The notes beneath the pieces are model-generated. The model made no database searches, was not told the origin of the DNA, and saw only the letters and a program-made list of their open reading frames with translations. Source: Jaminaea rosea (taxonomy: Eukaryota > Basidiomycota > Exobasidiomycetes > Microstromatales). From it: a stretch of 64,000 nucleotides of DNA. The stretch is from the NCBI RefSeq assembly GCF_003144245.1, contig NW_020289985.1, forward strand, positions 124,001 through 188,000. The letters run 5' to 3'. A program made the translations under genes and the position numbers. The first letter of the stretch is position 1; each line of letters begins with the position of its first letter. This document shows positions 1 to 64,000 of this stretch, piece by piece.

Positions 1-1122
1 GCCGTCACCACCAGCAGGCCATCTACGGATGAGCAGCACGGTTCTACCACAGGCTCGACTACTTTGTATCATTATCCACAGCGCGGTCACCTCACCTTCG
101 GCCCTATCCACTTGCGAAACACCACCTCGACATTGCTCCGCCGCACCGCAGCGCATCGCTCCAGCCCATACTACGTCGTCACCGCCGCCGCCCACATTCC
201 CGCCATGGACAGGGCGGAAAGAACAGTTGTCCCCCTCCCCACGCTCCCTGCCACTCCCACATTGCTTGCTTGCTAGCAGCCTGACCGAGCCATCCCATCC
301 CCGCATCACGCGGTGAATGGCAGCTCCGTGTCTCAAGGCGCGCGCGCGGCTCCTTCGTCTCTCGTTTGCCTCCTTCTTTTCGTGGTCGCTCCATATAGCT
401 CTTACTACTTTGGTCGTGCGGCCCCGCTCTCCCTGTTCGTATGAATACCCCCGCACTTCTATGTTATAATTAGCAACATGCGACTGCGCAATACACTGAG
501 ATATTGAGTTCCCGTGAGACCGAGAAAGCAAGATGGGCAGGCAGCTTGAACCGTAGACGCGAGCACAGAGGCAGAGAGACCGTGGCGCTGAGCTGAGTGG
601 GTGGGCGTGGGCGCTGCGTGATCGTGGCGCCTTTTTGGGTTTCCGGAACCTTATGCAGGGCTTCAATAATCGCCCGTAGCCCTCTCCCACGCCTGTACCA
701 ATCCCGCTTCTTGACCCGCTTTCCCCCCTTAAAGGCTTGAGAGGGTCCGAAGAATGCCATTGAGGCTGCCTGCCCATTCCAGCAGTAAGGCTAGGTGGAG
801 CTAGGCGTGGCGGCTTAGCCTTGAACAGATATGAAGCCGATACCCATCGGGATGCCCTCGCCGTCACGTCTGGCCGGATACAGGCGAGCGAGGCCGTCTT
901 TCGCCTGCCCACTTGTCTGCTGCTGGGCAACCGCGACGAAGTCATGTAGCTTCTTCTTAAGAGATCCGGCTCAGCCTAAGCTCATCTCCCTTGCGGACAA
1001 CGGCATCCTGGATGAGCGACAGTGAAGGAGACCATGGGATCCGGCTGGGATGGCGCAGAGGGCATTTCGCTGCTCTCAAGTAAAAGGTGCAAAGACCCTG
1101 CCTGCGAAGCGCAAAGTGTCTC
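1..1122. other. No gene recognised upstream of VPS25
   Basis: Short open frames occur on both strands (for example 470-760 minus), but none has a recognisable domain or a convincing exon structure. The stretch lies beyond the 3' end of VPS25 and probably holds its 3' UTR plus intergenic DNA. No tRNA-like structure or repeat was seen. Confidence 0.5.
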
Positions 1123-1871
1123 TCACGAGAACTTGACACCCTCCATCCCTTCTCCTCTCTCGGACCCAGAGAAAATCTGCGCCTGGCCCTTTGCTACGAG
1201 CGTTTCGAGTGCGAGGCGAAGCAGCTGCGGCGGTAGATTGGCGAATTCTGTGCGGCAGTCGAGGATCCAGTCGTCAGCAATGGATCGTACAGCGACTTTT
1301 GCAGTGCCTGGCCGCCCTTGGTGCGCACTACGCCAGGCTCGCTGCACTCACCCTGGTCCTCGACGAGGTCTCCCTCGGTGAGCTCAAAGAAGGTCATGAT
1401 GCTCTTGTCCTGGCCTGTAGCTACAATCCAGTCTCGGATGAGGCGGCCCCACTCGTCTGGCCTACGCCAAAGAATCAATGCCCTCTTTGCCGCCTGTTGC
1501 TGCGTCTTCCCCTTCTCTTGACCCTGACCCTGCCCTTCCCAAACAGCCCTACCCTGCTCCACGAGAAAGAGCAGCACCCTTGCCCTCCCTTGCGCATCTA
1601 AAGATCGCCCAATGGCCGGATTGCTCCACAGCCTGCCGTGCGATGCTGCATCGTCTGCGTCGAGATAGAAGGTGCGCGTCGACTTGCAGTAAGATTGAAC
1701 GAGCGAAGACCAAGCAGTCAGCTGCGTCTTGAGGGTTGCCGGATTGGGTTGAAGAGTGAAGAATGGGGGAAAGGAGAAGAGGGTGGGTGGAAAGCCTGCT
1801 GCAGCCGTCCCTCCAGAGGCGGAGCTGCCTCCGAGCACGCTGAAGGGAGGTTGAGGTGATGCAGTGGACAT
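1123..1871 (-). CDS. VPS25: ESCRT-II subunit Vps25
   Basis: Two exons, 1871-1352 and 1247-1123, give 214 aa. Vps25 is the double winged-helix subunit of ESCRT-II, which recruits ESCRT-III at endosomes to sort ubiquitinated cargo into multivesicular bodies. Family signatures visible are FPPFFTLQPN near the start of the domain, WRRPDEWGRLI, and GQDKSIMTFFELTEGD. The last helix unit (FANLPPQLLRLALETLV) lies in a different frame and is joined only if the 104-nt intron (donor GTGAGT, acceptor CACAG) is removed. The start is the first ATG before the domain (MSTASPQPPF); the open frame runs further upstream with unrelated sequence. The protein ends at KFS, close to the usual family end. It shares a 257-bp divergent region with OPI3. 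Confidence 0.9.
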
Positions 1872-2128
1872 CAATGGAGAGGATAGATGGATGAGGAGGA
1901 AAGGATGGAGCAGCAATCTCGCCTCAACCAACAATGCAGCGTCTCGCCGCAACGTCTTGCCGCCGTCCGTGCGCACCTCGTCGTCGTCCCGCGCACGTGG
2001 CTTGTGACGTCGCCGCGTCTCGATCAGCGACTCACGACTGGGACCCAACACTCGGCGCCGCCTCCGCCTTTCATCTTCTTCTTCTCCACCACCGCGTCCC
2101 CCTTCCCACGCCCACCACGCCGCGCAAC
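1872..2128. promoter_or_regulatory. Divergent promoter region VPS25/OPI3
   Basis: These 257 bp separate the start codons of two head-to-head genes, so both promoters and both 5' UTRs must fit here or overlap. No TATA box was seen. That this is a shared promoter is an inference from spacing. Confidence 0.5.
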
Positions 2129-3111
2129 ATGGATTTCCTCTTCGGTACAAGCAAGCCCAAGTCGGCCTACACTGGCCTCGTAGACTTCTCACAGCCGTCT
2201 CTTTACATCGCAGCTGCGAGCATTGCGTTTAATCCTACGTGAGAGCGCGTCCGACGGCGAAAAAGAGATGTCCTTATGCCTTCTCACGCGCCTGACTCTC
2301 TCTCCCTCCTCTCCACACCGTCTCGCTCAGATTCTGGAACATCGTCGCGCAAAATGAGTACCACAACAAGACGATCACGCGCATTCTCGGCGGTAATCGC
2401 TACTTGGGCTGCTACATGCTCGCCTTCACCATCTTCTCCCTCGGCATCATCCGTGATCACCTCTACAACGCCGCTCTGCAGGACCAGCCCGCTCACCCTC
2501 TCCTCGAGAACAACCCAGTCGTCAAGGCTCTGTCCGCTGCCCTCTTTATTAGCGGTAACGTCTTTGTGCTCAGCTCCATGTGGGCCCTGGGCGTAACGGG
2601 CACCTACTTGGGCGACTACTTTGGGATCCTGATGGACCACATCGTCACAGGCTTCCCCTTCAACGTCATGAGCGACCCAATGTACTGGGGAAGCTCCATG
2701 AGCTTTGCTGGTGTGGCCCTCTGGTTTGGCAAGCCGGCAGGATTGCTCTTGACCGTCCTCGTCGTAGTGGCCTACACCATTGCGCTGCGATTCGAAGGGT
2801 ACGTCGCAAGGAAGCGAAGAAGCGCGTCTGCTACGACGCGACAAGTGACTGACCTTCGTCCACTCCCTCGCACACGCAGCCCTTTTACCTCGCAAATCTA
2901 CGCCGCTGCTGCTGCCAAGGGGAAGCGTTCGTCCGGTCTGGGACATGGAAGCACCAAGGGTCAAGCGGCCATTGATGACGAGGGACCGGCGCACCGTACG
3001 CGTGCTTCGACTGGGACGCCCGTCGGCAACAGCTCGTCCAACGCTGCCAATGGCGGTGGGTCCACGCCGGGCACGCCCAGCAAGAGGAGTACGAGGAGCA
3101 GGAAGAACTGA
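2129..3111 (+). CDS. OPI3: Phosphatidyl-N-methylethanolamine N-methyltransferase (Opi3/PEMT)
   Basis: Three exons, 2129-2238, 2331-2798 and 2880-3111, give 269 aa. The enzyme uses S-adenosylmethionine to methylate phosphatidyl-mono/dimethylethanolamine to phosphatidylcholine in the ER membrane. Recognised by WNIVAQNEYHNKTITR, the glycine-containing AdoMet motif region ALGVTGTYLGDYFGIL, and SDPMYWGSSMSFAGVALW, with hydrophobic membrane segments between. Exon 3 restores the conserved PFTSQIYA. Splicing there gives Phe-Glu-Gly before PFT, where mammalian PEMT has Glu-Glu. Intron 2 (81 nt) is a multiple of three and has no stop. The last ~65 residues are a Ser/Gly/Arg-rich tail that seems longer than is typical for the family. 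Confidence 0.92.
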
Positions 3112-5743
3112 GGGAGGGGAGGAGTCGTGATAGGGGAGAGGCGGCGGCGGACAGAAAGTAGCTGTTGAGGACTGTGAGCCTTTCAACAGGCTTGCAGCGC
3201 AGGAAGAAGCGGAGGACGCGGTGGGACGGACCGAGCCGATGAGGCAGTCGGTTGCCGGTGTGATGATGAGTTACAGGTCGGCAGAGGACGGCGAGCTTGG
3301 AGGATGCGAAAGTCAGTGCAGCGCTGTGAGCGGAACCAGAGCGAGGGCCGCGGCGTGGAACGGCCGCTCGTCACCCATCTATTCATTCATCCGATGTACG
3401 TACGGTTGGCTGCGCACAATACCCATGATGCGTTGTGGTAGCTTCTCTTTCCCTCGGCAGCACGAGTCACGAGGGGCACCGATCCGGAGAGATACCACAG
3501 AAGACCTAAAGACTGGATGCATGAAGAGCGTCATGGGAAGAGGGAAGGAAGGAAACGGGCGTGACTTGTTGCTGTCGTAGACACGCCGGTACAACGTGGC
3601 TTCGCGAGGATTGTAGCGGTCGCGCAGTGGATTCAAGCGGCGATTATGTCGTCGAGAAGCTTTCTGGACGTGCTGTCCGCCCAGTAGCTTCGTGCGTGGT
3701 AATGGTCAAGACAGAAGGTGCGAGCCGCATTGGGAACAGGGTTCAACGACACTGACCAGCGCAAGGGGGTCGCCGTCTTGCTTCTTCGTACACCCGCGAC
3801 ATCGTGATCGTAGAGCTTGTTTGGTCAGCCCTCGCCTCCTTTCGAAGCGATAGCACATAGCAACCTCCAAAGGGCAAGAAGTTGAGGCAATAAATCGCAT
3901 CACGACTCGTCGCAAGGCCAGAAAGCAAGGAAGCAAGCAAGACAGCCTCGGTAGGCCGGCCTCTGAAGCTGGAAGTAGCAAGGAACAACGAGAAGTCAAG
4001 CTTCCTTGTTTTTCCCACACCCTCAATCTTCCCTCTGCCCGTACGGCCATTGACCGTATTTGCGGTGCAGCCCGAAGCGATAAGGGTTCCTTGTTGTCCC
4101 TTGTCGTCATGGCGATGTACACGCCTGGGTGCTGGCTTGCCCGAAGTAGGTACGTCGATATCTAATGTGGGGGCTTGCGAGCTAGCGCGGGCATGAATAC
4201 ACAAATAGGCTCTCAGGGGACGCGATGTTGCGCAGTAATTGACGGCGAGAGCGCCGAGAAGACGACAGTGAGGCCACAAGTTGCGGCGCTACCCTGCCTT
4301 CGTTGCCCTCGGGCCCCGATGTGCTACGCTGCGACGGGCTGCGAGGTCGTCATCAGCATCGACTGCACAATGTGAGGCTGCAACGGAAATACCGCTCGAG
4401 GTACATTGTGCGCAAATCGATCAGGTCGCTCGTGGTCACGCGTTCTCGTGTTGGTCCTTCCATTTCCGCTGATCGATAAGGGTCAAGGCAATGCAGTGCG
4501 GCAGCCGTCGCGAGGTGGCGTCAAGTCCTGCCGAGTCTAACAAGCTTTGCTAGCTGCCAACACGCCAAGCAGTGAGCCAATACGTGAAGGCCGCGTTACC
4601 TTTCGTGGGAAGCCAGCCATCATGTGAAGAAGCTCTTTCGCAAGGCCGGTACCGAGCTTCGTCGCGCATTGCATTGCTACCCAGACCGTAGGCCGTTGAC
4701 CCTTGACAGGCGGCAATAGCGGCGGCGGTGGATGATGCAAGCGAAGATTGGACGGTGGCGGCGATCCAGGCTGGGTCATGCGCAGCCACTCTCTGGCTAT
4801 ACCATAGAGGTAGGCGATCCCAATGTCTCACGGTGTCTCGCGGGCGGTGCCGATCCAGAGCTCACCATAATGTCAAGTTCGTGGTCGTCGTCGTCAGGAT
4901 CATCATCCTGGTCGCCCGAGGTAAAGTGTCAGCGGGTGCGGCTTGGCGGCTCAGGCGGCTGACAATGAGATGCTGCTGTAGCGTGTCGTCGCTTGTTCTT
5001 CCTGTGCATAGTCATCGTAGCCGGGCTTCCATCGAAGCCGTGGCGCCTGGAGTCGCTTTCCGCTTTGCCCTGCCGTGGGCGTGAGTGCGTGCCGGCGTGG
5101 GGGTGGAGAGAGCCAGGCGCGAGCAAGCAGAAGCAAGCAAGCGGCCAGCGGCAAGTCCGGGCGCAAGTCTCGGTCGCACTTGCCGGCAATTTCGTGTTGC
5201 GTTGCAACGAGCGAGGGAGAATGATGCCTCATCCTCGCGCTCCTCGCGCTCCTGGCACTCGCACTCACACTCGCCGTCATGGTCATACAGTGCGGATGCG
5301 GATCTCGTCCCTGGCAAGGCGATGGACGAGTTGATATCGCGAACACAGAGCCAAGCCAAGCAAGGAAAGCTGGAAAGCAAGAAGCGGCGCAATGTGAACT
5401 GAGCCTAAGTCAGCCACCAGCCACCGCCGGCTGGGCGATACCCAGATTGTAATTCGTCGAAAGTCTGCCTCGAGAGGGCAAAGCGTGTTAGCTCGAGATG
5501 CTCATGGCGAACGGCGAGTCATCTGCCGCCTGACGGCGTCATGATCGTGCTCTTCTTCCTCTCCATCACTCCTCCCCTTTGCTCACCTCCATTTGGTACA
5601 AGAAGGCGGCCAATGGCATTGCCACAACCTCGATTCTACCATCCCTCATCCCAGCCAGCCTCTTCCTCCTTCCTCTCAAACCTTTTCAGCTCCCCGGCTC
5701 GCCACCCTCCTCAAGCATAAGACCTCCCTCCACCTCAACCATA
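3112..5743. other. Gene-free stretch between OPI3 and the protease
   Basis: About 2.6 kb without a supportable gene. Frames of up to 178 codons exist (for example 3743-4279 minus), but they lack domains, usually start at non-ATG codons and conflict with each other. The last ~200 bases are pyrimidine-rich and probably form the protease promoter and leader. Confidence 0.5.
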
Positions 5744-7070
5744 ATGCAGCTCTCCCTCACCTTCGTCACAGGCCTCATCGCCGCTGGCCTCGCTCTGGCC
5801 GCCCCTGCCCCTACAGGCTCAGACGATGCTATGCTGCGCGTACCCCTCACCAAGCGCCGTATTGACCTTTTCGTGTCCGACGACAGTGACCTCATCGACG
5901 ATGACAAGGTCTCTATCCACATCAAGAAGCTGCGCAACAAGTACTCGCACACCCTCGAGAACCTTGCCCTCCACGAGAACAACGAGCAGAAGCGCGCCAT
6001 CTCCAACATCCCACTTGAGCCTCAGGGGCCTACGGCTTCTTTTTACTCCGGCAACGTTCAATTTGGTGGGCAGACGCTCAATATTGACTTCGACACGGGA
6101 TCCAGCGACGTTACCTTGAACAAGGGAGCTTGGAAGCCCACGACCAACAGTGTCAGGACGGGCAAGCGTTTTCAAAACGTCTACGGTACCGCGGTGAGCT
6201 CAACCACCGCCCTCCTCGCGCATCATCTTGCCCATTCAACTGACTCACTTTGCCCAACACGCACGCACAGACCAATCGGAAAGTCGTAGAGGGTGAAGTC
6301 TACCAGGACAGCTTTGCCTCAGGCAACGTCAAGGCTTCCAAGGCCTCCATCGGCCTCATCACGGGCAGCGACAACATCATCGACGGAGCTGATGGACTCG
6401 TGGGGCTCGCATACCCTTCCATCTCCAACTACGGCTCGGCCCTCCCGCCGCTCTTCGACTCGCTGATGCAGCAGAACGCTGTTACCAATAAGGTCTTTGG
6501 CTTCTCGCTCGGCCCGCAGGGGTCTGAATTGACCCTGGGTGGCATCGACTCAAGCAAGGTGACTGCGAGCGGGCGATGTGATCAAAGAGAAGTCCATGAG
6601 AGCTCACTCATCACCACCTTTCCTCTTCGCTCACGCAGTACTCGGGCCAGATCACTTACACCCCCGTCACCAAGCAAGCCTACTGGGAAGTGGACGCCTC
6701 GGTCAACGGTCAACGCTTCTCTTCCCTCATCGACACGGGCACAACCCTCGTAGTGGCCCCTACGCAGCAAGCCATCTCCTTTTTCCGTCGCATTGGCGCT
6801 ACGCCCACTCAAGCCAGGTCAGGCGACATCTATGGTGTAGTCCCTTGCAACCAGGTGCCCAAGATCACCTTCACCTACGGAGGCAAGCAGATTGCCATGG
6901 AGGGTGACAGCTCCGTCTTTGGGCGAGTGGACAGCTCGAGGTGCGCACTCAGCATCATTGGGGCCGACTTTGGGCAGCAGGCTTGGATCACGGGTGACTC
7001 GCTGCTGGTCAACACCTACACTGTGTTTGACCGAGCACAGAACAGAGTCGGTTTTGCGACGAAGAAGTAG
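5744..7070 (+). CDS. Secreted pepsin-like aspartic protease (A1 family)
   Basis: Three exons, 5744-6193, 6271-6558 and 6639-7070, give 389 aa. The chosen ATG starts a clear signal peptide (MQLSLTFVTGLIAAGLALA) and sits in an ATAATG context; an in-frame GC-rich leader upstream looks untranslated. A propeptide follows and ends at a Lys-Arg Kex2-type site (residues 83-84). The two catalytic motifs are FDTGSSD (Asp117) and LIDTGTT (Asp278), with the usual lobe sequences DGLVGLAYPS between them and CALSIIGADFGQ near the end. The length is normal for fungal pepsin-like enzymes. There is no Ser/Thr-rich tail or hydrophobic C-terminus, so a soluble secreted enzyme is more likely than a GPI-anchored yapsin. 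Substrate is unknown. Introns are 77 and 80 nt, phase 0. Confidence 0.93.
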
Positions 7071-7555
7071 GCGAGACGAGCTTCCCCTTGTCGACCTCAT
7101 CGTCCCCTTCTTGTCCCTAGTCTCGAGAGCTGTTCAGCGACGTAACACCATCATCATCAGCAGCAGCAGCATCACAGTACGGTCCGAAACGCCTTGTTCC
7201 CACCTCATTTCCTTGTACACACTTGAGTCGAGACACACTTCACCACAATGTCATCCCTGTTACGAGAGAATGCTTGGCGTGACTGAAGTGAGCGCAATGT
7301 ACAGCAAGAGGGGAGTGGGAAGAGGTTTGCGGGCAGCAGGAGACGAGCAAAAGCTGCCAAAGACGGAGCCCGGCTTGCCCTGCTTTTGCCAGGCAGGGAC
7401 CTCTGAGAACCTTCGCATTCGAGCAGAGGCACGGTCTCGGAGACGCACAGCCACCATGCCAGGACCTCCGCTGTGATGCATCGCTCTTCACCTCGAGTCG
7501 AGCTTTGTCAAATGTGTGTATATGCCATTGCCCAATCTGGTGTCTCTCTGCTCGC
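7071..7555. other. Convergent intergenic region
   Basis: 485 bp between the 3' ends of the protease and ASF1. It contains short CAT/CAG-type runs near 7150-7175 and must hold both 3' UTRs. No gene is supported. Confidence 0.5.
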
Positions 7556-8526
7556 CTACGCAACGCTCACAGGCTTGAAGCTGCTCGTCTGTCCTCTTCC
7601 ACCAGCACCTGCTCCGCCAGACCCACCTCCACCCGCTGCAGCATCTTCATCATCGTCATCTCGTACTTCCTCCTCTCTTACCACGTCGGACTTGGCTGCT
7701 GCGGATGACGAAGAGGCTGCTGCTGCTGAAGATGATGAGCCGAGGTTGCCCGGTACCTCCCCTGCGAGGGGAACAACGGCTGCGCTCGAGTTGGTCGCTG
7801 AAGTCGAGTCCCTGCGAGAGCGGTCAGAGAAAGGAAGGGAGGCTCGGTCAGTGAGGGCTTCAAATGCAAGCGAAGGCTGATGAGCGCGCCCGCGCACTCA
7901 CCACTTGATGTTGAACCTGGTCACCCTGGGCTTGCTGACGAGGACCTCCCTACGAACGCGAGTGAGGTCGACCTTCTCTGGTGGATTCTCCCTCTCCCTG
8001 TACGCAAGAGGTCGGAGATGGTCAGCCTCTCCTCCTTACCTTTAGCACCATCTCTCCCTCTTGACCGTACTCACTCCAACGTCTCATACTCATTATTCAC
8101 GTAGTAGCCCACGCGAATGAACTCTTGATCCCTATAGCTCCCCGTCAACAAGATGACCGTCACGCCCAGTAGGTCCTCTGCAGGGATCTTGTCCGCCCCT
8201 GGTGCTGCAGCCTCGAACTCAAAGCTGTTAGTGCCCGTCGGGACCGGGCCGACGAGACAGTTGTCCAGCTCCTGGTCGTACTTTTCATCTTCAGCCGAGC
8301 CGACGTAGATGAGCTTCCATTCGAGGTCTTCGCTGAGAGGCGAGATGCACTCGAAAGTGATCTTGAAGATGTACGGGTCTGTGTGCGTGGGACAAGGAGG
8401 GGAGCGGGGCGAAGGAGGAGTGTGTGTGAGCGGTTGATGGAGCGGGAAAGTGCTATGAAGCTACACACCTGCAAATGCAGCGCTTGCGTTGAGAATCTCG
8501 ACGGCCTGGAGATGGACGACGGACAT
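7556..8526 (-). CDS. ASF1: Histone H3-H4 chaperone Asf1
   Basis: Four exons, 8526-8469, 8378-8075, 7997-7902 and 7811-7556, give 237 aa. Asf1 binds an H3-H4 dimer and hands it to CAF-1 or HIRA during replication-coupled and replication-independent nucleosome assembly. The ~153-residue immunoglobulin-like core is almost textbook: start [82 protein letters not shown] and a final RFNIKW. The last exon supplies an 82-residue divergent tail with acidic runs ([12 protein letters not shown]) and a Gly-rich end, consistent with the acidic tails of fungal Asf1. All introns (90, 77, 90 nt) use GT-AG and restore frame exactly. Confidence 0.95.
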
Positions 8527-8932
8527 GCTGGTCAGGAGTGTTGCGGTTCTATATGTTGCTGATGGTAGTGATGGGTGATGGTGTTGGATAGAAATCTGGA
8601 ATCGAGTGCGCTCACATCTCGTCTGGGTCGCTCCGCCCGCCCATTCACCCAGGCATCCGCGCGTCGAGCCACTCTACGCGTGAGCAGGGTGCGACGCGTG
8701 GCGGGAAGGACACGCGACAGTGAGAGTGGGACAGGCGCACGGCGACGGTAACTGAGATCGGTATTGATATGGTGATGAATGGTATGATCGCTCTGAATTG
8801 TAATCGGCACACCCAGCTCTCAGAAAGCCGGTTTGGCAAGCGCGCTCCAGAAGTCGTCGCCCATCCACATGCCCTCGGCCACTGCCTCAAACATCTTCGC
8901 CTCACTCCCCTTGGACCTCTCTTGCCATTCGT
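8527..8932. other. ASF1 promoter side and alternative 3' end of the neighbour
   Basis: Upstream of ASF1 (minus strand). The part from 8820 to 8932 reads on the minus strand as a protein-like frame rich in Trp, Met and Phe and ending at TGA (8822-8820). It may be the true C-terminus of the adjacent triple-module gene. The rest (8527-8819) is taken as ASF1 promoter. Confidence 0.45.
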
Positions 8933-11900
8933 TCATGCGGACTCCCTGCGCAAAGCTCGCCAAGTAGCGCTACGGGAGGGTCCTTCGAGCATGTCGCGAA
9001 TCATGAGGAATTTGAGCTGCTTGCTCAGCTCAAGAGGTGTGACGCTGGCAGGAATACCGAGAGCGGCAAGGCGAGCGGGTCGGGTGGAGTTGCGTTGAGT
9101 GATGGAAGGGCAGGAAGAGGCATTGCTCGCGGTGCGAGACGAGGGTTTTATGCTGATCGTGTTTTCGGCGGTGGCGCTGCCGTTGCGCAGGGTAGCCATT
9201 GTGACTGGTGCGTAGGAGGGTGCAGCTGCTGCTCCGGCTGCGGCGGCGGGCTTGGTGCCGCTGCTATTGCTCTTCGTTTGCTTGGCACCGGTCGACTTCT
9301 TGATGTTGCTCATTCCCATGACCGCAGCCTTGCTCTGCACCTTTTCCAGCACTTGTTCAAGCGAGTCGTCCTTCTCTTTATCTTTCTTAATCTTCTCATC
9401 CCTTCGCTTCTTCGCAACGTGCTCGACAGAGACCCGCTCAATCGTGTCGAGAATCTGGTTCATGGTGTCCACGCCCTCTGGCCCACCCTTGGAGGCGATA
9501 TTGCGCTGCCTCATGACGGCTAGGATCTCGCGCATGTTGGCAAGGGAGTCCACCTCCAGCTGCGCATCAACCTCTGCATCCTCGTGTGACTCGCAATCAG
9601 AGTTGCGGTGATCGACGTCGCCTGCGAGCTTAGCTGGGGTCGTTGGCTTAGCCTTTACCGGCGCAGGTCGCGCATGCGCATAGATGTGTCGCTGGACACC
9701 CCCAATGGAAATGCTCTGCTCCTTTCCCACGATGATCGCCCTCTCATCATAGTCGTCCTCGTTCCACCTCCACCAATCCACCCCACCTGCGGCAAGCAGA
9801 TCCAAGTCCACCTCCGTCTCCGGCAGCAACTTCAATTCGCACGGCCCCACAACCGCATAATTGCGCACGCCAAGGATGGGAAGCAGCTCGACCTCCCCTG
9901 CGGCAAAGCTCTCCGCGTCTTTTTTCTTGCCCGCAATCGTCGTGACGTAGGGGCGGACGTCCTCTTCAATTCGATAGGTGGTCTTGCGCCTGATCTCAAT
10001 CGCGGCAGAGATGGCTTGCTCGATTGCCCCAAGCGGGACGTATTCATCGTTTGCCGTGAGAGTAGCAGGTAGCTTCGTACCGCCGTCGTCGACGACAATG
10101 TAGAAGCGTAGGGAAGATGCTCCTGCGCCTCCTCCTGGTAGACGGAGACGCTCCCACTTGTCTTGGATCTGCGCCCAATTCTTGATGCCGAGCGAGCCCG
10201 CGGCGATGATGGATGGATTGTCGGGGTAGGGGCGGCTGGTGATAGGCAGGGCGACGGGAGGTTGCGAGGTGGCTGCAACTTGGTTGCTAGCAGGTGCACG
10301 GCTGCTCGTCGTAGCCTTAGCGGCACCGCCAGCACGAGGGCGAGCTCGTACGTGCGCAAAGATGTGCTTGGGATCGGCGTCCATCCACTTGCCGTTGCGC
10401 CACTCGAGCTTGTGTCCTTCTTTGTTGGTCTTCTGCTTATTCTTCTTGCTGCTGATCGAGTAATCGCCGGAGCTGCCGTCGGGAATGGTGGGAACGACAC
10501 CGATGGGCAGCACCCACTCCTTGCCCTCTTCATGGGGCACAATTCTGACCTCATCCGGCCCTAGGACCTCGTAGTGACGAATGTCTAGCCTCGAAGCCAG
10601 CTGTGTCTCACCAGCCCCGTATCGCTTCACGTCCTCCTGATCGCCACCGATCGTCGTAACGTAACCGACCATTTCGATATCCTCGCCATGCTCATACTCA
10701 TAGCGGCAGCAATCACAGATCTCGTCGTGGTTCTGCTGCTGGATGCTCTTGCGCTTCATCTCGTCCTGGCCACATTGCTCTGCTAGGCCGAGTGCGGCAG
10801 TCATAGCGTCTTGTGGGATGAGGGTGCCATCCGCCGCGAGGGTAGCGGATACGCGTGTGCCCTTGTCGTCGTCTGTCAACCATCGGCCAGTGTGCCCGTG
10901 AGCAGGGCAAGAGAGGTTGCGTGGGTAGCTCTGGCCGATCTGAGCGGGCTGGAGGTGTCGCTGCTCCTGCGCCTTGAGCTCGGGCGGGCATGGTTGAGCG
11001 TGCGAGTAGATGTGCCTGGGAGGCTGCTTGGTCGACGAGGTGACTTGCTTGACCTTGCGAAGCACCACGCTCTTCTCTGGGAATTTGAGCGTACCCATGG
11101 CCAGGAAGAGTGGGTCCACCTCCGTCTTGGGAAGGAACTTGACCTCGTCCGGTCCAATGACGGCATAGTTGCGGATGTCGATGCCGGTACTTGCGTCAAT
11201 ACGACCGGCCACGAAGGCTTCGGCGTCATTGAATTTGCCCGCGATGGTGGTGACGTAAGGCCGAACATCGTCCTTGGCCCTGTAGCTGGGCTTCTTGCGC
11301 ACCTCAGTCGCAAGCTGAATGGCTCCTTCGATGACGTCGAAGCCAATGTACTCGCCATTGGGCATGAGCTGTGCTGGGATCGTGACTTGGCCATTGTGAC
11401 CTTCCTCGATGTAGGTCACGCAGGTCGCTCCGCTTCCTCCGCCTAGGTCGAGGCCGAGACTACCCCATTGCTTCTGAGTGCGAGGGCTAGCCTTGATGAG
11501 GTCCGTGCTGGTGGCGGGGCGAGAATTGATGGCCGAGGAGGCAATGGCCTGTTGCACAGAGCGAGGAGTCGCACCGAGAGAGGCTGATTGGCTCGATACC
11601 TTGCTTGCTATGTTGGCCATAATCTGCACAGGGCTGCCCTTGGTCATGGACGAGACGCCAAGCGCACGAGGTGAAGTCGTAGAAGCTGACGCGGCCGACG
11701 AGTCTGACTTGGTAGCATTGGTGGCGCCGCGCGTCGACGTGGTGGGAGAGGCTGGCGTGGGTGGAGCAGGGTCAGGCAGAGTAGCCGTTCTCGTTGGGGT
11801 CTCCTCGACATCGGTCACATCATCGTCTTCGCCATCTGTGCGAGAAATGGAGGGATGGCTGGCTGTGAGTCGACTGATTTGGCGCTGCTCATCATCGCAC

Positions 11901-12045
11901 TCAGCATCTACTGACCAGAGTGATGAGCATCTTCTTTTTTCTTCCTGTCCTTGTCTTTCTTGCGCTTCCTCCTACTCTTGGTATTCACCTTTCTCACCTG
12001 TCGATGGCAGAGGAGATCGAGGTGAGAAGTGGCAGAGGCTCTCAT
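8933..12045 (-). CDS. Unrecognised protein with three copies of a novel module
   Basis: Two exons, 12045-11916 and 11835-8933, give 1010 aa; I do not recognise the family. Exon 1 encodes a Lys/Arg-rich segment (KSRRKRKKDKDRKKK) resembling a nuclear localisation signal. The body has three related units at about residues 167-325, 360-543 and 604-767. Each carries a core like DVRPYVTTIAGK, a DAE.F.AG stretch, IRNYAVIGP.E.K.LP.TEVD, and a closing RHIYAHARP. Unit 2 is the most diverged and has a Cys-rich insert (CDCC). A charged, possibly coiled stretch follows (about 830-890), then a Ser/Ala-rich tail. The frame stops at 8933, yet a protein-like frame continues to 8820 in another phase, so the 3' end is uncertain. 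The gene is divergent from SET2. Function unknown. Confidence 0.72.
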
Positions 12046-12782
12046 GATGTGATCGTGGATGGAGAGGAGTCAAGATTGGGTGAGGGCTGACCGGCTTGTA
12101 TGCTGGGCTGAGCGGGCCGAGATGACAGACCCGAGTCAGCGTCGCACGAGCAAACGGCTTGCGACGGGCCTGTAACTGATGCTCGCTCAGCCATCGACGC
12201 TTCGACGATGTAGCGTTGATGGCAAGAACAGTGAGACCATCTCAGCAGTAGCTCATGACCTGCTTGCGACATCGCCCTTCCCTCTTTGACGAAATGCATT
12301 GTGAGCGGGAGAGAGAGGGACGCCGTGCCAAGCGCTCCGTGGGTCTCCCTGGCTGAGTTCCGAGTCCAACCAGTCGTCATAACCATGTGTGAATGATATC
12401 GGCATTGCCCACCATCTTCTCGGTTGCCCGATGGCTTGATCCTTTGGGAAGTGCGTTGCGCTGCTTCATTCGCGGCATCGTTCGCGTTGTTGGCTGGGTT
12501 GCTGCTCCCGCCAGGCGTCGATTGGTCTGTCCGTCAAGCGCGAGACGAGTCGCGGGCGCAGGAGGCGGCGGCGGGTGCGGCGGCGGGGGCGGGCTAGACT
12601 GGAGCTCCTTCCGCCCTTCGTTGTCACCACCAACGAACCATCACTTGACTCCTGGAGCAACGACAAAGGCAACCAAGGCCACTTGTCGAGCGTCTACATT
12701 AGCTGAGGGCGTTTCTGGGAAAGTAGGCTGCCGTCTCGTCAAGGCTTCTTTGGCTCCGGCCGCCAATTGCGCCTCGCCGACG
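12046..12782. promoter_or_regulatory. Divergent region between the triple-module gene and SET2
   Basis: 737 bp between two divergent starts. The SET2 frame is open upstream to an ATG at 12393, but the encoded stretch (Gly/Ala/Arg-rich, near 12550-12590 GGC-rich) does not look like Set2 sequence. I treat it as leader and promoter. No TATA box was identified. Confidence 0.5.
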
Positions 12783-15700
12783 ATGCCGGACGCTCCGAGG
12801 CACGACGAAAAGCTGCCGCTCCCACCGCCACCAACAGCGCAGCCGCCGCCGCTATCATCGTCGATCCATCTGGGCAATGGGTATCATGCCGACGATGATA
12901 TAAGATCAAGCACCATCAAAGTCGAGCAGACGTCGTCCCTATCGCCCTCCTCATCATCCATGCGCATGGCCCCTCCATCCGCACCGTCATCGGTGCCGCC
13001 GCGACCGCCATCGCCTGCTCAACAAGATGCGGTCAAGGTCGAGTCGTCAGGTGTTGATTCTCTGGCCCCTTCATCCTCATCCTCATCCTCGTCACGTTCT
13101 CCTTCTGCATCATCCTCATCCGCCGACGCCTCGTCGTCGTCCTCCTCTCCAAAGAAGCACAGCATAAATGGCGGCTCTACGTCGCGAGTACCGACTGAGC
13201 ACAAGCTCACACAGGTAGCCACGTCATTGCCACCAAAGAGCAGGAAAAAGAAGTCTGCGTCATCAACAGCTATCCTCGATGCGCCGCCACAGATCATCGA
13301 TCACCTACCGGAGGCAAATGACGAGGCCTTGAGCACTTTCACCAGGCTGGCAGACAACTGGTATGCCAACAAGCATATAGGCAGAAGCAAAGGCCATGAG
13401 TGGGGTCTGGTATGCGAGTGCAACTATAGGCCCGGTGAGTGGTGGTTGAACATCAAAAAGAGCATAGCGTCTCGCATCAGTAGCTGATCTCGTGCTCGCC
13501 CGCTCCTCATAGGCCGCGACGACATCTCCCGCGCCTGTACAGACGAAGGCGGCTGCATCAATCGCCTCACCCAAGTCGAATGCGTAGCAGAAGATTGCCG
13601 ATGTGGCCAAGACTGCCAGAATCAACGTTTCCAGCGCAAGCAGTATGCAGACGTCGACGTCGTCAAGACAGAGAAAAAGGGCTTTGGCCTGCGCGCCAAG
13701 GCCTTTATCCCCGCAGACACCTTCGTCTACGAGTACATCGGCGAAGTAGTTGAGGAACACGACTTCCGCAAGCGAATGCAACGCTATCACGACGAGCGGG
13801 TACCTCACTTCTACTTTATGATGCTGCAGCGCGATGAGTACCTCGATGCGACAAAGAAGGGCGGCATTGCCCGCTTCATCAACCACTCCTGCAACCCAAA
13901 CTGCTTTGTAGCCAAGTGGCACGTAGGCAAGCATATGCGCATGGGCATCTTCAGTCAGAGGGATATCGTCAAAGGCGAGGAGCTCACTTTCAACTACAAC
14001 GTCGATCGGTACGGGAATGAGGCGCAGCCCTGCTACTGTGGTGAGCCAAACTGCGTTGGACAGCTGGGTGGAAAGACGCAGACCGACATTGGTGGTATGA
14101 GCAACCTCTACATTGAGGCACTCGGCATCGTGGACGAGGTTGAACATCTTCAAGCTCGTGGGTCCCGCAAGCAGAAGTCCCGCACGTTGGATGAAGACTT
14201 CAACCCTACGCTTCGCCCCATGGAAGAGGACGAAGTCTCCACCGTTGCAACCGCCATTCGTCAAGCTGCCTCATCCAATCGCAGCGTCCTCAGCAAACTC
14301 CTTGCCCGAATAGACATGACTGACGATGTGGCCGTGCAGAAGCGTTTCGTTCGCTTGCACGGCTTCGTTCTCATGTCTGGCGTTCTCACTGAGTGGCGCG
14401 ACGATAGAGAGATCGTGCTGCTCTGCATCCGCATACTGGCCAAGTGGCCGCTTATCGCCAGGAATAAAGTGGTGGACACAGGCGTCGAGGGACTGGTGCA
14501 GGAGTTCAAGAAGAGCGAGGATGCTGAGATACAGGAATTGGCTGGGCAGCTCTACGATGCTTGGCAGCAGTTGAGTCTCGAGTTTCGAATCGCACGCAAG
14601 GAAGAGGGAGACGACAATGGCGCAGCGGGGGTCGAAGACGAGGAAATGACTGCCGCGGATGGGCTGCGTAGCCGGCGTCGACGTGATGACGAGGACGAGG
14701 CATCGCAGGCTATTCAAGATCGGATGGACTACGCACTCGACCACGCTCAAGCTCCAAACGACGTGTCGGCCGCATTGGAGAAGGCCGTTCCTCGACCCCT
14801 TGGTACAGCACCAAGCACACCCATCGGCGTACCGCGGTTCGGTCGTCCACCACCGGGTCGTCCTCTTGCGCCAGGATGGGGTGCCCGCCTCCCTCCACGC
14901 TCATCGCTAGGCAACGGAGTCACGCCAGGTACGCCCCAAACTCCTGCCGATGAGGCGGGCCCGTCCACGCCTGCCTCTCAATCCCAGCCTACTATGAGCA
15001 TCGAGGAGATTATTCGCCGCGCCAACGAGGCGCAAGAGGCCGAGCGTAAGCGCGTGGAAGAAGAGGCGGCTAGAGAAGCTGAGGAGAGGAGAAAGGAGGC
15101 GGAGCGCGCCCCTCTGATTGGGAGCTCCAAGTCGAAGGGGAAGCATAGGGAGCGTGACAAAGATCGAGCCTCGCGAAAAAGGCATCGATCCTCTAAGTCT
15201 GGCGCGACTAGCGAGACGGGCACGACGACCAACGGCAGCAGCTCCTCGCACCCTCATCCTTCCGGCGACGAACAAGACGAGCAGCACAAGCGCCACAAAT
15301 CGGACGATCGTGACTCGCCCCACAAGTCATCTGGCTCCGCCTCCTCTCGATCCCTCGACAAACGCCTTCACATCCTCATTTCCGAAATTGTGATCCGCCA
15401 TCTCTCTAAGGAAAAGGCTCGTTTCAATCTCACCCTCGATCGTGATTCTTTCAAGCGACATGCCAAGGATATGACGGATATGGTCTGTGAGAAGGAGAAG
15501 AAGAGCGCGCGCGAAAAGGGAGAGGCAATAGAGGTTGCAGAGAAATTGGGACCGGACAAGGAGGCTAAGGTGAAGACGTTTGTGAGGGGGTATGTTGAGA
15601 AGCTGGTCAGGAGGAGGGAAGAGAAGGAACGCGCTGCGGCTTCGGGTGGCACAGCTTCTACGCCGTCAGAGTCGACCAAGACGACAGCACCAATTGCTGG

Positions 15701-15881
15701 TGCGCACTCTTCGTCGACGACAGGCACTCCAAGCTCTTCCTCCACGGCCACCTCTCGCACAACTGCGGTGACCTCCGTTGGTGGGGCTGCGGATGAGCAG
15801 ACGTCGTCCAAGGGGCTGCCACCACCCGGCCCGCCTCCTGGACCGCCGCCGCCTCGTCCAGGATCGATTCCGGAGTCGTGA
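12783..15881 (+). CDS. SET2: Histone H3 lysine-36 methyltransferase Set2
   Basis: Two exons, 12783-13434 and 13513-15881, give 1006 aa. Set2 methylates H3K36 co-transcriptionally while bound to phosphorylated RNA polymerase II. Order of parts: a Ser/Pro-rich N-terminus (1-200); the AWS zinc-binding region (ECNYRPG to CGQDCQNQRFQ, about 209-258, spanning the intron); the SET domain (about 260-385) with FINHSCNPNC and EELTFNYN; post-SET CYCGEPNC (about 390-402); a TFIIS-N/LEDGF-like helical domain (about 474-571); a charged coiled region; a C-terminal SRI-type helical bundle (about 830-926) that should bind the polymerase CTD; and a polyproline end. No WW domain was noticed. The 78-nt intron is phase 1. 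The start at 12783 is chosen because upstream in-frame sequence is unlike the family. Confidence 0.93.
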
Positions 15882-16038
15882 GCGAGGAGAAGCGGCCATA
15901 TTCTAAGGATACAAAGGGGAAGCAGTTCGCAATGTGATCTTTCTCGATGCATCGCGCTCGCGTGGCTTCCTAATCGCATGCGCATTGAATTGTTTGCATA
16001 GAGCAGAGTCACAACGACACGCAAAATGGCCTCTCCCT

Positions 16039-19000
16039 TCATTCGTCCGCTCGGCCGCCCGTCCCCCACCTTTCATCCCTTCGCCTAAAGCCCGCCAGCT
16101 CGCGCAGAGTCTTCTCCACCAGAGTAGCACCATCCTGCTCCTCACCGTCTTCCTCTGCTGCGTCTTGGCGATCCCCCTCTCCTAAGCAGAAGCCAGCCTC
16201 ACTACCCCTCACCTCGACCTCACTCTCTGGCGCAGAGGTGACGGTGAGCGGGGCAAATGGCAGATCCAGCGAGGAGCAGTAAGCCATGACGCGTTCGTCG
16301 CGGCCGAGGTAAAGGCAGAGGTCGAAGGAGCCCGCGAGGGCGGCAGGGGTCGGGATGGGACCGGCAGCAAGGCGAGGCTGTTCATTTGCTGTAGAGGAGC
16401 CTGCAGCCTGGTGATGCCCGGTCGCGAGCGTGCCGTCATGCCAGTGATCCCACTTGGCCGAGCCGAGCCCACCACCGCCGAGACCGAGTGCGTCGAGACG
16501 AGCAGAGGACAGCATTTGTGCCGTAGACGAAGAAGCATTGTCGTGCTCGAAGGCCCTAGTACCATCTTGCGCTTGGGTCCTCAGCTCCTCTTCCTCATCT
16601 GCATCCCCCTCCTTGGCGGCGCGTCCGCGATTTAACAAGCCCATCGCCTGTAGCTGTACGACGTGCTGTACGGCACCCACCCGGCTGACATTCTTCGGCA
16701 TGACACTAAGCGTCGAACCCTTTGGGATGATGCGGAGAGAGAAGCCCAACGAGTCATAGATGAGATTATTGATCTCTGCAAGCTGTCGCCGAGCCCATTG
16801 AGATTCTTGAGCATTGAGGTCGTGTGCAACACCGGAGTGGGGGACCGCCCATTGTCCGCAGGGGGAGGCTGTTGGAGATGGAGAGCGCGTATGCTGGGAG
16901 CGATGCGAGGAGGAGCGACGTCTTGCTCTGGTAGCATGGCTTGGTTCCTTTTCGATGCAAGTCTCTTCCCCTTCCTCACGGCCACGCCCGTCCGTAGTGG
17001 AGAAGAATAGGCTCGACCCCCGGTCGATGAGGATGGATCCAGGCGTCCGATCAGAGAAGTAGCGCAAGATCTGTGTGACTGAAGATTTCCAGCTATTGTT
17101 GAGCCCTGCGGTCAGATTGGTCCAGCTCGACTTGCAGGATTCGGCTGAGATTGCAAGGGAGGCGTCTGAGTGCTGCTCGCCCTCCCTGCCGTGCTCGGGA
17201 TCGGTGGTGCTGCCGGTGGACTGTTGAGATCGCGGAGCGATGGCCTCCGGGTGCTTGATCGCGCACCCATCCTCGCTCACCACGCCCAATCCAGGCACAG
17301 CATCCGTCAACTTGTCCAATAAGCCCGCGCTCAGCCCGCTCAACACATAGATGAAGTTGCGCGGATCCTCCGTCAACTCTCTCAGGGTCTGTAGCACCCT
17401 ATGCGGCACGCAGAAGTCCTTTGCATCCCGCAAGAATAAGGCACCCTCACCGGGGAGAAGAGAGCCCTCTAGATCCACCACAATGAGGCGGGTCTTGGCA
17501 GCTCGGTACTCGGAGACGATGGTGCCTACCTCTAGCCGAGGGAGGAAAGCATTGTCTCTTCGCTGCTGCTCCAGATGTGCTCTCTCCAGTCGACTCAGCA
17601 GCGAAGTAATCCACTGTAGTGCGGTCTGCGTAACCACCGTCCTATGCAAGTCCGCCCATCTTGCCCGCGCTTCCTCCCTCCCCATGCTCAAGGCCGTGTG
17701 CATAGCGTGAGCAACCTGCTTCGTGTTCCACGGGTTGATCCCAATGCTTGCTCTCAGCGCCGAGTAGGTGCCGGTGAACTCGGAGAGGATCAAGGGGGAC
17801 TGCTTGGCTTCCTGGCAGATGATGTACTCGTGCGTGGTAAGGTTCATTCCCTCGCGAAGCGAGTTGGCCAAAAAAGCGTCCGCCACCGTGAGGAGAGCGA
17901 GGTACTGGGCGGTGGTGATGTCCTGGACGTGAAGGAAGACGACGGGCTGCGAGCGAGGGGCAATGATTTAGCGGTGGCGGCCTCTGGTCAGGTCAAAGTG
18001 GCCACTCACCTGATAAGTCAAGCTCGAGTACTTGGAATTGATCCGCGATACGACATTGTTGGCCTCGCCTGCCTCGTCGTTGTCTTCGTTGTTGGTCGCT
18101 AGCGCGACCTGGATCAACACCACCCTACCCACCCACTCCGGGTGCTCATTCAAGAAGACCTCAAAGGCAAGCAGCTTCTGCCTCACCCCTCTGATCCAGT
18201 CCATCTTATCCCTTCCCACGGTGACCTTCTTTCCCTCGTAGCGCTCAGTGAGGCGTTGCACCCATTCGGTCACCTCGGGATCAGCGCGTTTGGCGTTGAG
18301 ATTGCGAGGATCGATGCCGATTGGGAAGGAGGACACGGTCGTAAAGAGGGTCTCTGTCTGCACTCCTTTTGGTGTTGCTTCCAACTGCAGAATGCGAGAG
18401 ACGGTCTGCCTAAAGTGCCTACAGAAATTGAGGGTCTGGAATCCCACGAGGTCAGCACCTAGCATGCCCCGCAGCAAGGTCTCTCTCATCGCGAGGCAGC
18501 GGAAGAGCTCCGAGCTTGGAAAGGCGATGTGAACGAACAAGCCGATGGTGGCCGAGGGCACTAGGTCGCGGAGCATCTGCGGGACCAGCAAGAGGTGGTA
18601 GTCGTTGATGAGGACGATATCGCCCTCTTTCCACTCTTCGGCGATCTTGCGCGCGAAGAGCTCGTTGAGATGTCGATAGGCTTCGAAAGCGCTGTGCTCG
18701 TTTTCGAGGGACTTGTCGCTGGGGAGGGTGTAGTGGAAGGTTGGCCAGAGGATGCCCTGCGCACGCGACACATTGAGAAGGACGAGCGGGTCAGTCACTG
18801 TGAGAAGCTGACTGCTCGCTACAGATCGCGGACTCACCTTGCAAAATTCTCCATAGGCCCCACGGAAGATGTCCCCTTTTACCCAAACAGGCACTGACGC
18901 CTTTTCATTCCTATACCGCTGCGCGATGCCCCTGCGGTGCCTGGCGCTCAGCCACTCCTCATCAGCATGAATAGAGGGCGTCCCAACGAAGACTTTCCCG

Positions 19001-20994
19001 CCTCTTGGGCCGCGCAATTTCCTTTGATCCGCAAGCGCAGAGATGGCATTGAAAAGTCCTCCGTTCGAGGATGGATTGGTGATGAAATCCCAGGGAGGAA
19101 GCTCGACGTCCTCTTCGCCGTCCGTGTGATGGCGACTGTGGTGACCGTGATGACCGTGGTAGTGGGAGGCGTAATGCTCGGGACTCTCGTCGCCGACCCC
19201 GACGTCCTCGGTGAAGGTGGAAAGAGTATCGGAGGAGAGACGACGGGAGCGCAGAGATGAGTAAGTAGATGATCTCCTAGCATTGCTTCCGCTCCCGCCT
19301 GCACCGCTGCCGCCAAGACGTGGTCGTGAGCTGGAGCGTACAAAAGAAGACGAGCCGGTGCTCTGCTTCCTCCCAGAACGATGCAGTGGTACGCGCTCCA
19401 TGACTGGCGAATTTGTGCCCGTCGACGGGGTGGTTTCGCCGCTCGCGCACGAGACTACGACCTTCTTTGGGGCACGAGGTGCCGGCTGAGTAGATGAGGA
19501 TGGCCCATCGCCAGCTGCCTGAGGTGCGGCTGGGGGAGATGTCACTGAGTCTTCTGGGGCGTCGCTGAGAGCGGCACCTCGACCGTGGTCGTTGTACGTG
19601 CCGCCGGCACGACCCTGTGTCGTAGAACTGTTCGTATGCGTGCCGATGCGGCTCAACGCAGGTCGAGGCGCAAAGTAGCCACCAGCATCTGAGCCGCGCC
19701 TCTTCATGGAAGGCAAGTGAGGTGTAGACGTGCCCGTCGTGACTGCACCGCTACCGCTGGTGTTGCCTCTCTGCTGCTGCTGCTGCTGCTGCTGTGGAGG
19801 ACCGTCATGCGTCGACTTGGTCATTGTCAAGGAGGGAGGCTGAGGCCTGCTCACCGATGCAGAATGAGCTGACTTTCCAAGGCCAGGGGTCTGCGATCCG
19901 TGAGGTCCGGCACCAGGCGGTCTCGGCGCATGACCGGGCGTCTGACTTCCCCTCAGCGGCGTGACTGCCCCTCCACCAAAAGGATGATGACGCTCCGCAT
20001 CGCCAGGCGTCGACGTAGGAGCGAGCGACGACATTTGATTGCGCCTGGCCTGCAAGTCGCTAATGATACTGAGAGGCTGTAGCGTGCCTGCTTTCCCAGC
20101 TACAGAGGCGCCAGGAGTTCGTGTACCCGTGCCGTCGATGCTCGATTGTGGGACTGGAGATGATGACGAGGCGGCACCGCTGCTGCTGTTGAGACCCAGA
20201 GCGGACTTGGCTGAGGTAGAGCCGCCTTCTGCTGATACGCTTCCCCTTCTTGAGGGAGGTCCAGGAGCGGCCAAGCTGATTGTCGTCGTTGGAGGCGAGG
20301 TGGACATTTCTGGCCCGCTACTGCCGCCTCTGACTGTTGCATTGGTGTTGGCACGGGAAGCCTGTGGTCTTGAGGGCGGCTGGAATTCTGATCGCCCGTG
20401 ATCTGCTACTGAGCTCGACGGCGTCGGTTCAGCAGGGGTGAGTGCTGACAGGCCTGCTGGCCTGCTGGCGCCAGAAAGCGACGACGAGAGGCGTCGACGT
20501 GGGATCTCTTCGTTAGTCGGTGGACGAGTGGCTTCTGCCATGAGAGAGGACATGTTGACCTGCGGTGTCGGCTGAAGAGCATGTCCTGACGACGTACCAG
20601 AATTGCCGCTTGAACCTCTGCGAGGAGGTTGAGGACTAAGCCCCTTGGACGCCGTTTGACTCGCCTTTACCTTCTGTTGTGGTGGGGACAATGCATTGCC
20701 CTCCTCAGTATCACTCAAAGCAGACGGGGACGGACCGTCATCGCGAACATTGACTCCTTGCAACCTATTGCCCAACTCGTGCAGCGCAAGCGTCATTGCC
20801 GGATCCGTCGTAGGCGAAGGAGGCGCAGACGATTGGTCTCGAGGCGTCTGAATGATCGACTCATCTCGTTCCCTGAATTGAATCGTGTCAGGCAGGAAGA
20901 GAGAAGCGATCAGGACGCGATGGCCGTATCCTCGAGGATGACGAAGAGGCGTGGCCGTCGGCGGTGACCCGGGGGTGAAGGGTCCAGCTACCAT
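16039..20994 (-). CDS. TPS3: Regulatory subunit of the trehalose-6-phosphate synthase complex (Tps3/Tsl1 type)
   Basis: Three exons, 20994-18838, 18756-18010 and 17946-16039, give 1603 aa. Fungal Tps3/Tsl1 subunits bind Tps1 and Tps2 and tune trehalose synthesis. The first ~590 residues are Ser/Pro/Gly-rich and disordered-looking, with eight consecutive Gln codons. A GT20 glycosyltransferase-like domain follows (INDYHLLLVPQMLR, FPIGIDPRNL, VGRDKMDWIRGVRQKLLAFE, LREGMNLTTHEYIICQE). A HAD phosphatase-like domain begins near residue 1120. Its motif reads DLEGSLLP where active trehalose-phosphatases have DxDGT, and REGMN stands where active synthases have RDGMN. Both support a non-catalytic role. 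Intron 1 (81 nt) is stop-free and in frame; intron 2 is 63 nt. A catalytic Tps2 is less likely given the motif changes and the N-terminal extension. Confidence 0.88.
19771..19794. repeat. CTG triplet run (8 copies) in TPS3
   Basis: Eight CTG units on the plus strand encode eight glutamines (CAG) in the disordered N-terminus of the TPS3-type protein. Such tracts vary in length between strains. Confidence 0.9.
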
Positions 20995-21377
20995 CGTATC
21001 GGCAGCGTGGTGAGGAGTACGACGAAGCTGCGCCCAATCGTCGCAGTGAGGCTGAGATATCTCTCACTTGCTCATGAGAAGGCCGAGGAGATCGTGTATG
21101 CTGCCAATGACGACGGCGGGAGCTGACGAGAAAGACGGGTCAATCGTAGTGATGGTGATGGTGGAGCAAACGAAGAATCTCGTCTCGTCTCGTCTCGAGG
21201 CAGAGGCGACGTCCGCCGCGGCAGGGCACGAGCCACACAAAAGTTGAAGCGGCGTCTGAGCCGAGAAAGCCGAGGTGCCCGTCGACGAGTAAAGCCAATA
21301 CAACGCGACGGCTTCAGCAGTAAAATCTTAATTCACATATCGAATGGCTGGGAATGGTATAGCATGATATCTCCTCC
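20995..21377. promoter_or_regulatory. TPS3 upstream region
   Basis: 383 bp between the start of TPS3 and the 3' end of the transporter gene. It holds a pentamer repeat, four TCTCG units at 21178-21197, about 185 bp upstream of the TPS3 start. A similar repeat lies upstream of HOG1. Confidence 0.5.
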
Positions 21378-24300
21378 TCAAATCGGAAGCACTTTGCCGC
21401 TCTGGCCCCCGCCACCACCGCGCAACGCCTGCCTCGCCTCCATCTGACTCTCGCCGACATCTTCGCCGCCAGTTCCACCGCTTTCTCCCCTATCGGTTTG
21501 TGGAGTCCCCTCATCAATCGCATAACAAAGGTAAAGCGCATCGGCCCCGTTGGCCAAGACGTCCGCTGCGAGCCTCAGTGTCCAATAAGGTACCACCCCG
21601 CACAGCAAGCCCACGAGGGGAGCATCCGCAGGCACATGAAGCTGATGCGCCGAAAACAAGAAACCGGCCAATGCCGCGAGCAGCGAAAGGCTTACCGTCA
21701 AGAGTGAAAGGACCGTACCTATCAGCAGCCCCTCCACCACCCCCCTTGCTCCTCTTCGTACCACCAGGCGGGAGCATCGTCGACTGGACCGCCAGAAGTC
21801 TGCCCCAGTGATTCCTGTGTAGACCAGCGTATAATCGCTGACTCCTTTGATCACTCCGCCGGCCCCGCTCAACAGGTAGGCCACATGGGCCAAGGGGTGG
21901 AGGAAGGCCGGTATATTTGGAGAGGAGAGGATCGAGGCTAGCGTACGGGCTAGAAAGGAGACGAGGACGAGGAGGCGCGAGAAGGCCAGCAGGAGCGCGG
22001 AAAGGAGGACCGTGCCGAGAGATGGGCCGGTGGCGCGCAGAAAGCTAGCGCGTACCAGGTCGCTCGCAGTGGGATTGCGATGTGAGAGTTGGGCATCTTC
22101 ACTGCTGTCGTGCGGGTGGGTAGGGTCCTTGTAGCCGCCAGGCACATCCGACATCGCGCCGGGAAGGCTCTCGCCCAGACCCAGGACCTCGCTTGAAGTC
22201 GAGCTGCCACGCTCCGTAGCGTCATCCTCGTCGCCTTCGTCTGCCTGCTCCTGCGCTCCCCGCTTCAGCTTGCGTCCACCAGACGAAAGGGCTGCCTCGC
22301 CACCACCAGCATCTTGCTCTTCGTCCGTCATCTCTTCACTCGGCGGCCCATAGAAGTACCAATGACTGACCACACTAGCCACGGTCACCCTCATTATCCC
22401 GCGCAAGGCCGCCCAGGTCCAGATCCACGTAGCCAGCGTCGCCCAAGCCAGTACTCTGGCTCTACCATCGGTGATCCATTCGTCGTCATTTGCACCCTTC
22501 CCGTGTGCAAAATGCCCCAACAAGAAAAGGCGCATGAAGATGGTGCCAAAGGGTAGGCTGACCACAAGGAAGGCGACGATGTGCAGCAGGCTTAGCAACA
22601 ATAAAGTGGGATGAGCATGTACGATCCTGGCCGCCAGGCTGAGGACACTGAGGCTTCGCGCGAGGTGGCCTCGCTTCATGTAGAGCACTCGGCTGAAGAA
22701 GATCGCCAAAAGGAGCGGAATCAGCGAAAGGGTACGTAGGCCGGTAGTACTCCAGCCGCCCCCACTCCACTGTTCGTCGTCGAAAAAGAAAGACCCAGCA
22801 AAGGCCCAAACCCACCCCAGTGTGAGGGCCGTTGGAGTGGCGACTAGGGAGAACTTGAGGACTTTTGCCCCTCCGAGCCGATCGAGGTTGCGGAGGAAAG
22901 CAAGCTGCACCGTCGCCATTCCCAGGGACAGCGCGCACAAGAGCACGAGCAGCGGGGTGGATCGCGTCAACGTGTAATAAGGGCTGGGCCGGATCGCCGG
23001 GGTACTGGGCACCTTTGGGGTTGGAGCACCTATGCTTGCCCCTCCCGCCAGGAGCAAGGTGAGGAAAAGTGAAGCTGACCAAAGGAGGAGGGCCGGGCGA
23101 TCTTTCCATTGCTTGATGGGAGGGTTATTTCCAGCGGACCAAGGGGCCCAACTCTGCATGTCGGAGGAGAGTGTAGGGGTGTAGCTGCGCGGGACGTCAA
23201 TCACGATCGAGTCAGAGCCAGACTGCGTGTTGGTTGCTCCATCTGCGGCACTTGTTGAAGGCATCTTCTTGTGGAAACCGTCATCGCCGTTATGCAGCGA
23301 GTGACCAAGCGGCCGTGGAAAGCTGGCGGCGGACATCTTGGTCGGCCGATGCATCGTGGTGGAGCGGGAAGCAACGCCATCGTCTCGCTCCTCATCGGTT
23401 CCCTCGCTGCCCTCGCTCTCCTCGTCCTCAGAGCTGAACACTCCCTCATCCTCATCGTCGTAAATGGAATAGGCGTCTCGCAGAGGCCGCGATTTCCCTT
23501 TGCCCTTATTGCTGCCCGGGGCTAGGGAATGAGCAAGCCATCCTTTTCCTGAAAGCGTTCTGACTGGTGCTGAAAGGGCTTGAGCTTTTCCCTTGCCTTT
23601 TGATGCGCTACGAGCAGGAGACTGGGATGAGCGTTGCCGTTCCCGACCTCCATTGGCCGTGCTAGGCGCTCGTGTTGGTGCTGCTCCATCCTCGTCCTCA
23701 TCGTCGACAAGGAATGGGTCAAGCACAGCGGGCTGAGTCTGACTTCTTACGCTTGGGTGGGCAGTGAAGCTTGCGCTGGGCGTGTCTGTCCCTTCTCCTT
23801 CTCCCTCGCTGATTCCACTACCGCCCAGCACTGCACTACCCAGCATCGAGTCATCCAGCCCTTGTCGATGCTGCTGCCCAGCCCTTCCGCCAGCAAAGTT
23901 GCGTACGTTGACACCGCGTCCCCAGTCTCGCTGCTCATCTTCCTCCCTCGCTAAATCGGCTTCGTCTCTAGCCATCTCATCGTCGTCGTCATCCTCTTCA
24001 TCTTCGATCTCTCGCAGTTCAGGCCCGCCACGTCTCGCTGCTGCGGGCCCATATCTTGACGCATTGATCAGCGAGCTGGAGGCGCCACCGCCTGGTACCC
24101 GGGATCGTCCCTGAGCCCACTGCGCATCTGCGCGACCATCCTCCTCCTCCTCCCCGTCCTCTTCGTCATCATCGTAGTATGCCCCACTTCCGCGCTGATT
24201 ATTATCAATTTGCGACCCGTACAGGTCGACAGAGCGATGCCCGAAGGTCGAACGGAGCAGCGGATCGAACTGATATCGCGAGTCGGCGGCATTTCGGTGC

Positions 24301-24386
24301 TGAGACGAGGCAGCTGAGCTAGTTGATGGGTGTTGAGCCTGTCGTCGAGACGAGGAGGATGCGAGGAAGTTGGGCAAGTGGGACAT
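21378..24386 (-). CDS. PNS1: Choline transporter-like membrane protein (CTL/Pns1 family)
   Basis: A single exon of 1002 aa. CTL/Pns1 proteins are multi-pass plasma- or organelle-membrane proteins; animal members move choline, while the fungal role is not settled. The first ~420 residues are acidic and Ser-rich (runs such as DDDEEDGEEEED) and likely cytosolic. The membrane part follows with about ten hydrophobic segments, starting after KQWKDRPALLLWSASLFLTL. Family marks are VVSHWYFYGPP, a long polar loop rich in Glu and Ser (about 670-770), the segment YTLVYTGITGADFWRS, and DALYLCYAID near the end. The N-terminal extension is much longer than in yeast Pns1. The start is the first ATG in the open frame. 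Assignment to the family is firm; the transported substrate is not known. Confidence 0.88.
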   Translation of the reverse strand: MSHLPNFLASSSSRRQAQHPSTSSAASSQHRNAADSRYQFDPLLRSTFGHRSVDLYGSQIDNNQRGSGAYYDDDEEDGEEEEDGRADAQWAQGRSRVPGGGASSSLINASRYGPAAARRGGPELREIEDEEDDDDDEMARDEADLAREEDEQRDWGRGVNVRNFAGGRAGQQHRQGLDDSMLGSAVLGGSGISEGEGEGTDTPSASFTAHPSVRSQTQPAVLDPFLVDDEDEDGAAPTRAPSTANGGRERQRSSQSPARSASKGKGKAQALSAPVRTLSGKGWLAHSLAPGSNKGKGKSRPLRDAYSIYDDEDEGVFSSEDEESEGSEGTDEERDDGVASRSTTMHRPTKMSAASFPRPLGHSLHNGDDGFHKKMPSTSAADGATNTQSGSDSIVIDVPRSYTPTLSSDMQSWAPWSAGNNPPIKQWKDRPALLLWSASLFLTLLLAGGASIGAPTPKVPSTPAIRPSPYYTLTRSTPLLVLLCALSLGMATVQLAFLRNLDRLGGAKVLKFSLVATPTALTLGWVWAFAGSFFFDDEQWSGGGWSTTGLRTLSLIPLLLAIFFSRVLYMKRGHLARSLSVLSLAARIVHAHPTLLLLSLLHIVAFLVVSLPFGTIFMRLFLLGHFAHGKGANDDEWITDGRARVLAWATLATWIWTWAALRGIMRVTVASVVSHWYFYGPPSEEMTDEEQDAGGGEAALSSGGRKLKRGAQEQADEGDEDDATERGSSTSSEVLGLGESLPGAMSDVPGGYKDPTHPHDSSEDAQLSHRNPTASDLVRASFLRATGPSLGTVLLSALLLAFSRLLVLVSFLARTLASILSSPNIPAFLHPLAHVAYLLSGAGGVIKGVSDYTLVYTGITGADFWRSSRRCSRLVVRRGARGVVEGLLIGTVLSLLTVSLSLLAALAGFLFSAHQLHVPADAPLVGLLCGVVPYWTLRLAADVLANGADALYLCYAIDEGTPQTDRGESGGTGGEDVGESQMEARQALRGGGGGQSGKVLPI

Positions 24387-25085
24387 GCTGATGAGATGAT
24401 GGTTTTGTGGGTTAGGCTAAGCTAGACTGGAGCTAGCAGAGGGATGGGGAGACCATTGAATGTGAAGCGGAGCCGGTGAAGCTGGGCCTTGTGGCCGTCG
24501 CAGCTGATGCTGAGCAGGGCCGCCGAGGGGTGTGGAGCGATAAGCCTGGCGACGTCACTGAGAGACCTGGGGCGTGAGGTGAGCGTCGAAGACGGCGAGG
24601 GATGAGACTGGCTCTGTCCTCTCTGGATCAACACGACGAAGAGGGAGAAGCTGCTTGGCCACTACGAACGTGGATGGCTGTCTCAATGAGGGGGCGATAT
24701 CGAGCAGGAGGTAATAGCAAGGAGAGGTGAATTGCTCAGTTGACAAGCGCCGGTTGCACCCTGGAAGCGGCCCGGCGCATGGCCACTGTCCGCGAGGTCA
24801 GTCCGCCTGCAGCGCCTCCCGTCGCCTGCATGCCAGTCCGCCGTTCCGCAACTCCACTCAAAGGCCCCCCCGCGCTGCAATGGGATGGCGTAGCCACCCA
24901 GGTCCAAGGTCAGGATGTGTGTACAAGAACAGAACGAGAATGGTGATTGCTTTGCGCATCCATCTAGTGGAGCTGGTAGTGGAATTGACAACGAACGCGA
25001 CATTACACAAAGTTCCCTGCTCCTCTACGTGGCCAGAACAATCGCGCTCACAGGCGCTTTCGTCCCTCTCTACCCCCCATTGCGT
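24387..25085. promoter_or_regulatory. Upstream region of the CTL/PNS1 gene
   Basis: About 700 bp between the transporter start and the 3' end of RPO41. Several overlapping short frames are present, none convincing. It presumably contains the transporter promoter and the RPO41 3' UTR. Confidence 0.5.
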
Positions 25086-28000
25086 CTACGAGAAGAAGTA
25101 TTTACTCTTCCTAATCTCGTTGACATCAAACCCGCCCTTTGCCGGCAGAGGTGGGATGAGGGCTTCGAGGGGCACGAAGCGGGTGACTGCATCTGCCCTT
25201 AGCTCGGGAGGCAGCATCTTGTAGTCACCTACTCGGCCGCGCCCACCACCTTTGCCTCGGCCCGTGACGGAGGTACCCTTTGACTTCTTTGACTCCTCCT
25301 CGTCCACGACATCGGCATCTAGCCCTTCGTCCGCTGCCATGGCCTCGAGATCCGCAGCTTCCTGATCCGACTCGGCGTCGACGGCTGTGTCTGGTTCCAC
25401 GTCTCTCCCGTTCGCAAGTTCCTTCGCCTTCGTCGGCATAGTCCCAAACAGCTCCTTCCTCTCCTCAGCACTCAGCGCATCTATATCCACAACCTCGCTC
25501 TCCACATTTGCCAGTAGGACGTCCTTCTCTTCCTTGCTCAGCTCGACCCCACTGAGCTCCGCAGCCTTGATTGCCTGCAAGCTCTCCTTGCTGCGACGCG
25601 CCAGCCTCCTGGAGATCAAGTACTGCGCAACGGTCACCGGCACCATATGACCGCGGTATCGCTCCAAGAACTCTTCGCGGAGTTTGGGAAGGATATCTTG
25701 CGTGTGCAGACGCACGAAAGTATCGCGAATGATGTCACTCATCGTCTCGACGTCGCAGGCGTGCGTCCAGTAGCTGTCGTGCACGGCCGCGAAGGTCAGA
25801 CCCGCATCCTGGCACTCCAGGGCGCTCAACAGCATGTGCGTCGCGTCGAGCGAGTGGATGAAGTTCGGCGGGAAGGCCGAGGCCTGCTTCGCAGGCGAGA
25901 CTTCGGCATTGGCGTTGGGATCGCGAAGGAAGAGGGTCTGAAGCGCCGTTGCGATCTGGGTCTTCTTGTGTTTGCGGTAGGGCTGGACGATGGGCATGCC
26001 GATGGGTGAGGTCCAGATGACGCTCGTCATCTGCTCCAGGGGCACGCGATCCATGTTGACCCGCTCGCCTGTGCCCGGACCAAACCTCTGGGTGTTGCCT
26101 GTCTTCAAGCCCGTCTTTGGGTCGGTGAGCCTCCCCGCTGCGCGAGAGGACTCGAGAAGGGCGGGCATCCGCTCGGGTGGGATCGACCTTGAGATCAATC
26201 GCGCAACGTCGACGAACCAATGCTGGATGCGATTGGCGCCTGCGAAGAGGTTGCCAATGCACGCGAGGATCTTTTTGGCCAGGTAGGTAGAGACGTGGAA
26301 GATCTTCATAGGATCCACATCCCCGCGATCGGCGAGCTGCTTTTGCACTTGATTCTTGGCGCCGATGAAGGTGACACCGTAGACCGTGGTCATGACCGTC
26401 TGCTTGACGACCTTGCGCGTCACCTTGCCAAGCAGCTCTACCGCTGCTGGGTCAGGATCATCGCGACGGGCCTCTTCTTCGATCTCCTTGATGACCAAGT
26501 CGGCAACTGCCGTGTACACATCAGCGGGCCTTTCTCCACTCGTAAGGTTGACCTGCTTAGCGCCGCGTATATCCCCTCCAAGCGCAGCGTAGTGCTGCAG
26601 ACCGTTACAAGTTCCGTCCTGATGCACCGGAATGCGCGATGGGAACTTCTCCGGCCCCTCTGGGTGATTGATAGCAGCATAGAGCTCGTGGCACGTTGCA
26701 AGGCACTGCCAGGGATCATCGGCACCCAGCCACCACTTGTTGGGCCCCAGCGGATCCTTGACTGCCGCTTCAATGTCCTTGAAGTGGTCAACCGAAAATT
26801 GTACCCGCTCATCAAAGCTCGCCTTGTCATATCCATACACGTTGGCGAGGTGGATGCGTAGCCACTTGAGCCCCGCGACTCCCAGTGGCTTGGCTTCAGC
26901 GAAGAGGAGCAGACCGCGGCAGAGATCGTCGCCCATATGGTTGAGATGGGGCGGCACAGGGTAGGCACGACCGCGGAAGTCGACATTGTGCGGGAAGTAG
27001 ATGACCTCGTCGACAAAGGAGCGGGCAATCTCCAGCTTGTAGTTGACATCGCAACGCCTCGAATGCGCGGACGCGCGCAGCTGCCTGTTCTGCTTCTCGT
27101 GCTGCAGGTACTCGTTGCGAGCAATGAGGTTCGTGTCGAAATCTGCGGGCCGCTCTCGTCTATTCCAATCGTCGCTGATCAGCGGAGGCATGTCAGCCGT
27201 ATCTTTACCCGAGTTCCAGACTTCCGTCATGACCTCGAGGACCTTGGAGTTGATGATCCACGGTGTCTCGCCCAAGGCGTCGAGCGCACACATGACCGTC
27301 TCGAGGCGGTTGCCGTCTGCGGAGGCAGCCTTGAGGTATGAGACTTGTTCTGCGCTCTCCTTATAACGCATCATGTTCGTCTTCGTCGTCAGGTAGCCAC
27401 CCTCGTCTGGCTTGAGCCACAAGCGCGGCTTGACTAGCATAGGCAGATACCTGGCGTGCATAGCGCCACGCACCGACTCCTTGTCAAGACGCTGGGCGAC
27501 ATGATCGTTGAGCTTGAGAACGCCAATCTTCTTTCCTTGCACGTATTGGTAGGTCGAGACCATGGCCGGATGCTCCTCTGACCATACGTGTCCATCACGG
27601 TCAATGGCTTCTCGCTTGACGGTAGCAAGCTGAAGCAAGTGTCCAACAAGGTAGCTTCCCACTCGCGCTCGCACATTCTGCGTCCATTGCATCCGTCCAT
27701 CATCCTGGCTCTCCAGCCACTTTTTTGCCTTGCGTCGCGCTGCAAGGTCCGTCGTCGACTTGTTGCGAACCAGCTCATGGGCGCGGCGTACTCGCTCCGA
27801 CAAGTCAGGACGACTGCGCAAGAAATGAGCATAGTGCTCCTCTTCGACCGCACGTCCAATGGCAATGAGAGTCGATGCCGTCTTGATGCCATCGACTGCC
27901 CCTGCTGTGGCCTGTAGTCGCATGAGTTCCATGATGGTGAGGAGGGATAGCTTTGATGATGGGATGGTGCCCAGGAAAGGGGCAATCGACTGCTCGAAAT

Positions 28001-29654
28001 TTTCTCTCGAGTCGACGCCAGTGCTGAAGAGTCGCTGTCCCGCAGGCGTACCCTTTGTCGATGACTCTTCTGCCTTGGATAGAATTCGGTGCACGTCCCT
28101 TTCCAGCGCAACTTGCAACTTCTGATTCCAATCCCACATCCACAGCTGCAGCTGGCGATCCTGCGTAAGCGTCATCGTCGACTGCACGCCGATCGAGGCG
28201 AGTTGCTTGGAAAGGGCCTCAAGGTGCTGACGAGCCGAGTCGATTGCGCTCTCTTCTAGCCAGCGCTGTCTCTCTTCATTGTCTCGTGCAGTTGCGCGAC
28301 CCTGCCCGACGATGCCAAGATCTCTCCGGAGGAGATCGAGATTGAAGGGTGTAGCACCCTCGGGAGCGTCAGCTCTGCCGCTGAGGACGGGCTTGAGAGG
28401 CGGAATGTACGTCCTCGGGGAGGACCCGGAGCCGGAGCTTGAGCTTTCTGCCTCTTGCGCTTCGGGCTGCTGCTCGTGCTGCTGCTCTGCTAGTCGCTCT
28501 GAGACGAGCTTCTTTTCCAGGTTCTCGAGGGTTGTCTTGACTGGGTCGTTGCCGGCGTGCACGGCGGCAGAGATGAGGCGCTGTATGAAGACTTGCGGTT
28601 CAACGTGTTCTGATGACCTCATCGAGTCCTCCGCTTGTGTCGAGTATGCATACGCTTGCTCTACAATGTCATCAAACGAAAGGCCGCTTCGCCACGCTGA
28701 TGCGACGAGGTCCCCCAACCCACTCTCGGACATCGTCATCGTCGGATGTACGAGCATGACCTTGACGAGACCCATGGCAAATGTCATGAATGTCCTCTCG
28801 TCTGGCCTTGGGTCGGCCGTGAAGCTATGGTTCCGCGAAGACGCTGCCTTTCTCTCGTGAGCATCACTCCTCACGCCGGTCTCCATCTCCCTGTACAGCG
28901 ACCACGCTCTTTGTATCCACTTTTGTGATGCCATCTCGTCCCTCTCTGCAGCTGCTCGACGCAAGATGGCTGCAAAGACTGAGGCGTAGACTCTTCTGCT
29001 GAGGCTGTGCTGCGCTGACCAGCGCTTTCGCAGCTGATTGGAAGGGGCTGATCCCTTTGGTACGCTCTCGATGTCCTGCCGTGAAAGTCTGGCTGCCGCG
29101 TTATCGCGCATGTCTTCAAAGATGCGCATTGCTCTTGAGAGAAGGTTGGCAGATAGGCAAGCTTCCAGGATGGCGAGATTCTCGACTGGCTGCGATGGCG
29201 GGTAGTAACTGCTATCGCGGTTGATGTCATCGAGGGTAGCACCGCTGATGTCGCCAAAGGAGAGCAAGTCGATAGGATTAAGCGCAGCATTGGCGCTGGA
29301 AGCTGCTTGACGCCTTGGCCTACCGGATCGCGACCCAGAAGTAGGGTTACGAAAGGCCGAGTTGGCAGCGTCGGTGACATCCATGGGCAAAGGCGTTGGC
29401 AGGCGAAGTGACTTGCGATTTCGCCATGCAAAGGAGTTGAGCGATGATGATGAGTCGACGCCGTCGTTATGTGATGATGATGATGCGGATGCGGTGTCGG
29501 TGTGCTGGTGGCGAGGGTGAGTGTTGGAGGCGCCCCACTTTGCTGACGAATGCAGAGCGGCTGCGGCGTGCCTCACTGATGGCGGCTTGATGCCGCTAGC
29601 AGTCACCGCCGCCGCCTGCCTTCGAATGGCGGCTAATCTCCAGGCAAATGCCAT
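25086..29654 (-). CDS. RPO41: Mitochondrial DNA-directed RNA polymerase (single subunit, T7-like)
   Basis: A single exon of 1522 aa. Rpo41 transcribes mitochondrial DNA and makes primers for its replication. The N-terminus is rich in Arg and Ala with few acids, as expected for a mitochondrial targeting peptide. PPR-like helices follow (about 165-250), then the polymerase body. Catalytic marks: DFRGRAYPVPPHLNHMGDD (~890), palm motif A VHQDGTCNGLQHYAALGGD (~1005, with the metal-binding Asp), the fingers helix KQTVMTTVYGVTFIGAKNQ (~1080), and motif C VHDSYWTHACDV (~1290, second catalytic Asp). The protein ends in the family-typical FDVNEIRKSKYFFS. Between the palm region and that end lies an insertion of about 140 residues, acidic and then Gly/Arg-rich (TGRGKGGGRGRVG). 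Divergent from RPC82. Confidence 0.96.
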   Translation of the reverse strand: MAFAWRLAAIRRQAAAVTASGIKPPSVRHAAAALHSSAKWGASNTHPRHQHTDTASASSSSHNDGVDSSSSLNSFAWRNRKSLRLPTPLPMDVTDAANSAFRNPTSGSRSGRPRRQAASSANAALNPIDLLSFGDISGATLDDINRDSSYYPPSQPVENLAILEACLSANLLSRAMRIFEDMRDNAAARLSRQDIESVPKGSAPSNQLRKRWSAQHSLSRRVYASVFAAILRRAAAERDEMASQKWIQRAWSLYREMETGVRSDAHERKAASSRNHSFTADPRPDERTFMTFAMGLVKVMLVHPTMTMSESGLGDLVASAWRSGLSFDDIVEQAYAYSTQAEDSMRSSEHVEPQVFIQRLISAAVHAGNDPVKTTLENLEKKLVSERLAEQQHEQQPEAQEAESSSSGSGSSPRTYIPPLKPVLSGRADAPEGATPFNLDLLRRDLGIVGQGRATARDNEERQRWLEESAIDSARQHLEALSKQLASIGVQSTMTLTQDRQLQLWMWDWNQKLQVALERDVHRILSKAEESSTKGTPAGQRLFSTGVDSRENFEQSIAPFLGTIPSSKLSLLTIMELMRLQATAGAVDGIKTASTLIAIGRAVEEEHYAHFLRSRPDLSERVRRAHELVRNKSTTDLAARRKAKKWLESQDDGRMQWTQNVRARVGSYLVGHLLQLATVKREAIDRDGHVWSEEHPAMVSTYQYVQGKKIGVLKLNDHVAQRLDKESVRGAMHARYLPMLVKPRLWLKPDEGGYLTTKTNMMRYKESAEQVSYLKAASADGNRLETVMCALDALGETPWIINSKVLEVMTEVWNSGKDTADMPPLISDDWNRRERPADFDTNLIARNEYLQHEKQNRQLRASAHSRRCDVNYKLEIARSFVDEVIYFPHNVDFRGRAYPVPPHLNHMGDDLCRGLLLFAEAKPLGVAGLKWLRIHLANVYGYDKASFDERVQFSVDHFKDIEAAVKDPLGPNKWWLGADDPWQCLATCHELYAAINHPEGPEKFPSRIPVHQDGTCNGLQHYAALGGDIRGAKQVNLTSGERPADVYTAVADLVIKEIEEEARRDDPDPAAVELLGKVTRKVVKQTVMTTVYGVTFIGAKNQVQKQLADRGDVDPMKIFHVSTYLAKKILACIGNLFAGANRIQHWFVDVARLISRSIPPERMPALLESSRAAGRLTDPKTGLKTGNTQRFGPGTGERVNMDRVPLEQMTSVIWTSPIGMPIVQPYRKHKKTQIATALQTLFLRDPNANAEVSPAKQASAFPPNFIHSLDATHMLLSALECQDAGLTFAAVHDSYWTHACDVETMSDIIRDTFVRLHTQDILPKLREEFLERYRGHMVPVTVAQYLISRRLARRSKESLQAIKAAELSGVELSKEEKDVLLANVESEVVDIDALSAEERKELFGTMPTKAKELANGRDVEPDTAVDAESDQEAADLEAMAADEGLDADVVDEEESKKSKGTSVTGRGKGGGRGRVGDYKMLPPELRADAVTRFVPLEALIPPLPAKGGFDVNEIRKSKYFFS

Positions 29655-29908
29655 GATGACTGACTGTGGTGAGGATGCGACGCCAAGGTGTTAGCCGCCG
29701 TTGCTTCGCAGCCTAATCCGTCCACCCTTGGAATTTCCCTTTCGAGGCGCCGCTCGCTCTCCTTCCGCTCGGGCCCGAGTTGAGAGGAATCGACTGAGTG
29801 GAGACTCACGACGAGACGGAAGGAGAGCAGCTAGCCGCCTTGCAAGGAATTGAATTCGAGGTGTTGGATGCCTTCGATTGCATCCATCACGACGATCATC
29901 GCCATACA
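29655..29908. promoter_or_regulatory. Divergent promoter region RPO41/RPC82
   Basis: 254 bp between the start codons of the mitochondrial RNA polymerase (minus) and an RNA polymerase III subunit (plus). No TATA box was seen. The RPC82 frame is open upstream into this region without a better start. Confidence 0.55.
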
Positions 29909-32305
29909 ATGCCGCCCGCTAAGCAGACGGCGATGGCGGCTGGTGGCGACGATGAAGACGAGGATCCATCTCAGCTTCACGTCGATGGTATGTCCTCATC
30001 TAGGACTACTAACAGCAGAGAGAAGCTGAGGTTGTGCCAGGTGAGCGAGGCCTGGCGCGTATTTCGACCACACAGCTGACCATCCTACTTCCTCTCCGCA
30101 TAATAGCAAATCGTCGCTGACCATTTTGGTCCGGTAGCAGAGGTGAGCATGGCGCATGGTACGGAGATCGGTAGCTCAGTCTTGTTCAGTAAACTGACGC
30201 CCGTCTCACTTCGGCTTCGCTCTCTTTGCTAGCAAGTCTCGTCAGTCCTCCTACAACGCGGTCGCCTCTCTCTCAATGATATTGAGCGCTTCCTCCGCGT
30301 ACCACCGGGCACAGTAGCAGCAGGCTCGTCTTCTTTAGCCTCTACGTCGTCGCCCAATGCGCCTCAACTTTCGCGATCCCAGATTCTGCACACGCTCATC
30401 GTCCTTGTTCAGCACAACATCCTCTACCACATCCGCCTCGACGCCGACGGCTCCTTCATTGAAGACGTCGACCAGCCGGGAGGCGTCGAGTACTTCGTCA
30501 TCAACACCGAGATTATCCTCGCTCGCAGCCGCTTCGGTATCTTCATGGAGACGGCAGAGTCGCAATGGGGCTATGAGGGACTTGAGATCGTCTCGCAGGT
30601 CCTTCAACATGGCAAAATACAGGTCGCCGATCTTCTCAAGCAGATGCCGTCCACCTCGGCGGCTACAAGGCCACTCATTACCCATCTCCTCTTGTCCTCC
30701 TACCTCGTCACGTCCACACAGATCGCCCACTGGTCCCCACATGACATGCGCATCGCATACAACTTGCAAGCGACCAAGGCCTTCAAGGGAATCCCCAGTC
30801 AGAAGGAGAAGCAGGGGATCGCGGCCGGCGTCAGCGAAAGGATTCTCAAAGAGAGGCGAAAAGCGGCGTCAACGGGCTGTATACCGCGAACAAAGGACCA
30901 TTGGTACGAGCTCAAGGCGTCCAAGAGCGGCAGTAAAAGTCGAGCAAAGGCTTCTTCGTCCTCATCGGCGGCCGCGGCGGGCAAGAAGCGCAGAAAAAAT
31001 CTCGCCCTTGAGGATCCTTCAGACGATAGCGAAACCGAAGCCAGTAGCAATCGCGGCAAAAAGGCCAACGGCAGCAGCAGCAAACGGTCTAGAGATGCCA
31101 ACGGCAGCAAGGTGGACTCGGTCTTGCTCAACCCTCACCCCGCCGTCAACGGCAGTGACTCTCATGCTCGGCCAGCCTGGATGGATGCCCTCAGCGACGC
31201 ACAGCAATCTTATCTCGACGAATGGATTGTGGACGACTCCGCCTTCGTCCGCCTCAATTACGACCGCTTCGACGTACACATCCGCAACGAGCTGCTCTGC
31301 TCCCTTGTAGAGAAGCACTACAACGAGTCGGCTGCAAAAGTCTACATGGCCATCGTCGAAGCGGCAGACGCACGCTCGCTCGAGTCGTCGAGCGGCGTAG
31401 ACGGAGTCGTACCTGCGCCCAGCGTAAGCGACTCGGTCAGCTTGGGTGTAAGCCTCACGCGCCTCTCCTCCACTCTCAATATACCCTCTTCGGTACTAGC
31501 GGTGGGCTTCGACGCGACGATGCTCACAAACCTATCCCACGCCGAGCCGGGCAAAAAGCCCGTCAAGCACGACTTCCTACTAGAGTACGTTGCGCTCCTC
31601 CTGCGTGCGGAGGACACTCTAGTCCAGAGCAGCCGCAAGCCATCAGACCTTTCCGCCGCCACTCGGTTCCTCGTCCCTGGCGTAGAGTCAAATGGAAACT
31701 CTTCCTCGTCGGGCGGTGGCCTCAGTACATTCACAGGTGCCCGCATCCCCAATGCAGTCTCAATCGACTATTCCTCTGCCGGTCGCAAGCTCAAGTGGCA
31801 TCTGCTGCGCAAGACGGTCGAATCCACACTTGGGGAGACGGAGGCGCGCGTTCTGGGCGTGTTGCGACGCGAGGGAAAGTTGGAGGAGAAGCACATCTCC
31901 AAGCTGGCGCTCTGTGCCCTTGGTGAGGCAAGGGAAGCCTGCGCGAGGCTCTTTGGTCAGGGCATCGTTTCTCTTCAGGAGGTGCCCAAGTCCGCCGACC
32001 GAAATCCTCAGCGCACCTTTTTCCTTTACTTCCTGGACTATCCACGTGCTCTGGCCTGGCTTGGCGATCATCTTGCCAAGACGCAAGCGCGCCTTGCGCA
32101 GAGGCGCAACGTTGAGAGGGGTAGGGAGAGGACTCTGCTTGCGAAGATCGAAAGGACGGATGTGAGAGACGAGGGGGTAGAGAATGTACTGAGCGAGGTG
32201 GAGAGGGAGAGGCTGGACAATGTGAAGGAGAGGCTCATCGTGCTTACTGGGGAGGAGATGAGAGTTATGAGGGAGGCGTGGATCCTAGCTAGGATGAGGG
32301 GCTAG
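29909..32305 (+). CDS. RPC82: RNA polymerase III subunit Rpc82 (C3/RPC62)
   Basis: Three exons, 29909-30040, 30107-30142 and 30233-32305, give 746 aa. Rpc82 is part of the Rpc82-Rpc34-Rpc31 heterotrimer that opens promoters and recruits TFIIIB for tRNA and 5S transcription. The protein has the family's extended winged helices: REKLRLCQQIVADHFGPVAE reads across both introns, followed by VSSVLLQRGRLSLNDIERFL, QILHTLIVLVQHNILYHIRL, GGVEYFVINTEIILARSR and SQWGYEGLEIVSQVLQHG. A Lys/Ser-rich linker occupies about 170-240, and a C-terminal coiled region closes the protein. Exon 2 is only 36 nt (12 codons). The start in MPPAKQTAM gives an acidic leader of ~25 residues. Introns are 66 and 90 nt, phase 0. 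Confidence 0.94.
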
Positions 32306-32432
32306 CGCCTCCACGCGATGCTCGCGATTTCAACGACGTCTAACCTTCATTAATTCACGACGAGATTACATTCAGCAAAGACGATGACGCACGACATTCT
32401 TCCGTTGTATCAGAACCCGCAGCAACACCCTG

Positions 32433-34592
32433 TCACGCCCCACCCCCCTCCAACAACCCTGCAATTGCCTCTTCCATTCCCTGCATCTTCTCGCGCATCC
32501 CAGCTACCTCACTTTCTCTCTCTGCCGCCCTCTTATTTGCGTCACGCAGCTGACTTCGCAGAGAGAGGTTCTCGAGCTGGAGAGCCTGGCTCAGCTGGTA
32601 GTCTGCTACACGTTTGGCGCTTTGGAGGTGCGGGGAGAGGGAAGAGAGAGTAGTGGGCTGAGATGAAGAAGAGGATGAAGACGAGGAGGGAGTGCGGGTC
32701 AGATTGGAGGGTGGTGGAGCTAGCAGGGAGGATGTCGTGCTTGAGCCGTCCTGTTGCGAGGGCAAGCCTTCTGCTGCTCCTTGGCCTTGGCCTTCGTCGG
32801 CTTCATCCTCCTCAAGGGACAAGAGCAGCCGCAGCTGGTCCAGTGGCACGACGTCGGACAGCAAGCTCGAGGATCGCGCCGCCGCGGCGCTACTGCCGCT
32901 GACACTGCTCCTGGTAGGCGTAGACGCGCCATCCCCTCCTTCGTTGCCATTGGAGGCGGACCGCGAAGCGTGCGGTAGGTTCAGGTTGAAGAGGACGTCT
33001 TCCTGGATCGAAGTTGACTCTTCGCCGTTGCTCTCCATTTGACGGGAGAGTCGCTGTTGCTGTTGTTGCTGTTTCAGTTCTGGGGACATGTCCCCCGCCT
33101 CGGAGGAGGCCGACGATGATGCTTGATCGAAGATAGGTCCCGCGGGGAAGAGACTCAATCTGTTGGCCCCTTGACCACCAGCTTGACCTGCACCCGCAGC
33201 AATCCCATCTCTCAGCTGCGCAAACAACGCCAATCTCAACTGCGCATTAATCGCCCTTTCCTCTGCCAATCCCCTGACTGCCTCTCTTTCCTTCCACTCC
33301 AGCCTTTCCCGTTCCTCTACGCCCTCTTGCTTCCACAGCTCCCTCTCCCTCTCCTGATGTGCAACGGTCAGCCGCTGGAATCCCTCTAAATCCTCCTCGC
33401 GCCGAGCGATTTCCTCCGAAAGCTGGGCCATCTGCTCGCGCAGGTGACCATTTTCATCCTGTATGTCCTCGACGCTCGACGAGACGTCCTCGAGCTCGAC
33501 GCGAAGCTGAGTCACCTCAGCCAGTTTCTCCCTCCATCCAGACTCGAGCTCCTTGCCCAGGGAGCGAAGCACCTCCCTATCCGCCGAAGTAGAAAGCACA
33601 TGTCTCGCCTCGGCGAATCGCATCTGGTCTTCCATCAATTTGCCTTCGTCTACTGCATGCCTCGGTAGTCTCTTTGCCCGATCAGCGGTCGAGTTGGAGG
33701 GAGATAGGGAAGCCATTGCTGCCGCTCCGCCTAGCCGTTCGGGGATCGCGAATCCACGCGAAGCCGCAGAGGTGGCGGCGTAGTTTGCTGCCGAGGTCAA
33801 GGAGTTGAAGATCGAGGTGGAGGAAAGGTTGCGGTATGAGGGGCGTCGCTGCTCTTGTGGCGAGGCCTGGCCCGATGAAGAGGCGGTTGGGCTCATCATC
33901 GTGGGATTGACGTTGGTGGAAGAGGCGTCGGCAGCCTTGTCTGCTGGTGAACGCAGCCTGTCCCAGAGGGAGGACTGGGAGCGTTTGCGTGGGGCGTCGT
34001 CTTCGTCGGCCGCTTTGGTGTCGATGGGTGCCGGGCGAGGGGGAGGTGGTGGAGGCTGGCCTATCGGAGCTGATGATGTCTCTGCTAGAGTCTCTGTTTG
34101 GGCAGGCTCAGCCTCGAGAGCCTTGTTGGAGGCGGACGGCGTCTGGCTACGATTCTCGTCCTCGTGCTGAACACCAGCTTCTTGAGTCTCTCCTGACGCC
34201 GAGTCTAATGTCGTTGAGGCTGCAGTGGTCTCATCAGAAGCGGCCTCTGCCTGTGTCGGCATGGCAGCGCCGCCAACCTCGTTCTCTGGGACCTCAGTGG
34301 TCTTCTCCGCATCCCCGGCCTTCTCAAGAGCGCCTTCAGACTCGTCGACTTTTGCAACTGCCTCTTTGTCCCCTCGAACTGCAGTCTGCTGCGACCCCTC
34401 GTCGTCTCCACCCTCGGCGTCCTCGAAACCATCGCCATCCTCACCATCCTCCTCACTCTCAGCGCCCGATGTTTTTGCCTTTTCCTCAGCGTCTTCCTTT
34501 CTCTGTTTCTCGGCCTCTGCTGATGCCTTGCGATCCTTGCGAGCCTCAGCACGCTTGGCCTTGGCTGTCGAGCCTGCTGCCTTCGGTGGCAT
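32433..34592 (-). CDS. Acidic coiled-coil protein, family not recognised
   Basis: A single exon of 719 aa from the first ATG (MPPKAAGSTAKAK). The frame is open upstream but has no ATG before 34592. The N-terminal ~70 residues are rich in Lys, Ala and Glu; an acidic low-complexity region follows, then a Ser/Pro-rich middle with SLWDRLRSPADKA and SIFNSLTSAANYAATS. Two coiled-coil blocks can be seen. The long one, about 315-445, is rich in Glu/Arg/Leu heptads (for example VTQLRVELEDVSSSVEDIQD). The short one, about 650-715, ends at the stop. Such architecture suggests a scaffold or tether, but no function can be assigned. It converges with RPC82, with 127 bp between stops. Confidence 0.7.
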   Translation of the reverse strand: MPPKAAGSTAKAKRAEARKDRKASAEAEKQRKEDAEEKAKTSGAESEEDGEDGDGFEDAEGGDDEGSQQTAVRGDKEAVAKVDESEGALEKAGDAEKTTEVPENEVGGAAMPTQAEAASDETTAASTTLDSASGETQEAGVQHEDENRSQTPSASNKALEAEPAQTETLAETSSAPIGQPPPPPPRPAPIDTKAADEDDAPRKRSQSSLWDRLRSPADKAADASSTNVNPTMMSPTASSSGQASPQEQRRPSYRNLSSTSIFNSLTSAANYAATSAASRGFAIPERLGGAAAMASLSPSNSTADRAKRLPRHAVDEGKLMEDQMRFAEARHVLSTSADREVLRSLGKELESGWREKLAEVTQLRVELEDVSSSVEDIQDENGHLREQMAQLSEEIARREEDLEGFQRLTVAHQERERELWKQEGVEERERLEWKEREAVRGLAEERAINAQLRLALFAQLRDGIAAGAGQAGGQGANRLSLFPAGPIFDQASSSASSEAGDMSPELKQQQQQQRLSRQMESNGEESTSIQEDVLFNLNLPHASRSASNGNEGGDGASTPTRSSVSGSSAAAARSSSLLSDVVPLDQLRLLLSLEEDEADEGQGQGAAEGLPSQQDGSSTTSSLLAPPPSNLTRTPSSSSSSSSSQPTTLSSLSPHLQSAKRVADYQLSQALQLENLSLRSQLRDANKRAAERESEVAGMREKMQGMEEAIAGLLEGGGA

Positions 34593-35249
34593 TGTCTCTG
34601 GCGATGCCAAGTCTGGCGATGTCGCAGGAGGATGTAGTGGAGGTACGCCTTGATGGCCTGCTGTCGTCTGTCGATGTAAGACAAAAAGGATGGGAAAGGA
34701 CGAGGGGGTGTCGACGAACAAAGTCGTGGTTAGGATGTCAGGATTGACTGGGCCCTAGATTGGTTTCTTGGTGCCTTGATCACTCTTCTTCCGATGTGGC
34801 ACGCACCACGCAACCAGGCATTGCCCACCCTCTGACCCCGCCCGACCGCACGTCCGTAGGGACCAGCAAGCCAGACCAGTCCAATGCCGGTGCGCAGCCC
34901 GGCGGTCATGCAGGCGGGCGGTGCGGCAGGTCGGGGTGGGGCGCACGTCTGATCTCAGGGAGAGAGACACGACGACGACGACGACGAGACAAAGCAATGA
35001 GCGACAAGAAGGGACGTCGTCCTACTGAGCAGAGCGAATTGAAGGTAGCATCAACGACGTGACGATCTGATGAATGAAATCGAATGCGAGCCCTGTTGCC
35101 AGTCACATCTTTTTTCCACGGTTGCCATCGAGGGTGGCGTACCCACACCATCGTAGCCGCTTCACAGATGCTTCTCTTCCTGTCCCACCCCGCTGTTGGG
35201 CCCGAATCCACCTCCACAGCACCCTCATCTCCGTCCTTGGTCAGCCCAC
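34593..35249. other. Intergenic region with ACG repeat
   Basis: 657 bp upstream of the coiled-coil gene and downstream of the BAP31-like gene. It contains six ACG triplets (34969-34986). No gene is supported on either strand. Confidence 0.5.
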
Positions 35250-36089
35250 CTAGTCCTTCTTCGAGCTAACGCCCTGCCCCTTAGCAGCCGTAAGCTCGTC
35301 TCCCATCCTATTGTACTCCGTCTGCTGCTGCCCAGCCTGCTTCTTGAGGTTGGCCAGATCGCGCTTCAGGTCGGCATTCTCCTTTTCCAGCGCCGACGAT
35401 GAGCCAGTAGTTGAAGTCGACTTGCCTCCCTTGGCTGCCACGAGCTCCTCCTGCGTAGTGATGAGCTCAGTGATCAGGGAGTAGGTGCGGGAGAGGATCC
35501 TGTACGAAGGCGGCAAAGTAACGTGTCAGCAATAAGCTCTTGCCTCATGACCATCTCCCACACGTCGTCACACTTACAAGCTCAAAAACAGCGTGAAGCC
35601 AGTCAGGTATGTGTTGCGCTGAGCGTAGAACTTCCTAGCGTGGAAGTTGCTCTCTGTCCTGCTGTCCCTCATACCCTGTGACTCGCGCATCGTGTCGCCC
35701 TCCAACGTCACCTTCCACATGCGCTGTACCGCGTCAATGAAGAGGACGCCAACGAAGATGAAGGTAATCTTGAGGCCGTATTGGATCTTGGCGACGACTG
35801 AACGGGCCAGCGCGGAAGGAATGGACGAGGTCAGTCATCAGTCACTACACTCATGAGCAAGTGCTCGCATTGATGCATGGGTCATCATCTCACCTGGGTT
35901 GTTAGCCAGGAACTTGAAGAGGCCTCGACGCCATGCGAAGGGCAAGGGAAGGATAAGCATCATGAACATAGCCACCTCGAAGCAGAGGAGGCCGAAGACG
36001 ATGCCGTAGTAGCTGCGGATGCGCGCAAGACGACGAGTCAGGCAATAGTCACTTGCAACAGGCTGTGCAGCTCAAACTTACAGCGTCAT
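35250..36089 (-). CDS. ER membrane protein of the BAP31/Yet family
   Basis: Four exons, 36089-36082, 36012-35894, 35797-35578 and 35499-35250, give 198 aa. BAP31/Yet proteins are three-pass ER proteins linked to export and quality control of membrane proteins. The N-terminus MTLYYGIVFGLLCFEVAMF and LPLPFAWRRGLFKF match yeast Yet1/Yet3 closely. A second hydrophobic segment (KITFIFVGVLFIDAVQRMW) and a third (YLTGFTLFLSLILSRTYSLI) follow. A cytosolic coiled coil (SALEKENADLKRDLANLKKQ) ends the protein, with lysines close to the C-terminus (SSKKD). The first coding exon is only 8 nt (ATG plus five bases). It is required because exon 2 has no suitable ATG and the join recreates the family N-terminus. 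Confidence 0.9.
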
Positions 36090-36458
36090 GGTTGGAAAGT
36101 TTTGGCTGTTTTGATGGATAGGAGGAAGAAGGAGAAGAAGAAGAGGCAGGCAAGGCGGGAATCGCGAGCAACCAAGGGCTCTGTGTCCAAATCAGGCGGC
36201 GCGTGCTCCACCCTCACAGCGAGCGAGATGCTCAGCCGCGCTGTGCTGTGACGTCGAGACTCTCCCACGAGGCAACGATGAGACGCGCATGGGCCACGCT
36301 GCGAAGATGAGGCGACAACGGGAGCAGTCGAATCGTCAGGACCAGACGCAAGCTGATATGGGTCATAATGGAATGGAGAGCCAGTGTGAATTTTGGGAAA
36401 AGGGAACCGCACGACAACCTCATCGTAAAAGGAGCAAGAGCGTCTCTTCTGCCTCTCT
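36090..36458. promoter_or_regulatory. Promoter region of the BAP31/Yet gene
   Basis: 369 bp between the BAP31-like start and the eEF1B-gamma stop, purine-rich on the plus strand near 36115-36145. No gene is seen. Confidence 0.45.
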
Positions 36459-37893
36459 TTACTTGATCATCTTGCCGTCCGCAAACTTCTTCCCCTTGTA
36501 CTCTCCCTCCCATGCCAAGTTCTCCTCAAAGAACTTCTTGTCGTCGGCGTTTCCAAAGACGTCCAGCGCCGTCACCTCGTACGAGTCAATGTCCGGCGCG
36601 ACGCCCAGGACGGGCTTCCAGTCCTGTCCACGAACGATGACGGCACCAGCGATGACCGAGTCATTGTTCTCGCCGTAGACGGCACCCGACCCAAGAATGT
36701 ACTTGCGCGAAGCCTCGAGGCGCGAGTTGAAGCCACCGAGCTGGTTGGCTGACATGAAGACCTGCGTGAGCTCGTCGTTGTACTTGAAGTCGAAGCGCCA
36801 GATCGAGTAGCCCTCCTTGTCGTAGTTCTCGTAGAACCACTTGAAGAAGTCGGGCGAGTCGAGGTTAGAGTACTGGCGCTTGGCCTCCTCGAGGTTGAGC
36901 TTTGAGGGAGGAAGAGAGGCGCAAGGGTGGGGAGCAGACTTGGGGGCAGGGGGCTCGTCGTCCTCGTCATCGTCCTTGGCGGCCTTCTTGGGCTGCTCCT
37001 TCTTCTTCTCGGCCTTGGGGGCGGCGGCGGCGGCGGGAGCCTTAGGAGCCTTCTCCTTCTTCTCCTTTGCGGGGGGAGTGAACTTGGCGTTCTCCTCGCG
37101 AGGCTTCTCACCGCCAAAGACCTTCATCACCTGAGGGAGGTGGGAGATGAGGTCGTAGTAGCGGGCGACGTGCGGGTAAGCATCACGGTAGCCCCTGAGG
37201 TGGCGGAGAAGAACACAAGGTCAGCCACATACAGGGCACGTTTTCGATCTGCCTCTCTGCGGGTACTCACTTGCCAACAACGTTAGCGTAAATCCACTGC
37301 AGGTTGGCAGCCATCGTCAGATCAGCAAGGGTGACGCGGTGTCCAACGAGGTACGTCTGCTTGTGCAGGTAGTTCTGGAGGGTGTGGAAGGCGCGGTGAA
37401 GGCTCTTATGCTGCTTGTCCTCGATGGCCTTGTTGTAGGGCCAGAAGCCCTGCGTGAGGTAGAAGAGGCGCATGGCGGGGCCGAGGATCTCCTCGTCAGC
37501 GAACGAGGTCCCTGTGAGGCGCAAGAGCCAGCATATGAGGAACGATGTAAGCAAAGATTCAAAGTCGAATCGTCTCTCGCCTTCTGCTTACTCACACTGC
37601 TCAACCTCAGCGGCGGATCGGTTGTCCGCGCCCAAGAGGTTGTTGTTGTTGGAGATGCCCGCAACAAAGCGTGCAATTGCCCTGCCCTCGAACATGTTGA
37701 AACCCTCGGACGAGGTGAAGCCGGGCACCTTTCCCGTAGGGAACTTCTCGAGGAATTCGGGAGTCTGCGTCTCGCCCTTCATCGGGGAGCACTCCTTGAC
37801 CTCAAGGTTGAGCCCATTGACGGCAGCGATAGCGCGGGAGCGGAGCACCTTGGGCGCGTTGGGAGGGCCGTAGATGGTTCCGATCGACGACAT
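36459..37893 (-). CDS. EEF1G: Translation elongation factor 1B gamma subunit
   Basis: Three exons, 37893-37596, 37511-37271 and 37194-36459, give 424 aa. The subunit (yeast Tef4/Cam1) anchors the eEF1B complex that recharges eEF1A with GTP. It starts with a GST-like N-domain (MSSIGTIYGPPNAPKVLRS, about 1-85) and a GST C-domain (about 95-215; LVGHRVTLADLTMAANLQ). A Lys/Ala/Pro-rich linker follows (KEKKEKAPKAP, about 235-270), then the conserved EF1G domain (LDSPDFFKWFYENYDKEG, SIWRFDFKYNDEL, KYILGSGAVYGENNDS, VLGVAPDIDSYEV), ending FADGKMIK. Introns of 84 and 76 nt each restore an exact codon (Trp and Lys). Strong expression is expected from the family. Confidence 0.95.
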
Positions 37894-38240
37894 GATGTGA
37901 AGTAGGGAGGTGGGTGTTGGTGGTAAGGAAGTGGTAATGAAACTCGACAGTCGATGCTCAAGTCGAACTCGACCTTCCACCGCCGTCGTCTCAGCCGTCC
38001 CTCCGTTGTCGGCCCTTTCGAAAATCGGCGGCTGCACGTGCACGTGATCCAGAGCGACGCTCGAGCCACCGCCCCTCGGCGTCAAGCAGCCCACTCTTCA
38101 ATCATCTTCTCGCAGATCCCTGTACTCATGCACGGATATTATTCGAAGCCTGATAGGTAAGGGATAGATGACGCTGTTGTGATGTCTCGCTGCTACCTTT
38201 CCAGCCTCAATCTACGATGAGACGCTACTCCCCTGCGTGC
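37894..38240. promoter_or_regulatory. Promoter region of eEF1B-gamma
   Basis: 347 bp upstream of the elongation-factor gene. The segment just before the start is CT-rich on the coding strand (about 37894-37960), a common feature of highly expressed fungal promoters. No separate gene is seen. Confidence 0.45.
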
Positions 38241-40615
38241 CTAAATCTTCAGCTCTACGAATCCCTTGGGCACATCGCCACCGCCACCGTTGCTGCCGCC
38301 CTTGCCCTTGAGTCTATGCTGCTGTCGCTCTTCCTCATCGAAGCGATCTAATCGCCGGCGATGGGCCGCCGCTGCCGCTTTCGAATTTGGCGCTGGTACA
38401 GCGCCCGCCGCTCTGCCCTTCACCGGCTTTTCCTTGCCCTTCGCCGTCGTGCCTGCCGCTGCTGCCGTCGACGTTTTATCCTTGGCCTTCGTCGCCTTGC
38501 TCTCCTTCAATACCCGATCCTTTGCCCTCCTTTCCCTCTGCCTATCACGCTTCCTCTTGAGCTCAATTTCGCGCTTCTCCGCCTTCGACATTGCGCGAAT
38601 CTCATCGCGATTGAGCGTTGACGGCGAAAGTGGAGGCGAGAGGCGGCCGCGTGATGAGTCGAGCGGGTAGGTGAAGGAAGTTGATGCGTAGGCTGGCGTT
38701 GAGGCACGGGTCGGTTGCGAGGGCGAGGCCGTATCCAGTGGAGTGGAGATGTTGGAGAGAGCCATCGTTGACCCGGGGGATCGGGCGGCCGAGCCCGATG
38801 GCGAACCACTCGACGGGCTGGCCGCATCAACGGTCTTGGCTGCCGCATCAAATTCAGAAGCCAGTGCCCCGTCCACACTCCTCTCTTCTCTCTCGCGCTC
38901 CCTGGAGCTACTGCGTCGTTTTGGTGACCGAGGTGACGGCGCTTCAATCTCGAATGGATCTACGGACAATGCCCGTTTGTTGCTCGTCTTGCCACCACGC
39001 TCCGTCTCGGGCGAGATGCTCGCACGAGGTTCGACGGTCGTTGCTATGCTGGATCCGCCTTCTGCCGACGACGCCGTCGTGGCGGTCGTGGCGTGCGTCG
39101 ATGACGAGTTGGCGTCTCCGCCACTTGAGCTGGCAGGGCTGGCTCCTCGCCACGTATTCGAGTCGTCGTTCGTGCGTAGGTGCTCGGGCACGGGAAGCAG
39201 CGGTGAACGATTATCGTACCTTGATGACGTAGAGGTTGCGTTGTTGAGGTAGGAATGCGACGCGCCTCGAGAACGTGTCATGTACATCTGTCCCGACGTT
39301 GAGGGACTGTCCCGCCCGCCCTGTGCATCTTGAGCGATCAAAACCTCAACGACCGTCTCCCATAGATTACCATGCTTCTTGAGAAGGCCTCGCACTTCTT
39401 GGAGCGTGTGGCCTGGTACTGACCGCAGGATGAGGTCCTCGTGCTCAGTAGGCTTTAGAGGGCGATACTCGTCCTCGTCATCATCATCGTCATAGTCGCT
39501 GCTGGCGTAGCCCCGTTTGCTGGACTTGCTTGCTGCGGGGACGTGTGGTTGTGCTGCTTGCGCTACGTTGGACTCGTCGATGCGAGGGAGGCCAGAGTGT
39601 GGGCCGTCGATATTGCGAAGAGATGAGTAGTGCTCCCAGTTGTGGTAGCTGAGCGCGAGGGGAAGGCGAAGACATGTGAGTGGCGGCGAGGACTACAGTA
39701 GTATCTCGCTCGTGCTCACGCAATGTAGAGCGGCCCAGACGCCTCTATCGGTCCCTCACTGTCCTGTTCCTGCTCTTCGTCATCCGCGAGTCTGCTACTA
39801 CCTGCCACCTCCTGACGAGCTGCACTGGCTTGCCCTCCACCCAACCCCTCCTTCCTTTTACGTCTCCTGATTTCCCTGGCAGTCGCCGCTGGCCTCTCGC
39901 TACCACTAGGCTGCTTGGCTTGAATGGCCTCACGTCTATTCTCGATGGCGCTCCTCTCTGCAACCGCCTCGGGCGAGTCATCATGGCCCGTGACGCGGTA
40001 GACGAGGCCTGGCTGGACAATCTTGATCTCCTTGTGCTTGAGTGAGGCAAACGCAGATAGTTCAAGATGACCACCGTAGACGCCGCTTTGCCGCATGTTG
40101 CGCACGTAGTCGACAAAGGGCTTCTCCACCTCGACGAAGCCGGCAAAGCCTATGGTTCGCGGGCAGAGTTGTGAGCGATGATGTTTGGCCTCTTCCATGT
40201 GGTGGGCAGCAACTCACGCTCAGGACTCGCTTCGATGTAGTCGCAGATCTCTCCACGCAGCTGGGAGTGTGCGTCAGGGTAGCCGTACAGCTGATCTGAC
40301 AGGGCCCTGTGGCGGCGTTGACGAGGGAAATGTGTCAGACGAGGGCGACTCCTGCCCATCGATGGTATCTGGCGGCTGCGCACCTGAACAAGCAGTTTCC
40401 GTCTCCACTCGTGGCAGACGCATAGAGCTTCATCGACTTGAGCTGAGCATTGAGCTGCTTCTCGATAACGTCCGGGTCGTCGACAAGCTGCGGGCGCGAC
40501 AGGTGGGATCGGGGACGTGTGAGCTTGCGTCTCGTCTGCGAATTATCCATAGGCTACGGCGACTTACCTTGGATCCTCTACTCCTCGTTGCTGGCCTTTC
40601 ACCTTTGACTATCAT
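38241..40615 (-). CDS. OTU-domain deubiquitinase (OTUD3-like)
   Basis: Five exons, 40615-40568, 40487-40384, 40306-40218, 40149-39720 and 39648-38241, give 692 aa. OTU proteases cleave ubiquitin chains. The catalytic Cys is in SGDGNCLFRALSDQLYG, with its Asp nearby, and the catalytic His in YHNWEHYSSL, joined across the last intron. Between them are FVEVEKPFVDYV and GGHLELSAFASL. The order and spacing fit the OTUD3 group. A helical module at about 310-350 (LILRSVPGHTLQEV, HGNLWETVVEVLIAQD) resembles a UBA/CUE-type ubiquitin-binding fold. The remaining ~340 residues are Ser/Pro-rich, then a Lys/Arg-rich helix (KRKRDRQRERRAKDR) and a Gly-rich end. The start is the first ATG before exon 2 and is the least certain part. 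Confidence 0.88.
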
Positions 40616-42238
40616 AGCGTTGAAGCAGTGAGAGGAATTCGGTCAGTAAATCGGCGTTTTGCAGGTGCAGAGGAAGGCAGCGGCATGACGATTTGGCGAG
40701 CAGATTCGCAAATGAGTGTTGTTGGGCGAATGACGAGGCGGAAGAGCGTCGATGTTGGTGCAACATTGTGATGTCGTCGGCGAGCATTGCTGCCTCGCCG
40801 CCCTGAATGACGGTGAGGCGTATCCTCACGCCGCCTGACGCCAGCCGCCCAGGCATCCGTCCGGCGACTCGCTGAGGTGACATCGACCAAGCAACATCAC
40901 CTCAGCTCGCTGCGGGGTCTAGCCGGTGAGAATGGGCTGCAACAACCAGCACAGCCGGCCGGATTGCTCGATGGGGGCCATCGTGAGGTCCTCGCTTCAC
41001 CGTCGCACACTAGACTCGGTGATCGAGATATCGGGCCAATGCACGCCCGCCCGCCTGTCCGCGCTACTCCGGCCGCGGCTGATGGCAATCAGCGCCCAAA
41101 GAAGGCATCCGCTGCGCACTGCGTGATGGTGATCAAGCGACAAGTAAAGCCTCTTCCATATTGCTCACAACATCTACTCACCAGTCGTAACATTCCCCCT
41201 TCGTCCGTAATAATGACGATCCGAGCTGGCCCCTTTTGCCCCGGATCTATGCGGATTGCCTTTACCCATGGCTCAGCACAGTCCGTGTGTGAGCACTAGC
41301 GAGCAAGCAGCTGGGTAGACTGCTTGCTGAGTGATGTGACGCTCAGCTCAGCCTTGATGGCGTTGCGTTGCGCTGAAGGTGAAGTGGAGATGAGGGAATG
41401 GCTCTAGTGTTGAAAGTAGCACGACAGCCTTGCCTCAGGCACGGACGAGGTGGGCGTGTGCGTGTGGTTGCGCCTCTCTCCGCTTTGTTGCCCGTCCGAG
41501 ACGGAGCGGAACAGACTCAAAAGATGGCAGGGCCGAGGGGTGGTGGCGGTGATGGTGGTGATGGTGATCGTGCAGCAGGTGTTGCAAGCGTCGTTCAATG
41601 GAGTCGTCCCGCCAGGTCACAAGATGAAGCTGATGAGTGTACGGCGGAGGTCGGCTCGCTGCGACGAGAGAGGAGGATGAGAGAGACGAAGCGAGGACGG
41701 AGACGGATCAGGACGACGGACGTCGAATCGAGCGAGAGGCTGGACCCCGATGGCCTGAGCTGGATTGGCGATTGCTTTTTGAGTCTAAGCGCAGCGCTGG
41801 CCTCCTTTGGGGCAGAGCTCGTGAGACTGCTCTACCTTGCAATGATCGGCGGCCTTGTAAAATGTGAGCGTGCGAAGAGCTCAACCTGAAGTGGTAGCGA
41901 TGATGATGATGAGGGGCTCGAAGGAGAGACGAAGGCAGCCGACGCCTGGTTCCTCAGCGGGGCGCCGCGGCGGGCGGCGAGAATTGCAGCAGCAAATGAC
42001 GGAGGCCGGCGTCGTCGAGACGAGGAAGCCCAGTCCGAGAATCAAAGAGCAAAAAACTCCACCAGTGACAAGGGGAAACGCCAACGACGAACGGTGACGA
42101 CGATCATTGGGGAAAGAAGAAAGCAAAATTTGAGCGCGAATGACAACAAAAAGCTTCATTGATCCAGCACAGGGAGAGGTAAGAAAATGACATACAATTG
42201 GGAGAGCAGCTCGACGCCTTCGTGTTGATACATCGAGT
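40616..42238. other. Gene-poor stretch upstream of the OTU gene
   Basis: 1.6 kb between the OTU gene start and the ARMT1-type gene stop. The longest ATG-started frame (41398-41889, plus) encodes 163 residues of Arg/Gly-rich sequence without a domain, and I do not call it. The stretch is purine-rich on the plus strand near 41640-41740. Confidence 0.45.
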
Positions 42239-44298
42239 CTACGGGTTAGGCTCCCCCGGCGTCCCCTCACTGTACAGCACGACGGCGTACTTGCCCGAGA
42301 TCCTCCAACCAGGCTCCTCCTTGTCCAGCTTATCCGCCCTTTCCTGATCTACTCCTACGACCACGTCACTCTTGACGGTCCTGAGCGACACGACGGGCGG
42401 GGCTCCATCTGCCGAGCTCATGGGACCAATGGCCGTTTCGAATGGAATCGATGCGGGAGTTTGACAGTCGTAGCAAAGACGACGAGCATTGAGGTCTCCC
42501 TTAAAGATGACCAGGTCCGACTCGGCTAGATGAATGAAGAGATCGGGCGCCTCAGAAGGGAGTGACCAGTAGGCGTAGCCGGTGCACCAGAAGGGATGCT
42601 GCTCGTAGACCCATTTGCCCTGTGACGTGGGTGAAGAGGATGGCAAATCAGTGCCCGTGACGATCAGCTGCGGATTGGTACGTGAAGACAGCCCCTACGC
42701 ACCTCCTGCTCGTACTTCTTCCATCTGGCAGCCATCTGACGCAGCGAGGCAAGCTCGGAGTCCGAGGCGTTGGGGAAGAGAGAGCCGTACATCATCGAGT
42801 TGAGGAGCCACGACCCTGAGCGCGAGCAATGGCGATAGAGAAGTCAGATAGGCGTGACATTGAGCTCAACACCTTCACCGTTGACTCACAATCCTTTCGA
42901 GTGACATCGGAGACGAACCAGGCGAATCGCTTGCCGTGGAAGTGGATCTCATTGGCGATACCGCTCTGGATCAGCCAGTCGGCGTATACGCAGTCGCAGT
43001 AGAGCTCAAACCCAGCATTGTCCAGAACGAAGTCGATTCGACCGCCCTTGAGCTTCGATACTTTGGTCTCCCAGATCTTGTCAAGGTCATTGCCCAGGAT
43101 ATTCTTCTCGCTGAGGGCGGGCGGAGATGCAGGCAAGGAGCAGGGATGTGAGTAGAGAAGTGGCGGGGGACGAGGCTACGCCTTGCAGCAAGTCGCAAAC
43201 TCACGTTTCAGCCAAATGCTCTCCACCCGTCGACTGCAGATTCTTGATGTCGTCCTCCGTCATGTTGATCAGGAGGCTCAGATCCGTCGCATTGCCCCAC
43301 AAGCAGACCTGGGTCAACTCATGGAAGACGAGCTTGGCCGCCTTCAACTTGTCGGCATCAGAGGCCTGCTTGGCATACTCGAATGGCTCGGCAAAGCGCG
43401 TCGAGAGCTCGAAGACGGCCGTCGAGGAGCGGCTGAACGTGTCGCACTTCTGCCGGAAGAAGACGTCATAGTCCTTCCAGTGTTGCGAGATGGAGAAGCA
43501 CTCGTGAAGGCGACGGTACTTGTAGGCTTCGGCGAAGAGCCAGGTGGCATTCATAAAGTTTTTGCCCCGAAAGAATTTGGCAATCTCCTTGTTCCCTGCG
43601 CGGAGGAGGAGGAGGAGGAGGGTCAGCATCGAGCCTTGAGCCTCAGTGCTGGTGGCTTGCGGTACGCACACATCGCCACATCGCCCTCGCCGTCGTCTTT
43701 GATGACTCTGAGGTTCTGGTTGGTTTGCAGATCCCTGTCAAGAGAACGCGAATCAAGAATCGTCAGGGCCGCGGCTCGGTGGAGTATGACCTGGACAGGT
43801 TCACACGCACTTCATAAGCTCCTGCATACGTTCGATGCACTTGGTCAGATCAACGATGCGCGTCTCGTCGTACTCCTCGTTGAGAGTGCGGATCGTATCG
43901 TCGATTGCCTTGCCAAGGATGGTGGGCAGACGCTGACCCATTGTCGCATTGGCGAAGGAGAATCTGCGCAAGGATGGAGAGAGAGAGAGAGGGGAGAAAA
44001 GGGGGGGGGGGGGGGGAGGTTAGCTCCACATCAATGCGGGGTAGCCGGTCAGCCTGCGAGAAATGGCTCACTTGTGGTAGCCTGTGGGAGCGCATATGAT
44101 CAGCGTTTGTTCAGACGTCTTTCCCCTCGCACATGGGCCGCACTCACCTCTGTAGGCTGGCCATGGGGGGTTCTCCGGATCGACGCGCGACGCCGTCCTG
44201 ACGGGTTCAAACTGGGTGCGCTTTGGCGGCAAGTTGCCGAGGCTGAGGATGGTACGAGAAGGCGGCTTAGAGGACGCGTGCGTTTTGACGTCGGCCAT
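42239..44298 (-). CDS. ARMT1: DUF89/ARMT1-type metal-dependent phosphatase
   Basis: Eight exons, 44298-44148, 44081-44072, 43963-43811, 43734-43670, 43595-43205, 43110-42890, 42815-42703 and 42619-42239, give 494 aa. The family (yeast YMR027W, human ARMT1) comprises Mn/Ni-dependent damage-control phosphatases acting on sugar phosphates; a carboxyl-methyltransferase activity has also been claimed for the human protein. Signatures are FVLDNAGFELYCDCVYADWL (metal-binding Asp-Asn pair), DLVIFKGDLNARRLCYD and SLRTVKSDVVVG. The N-terminal helices (RLPTILGKAIDDTIRTLNEE) are also typical. The gene has seven introns, the most in this window. Exon 2 is only 10 nt, and intron 2 has an extreme pyrimidine tract. 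The protein is close to the usual family length. Confidence 0.92.
44001..44016. repeat. Sixteen-G homopolymer inside an intron
   Basis: Sixteen consecutive G on the plus strand lie in intron 2 of the ARMT1-type gene. On the transcript they become a C run just upstream of a CT-rich tract and the acceptor at 43964. Homopolymer length may be inexact in an assembly. Confidence 0.9.
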
Positions 44299-45138
44299 GG
44301 TGGGCAAGGAGGAGAGAGAGAGGTGCTGTTTGGGAAGACGAGTAGTGATGGTCAGGAGGGGAAGGGGTCGCAGCAGCGATCTAGGTTCCAGATTGCGAAG
44401 TGAGTCTACGTGCTCGCTCGGGCCCATGCATGACCCCGGCTGTGCCTCAACCTCAACACGCACCTTGACGCCGCCCTGTCCGCTTCTCCGCCTCGACCTT
44501 TTTCCCCACGCCGCCTTGGCCCGGGCAGCCGGCGCGCCCGCTACAGAGACAGATTCTGGCGGGACCCTGGGCTATTCGAGAAAGGCTAGAAGAGAGCAAA
44601 GCCGACGGACAACTCTGGCAGGGAAGGCGAGGAAGAGGAACAGCAGAGGGCGCCGGTTGATGCCGACGAGAGGGGTGGATCAAGGTCGGCGGCTGAATGG
44701 AAGTTGGGCAGGAACGACGAGGGGGGAGGGGGGCCAGTGGGCGGTGGGCGGTGGGAGCATGCAAGAAGGAGATGTGCGGCTCTGGCACACACGTTTCACT
44801 GTCACTGGTCTGAGATGTCTCTGCGTGCAATCACTGCGTTCAATCTGATGCGCTCCGTTCCTGAACCACACCATCGCAAAGAAGCGACACAAGAAGACGA
44901 TAAGAAAGAGCTGCTCGCCCTCGCTGCCACTCCTCCACGTGTGAGAAGCGGTGTTGAGAGCGCACACGCACGCTCGCTGCTTTCGTCTCCGCCCAAGAGC
45001 TGGCGTCATAGGCTGGCGAGCGGAGAGGGAAGGCGAGGCGCACACGGCGGGATCGTCGTCTTCTTCCTCTCGTCCTCCCCCCTCACCATCTCCTCCAAAA
45101 GGAGCGCACATACACGCTTCCCTCACTAAACTCCCATC
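44299..45138. promoter_or_regulatory. Divergent region ARMT1-type gene/CDS1
   Basis: 840 bp between two divergent start codons. It contains G-rich and CT-rich stretches but no clear TATA box and no supportable gene. Both promoters and leaders must lie here. Confidence 0.5.
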
Positions 45139-47241
45139 ATGCCTCCTCGACAGATGTCGCGCTACGCCTCCAAGGGCGCCTTCGACCTTCTAGCGGCAGA
45201 CGACGTCGATGAAGAAGGAGTCGATGCCTCGGAGGACGACGAAGATGCACCGATTGCTCCAGCTCCACCAGCTAGCACGCCGGCGGGCTCTACCAAGCTG
45301 ACCAAGACGCAGCAGAAGAAGCTAGCAAAGGAGGCGCGAGAGGCAAAGAAGGCTGAAAAGCAAGCAGCATCTGCCACTCCCACACCACCGGATGAGAATA
45401 GCAGGAGCGTGCCCAACGAGAATTCAGCTTCCGGCATCGCTGATGTTGCGGCGCCTCGTGCTGAGAGGAGCTCGCCTACCATCGAGATCCCCGTGCAGAG
45501 GGTCGCGCCTGCGGATGACCCGGCGACGGCTTCCGCTGCTCCTGGGCCAGTACCCAATGGTGCCGCTGCGGGGATCAAGGCAGCCAACGAGACGTGAGCT
45601 GACGATATACTGCAACAATGTGAACAATCGAGATGATCGCTCACATTCTCATCCTCTTTTCTCAACCATAGCCTACCCTCTCCAGCTGCTCGCCGTGATG
45701 CCGCTGCAGGTGCGTCTGGTGTCTCGTCGTCCTCTACAGCTGCGGCACCCAAGCCAGCTCCAGCATCCGCTCCTCGGGCAGCTGCTCCCGCCTCTCGCCC
45801 TCCTGCCGCAGAGCCGACACCCGAGGACATCGTCGCGGAACGCAAAGCAGCAGAGCGTGCTGCCTACTGGAGGAAGATCCGTGAACGCACGACCTTCACC
45901 TTTGTTATGATCTTCGGCTTCGTCGGTCTCCTCTCTCTCGGCCACCCCTACATGATCATTCTCGTCCTCGCCATTCAGGTCCTCGTCTACCGTGAGGTTA
46001 CTGCCCTTTTTGAGATTCCGGGAAGACCTTCCATTACGGGTGGTGCGCCGCGCCGACATGTGCTCTCGAGACATAACTCAACGCAGGGAAAGCCGGCGAC
46101 TGCCAAGGCAAGGTCGCAGCAGATCGAGTCGGCGCAGGTTAGCGACGATGAGGATGACTTTAGAGAGGAAGAGAGGAAGGAACTGCTTTGGTCCAAGACG
46201 TGAGTAAATGCGCCGCGACGTCATATCATTCGCTGACCGATCTCTATCTCTCGCCTCCTCGCTCGTAGTCTCTCGTGGTACTTCTTCACAGTAGCCAACT
46301 ACTTCCTCTACGGCGAGTCCCTCATCTATTACTTCAAGCACATCGTCTTTGTGGACTCGTACTTCATCCCCTTTGCAAGGCACCATCGCTTCCTTAGCTT
46401 CCTCCTCTACATCATCGGCTTCGTAGGCTTCGTCTCCGGATTGCGTCGCGAGAACCTCAAGCACCAATTCGGCCTCTTTGGTTGGGTCCACATGAGCCTG
46501 CTGCTCATCGTCTTCTCCAGCCACTTCCTGGTAAACAACATCCTCGAGGGATTGATCTGGTTCTTCGTCCCCGCATCCCTTGTCATCTGCAATGACGTCT
46601 TCGCCTACGTATGCGGGATGATTTGGGGACGCACCCCGCTCATCTCCCTCAGCCCAAAGAAGACGGTCGAGGGCTTCGTAGGTGCCTTCCTCATCACCGA
46701 GGTCTTCGCCATCGGATGGGCGACGTACTTCCAGCGATTCAACTACATGATCTGCCCCGCCGTCTCTTTGGGGATGAACGCCTTCCAGCAGATCGAGTGC
46801 AAGCCCAACCCGGTATTCGAGTGGCACTCCCTCCCCATACCGGGTGAGATCCTTGCTCTCCTCCCTCCGGCTTTGGTCTCAGCGTTGCCGGGCACCTCGA
46901 TCCCCTACACGTACTTCCAACTCCACTCCCTCGTGATGGCTGCTTTTGCTTCCCTCGTCGCTCCCTTTGGCGGCTTCTTTGCCTCAGGATTCAAGCGCGC
47001 ATTCAACATCAAGGACTTTGGCGACTCGATCCCCGGCCACGGTGGGCTGACGGATCGCTTCGACTGCCAGTTCCTGATGGGGCTGTTCAGCTACGTCTAC
47101 TACAGCAGCCTGATTCGCGAGAACACGGTAACTGTGGGGAGCGTGTTGCAGATGGTAGTGGCGCACCTGGGACAGGAGGAGCAAGTAGAGGCGTACAGGG
47201 AGATTGGTCGATATCTGAGCTCGCGTGGTATCAAGGTATGA
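45139..47241 (+). CDS. CDS1: Phosphatidate cytidylyltransferase (CDP-diacylglycerol synthase)
   Basis: Three exons, 45139-45593, 45672-46199 and 46269-47241, give 651 aa. The ER-membrane enzyme converts phosphatidic acid and CTP to CDP-diacylglycerol, precursor of phosphatidylinositol, phosphatidylserine and cardiolipin. The family signature is complete: SGFKRAFNIKDFGDSIPGH continues into GGLTDRFD. Other marks are LSPKKTVEGFVGAF and NDVFAYVCGMIWGRTPL. Several hydrophobic segments span about 225-520. The first ~210 residues are Ala/Ser/Pro-rich and likely cytosolic, longer than in yeast. Introns of 78 and 69 nt both join Thr codons. It links functionally with OPI3 at 2.1 kb, but they are not adjacent. 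Confidence 0.95.
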
Positions 47242-47400
47242 GGTATGAGGGGAGGAGGATGGGATGGAAGACAACCATCGTTGGGTGGGTGTACAATTGC
47301 GCATTGCCGTGCTATGGTGTTCTCATGCATCGAATCGAAAGGACTTCATTCATGAATCATGTACGGGAGCGATGACAAGGCGAGGCGAGGCGAGAAGGGC

Positions 47401-47422
47401 GACGACGACGACGACGACGACG
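47401..47422. repeat. GAC triplet run
   Basis: About seven GAC units lie in the 240-bp convergent gap between CDS1 and the next gene. A short GGCGA repeat sits just before it. Noncoding as far as I can tell. Confidence 0.8.
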
Positions 47423-47481
47423 AGAGGAGCTACGTCAATGGGTCTCGAGAGAGGGAAGCCCGCAAGCCGTCAAGCGCGAGC

Positions 47482-48059
47482 TCAGATGCCCATGGCCGAA
47501 GCAGGCTGCTTGATTCTGGCGTCCATGTTGCCTCCGCCTGCAGCGTGACGAGGAGCGCGAGACGAGGCGGAGCCGGCGTTGTTGAGGGCGAGCATCTTGC
47601 TACGGGCGAGGGTGAGGAGTATTAGCGTCTTTCCTCGCACAGCATCGTGTTTGTCCGGCAATACTCACGCCTCATCACTCTTGATGCCCTTTTTCTTCTT
47701 CTTTCCTTGGTCGCGCTGCTGGTCTTGTTGCTTCTCGCTATCCTTGCCAGGTTCGCTCTCTGTGTGGCCATGGCCGGGCTCAGGGCGAGGATAGCCATCA
47801 GAGGAGGCGGCGGATGTGGAAAGTGGGATACTGGCGTCCTTGTTGGCATCGTCGTCGGTGGGAGAAGTAGAAGCGCCTTGCGAGGCACGACGGGTGTGCG
47901 ATTGGGAGATCCGACGACCGCCGGCCCGGACTGCGAGGATCAGGGTGGAGGTGTTGGATACTGGTGAGCAAGACTGCCCAGTGATACCGTACAGATGGGC
48001 AGACACTTACTCGCAATGGGATGACCGGCGACGGAGCTGCTGTTAGTAGTGGAGGACAT
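47482..48059 (-). CDS. Small hypothetical protein, three exons
   Basis: Exons 48059-48011, 47960-47669 and 47599-47482 give 152 aa; I do not recognise it. The start MSSTTNSSSVAGHPIA leads into ISNTSTLILAVRAGGRR, a polar Ser/Asp/Glu-rich middle, a Lys run (GKKKKKGIKSDEAKMLALNN), and an end AGGGNMDARIKQPASAMGI. There is no signal peptide or membrane segment. Support comes from clean GT-AG introns (50 and 69 nt) that restore frame at both joins. The C-terminal third looks more constrained than the middle. It is divergent from the amidohydrolase (368 bp apart). Confidence 0.6.
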
Positions 48060-48427
48060 GATTGATTGCTTGGTGACGACTTGGGGGTGAATCGGAGGTC
48101 AAGATGGAGTAGCCCCTCCAGCGACCGAGTCGAGAGCAAGTGACAGCGAGTGTGAGTGGCTTGAGCAGCTCCCTCTCCCCGCCCCGGCCCCTCCCCCACA
48201 ATCCATGTATGGCTCTCAAATTGGCCTCCTCCTCCGCACAAGCCAGGGCATTTCTGTCTGGCCTGAGTCGACCGAGTCGCGACCGCACAGACGCCGTGGG
48301 AACGAAGGAAGCGTGTGGAGTCGAGGCGGCGAGGCGCCGTCGTCGATGTCGGGTGACCCTGACGCGACTGCAAGGCTTTGCTCTCACACTCTCACCCTGA
48401 CTCCTTCCTCCCCGCCGCCGGCACCTC
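48060..48427. promoter_or_regulatory. Divergent promoter region
   Basis: 368 bp between the small hypothetical gene and the amidohydrolase gene. No distinct motif or gene seen. Confidence 0.45.
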
Positions 48428-50614
48428 ATGTCTGGCAAGCCGAGAAGGCGGACGACGGCAACACGGCGAGATGGTGCGATAGCCTCAGAGAACGACGAGC
48501 CCGCTTCTTTGCCAATCTCGTCAGGGCGGCCAAATGCTCCAGGCTTGCCCGTATCGGAGCGTTTCATCCTCATTGCCCGCGTCATCGTCTTCTCCATAAT
48601 CACGACCGGCTTCTTGTTGCATCATTATAAGCCTTGGCGAGGCCTCTTCAACACTTCTGTGAGACGACATAGCTTTCAAGACGACAAGACACTCGAAGCC
48701 CTTCTGCAACCGCTAGACAATGACGAGTACGCCATTTGTTCCGCGGGGACGTGGCCTTTGCCAGACACTGCTGCGTCCACCTCGTCGTCGTCGTCGTCGT
48801 CGTCGTCGAATTTATTCCCCTTTGCCTTTCGGCGGAAGACTGCCAAGTCGTCGTCCATCTATACGCTTCAAGGCGGATCGCCAGACTCGCCCTCCGCAGT
48901 TGAATGCATCCTCGTCCGCTCCCATGGCGTCCTCGCCGTCGGCTCTGCCTCGACCATCGTCTCGCCCTGGTGCGCTTCGGGCTCAGCATGCGACGTGCGC
49001 GTGCTTCCAGCAGGCTACACTCTGCTTCCCTCCTTCACAGACGCCCACGGCCACTTGCTCGACCTAGGACACTCACTCTCCTCTGCCGACCTCTCGGGCG
49101 CCACTTCCCTCGCCGAAGTCGTTCAAAGGCTCGAAGGCTACATTCTCGCTCGACCGTGGTTGGCCGAGGATACTGCTACTTGGATATGGGCTCACGGCTG
49201 GGACCAGACAAGATGGAATGATACCGAGGGGGACGCATTCCCTTCCAAGGAGGACTTGACCGCCAAGTCTGAGATTCTGCGAGGCAGGCGCATCGTTGCC
49301 AAGCGAATAGACTTTCATGCCCTCTGGCTCAGCGAAGCTGGCATAGAGGACATTGCTGCCAGCTCACCGACAGGGCAGATACCTTCTGACGTCTCCGGCG
49401 GTCTCATCGTTCGCTCTCCGACTGGCGAGCCTACGGGCATCCTCATTGACAATGCAATGCAGCTCGCTCTGGACGTCATTCCTCCGCGCACCGATAAGGA
49501 TAGGCAGCGCTACCTGTCTGCCGCCCAGGATCTGCTACTCAGCTACGGTGTGACTGCGGTAGGGGATGCGGCTGCTTCACTGGAGGATCTGGCCTTCTAC
49601 CGACGGGTGAGCGATGAGAGCAAACTCGGTGTACGAATCTACGCTTTTGTCTCCTGCCCGCCACGACAGCCCTTCTGCGACGAGGAGGCGCGGCAGGTCT
49701 TGGGCGCAGAGACGGTGCCCTACCATGATGGACACGGCGGTAATTTGGTGGTACGTACCGTCAAGCTTTTTGCGGATGGAGCGCTTGGCAGCTGGGGCAG
49801 TGCGCTGTGGGAGCCATACGCTGATCGACCTGACGATCGGGGGCTGCTGTTGCTCAATGAGACGGACCTGCGCCACTCGGTCCAGCACTGGCATGAGAAA
49901 GGCTGGCAAGTGGCAGTGCATGCGATTGGAGATCGCGCAAACAGCCTCGTCCTTGACGCCTTCGAATCAGCAGGCGGCAACGATTTGCCCTCACGGCGGC
50001 ATCGCATCGAGCATGCGCAACTGGTACGGCGACAGGACCAATCTCGCTTCGCACGACTCGGCGTTGTGGCTTCGATGCAGCCCACGCACTGCACGTCGGA
50101 CATGGGCTACGTTGCTGCTCGATTGGGAGAGGAAAGGACTAGAGAGCGGGCCTACCCATGGAGGTCCATCCTACACGGCGACACGGGCAGCGAAGAAGAA
50201 AGAGCGCATCTCGTATTAGGAAGCGACTTCCCAGTCGAAGGAGTGGACCCAATCTCCGGTATCTGGTCAGCCACTCAGCGCCTGGACTACGCCACCTTGG
50301 CTTCACCACACGGCGCTGAAAAGCCGTGGCATGGTCAAGAACGCATAACTCCTCTCGAGGCTTTGCGCGGCTTCACGACTGAAGCGGCTTATGCGCAATT
50401 CGAAGAGGGAAAGGCCGGCGTCCTTCAGACAGGAGCAAGGGCCGATTTCGTCGTGATGAGGGGAGATATCTTAGAAGATCTCACGCTGGAAAAAGTCAAG
50501 GTCAGGAGGCAGGCTGGCCAGAGGGAAGACCGTCCCGTTGTCGTGGGCACGGCAGTGAGTGGTAAGTGGGTTTGGAGGGAAGCGAGGATAGGCACAGCAC
50601 ATGATCGCAATTAG
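48428..50614 (+). CDS. Membrane-anchored amidohydrolase (YtcJ/amidohydrolase-3 type)
   Basis: A single exon of 728 aa. Amidohydrolase-3 enzymes are metal-dependent hydrolases of amides or related bonds; the substrate here is unknown. After a polar N-terminus, residues ~45-66 (FILIARVIVFSIITTGFLLH) form one membrane span, predicting a type II anchored enzyme. The catalytic barrel begins at LLPSFTDAHGHLLDLGHSL, where the His-x-His pair (around residue 206) binds metal. Further family marks are RTVKLFADGALGSWGSALWE, VAVHAIGDRANSLVLDAFE, RIEHAQLVRRQDQSRFARLG and LGSDFPVEGVDPISGIW. The end returns to the small beta domain (GARADFVVMRGDIL). A Ser run encoded by TCG repeats lies at about 118-128. 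Confidence 0.88.
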   Translation: MSGKPRRRTTATRRDGAIASENDEPASLPISSGRPNAPGLPVSERFILIARVIVFSIITTGFLLHHYKPWRGLFNTSVRRHSFQDDKTLEALLQPLDNDEYAICSAGTWPLPDTAASTSSSSSSSSSNLFPFAFRRKTAKSSSIYTLQGGSPDSPSAVECILVRSHGVLAVGSASTIVSPWCASGSACDVRVLPAGYTLLPSFTDAHGHLLDLGHSLSSADLSGATSLAEVVQRLEGYILARPWLAEDTATWIWAHGWDQTRWNDTEGDAFPSKEDLTAKSEILRGRRIVAKRIDFHALWLSEAGIEDIAASSPTGQIPSDVSGGLIVRSPTGEPTGILIDNAMQLALDVIPPRTDKDRQRYLSAAQDLLLSYGVTAVGDAAASLEDLAFYRRVSDESKLGVRIYAFVSCPPRQPFCDEEARQVLGAETVPYHDGHGGNLVVRTVKLFADGALGSWGSALWEPYADRPDDRGLLLLNETDLRHSVQHWHEKGWQVAVHAIGDRANSLVLDAFESAGGNDLPSRRHRIEHAQLVRRQDQSRFARLGVVASMQPTHCTSDMGYVAARLGEERTRERAYPWRSILHGDTGSEEERAHLVLGSDFPVEGVDPISGIWSATQRLDYATLASPHGAEKPWHGQERITPLEALRGFTTEAAYAQFEEGKAGVLQTGARADFVVMRGDILEDLTLEKVKVRRQAGQREDRPVVVGTAVSGKWVWREARIGTAHDRN
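48782..48808. repeat. TCG triplet run in the amidohydrolase gene
   Basis: About nine TCG units encode a serine run between the membrane anchor and the catalytic domain. Confidence 0.85.
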
Positions 50615-51165
50615 TGAGGGAAGCGAAAGAGTCGAGGAAGGGAAGTGGTGAAGCAATGCAATTCATGTGGGCTGTTGCTGCGCTGGTGGGGACGGCAGGT
50701 CCACTTGGTGGCTTCGTCAAGTCGACGACATCCGTCGCTCGTCCACTCGCTCTTACTCAAGGCGACCAGAGATTCCCGGACCCATTGTTTGGTCCTTCGC
50801 ACAACTCTCATTGCCCGCGCGTACGGCCCGAAAATGTGCCGTACGGCCTCATCGGGCCGCTAACGACGCGCCAGGCTTCGAGGACATCGATCCCGTGCCA
50901 ACGGCGGCCACACGACCGCGAGCCCTTCGTTGCAAAGCCGATCAATCTCGTCCCCGAACAGTAGTCGCAACGGGCGAACGAGCTCCTGCCCTCAAGCGGC
51001 GCGATACCGAGGATTGATGGCAGCGGCAAAGCGCTCCGAGAAACGTACACTGCCCGGGACCCTGAGCCCGTGTGCGCGACGGCGAGAGGCTTTCGTTGGA
51101 TATAAAGCAGTTGATTCGCCTCCAAACTCTCCTGTTCAACTTCTCTTCAACACCCAGCATCTAAA
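50615..51165. promoter_or_regulatory. Upstream region of the secreted barrel protein gene
   Basis: 551 bp between two genes of the same orientation. It includes the 3' UTR of the amidohydrolase and the promoter of the next gene, with a TATA element at 51101. No gene is seen. Confidence 0.5.
51101..51107 (+). promoter_or_regulatory. Probable TATA box (TATAAAG)
   Basis: TATAAAG lies 65 bp upstream of the start codon of the secreted double-psi barrel gene. It was the only clear TATA element I noticed close before a start here, consistent with a regulated rather than housekeeping gene. Confidence 0.5.
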
Positions 51166-52152
51166 ATGCGCTGCATCGTCCCTCTCCTCGCTGCCTTTCT
51201 CCTCCTTGCGTTTGCCGTCACCGGCACGCTCGCACGCGACACCAGTGCTCCTGCCTGCGATCGCCCTGGTGCGTATGCCTCAGGCCTTACCTCTCTCACC
51301 CTCCTCTGACTGTCCATCCCCGCCCCCTCGCCGGCCCGCCGCCGCCGCCACCCCTCCCCCACCACCAATCCGTAGACGGTTCCATCCCTCAATACCGCAA
51401 CGGCAAGGTCACGGCCTTCTCAAACCACGCCCTCGTACCTACTCAGATAACTTCCGACCCTCTCTACTACGTCAAGCCAGGGGACGGGGCTTGCGGGCTG
51501 TACACGAATCAGGATGCTGGAGTCTGCATGAACCGTGGTTGGGTCAAGAGTGGCTACGTCAACTCATGTGATGGAAAGTGGGTTGAGATTACGCTCCCTG
51601 CTACAGGTGTCAAGACTGTCGCTAGGGTCCTCGACGTCTGCGGGGACCCGTCTGCTCCAGGCGACACCTTCGGATGGTGAGCAGGAGGTATTACAAGTAT
51701 TGAATCGCGAGCTGCGACTGACGTCCTCTGAGCGCTTTCTCTGCCGCAGCGACGACCTGCGCATGACTCTCTCGACCTTCTCCGCCCTAGCGCAAGGAGA
51801 CCCCGCCATCATCAAAGCAAACTCACTCCCCACGCCCGCAATCTGGCGCTTCGTACAGGAACCCTGCTGGGCTTGCGAGGCCGGCCTGAAGGGCATCTCT
51901 CCCACAGGCAAGCCGGACGACTGCCATGGACCCGACTCCTTTGGGATCATGCGCAATGGTCGAAAGACGGGCAAGAGTGTGAGGAAGGGGCATGCAGCTG
52001 CTGTGCATTGTGCCAGTGTTGTTGATCCAGGCCACAAGTTCGACGAGAAGCTATTTGTTGAGGCGGAGGTTGAGAAGGTGAGCAAGGAGAAGGGGTTGGC
52101 GATTGAAGCTGTGCACGAGATGATCAAACAGTTTGATGGGCATGGTCACTAA
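51166..52152 (+). CDS. Secreted double-psi beta-barrel protein (expansin/RlpA-like)
   Basis: Three exons, 51166-51268, 51376-51676 and 51750-52152, give 268 aa. A signal peptide (MRCIVPLLAAFLLLAFAVTG) is followed by Cys-rich sequence: ACDRPDG, GACGLYTNQDAGVCMN, VNSCDGKWVEITLP, VARVLDVCGDPS and FGCDDLRMTLSTFSALAQGD. The pattern of paired Cys, a hydrophobic VARVLDVCG strand and an S.TFSALA helix then WRF fits the double-psi barrel fold of expansin, barwin and RlpA-like proteins. These bind or loosen wall polysaccharide, and some act in plant infection. An extra C-terminal ~110 residues with four more Cys and a basic helix are not part of the barrel and look unusual. Introns are 107 and 73 nt. 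Family assignment is by pattern only. Confidence 0.75.
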
Positions 52153-52298
52153 GGGAGCGGCAGTCAGCGCCTCTTACTCGTGCTTGATGTGCCTTGGTGG
52201 CAACCCATCTCATCCTAGTCGAACTCTATTTATTGAGATACATCTCCTCTCATCTTTCTTGACCAGAACATAGCGAGTATGATTATCGCCATCTCTCC

Positions 52299-53793
52299 CT
52301 ACTTGCCTCCTTCGTTGCCCCTCTCGCCAACCAGTTTGCGCATGGCAGTCGATGCGAAGCTCTCAAAGAGGGTGCGATCTTTCCCATAGACCCATCTGAT
52401 GTGCAGCTGACAAGGATTGTACGCCCGCGCTTCGTCATCGTCCTTGCTACTCTCAACGCTGATGAGGACGCAGAGAGCGGGATCTGCTGATGATGAGGAT
52501 GTAGTGGATGCAGTGGCTCGAGATTTGTCGCTTTTGTCATCTGCTTTCTCTCTCATTGCGGCCCTCCGTGCTGCCCTCGTCCAGGAGGCCGTGTCGAACC
52601 GTACGAAGAGCGCGTCGTCTTCCTCTTCGCGCACCGTGACGGCGGGCAAAGATTTCAGAAAGTTGTGCATCTTGTCCATCGCCTCTGTTGCTCCCTTGCG
52701 GCTCGGCATTTCCTTCTTGATCGACGAAAGAGGCGGTGAGACCCCGGCTGGGTTGTTGATGCGCAGCAGCTCGTCAGGCAAGCGGTGCTGCGCCCACGAC
52801 CAGAGGACGATCCACCGCTTTGTTTGGCCCTGCGTGATACTCGTGAAGCCCCAATTCCGAACATTGCGCTGCTGGAGAAGGGCGTAAATCAGAGGCAGGC
52901 TGGACGCCTTCCCCAGCAGACTGCTGTACCAAATTGACGTTGAGGGAAGGGCGCAACTCTCCTCAATCATTCGAGTCACAAAAGCCACCTCCCCTCCCGC
53001 TGTATAGACCATCTCATTCGCCGAGCCAGAGCAGGCACCACGAGGGGGCAATTGTTTAGCCGCTGCCGCTCTGTCCATCTCTGCCAGGTCGGTGTAGAAG
53101 GGCGGGTTGCACATGGTCATGGCAAAGGGCTGTCCCGAGCCCGCCGTGGGGATAAGCGGAGCATCTGGAGAACGGTGAAGGAGCTTGATCCTCTCGGCGA
53201 GGTTGAGCGATCCCTCATTGTTGTGAGGATGCGCGACGACATGCTCAGCATTCTTGAGAGAGACGGCGTCAATGTCCGTGGCGGTGAAGGTCCAAGAGGG
53301 ATCCAAGGCACAGCCTAGAATAGGGTAGATGGCCGTTGCGCCGGTGCCTATGTCGAGGATACGCGTCGAGGGAGGCGAATCGCAGCGTGCTCTCTTCCTA
53401 GGTTGGATCTGCTCATCCCCACCTGGTTGCGTTGCGTACCGTGGCAACCCATCTGGGCCAATGGTGGCGTTGAGGACGTCTTGCACCCAGAGGAGATAGT
53501 CGAGTCGGTTGGGTACAGGAGGACAGAGTCGATCCTCGGGCTGTTGATGGACATGAATGCCCCAGTCCTGCTTCAGCACAGCCTGATTCAGCGCTCTGAG
53601 GGCCTCTGGATCCTGGAAGTTGATGCGGCCGTCTTGGAGATGCTGGGCAAAGGCAGGATGGGCATTGGCGAGGGCCTTGAAGTCTATGCCATCCTGACCG
53701 TATGGGTTGCGAGCTGCGAGCAGAGAGGTTCGTAATGATCAGCGGATGGCAGAGTGAGGAGCATGATGAGCTGGCTGCCTGCTCACGATGCAT
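52299..53793 (-). CDS. METTL16: METTL16-type RNA N6-adenine methyltransferase
   Basis: Two exons, 53793-53787 and 53713-52299, give 473 aa. METTL16 methylates an adenine in U6 snRNA and structured RNAs. The N-terminus MHPRNPYGQDGIDFKALANA parallels the human MHARNRY region. Then come INFQDPEALRALNQAVLKQD, the AdoMet-binding ILDIGTGATAIYPILG, the catalytic MCNPPFYTD, NEMVYTAGGEVAFVTRMIEE and QGQTKRWIVLWSW. The catalytic domain is complete and NPPF is intact. The C-terminal part (from about 330) is short, and the vertebrate RNA-binding region is not evident. Exon 1 holds only 7 coding bases (ATGCATC); no suitable ATG exists in exon 2 before the domain. The intron is 73 nt. Divergent from KAP95. 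Confidence 0.92.
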
Positions 53794-54325
53794 TGAGCCC
53801 CGCACGATGGCCTACTCCATCGAAAGTCTGGCGTTGCACCTCGTTGTTTCCGCGCTGACGTAGGCTCAGACCAGGTAGCTGGGCGTGCGGGCCGCGCGGT
53901 GCCTGTCGTCGCTGATTTTCGCAGCCGCCGCCCGCCCACACACCGTCGGCGGCTCCTGGCTTTGGCCTCGGCGAGTGTGCCTCGAGTCGAGGGGACGGCG
54001 AGCAGGCAGGCGGGCGGGCCAGAGACCAACACGAGGAAATCGCAGCCAACACTCTGACAACTCTTCCATCCATCCATCCCTCCGTCCGTCCGTCCGACAC
54101 TTCACAAAGGCCCAAAGTAGGCGATCACGACGACTGTCATCGCCAAGATTGGCCTGAGATAGACTCGTTGCGACCTACTACCCCTTTCCCACTTCATCGA
54201 TAGGCCAGAAATCCGTACGTGCCAGAGCGGCGCTGATAGCCCTTCGACACCTTTGCTCCAGCAGTGGCCTCACATACCCCCCCCCTTGCCATCCTCGTCC
54301 CGTCCGTATTTGCAGCACTCACAAC
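53794..54325. promoter_or_regulatory. Divergent region METTL16/KAP95 with tetranucleotide repeats
   Basis: 532 bp between divergent starts. CATC and CGTC tetranucleotide repeats lie at 54066-54096. A short C run precedes the KAP95 leader (about 54280-54287). No gene seen. Confidence 0.5.
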
Positions 54326-57183
54326 ATGAACGCAGCAGAGGTGCTGTCCAATACGCTGTCGCCGGGTAAGTATGCAGCCAGGCTATCAAGCCGAACCAAC
54401 CGCTCATCACCTACCCTCTTACCCGCATAGACGCCTCGGTCCGAGCGGCTGCGGAAAAGTCACTCGAGGATGCCTCCCGCGACAACTTCGTGAGCAAGTG
54501 GTCTCGAAACCAGCTCTTTGGGCACTTATTGACTCCCTGTCCCGCATCTCGCAGCCCGCGTACATGGACATGCTGGCCAATGAAATGGCAAATGATGCGA
54601 CCCAAGTCACCCTCCGAGTCGCAGCCGCCCTCGCCGTCAAGAATGCCCTTACAGCTCGCGAAAGCTTCCGTCAAGACGAGTTCAGTCAGAGATGGCTTGG
54701 TCTCCCAGAAGACGCTCGCAACAACACCAAGTCAAAGGCACTCTCAACATTGGGCACCGCGAATGAGGGGGTGGGGAGGAACTCGGCTCAGCTCGTCGCC
54801 GCAATTGCCGCCATCGAGTTGCCCGTTGGAGGTTGGAAGGAGCTCATCGGCCAATTGCTAGGAGCGATCAGGGATCAGACGAACGAGAGATTGAGGCAAT
54901 CGGCCTTGCAGGCAATTGGCTTCGTCTGCGAAACAGTCGTGAGTACCCGCCATGCCGGTCAGAGATACGAGAGGCGCCAACGACCTGACCTTACTTCTCA
55001 CGACCTTGATCTCATCCCAGAAATCTAACGTCCTCACCGCTCAATCAAACGAAATCCTCACAGCAGTCGTCCATGGTGCACGCAAGGAGGAGCCCTCACC
55101 CGCCGTGCAACTCGCAGCCATCCAAGCCCTTCTCAACTCGCTCGAATTCGTCGCAGAGAACTTTGAGAGGGAAGGAGAGCGCAACTACATCATGCAAGTC
55201 GTTTGTGAAGCCACTCAAAGCTCAGACGTCAACGTCAAGGTCTCGGCTTACGAGTGTCTCGTCAAGATCATGCAGCTCTACTACCACCAGATGCGCTACT
55301 ATATGGAGCAAGCCCTCTTCGGCTTGACGGTCCTTGGCATGAGGGATCCGGAGCAGCGTGTGGCCCTGCAAGCCGTCGAATTCTGGTCAACAGTGTGCGA
55401 GGAGGAGATCGAGCTGGCCATCGAGGCGGCAGAGTACACCGAATTCGGCGAGGAGCCCTACCGCCAATGCTACAACTTTGCGCGCATCGCCCTGGGCGAG
55501 ATCTCACCCGTCCTCATGGATCTGCTCAAGGTACAAGACGAAAACGACGATGAAGACGACTGGAATGTAGCAAAGGCAGCGGGAACCTGCATCGGACTTC
55601 TCGCCAACTGCGTGCAAGACGACATCGTGCCCATTGCCATCCCCTTTATCGAGCAGAACATCAAGAGCGCTGATTGGCAAAGTCGCGACGCCGCAGTCCT
55701 CTGCTTCGGCTCGGTCCTCGATGGGCCCGATGCCACCAAACTCACGCCGCTCGTTGAGCAGGCTCTGCCCACCGTCATCACCATGCTTCAAGACAGCAGC
55801 GTCGCAGTCAAGGACAGTGCTGCATGGACTCTTGGCCGTATCACCGATCTCCTGGCAAAGACCATCTCGACCGAGACACACCTCAACAGCCTCGTCTCTG
55901 CCCTCGTCACCAGCCTGCAAGACGAGGCTCGCATCTCGTGCAATTGCTCGTGGGCTCTGACTCGCCTGGTGAGCGAATTCGGCGGTCGCTCCATCATCGC
56001 AGAAGAGCAGGCCAACCCGCCGGAGCGAGCAGACGATGGCTTCCTGCAGGCGGCGCCCATCTCCCCCTTCTTCGAGGGCATCACAACGGCTTTGCTGCAG
56101 ATCGCGTCGCGCCCGACCAACGAGAGCAACTCGCGTAGTGCAGCCTTTGAAGCCATCGGCGCCGCTGTAGACCAGGCGCCGAGGGACTGCCTGACCCACG
56201 TGAGCAACATCGTTCTACAGCTGCTTGAGCGTCAGGAGGGACTGAATGGTATGGCGGATCAGCTCGTGGGGATGGACGACATCAACAACTGGGTAGAGAT
56301 GCAGGCCTCCATCTCCGGTGTCGTAAGCGCTGCGCTGCGTCGTCTGGGCAAGGAAATTCTCCCACTTGGCGACCGCATCATGACAAATCTCCTCACCCTC
56401 ATCCAGCATGGCACCAAGCTCCCCGCTGTGCTCGAAGACGCCTTCCTGGCCGTTGGATCCGTGGTGCAGGCCTTTGAGGGCGACTTTGAAAAGTACCTCG
56501 ACGCCTTCCTGCCTTTCCTGGTCTCGGCCATCGGCAACCACGAGGCAACGCAGCTCTGCTCCGTAGCTGTGGGCGTGGTGGGCGACTTGAGCAACGGTCT
56601 GGGCGAGGGTATCGCAAAGCACGCGCAGCAGCTCATGACTGCCCTCTTCGAGGGTCTGCAGAGCAGCACGATCCATCGCGATGTGAAACCGACAATTCTG
56701 CGCACTTTCGGTGACGTCGCCCTCGCCACCGGCGCGCAGTTCGAGCCCTACTTGGGCACGACGATGGCTGTTCTTGGCCAAGCTGGCTCAACAACTGCTC
56801 CGCAAGACGACTACGCCATGATCGACTACGTCAACTATCTCCGCGAGGCAGTCGCCGAGGCCTTCGTTGGCGTGGTTGCCGGCCTCAAGAGTGGCAACAG
56901 GACCGACCTCCTCCAGCCGTACGTGGAGCTCATGCTCGGCTTCCTCAGCTATGTCTCGCAGTACAACGTTGAGCGAACAGAGGCACTCCTGCGTGCTTCT
57001 CTGGGCTTGTTGGGTGATGTGGCGTCAACTTTCCCAGGAGGCCAACTGAAGGGGGCCTTGGAGCAGCCGGCGATGGCCGAATTGATCAAGGCGGGGAGAA
57101 GCAGATCCTGCGAGATCGAGACGAGGAAGTTGGCGGCGTACGCGAGGGAGGAGGTCAAGAAGGCGACCGTGGCAGCGGCCTGA
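54326..57183 (+). CDS. KAP95: Importin beta-1 (karyopherin Kap95)
   Basis: Four exons, 54326-54365, 54431-54489, 54555-54938 and 55021-57183, give 881 aa. Importin beta carries cargo, directly or via importin alpha, through nuclear pores and releases it on RanGTP binding. The sequence is a run of HEAT helices from end to end: VRAAAEKSLEDASRDNF, PAYMDMLANEMAND and TLRVAAALAVKNALTARE near the N-terminus. The acidic loop DENDDEDDWNVAKAAGTCI is a hallmark of importin beta-1. Later helices include LIQHGTKLPAVLEDAFLAVG and KPTILRTFGDVALATG. Length matches the family (~860-880). The first three introns (65, 65, 82 nt) break the N-terminal HEAT repeats; the rest is one exon. Confidence 0.95.
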
Positions 57184-58839
57184 GCCAAAGCCCGAGCTTG
57201 AGCTGAGCACGAGGGCCAGCCGCATGCCCGCTCTCGATCATACCATAGCCCACGCCTTGCGCACGCCACGCCACGCCACGCCACACCGATCATCATTTCG
57301 CCTTCCTTCGACCCAAGCCGTTCGTTAGTTAGCCTAGACCCTTTGTCCTTGCCCGCCCTTGCGCTCGCGTCGGCACGTCCTAGTAGTCCCCTCTGTTCAC
57401 ATTTCAATGTCTTCCCCTCTCACTACCAAGCATGTAACGCCTCCCTCTCCTCCTCATCATCACCATCATCACTAAGCGCAACTTTTCCTGCTTTCCTCGA
57501 ACGCGGTAGCTCGTTCCAGTGTCATCCCTCATTTCATCGCAAAGCAAGCCGAGCAGGCGATCCGAAGGGAATGCCTGATTTGAGTTTGGTAGCGTTCACG
57601 CGACATCTCTCTCCCCAACCACCCCGCAATTACAGTCACGAAGCGAGACAGTCGGCGCACGGCCGTTCGAAGACACCCGTAGCGAGCGAAGCCGGCCAGG
57701 AGGGAGAGCTTCTGCCCGAGGGCGGAGCGGCCCACACACACAGGCGCGGGCACAAGGGTCCAGACAGACGGACCACAGACGTGGACGTGGTGTGGATGTG
57801 GCTGGCTGAAAGCGGGCGGGAGGGCGACTCCGCTCAGCAGGCTCAGCTTTTCGACTTCAGCAACCGCGAGGGCGATGTCACAAGAGGGGCTAGCTCGCGC
57901 AAGGTCCCGAAGAACGTCGAAGGCTTAGCTGATCGGAGGAGCTCACACATCAGTGTGCCTCGTCCTCGCCGTAGTTAGTGATCGTGTGTCATGGCGACGG
58001 GCAGCCCAAGCGGGTGCGGACGACGGGAGAGTGGCGGCAGAAGAGGGCCTGAGGCTGGCTGCACCTCGCATTTTGCTTTTCGCCCGGCCCGGTCGACATC
58101 GGTCCTTTGACAGAGGTGCAATTTGGCTTTCGGGCCACTACCACCCTACTACGACAGACGGAATCGCCTTGCCGCTGCTCGCGCTGCATAACTCGAAGTG
58201 AGATCGGCCCTCTATTCGAATGTGGCTCAGCGAAGGAGAGCAAAGTGTGGTCAGGCAAAGAACTGAGCGCTTCGATGGACCCACGGACTGACGTTGCCGT
58301 ACGCGCGAGAGTAGTGTGCTGGAGTGCGAGCCACCATTGAACGTCGTGCATGGTGAGGGATGGCTCCCTCGGTCTATTGCGATCCGGTTGTAGGCGGTTG
58401 CGGGAGCCGGTCAGCTGAAGGTGTCTGCGAGTCTGCCCTTGTTCAAATGCATTTTCTCTTATATTATCACCTCCTTGAAGCAACCGCAGACGCTCGCTCA
58501 AGCCGTTGTCCTCGCTCTCGCCCTCGCTCTCGCCCTCGCCCTCTTGCTCTTGCTCTTGCTCTTGCTCTCAAGCTGCCCTTACTATCACGGGACCTCGATC
58601 CCCCCACCTGGACCCTCATCTCTTCCTCTTGACAAGCCCGCTCCCGTGCGGCCTCAGCTCCGCCCAATCAGCCTCACTGCTCCTCGCCTTCATCGCTTGA
58701 ACACTCTTCGTAAACGCAAGGAGCCTTCTCTCAAGATCTCACGCAAACACATCTACTTGGCGTCAGGCAGTCGGTCGTCTCCCTCGGCGTCAGAGGCGAG
58801 GCTTGTCCGGGCCGAGAGGAGCGTAGAGAGGGTTGAGAA
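57184..58839. other. Gene-poor stretch with simple repeats
   Basis: 1.66 kb between KAP95 and the 783-residue orphan. A CACGC pentamer repeat is at 57262-57284 and a CTCGCC/CTCTTG hexamer-like repeat at 58511-58568. A frame of 143 codons covers 58421-58852 but lacks an ATG and encodes Leu/Ala repeats; it overlaps the next start. A short upstream reading frame starts at 58448. I read the last ~400 bp as promoter and leader. Confidence 0.5.
58511..58568. repeat. Pyrimidine-rich hexamer repeat
   Basis: Alternating CTCGCT/CTCGCC units grade into CTCTTG units over 58 bp. The repeat lies in the putative leader of the downstream orphan gene. Confidence 0.8.
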
Positions 58840-61191
58840 ATGGCTCAAGTGATGCAGCCTCGTCCTCATCCGCCTCTTCCCGCCCACTCCGCCGCCGCCG
58901 CCGCCGCCGCCGCCGATGCTGCAGCAGCTGCTCTCCACTCACACACCTCGCCCTCGGCAGCAGCAGCAGCAGCAGCGAAGGGAGCGGGTTCATCCGCTTC
59001 ATCCCCTGTGATCACAGCTGGTGGTGATGCTGCTTCACCTCCAACCTACTCTTCACCTCTGAGCTACCGATCCTTCTTCTCTTCCTTTTTCCAGCCTGCG
59101 TCGATATCCTCGTCGCCGTCTGCGTTACCACTCTCCTCGACTCGGGATAGGACGCACGACGTCGCTGAGAACGCAGCAGCATCACCAGCAGCCGCCCCTC
59201 CAAGCCCTCACCCTCATGTCAGGTGGGTGTCTGAGCCTGTACCGATGAGCGTATCTTCCGAAGACGAGGCTGTCTCGCCCACTCGAGCGGTTCAATCCAC
59301 CTCCCCCGGCAGAGATGCATATTCTCAATCGCCAAAGGCAACGAGCGACCATGATGGTAACCGCAGCGAAGTGGGCGCGAGTGGTAGTGGATTCCTGCAC
59401 TCGGAGGACAAGCGCACAAAAAGGAAGCGCAAACCTTCGCCGCCTGAACTCCTCGTCATTGTCCGACCACCGCCTGCTAGTAAGGATCGCAACCCCCTAA
59501 ATCTGCAGATTCAGCTTGTCCTCCCGCAAGCTCCTCCTGCGCAGAGTAACGGTCGGACATCAGGAGAATCGAGCAGGGATACCGCGTCCAATGCAGGTGG
59601 CAGAGGAGCAGATCAGCTCAGAAGACGCAACTCGTCGAGCTCGACGAGATCTGGTAGATCAGAAGTGACGACGGCCTCGTCATCGAGCTATGGAGGAGGT
59701 GGGAGCAGCGCGAGGCGAGTCACCCCGCTATACAACCTCTCGATCCACTCGATTCTCCCTACGACAATCTCTGACGCAGGTACCGACCAACGCGTGGCCA
59801 AATACAGCAAAAAGGGCGTAGAGATCGACGGCTTCGGTGTGCTAGAACCATCCGAGCTCCTTCATGGCATCAACGACCTCGCGAGCCTCGAGGCCACGGG
59901 CGTCATCCCTGTCGCATCCCCGGGCGTCGTCTCCCCCAGCAGAGGCAGCACAGACGGCGAGCCCACGAGCGATCCAGGTGTGGTATCTGCTGGAGTAGAG
60001 CCACCCACCAGCTTCGACTCAATGACACCTGAAGCTCAATCGCCCGACGGCCACCTTGGTGCCAAGTTCATGCGTCGCTTTAAGGGCTTGAGCTTGAATC
60101 TAGGCAGAAACGAAGGAGGAGGCGGTCCAGCAGCGTCGATCGCAGCAGCTTCGACCGCCGCAGCTTCAGCCAAGCCAAGCTTCACCTCCTTCTTGTCCAA
60201 CTTGAGCAATGGACCGAAAGTGCCCCGATCAGCAACAGTAGCTGGGCCAGAAGCGGCTGCTGCCCTCTCGCCATCACGCCCGCTCTCGTCTGCTGGCCTC
60301 ACCATCGCGACAGCTGGGCCGAACCACCACCAAAATGGAAGCGGCAACGACGTCACACAAATGGTCCCGGGTGCAGGGCTAAGTGAGTCTGGTCGAAGGA
60401 CGCAGGGCTACTACTGGACGGTGAAGCGGTACAATCGCCGTGTGACGGACAGTAACGGTCAGCCACCGCGTATGACCCTAGGATCCGACGGACAGAATCC
60501 GGTCCTCAAGAACGTATGGAGACGCTTCAATTCAGTGAATCGTTTGGGTGGAGAGGAAAAGCATCCGCATCCTTCTGACATTCCGGTGCGGTTCGAGTGG
60601 ACTCGGGAGAGCAGATCGCACAACAACAGTTCGGCTGCGGCAGTGCCCGTGATGGACGCGGCGGGCAAGCGGCTCAGTACAGGGTCCATGTCGCTTTCGC
60701 CGACGATGGATCAGCGAGTGGGTAGGCGGGCCAGTCTACGACCGCCGACGGGACGCAAGACGTCTTCGTCACAGGGCCATGGTCACTCAGTCAGTCGTAA
60801 CGGTCGATCGCAGAGTAGCTCTGCGCGCGTCTCGCTCGACCAAAATGGCGGCGGCGAATCAGCGATCGACGACTACGAAGGCGATGACGATGGCAATGCT
60901 TCTGACCCGGAGGACTCTGAAACTCCCTGGTCATGTCACCTCGTCCTCGGCGCATCCACTCGCATCCCCATCGGGACTCTCTCCCCAGCACCGCACCACC
61001 CCAAACTCGTAGCGCAGCTGGCGGTGCCCTTCCCGCTACCCGACTTGTCGCAGACTGGGCTCGGGGCTGATGGGGCAGGCCTGACGAGGGAGGAGATCAA
61101 GGACGTCATCTGCGTGACGTGCCTACATCTCATCATCAGGGAGAGCTTCGGTGGACTGGGTCGAGTGAGGAGGAGGGGCGATCGTGTCTGA
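58840..61191 (+). CDS. Large hypothetical protein with four ordered blocks
   Basis: A single exon of 783 aa, not recognised. The N-terminal 190 residues are low complexity, with an Ala run from eight GCC codons (58891-58915). Four blocks then look structured: ~197-230 (PPELLVIVRPPP, LQIQLVLPQAPP), ~292-340 (RVTPLYNLSIHSILPTTI, GVEIDGFGVLEPSELL), ~522-590 (GYYWTVKRYNRR, VWRRFNSVNR, IPVRFEWTRE) and ~695-774 (PWSCHLVLGASTRIPIGTLS, VICVTCLHLIIRESFGGLG). The blocks are rich in aromatic and hydrophobic residues and separated by Ser/Gly/Pro linkers. No signal peptide or membrane segment is seen. The long open frame and block pattern support a real gene. Function unknown. Confidence 0.75.
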   Translation: MAQVMQPRPHPPLPAHSAAAAAAAADAAAAALHSHTSPSAAAAAAAKGAGSSASSPVITAGGDAASPPTYSSPLSYRSFFSSFFQPASISSSPSALPLSSTRDRTHDVAENAAASPAAAPPSPHPHVRWVSEPVPMSVSSEDEAVSPTRAVQSTSPGRDAYSQSPKATSDHDGNRSEVGASGSGFLHSEDKRTKRKRKPSPPELLVIVRPPPASKDRNPLNLQIQLVLPQAPPAQSNGRTSGESSRDTASNAGGRGADQLRRRNSSSSTRSGRSEVTTASSSSYGGGGSSARRVTPLYNLSIHSILPTTISDAGTDQRVAKYSKKGVEIDGFGVLEPSELLHGINDLASLEATGVIPVASPGVVSPSRGSTDGEPTSDPGVVSAGVEPPTSFDSMTPEAQSPDGHLGAKFMRRFKGLSLNLGRNEGGGGPAASIAAASTAAASAKPSFTSFLSNLSNGPKVPRSATVAGPEAAAALSPSRPLSSAGLTIATAGPNHHQNGSGNDVTQMVPGAGLSESGRRTQGYYWTVKRYNRRVTDSNGQPPRMTLGSDGQNPVLKNVWRRFNSVNRLGGEEKHPHPSDIPVRFEWTRESRSHNNSSAAAVPVMDAAGKRLSTGSMSLSPTMDQRVGRRASLRPPTGRKTSSSQGHGHSVSRNGRSQSSSARVSLDQNGGGESAIDDYEGDDDGNASDPEDSETPWSCHLVLGASTRIPIGTLSPAPHHPKLVAQLAVPFPLPDLSQTGLGADGAGLTREEIKDVICVTCLHLIIRESFGGLGRVRRRGDRV

Positions 61192-62469
61192 GGCTAATGA
61201 CGGGGCAGCGCAGCATAGCATACATGTTTGGCAAGAATCGGGACAGCTCGCTATATCATCATTACGTCGCATCATCTACCCCTGACCATCTTTCGATCAC
61301 TTTGCCTTCGTCCCGCTTCTTTATTTCTCTCGTGAGCAGATAGCTCCAAGCACAAGCCTCGTTGTAATGAAGTCCACTCCATCACTTGAAGTACCATATT
61401 GCGCCTTGGTGTGTCCTCTGCAACCTCCCGTGGCCTCCGCTGCCGGCACCCTCGGGACATCGATGACGTGTGCTTGCGACGCCACAGACGCACGCCTCTG
61501 TACATCTAACGTGAGGGCGCGAGTGACGATGGCTGGAGGGATTCAAGTTGTACCGACTAGGTGAAGACGTTAGGCTATGCCTTTTTTCCTTTCATGCCCA
61601 AGATCTCGGGCCTGGAAGCCGCCCTCATTGAGGTGACCTTCGGAGGTATTTGCCTTTTTTGGGTTGGCAGCCAGCCCAGGCTCTCCGAATGGTAGCGTTG
61701 CGCATCGCGAATCCTTTTGTTTCATCGCCGCTGAGCCCCCGCCCCCCTCGTTGGTGCAGCGGCAGCGGGCGAAGGAAGGAAGGTCTGCTGCTCTTTGGGT
61801 GGCTGAGGCTGCCTGGACGCTTGCGTTGCGTTGCCGCCTTGGCCGAGTGGCCGCGCAAGCCTCCTCTCGCCGCCGCTAGCTTGCTTGAGCCGCCCTCCCG
61901 CCCTCCCGTCCGCCTGCCTGCCTGCCTGTGTGCCTCGCCTGGCGTCCGTCAGCAAGCCAGAGCAAGAGCGAGCGGTGCGACGAGACGAGACGAGACGGAC
62001 GAGACGACCCTTGATCGATGATACAACCACCCTTGCGACGCATCCCTTTCGTCTACTTTGCCCACGACCTACCACGCCAACAACACCGCCAACGACCTCT
62101 CGCTCCTCCTCTCTTCCCCCCTGTCGCTATTGGCACGTAGCTGCCGCTACCGATACTTTCTACAACCACTGCTTCTTCCTCGTCCCCCTGCCCCCTTCTC
62201 ACCACCCCACCTCTCAATCCTCAAAGCACCGCTTCATTCGCACGCACGCACGCACATACATACATACGCACGCTGCTCATACCTGCTTGTGCTCGGCGCT
62301 CGACTTCGCTGTTAGCCATCACTGCACCCACTCTTCCTCCTCATTCATCTCCCCCAGCAGCCACGCCATCTGCGGCCAAGCATATATCACACACGCGACG
62401 CTGTGATTCGCCTTGAAGTCCCCTTGCCCTGCCTCATTCATCCTCCTCCTTTCACGAACTTGACCCATC
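61192..62469. promoter_or_regulatory. HOG1 upstream region
   Basis: 1.28 kb without a supportable gene. It carries CGAGA repeats at 61981-61995, a CGCA/CATA tetranucleotide run at about 62238-62272, and a long pyrimidine-rich stretch (62080-62230) typical of fungal promoters and leaders before the HOG1 start. Overlapping frames in 61831-62406 look like composition artefacts. Confidence 0.5.
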
Positions 62470-63721
62470 ATGGCCGACTTTGTCCGCCTCTCCATCTTCG
62501 GCACCGTCTTTGAGGTGACGACGCGCTACGTGGACCTCCAGCCCGTTGGCATGGGCGCATTTGGCCTTGTCTGCTCGGCAAAGGACCAATTGACGTCGAC
62601 GTCGGTCGCTGTCAAGAAGATCATGAAGCCCTTTAGCACCCCCGTCCTCAGCAAGAGGACGTACCGCGAGCTTAAGCTGCTCAAGCATATCAGGCATGAG
62701 AATGTGAGGCCAGAAAAGCAGAGGAGCTAACAAGGTCGTCATTCTTTGCTGATCGCCTTCCTCCTTACCCTGCGCCCGCAGATCATCAGCCTGTCGGACA
62801 TCTTCATCTCCCCGCTCGAGGACATCTACTTCGTCACCGAGCTGCTCGGTACCGACCTCCATCGCCTCCTCACCTCTCGCCCGCTAGAGAAGCAGTTCAT
62901 CCAGTACTTCCTCTACCAGATCCTCCGCGGTCTCAAGTACGTCCACTCGGCCGGCGTCGTCCACCGTGATCTCAAGCCCTCGAACATTCTCGTCAATGAG
63001 AACTGCGACTTGAAGATTTGCGATTTCGGTCTCGCTCGAATTCAGGATCCGCAGATGACGGGTTACGTGTCGACGAGGTATTACCGTGCGCCAGAGATCA
63101 TGTTGACATGGCAGAAGTACGATGTAGCAGGTGAGTACTGCGGGCGAGGATGCGAATTCGCCTTCCCTCGCACATGCTGATTGATCTCCATCCTACTTCT
63201 CGCCGCCCGCAGTCGACGTCTGGTCTACTGGCTGCATCTTTGCAGAGATGCTCGAAGGCAAGCCCCTCTTCCCTGGCAAGGATCATGTCAACCAATTCTC
63301 CATCATCACCGAGCTCCTCGGCACACCTCCAGACGATGTCATCAAGACGATCTGCTCCGAGAACACCCTACGCTTCGTCCAATCGCTTCCCAAGCGGGAG
63401 CGTGTCCCCTTCTCTCAAAAGTTCAAGAACCAGGACCCACTGGCTCTGGACCTGCTCGAGAAGATGTTGGTCTTTGACCCGCGTACCAGAATCACGGCCG
63501 CCGAAGCGCTCGCGCACCCGTATCTGGCGCCTTACCATGACCCGACGGATGAGCCAGAGGCGGAGGAGGCCTTCGACTGGTCATTCAATGATGCGGATCT
63601 GCCCGTTGACACCTGGAAGGTCATGATGTACTCTGAGATCTTGGACTTCCACAACATTGAGAATGGCAACGGGGAGCAGCAGCAGAGCGAGGGCCCTGTG
63701 CCGCCAGTGGCTCCCAAATAG
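62470..63721 (+). CDS. HOG1: Stress-activated MAP kinase Hog1 (p38 family)
   Basis: Three exons, 62470-62703, 62782-63130 and 63213-63721, give 363 aa. Hog1 is the terminal kinase of the high-osmolarity pathway; it moves to the nucleus and drives glycerol and stress genes after Pbs2 activates it. Seen: [20 protein letters not shown], the glycine loop VGMGAFGLV, the ATP-binding Lys in VAVKK (49), HRDLKPSN with catalytic Asp141, DFG (Asp159) and the activation motif Thr171-Gly-Tyr173 that separates p38/Hog1 from Fus3/Slt2-type kinases (TEY). The docking segment [19 protein letters not shown] is typical of Hog1. The C-terminal tail is short. Introns are 78 and 82 nt. The start sits in a CATCATGG context. 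Confidence 0.97.
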
Positions 63722-64000
63722 GCGGCAGAGAGGCGACACGGAAGATAGACGGGCGATGAGGAGACTCGTGGGAACGGCTCGCCGATGAGGGAGAGCCTTG
63801 TGGGCACGTAGAGTCTTTGGACAGAGGAAAGAACAGAGGCAAAGGTGTAGAGGAGTCTATGAGGGGCGCGAAGCTGAGGTCACCAGGCCGGTCAATCATA
63901 TACGATCGTTTCAGCATTGAGCAGCGGGAGCGACAGGTCAATCTTAACTGCTGAGTAGTGGCAGCGTCGATGAAAGATCATCAGCTCAGTCTGAGGAGCA
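63722..64000. other. HOG1 3' flank
   Basis: 279 bp to the window edge, purine-rich, presumably the HOG1 3' UTR. No gene or motif seen. Confidence 0.4.

Follow-up and report, generated by a model that had tools for sequence, protein, structure and literature searches.

Three diverged copies of one module within a single predicted protein of Jaminaea rosea

What kind of protein carries one module three times in a single chain, and does that module belong to a described family? The question is raised by a long open frame on the minus strand of the window, the whole 64,000-nucleotide stretch of DNA that we analysed.

Three copies of one module in a single chain

The main open frame of the repeat protein (P0001; 8933..11818, minus strand) is uninterrupted over 961 codons plus a stop, and it encodes three copies of one module, each about 150-180 residues in length. 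The core of unit 1 is located at 10985..11431 (minus strand, P0001 residues 130-278), that of the diverged unit 2 at 10343..10891 (minus strand, residues 310-492) and that of unit 3 at 9665..10120 (minus strand, residues 567-718). The initial annotation had described three units carrying short motifs in a fixed order, and all of the motifs it quoted are present in that order. Cut at first as residues 115-280 (U1), 303-496 (U2) and 547-722 (U3), the units yield local alignment scores of 131 (U1-U2), 337 (U1-U3) and 147 (U2-U3), compared with a best of 1000 shuffles per pair of 55, 53 and 59, respectively. All pairs align far above their shuffles in this self-comparison, which the annotation had proposed as a check. 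Core identity is 44% for U1-U3, 31% for U1-U2 and 33% for U2-U3, in agreement with its description of units 1 and 3 as close and of unit 2 as diverged.

A tblastn search of the units against the whole window recovered units 1 and 3 from one another (E = 2.7e-39 and 9.3e-36) as well as the pairs that include unit 2 (E = 3.3e-11 to 7.8e-14); beyond the other two units, no unit found anything in the window below E = 0.1. Leave-one-out profiles, each built from two units, recovered the omitted unit at E = 8.1e-25 (U1), 2.3e-12 (U2) and 4.3e-26 (U3). The three-unit profile, which matches its own units by construction, was searched against all six reading frames of the window (translated frames of at least 40 residues, E up to 1) and found no fourth copy; elsewhere in the repeat protein it gave nothing of note (one match of −4.8 bits). 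The copies align above chance, in order and in one frame, and so qualify as an internal repeat. That a domain was amplified inside one gene, as first proposed, is well supported by the shuffles, tblastn, alignment, identity and profiles.

Thirty-one columns are identical across all three cores, which were aligned with a glycine-rich stretch trimmed off. Gly, Ala, Tyr, Val, Thr, Pro, Leu and Ile account for most of these columns (21/31), charged residues for 8 and His for 2, both in the last motif (HI..H). Sequence and alignment place a Cys cluster (HDEICDCC; 10706..10729, minus strand, residues 364-371) in an insertion of unit 2, with ICDCC positioned in a 15-residue stretch present in this unit only. 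The cluster is thus particular to unit 2, as had been noted; the statement that unit 2 gained it goes further than the alignment, in which a gain in unit 2 is indistinguishable from a loss in units 1 and 3.

Comparison of the units at the codon level revealed agreement at positions 1/2/3 of 0.57/0.67/0.37 for U1-U3, 0.46/0.54/0.33 for U1-U2 and 0.55/0.57/0.38 for U2-U3. At positions 1 and 2 the observed range is 0.46-0.67; dealing the columns anew lowers it to 0.26-0.31. At position 3, redrawing codons for the same residues gives an expectation of 0.37 (U1-U3), 0.32 (U1-U2) and 0.33 (U2-U3) with a standard deviation of about 0.036, and there is no clear signal further to the shared residues. 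Identical codons at shared residues number 28/64 for U1-U3 (27.9 expected), and are somewhat above expectation for U1-U2 (27/44, 19.5 expected) and for U2-U3 (26/48, 20.2 expected), with a standard deviation of 3.2 in either case. As positions 1 and 2 agree and position 3 agrees only as the residues predict, the likeness of the units is kept at the protein level. These comparisons show that the units are old in-gene duplications, conserved as protein between units.

Gene context and ends of the repeat gene

A Pfam scan covered 17 long frames of the window, beyond the frame of the repeat protein. These include frames with SET and SRI domains (Set2), a trehalose-6-phosphate synthase and phosphatase, a choline transporter-like protein, a phage-type RNA polymerase as in mitochondria, an ESCRT-II subunit, PEMT, RPC82, importin beta, a cytidylyltransferase (CDP-diacylglycerol synthase type) and an amidohydrolase; names that go further than Pfam's own labels are those that we presume to apply. 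By its gene content, the window is eukaryote nuclear DNA; this content and its general look read as fungal, probably basidiomycete. ARAGORN, run with bacterial settings, found no tRNA in the window, and no Rfam family reached its cut-off there.

Several other frames of the window deserve mention. A protein at 52299-53579 (minus strand) matches Pfam Methyltransf_10 (E = 4.1e-45) and is presumably of the METTL16 type. Frames of 762 codons at 32433-34721 (minus strand; coiled-coil-like by eye), 384 codons at 38241-39395 (minus strand) and 783 codons at 58840-61191 (plus strand) have no Pfam match at E 0.001. An aspartyl protease is encoded at 5579-7070 (plus strand), with its C-terminal part in the frame 6690-7070 (Pfam Asp, E = 6.1e-20); the frames 5579-6289 (no Pfam match at E 0.001) and 6250-6753 appear by eye to be its earlier part. 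The division of this protease over several frames suggests introns.

The first codon of the 8933-11818 frame is GTG, so the true start of the repeat gene is probably upstream. A candidate first exon with an ATG start (MRASATSHLDLLCHRQ...; 11916..12045, minus strand) has a Lys/Arg-rich stretch at its end. A candidate intron at 11915-11863 or 11915-11836 (donor GTCAGT, acceptor CACAG) would connect the ATG at 12045 to the main frame, and 12045, the upper coordinate chosen in the initial annotation, is thereby borne out as an ATG joinable in frame. With single GT-AG introns of 45-150 bases, 21 start/splice combinations reach the main frame, 16 from the ATG at 12045 and 5 from those at 11930 or 11907; the whole basic stretch is kept in 4 of the 21. 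Among these combinations, we favour the ATG at 12045 with the GTCAGT intron as the candidate gene start. The codon score is positive in the candidate first exon frame (0.02 to 0.40), and it is likewise partly positive in the main frame over 11950-11830. Read from the ATG at 12045, the candidate N-terminus has a Lys/Arg-rich run followed by an acidic patch, and the Lys/Arg-rich stretch, as read by eye, could be a nuclear localisation signal.

The C-terminal tail (8936..9637, minus strand) consists of a charged segment, helical by eye, then low-complexity Ala/Ser/Thr sequence and then LAALGIPASVTPLELSKQLKFLMIRDMLEG. Near 8980, the codon score drops in the main frame and rises in another frame that is open to 8820-8822 (8820-8985), so the true C-terminus may differ from the end of the main frame. 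The possible extra coding stretch indicated by this score (RYLASFAQGVRMNEWQ...ALAKPAF; 8820..8969, minus strand) ends at a stop at 8820-8822. Judged by eye, none of the four GT-AG candidates that could join the main frame to it has a strong donor. The frame change near the main-frame stop would be accounted for by an unrecognised intron or by a break of frame in the sequence. In G+C by codon position, 6 of the 7 unit-overlapping 100-codon segments resemble two other frames of the window, those of importin beta and the mitochondrial RNA polymerase; the exceptions are segment 501-600 and the segments of the N- and C-terminal tails.

Family searches and predicted structure

Pfam (24736 models) has no match at its curated cut-offs for the whole protein, the three units, the tail, the consensus, the unit halves or the flanks; matches were listed up to E 10, of which the HMMER filters discard most above about E 0.1. 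NCBIfam gave no match for 4/4 queries, and sequence and profile searches of PDB sequences found nothing below E = 0.49. We took as chance the PDB matches to an 11S globulin (E = 0.49), a nanobody (E = 1.1) and four Cake proteins (E = 1.5 to 2.9), together with sub-cut-off Pfam matches on the tail (E = 0.14, 0.19 and 0.74) and a single N-terminal flank match (E = 9.1). PHROG 6234, a host RecBCD nuclease inhibitor family, matches 33 residues of unit 3 (E = 3e-4), namely residues 115-147 of the unit 3 stretch queried, which run from ELKLLPETEVD into an acidic Trp-rich insertion of that unit; units 1 and 2 have no match. As this likeness is short and confined to one unit, a relationship was likewise rejected. 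Six further PHROG matches have E-values of 0.07 to 0.3. Short-pattern stretches were found in viral contigs (n = 50, 34 and 34) and prokaryote genomes (n = 53 and 15), none of which was confirmed by tblastn, and plasmid and phage collections held no relative at E up to 0.01. The strings VTTIAGK, RHIYAHARP, DVRPYVTT and PYVTTIAG do not occur in the literature searched, and the portions of the smut-fungus literature available to us contain nothing evidently on the repeat protein.

Structure was predicted in two AlphaFold2 runs, built from the same three sequences and hence not independent. Run 1 used the full units with unit 3 first and the glycine-rich stretch included (pLDDT 31.6, pTM 0.21), and run 2 the trimmed cores with unit 1 first and the glycine-rich stretch removed (mean pLDDT 47.5, pTM 0.45). 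At these values, neither model is confident enough for its fold to be trusted. In run 2, pLDDT is at least 50 in 81/149 residues and at least 70 in 4, and ten-residue blocks over residues 21-110 average 51-69. Both runs place helix, strand, helix, strand, strand in this order in the core, at low confidence; run 1 adds a helix and omits the opening strands. Run 2 (mean pLDDT 47.5) suggests a module order of beta-beta-alpha-beta-alpha-beta-beta. According to this weak prediction, a small beta hairpin would form around A.L..NGEYI, followed by a long helix (DAIE.AI.LA.E.RRK), a strand (YVTTIA), a short helix (DAE.F.AG) and a strand pair (IRNYAV.GP and E.K.LP), and each module probably folds independently. 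Foldseek searches with the low-confidence model gave a best E of 1.3 against PDB (none at or below 0.001 among the best 50 of 119 matches, E up to 10) and of 1.1 against viral folds (none at or below 0.001 among the best 50 of 169, E up to 10); we read nothing into these matches. The description of the repeat as a folded domain stands as regards its amplification, and no fold is predicted with confidence.

The initial annotation also held that the module belongs to no named family. Consistent with this, there is no match at cut-off in Pfam, NCBIfam, or PDB sequences or folds; the novelty of the module means only that no convincing match was found in Pfam, NCBIfam, PDB, PHROG or the collections of viral, prokaryote, plasmid and phage sequences. 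Profile searches of the separate units, which it had recommended, gave nothing at the Pfam cut-offs and a sub-threshold Methyltransf_31 match on unit 1.

The module may instead belong to a fungal family that is already described or catalogued but is missing from the libraries searched or too remote to be matched in them, and we put this not far short of an even chance. Pfam is restricted to curated families, the other libraries were NCBIfam, PDB and collections drawn from viruses, prokaryotes, plasmids and phages, and hmmscan with a single sequence is less sensitive than a profile-profile search. Against such a family, the 24736 Pfam models are empty at cut-off for units, halves and consensus, and the best E of the PDB profile search is 0.49. 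This alternative concerns novelty and not mechanism, and it is compatible with the scaffold that we propose below.

Proposed role and alternatives

As the best overall explanation we tentatively propose a nuclear scaffold of about 1000 residues with three related binding modules, possible rather than probable as it stands. The protein would be nuclear, judging by the basic stretch and acidic patch of its candidate N-terminus. All three modules would engage one kind of partner, either protein or nucleic acid, simultaneously; flexible low-complexity linkers would separate them, and the charged C-terminal segment would make an additional contact. Unit 2 and its lead-in contain C304, H307, H309, C349, H364, C368, C370, C371 and H377, a number that we guess would suffice for a metal site, and unit 2 might be held by metal through these residues. 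As it departs from units 1 and 3, unit 2 may bind another partner. The three modules, the low-complexity linkers, the basic-acidic candidate N-terminus and the charged C-terminal segment lead us to prefer this reading, and in our judgement a multivalent nuclear scaffold would fit better than an enzyme. No catalytic family reaches cut-off in Pfam or NCBIfam; an active site may nevertheless exist, given the 8 charged and 2 His residues among the 31 shared columns, a count from three sequences, too few to tell the functional columns apart.

A more specific proposal, in which a new fungal domain with its own fold, restricted to one lineage, was triplicated early to form a nuclear scaffold with a metal-binding variant as its middle copy, we consider rather unlikely to hold in all its parts. 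Fungi commonly carry genes that are confined to one lineage and encode repeated domains of unknown function, and the repeat protein is ordinary in kind and a modest finding. If orthologues keep the three units, fungal annotators could define a domain and seek its function, and three diverged copies in one chain offer a ready starting alignment.

More doubtful still is that the module serves a fungal transcription regulator as its DNA-binding domain, comparable to APSES/KilA-N, and that the middle unit has become a metal-containing variant. The putatively nuclear N-terminus, the alpha+beta element order of the weak model and a Y-[VI]-P-L run ahead of a helix, which we take to be a trait of APSES/KilA-N-type domains, would all be consistent with it. 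However, no DNA-binding family, APSES and KilA-N included, is among the Pfam matches listed up to E 10, and the weak model has no Foldseek match below E 1. Within the units, windows of 25 residues carry a net charge of −5 to +5, so the units are not strongly basic, which also counts against such a domain.

We find it very unlikely that the units are what remains of a SAM-dependent methyltransferase of class I (Rossmann-like), best preserved in unit 1. Pfam Methyltransf_31 (PF13847) matches unit 1 at E = 2.8e-4 (21 bits) and its first half at E = 1.1e-4 (22.3 bits), and two more methyltransferase families match that half weakly (E = 0.032 and 0.18). LDLGGGSG and GFDVIEGAIQLA resemble what we take to be the first two motifs of the methyltransferase family. 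The glycine-rich stretch of unit 1 is common to unit 3 (GGGAGA) and partly to unit 2, and the full-length three-unit alignment has two invariant Gly columns in it. However, the Methyltransf_31 cut-off is 27 bits, above the 17 bits of the protein and the scores of unit 1 and its first half, and unit 2, unit 3 and the consensus have no methyltransferase match in Pfam. The likeness is between residues 9-65 of unit 1 and profile positions 8-53 of 145, and thus concerns one of three units and the first third of the profile. The unrelated phage family matching a different part of unit 3 at E = 3e-4 indicates that such E-values arise here without meaning. The sub-threshold Methyltransf_31 match is the nearest approach to refuting novelty.

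We give almost no credence to the frame being a DNA-level repeat read in an open frame and not a gene, since, for all that several antisense and alternative-frame open stretches of up to 240 codons exist across the region, agreement between units is seen at codon positions 1 and 2 and is no more than expected at position 3, and G+C by codon position is near that of conserved window genes in 6 of the 7 unit-bearing segments.

The proposed nuclear scaffold can be compared with the general kind of multi-copy binding-module proteins. It differs from them in that its module matched no described one in the libraries searched, and it resembles them in carrying three related modules, joined by linkers, in one chain.
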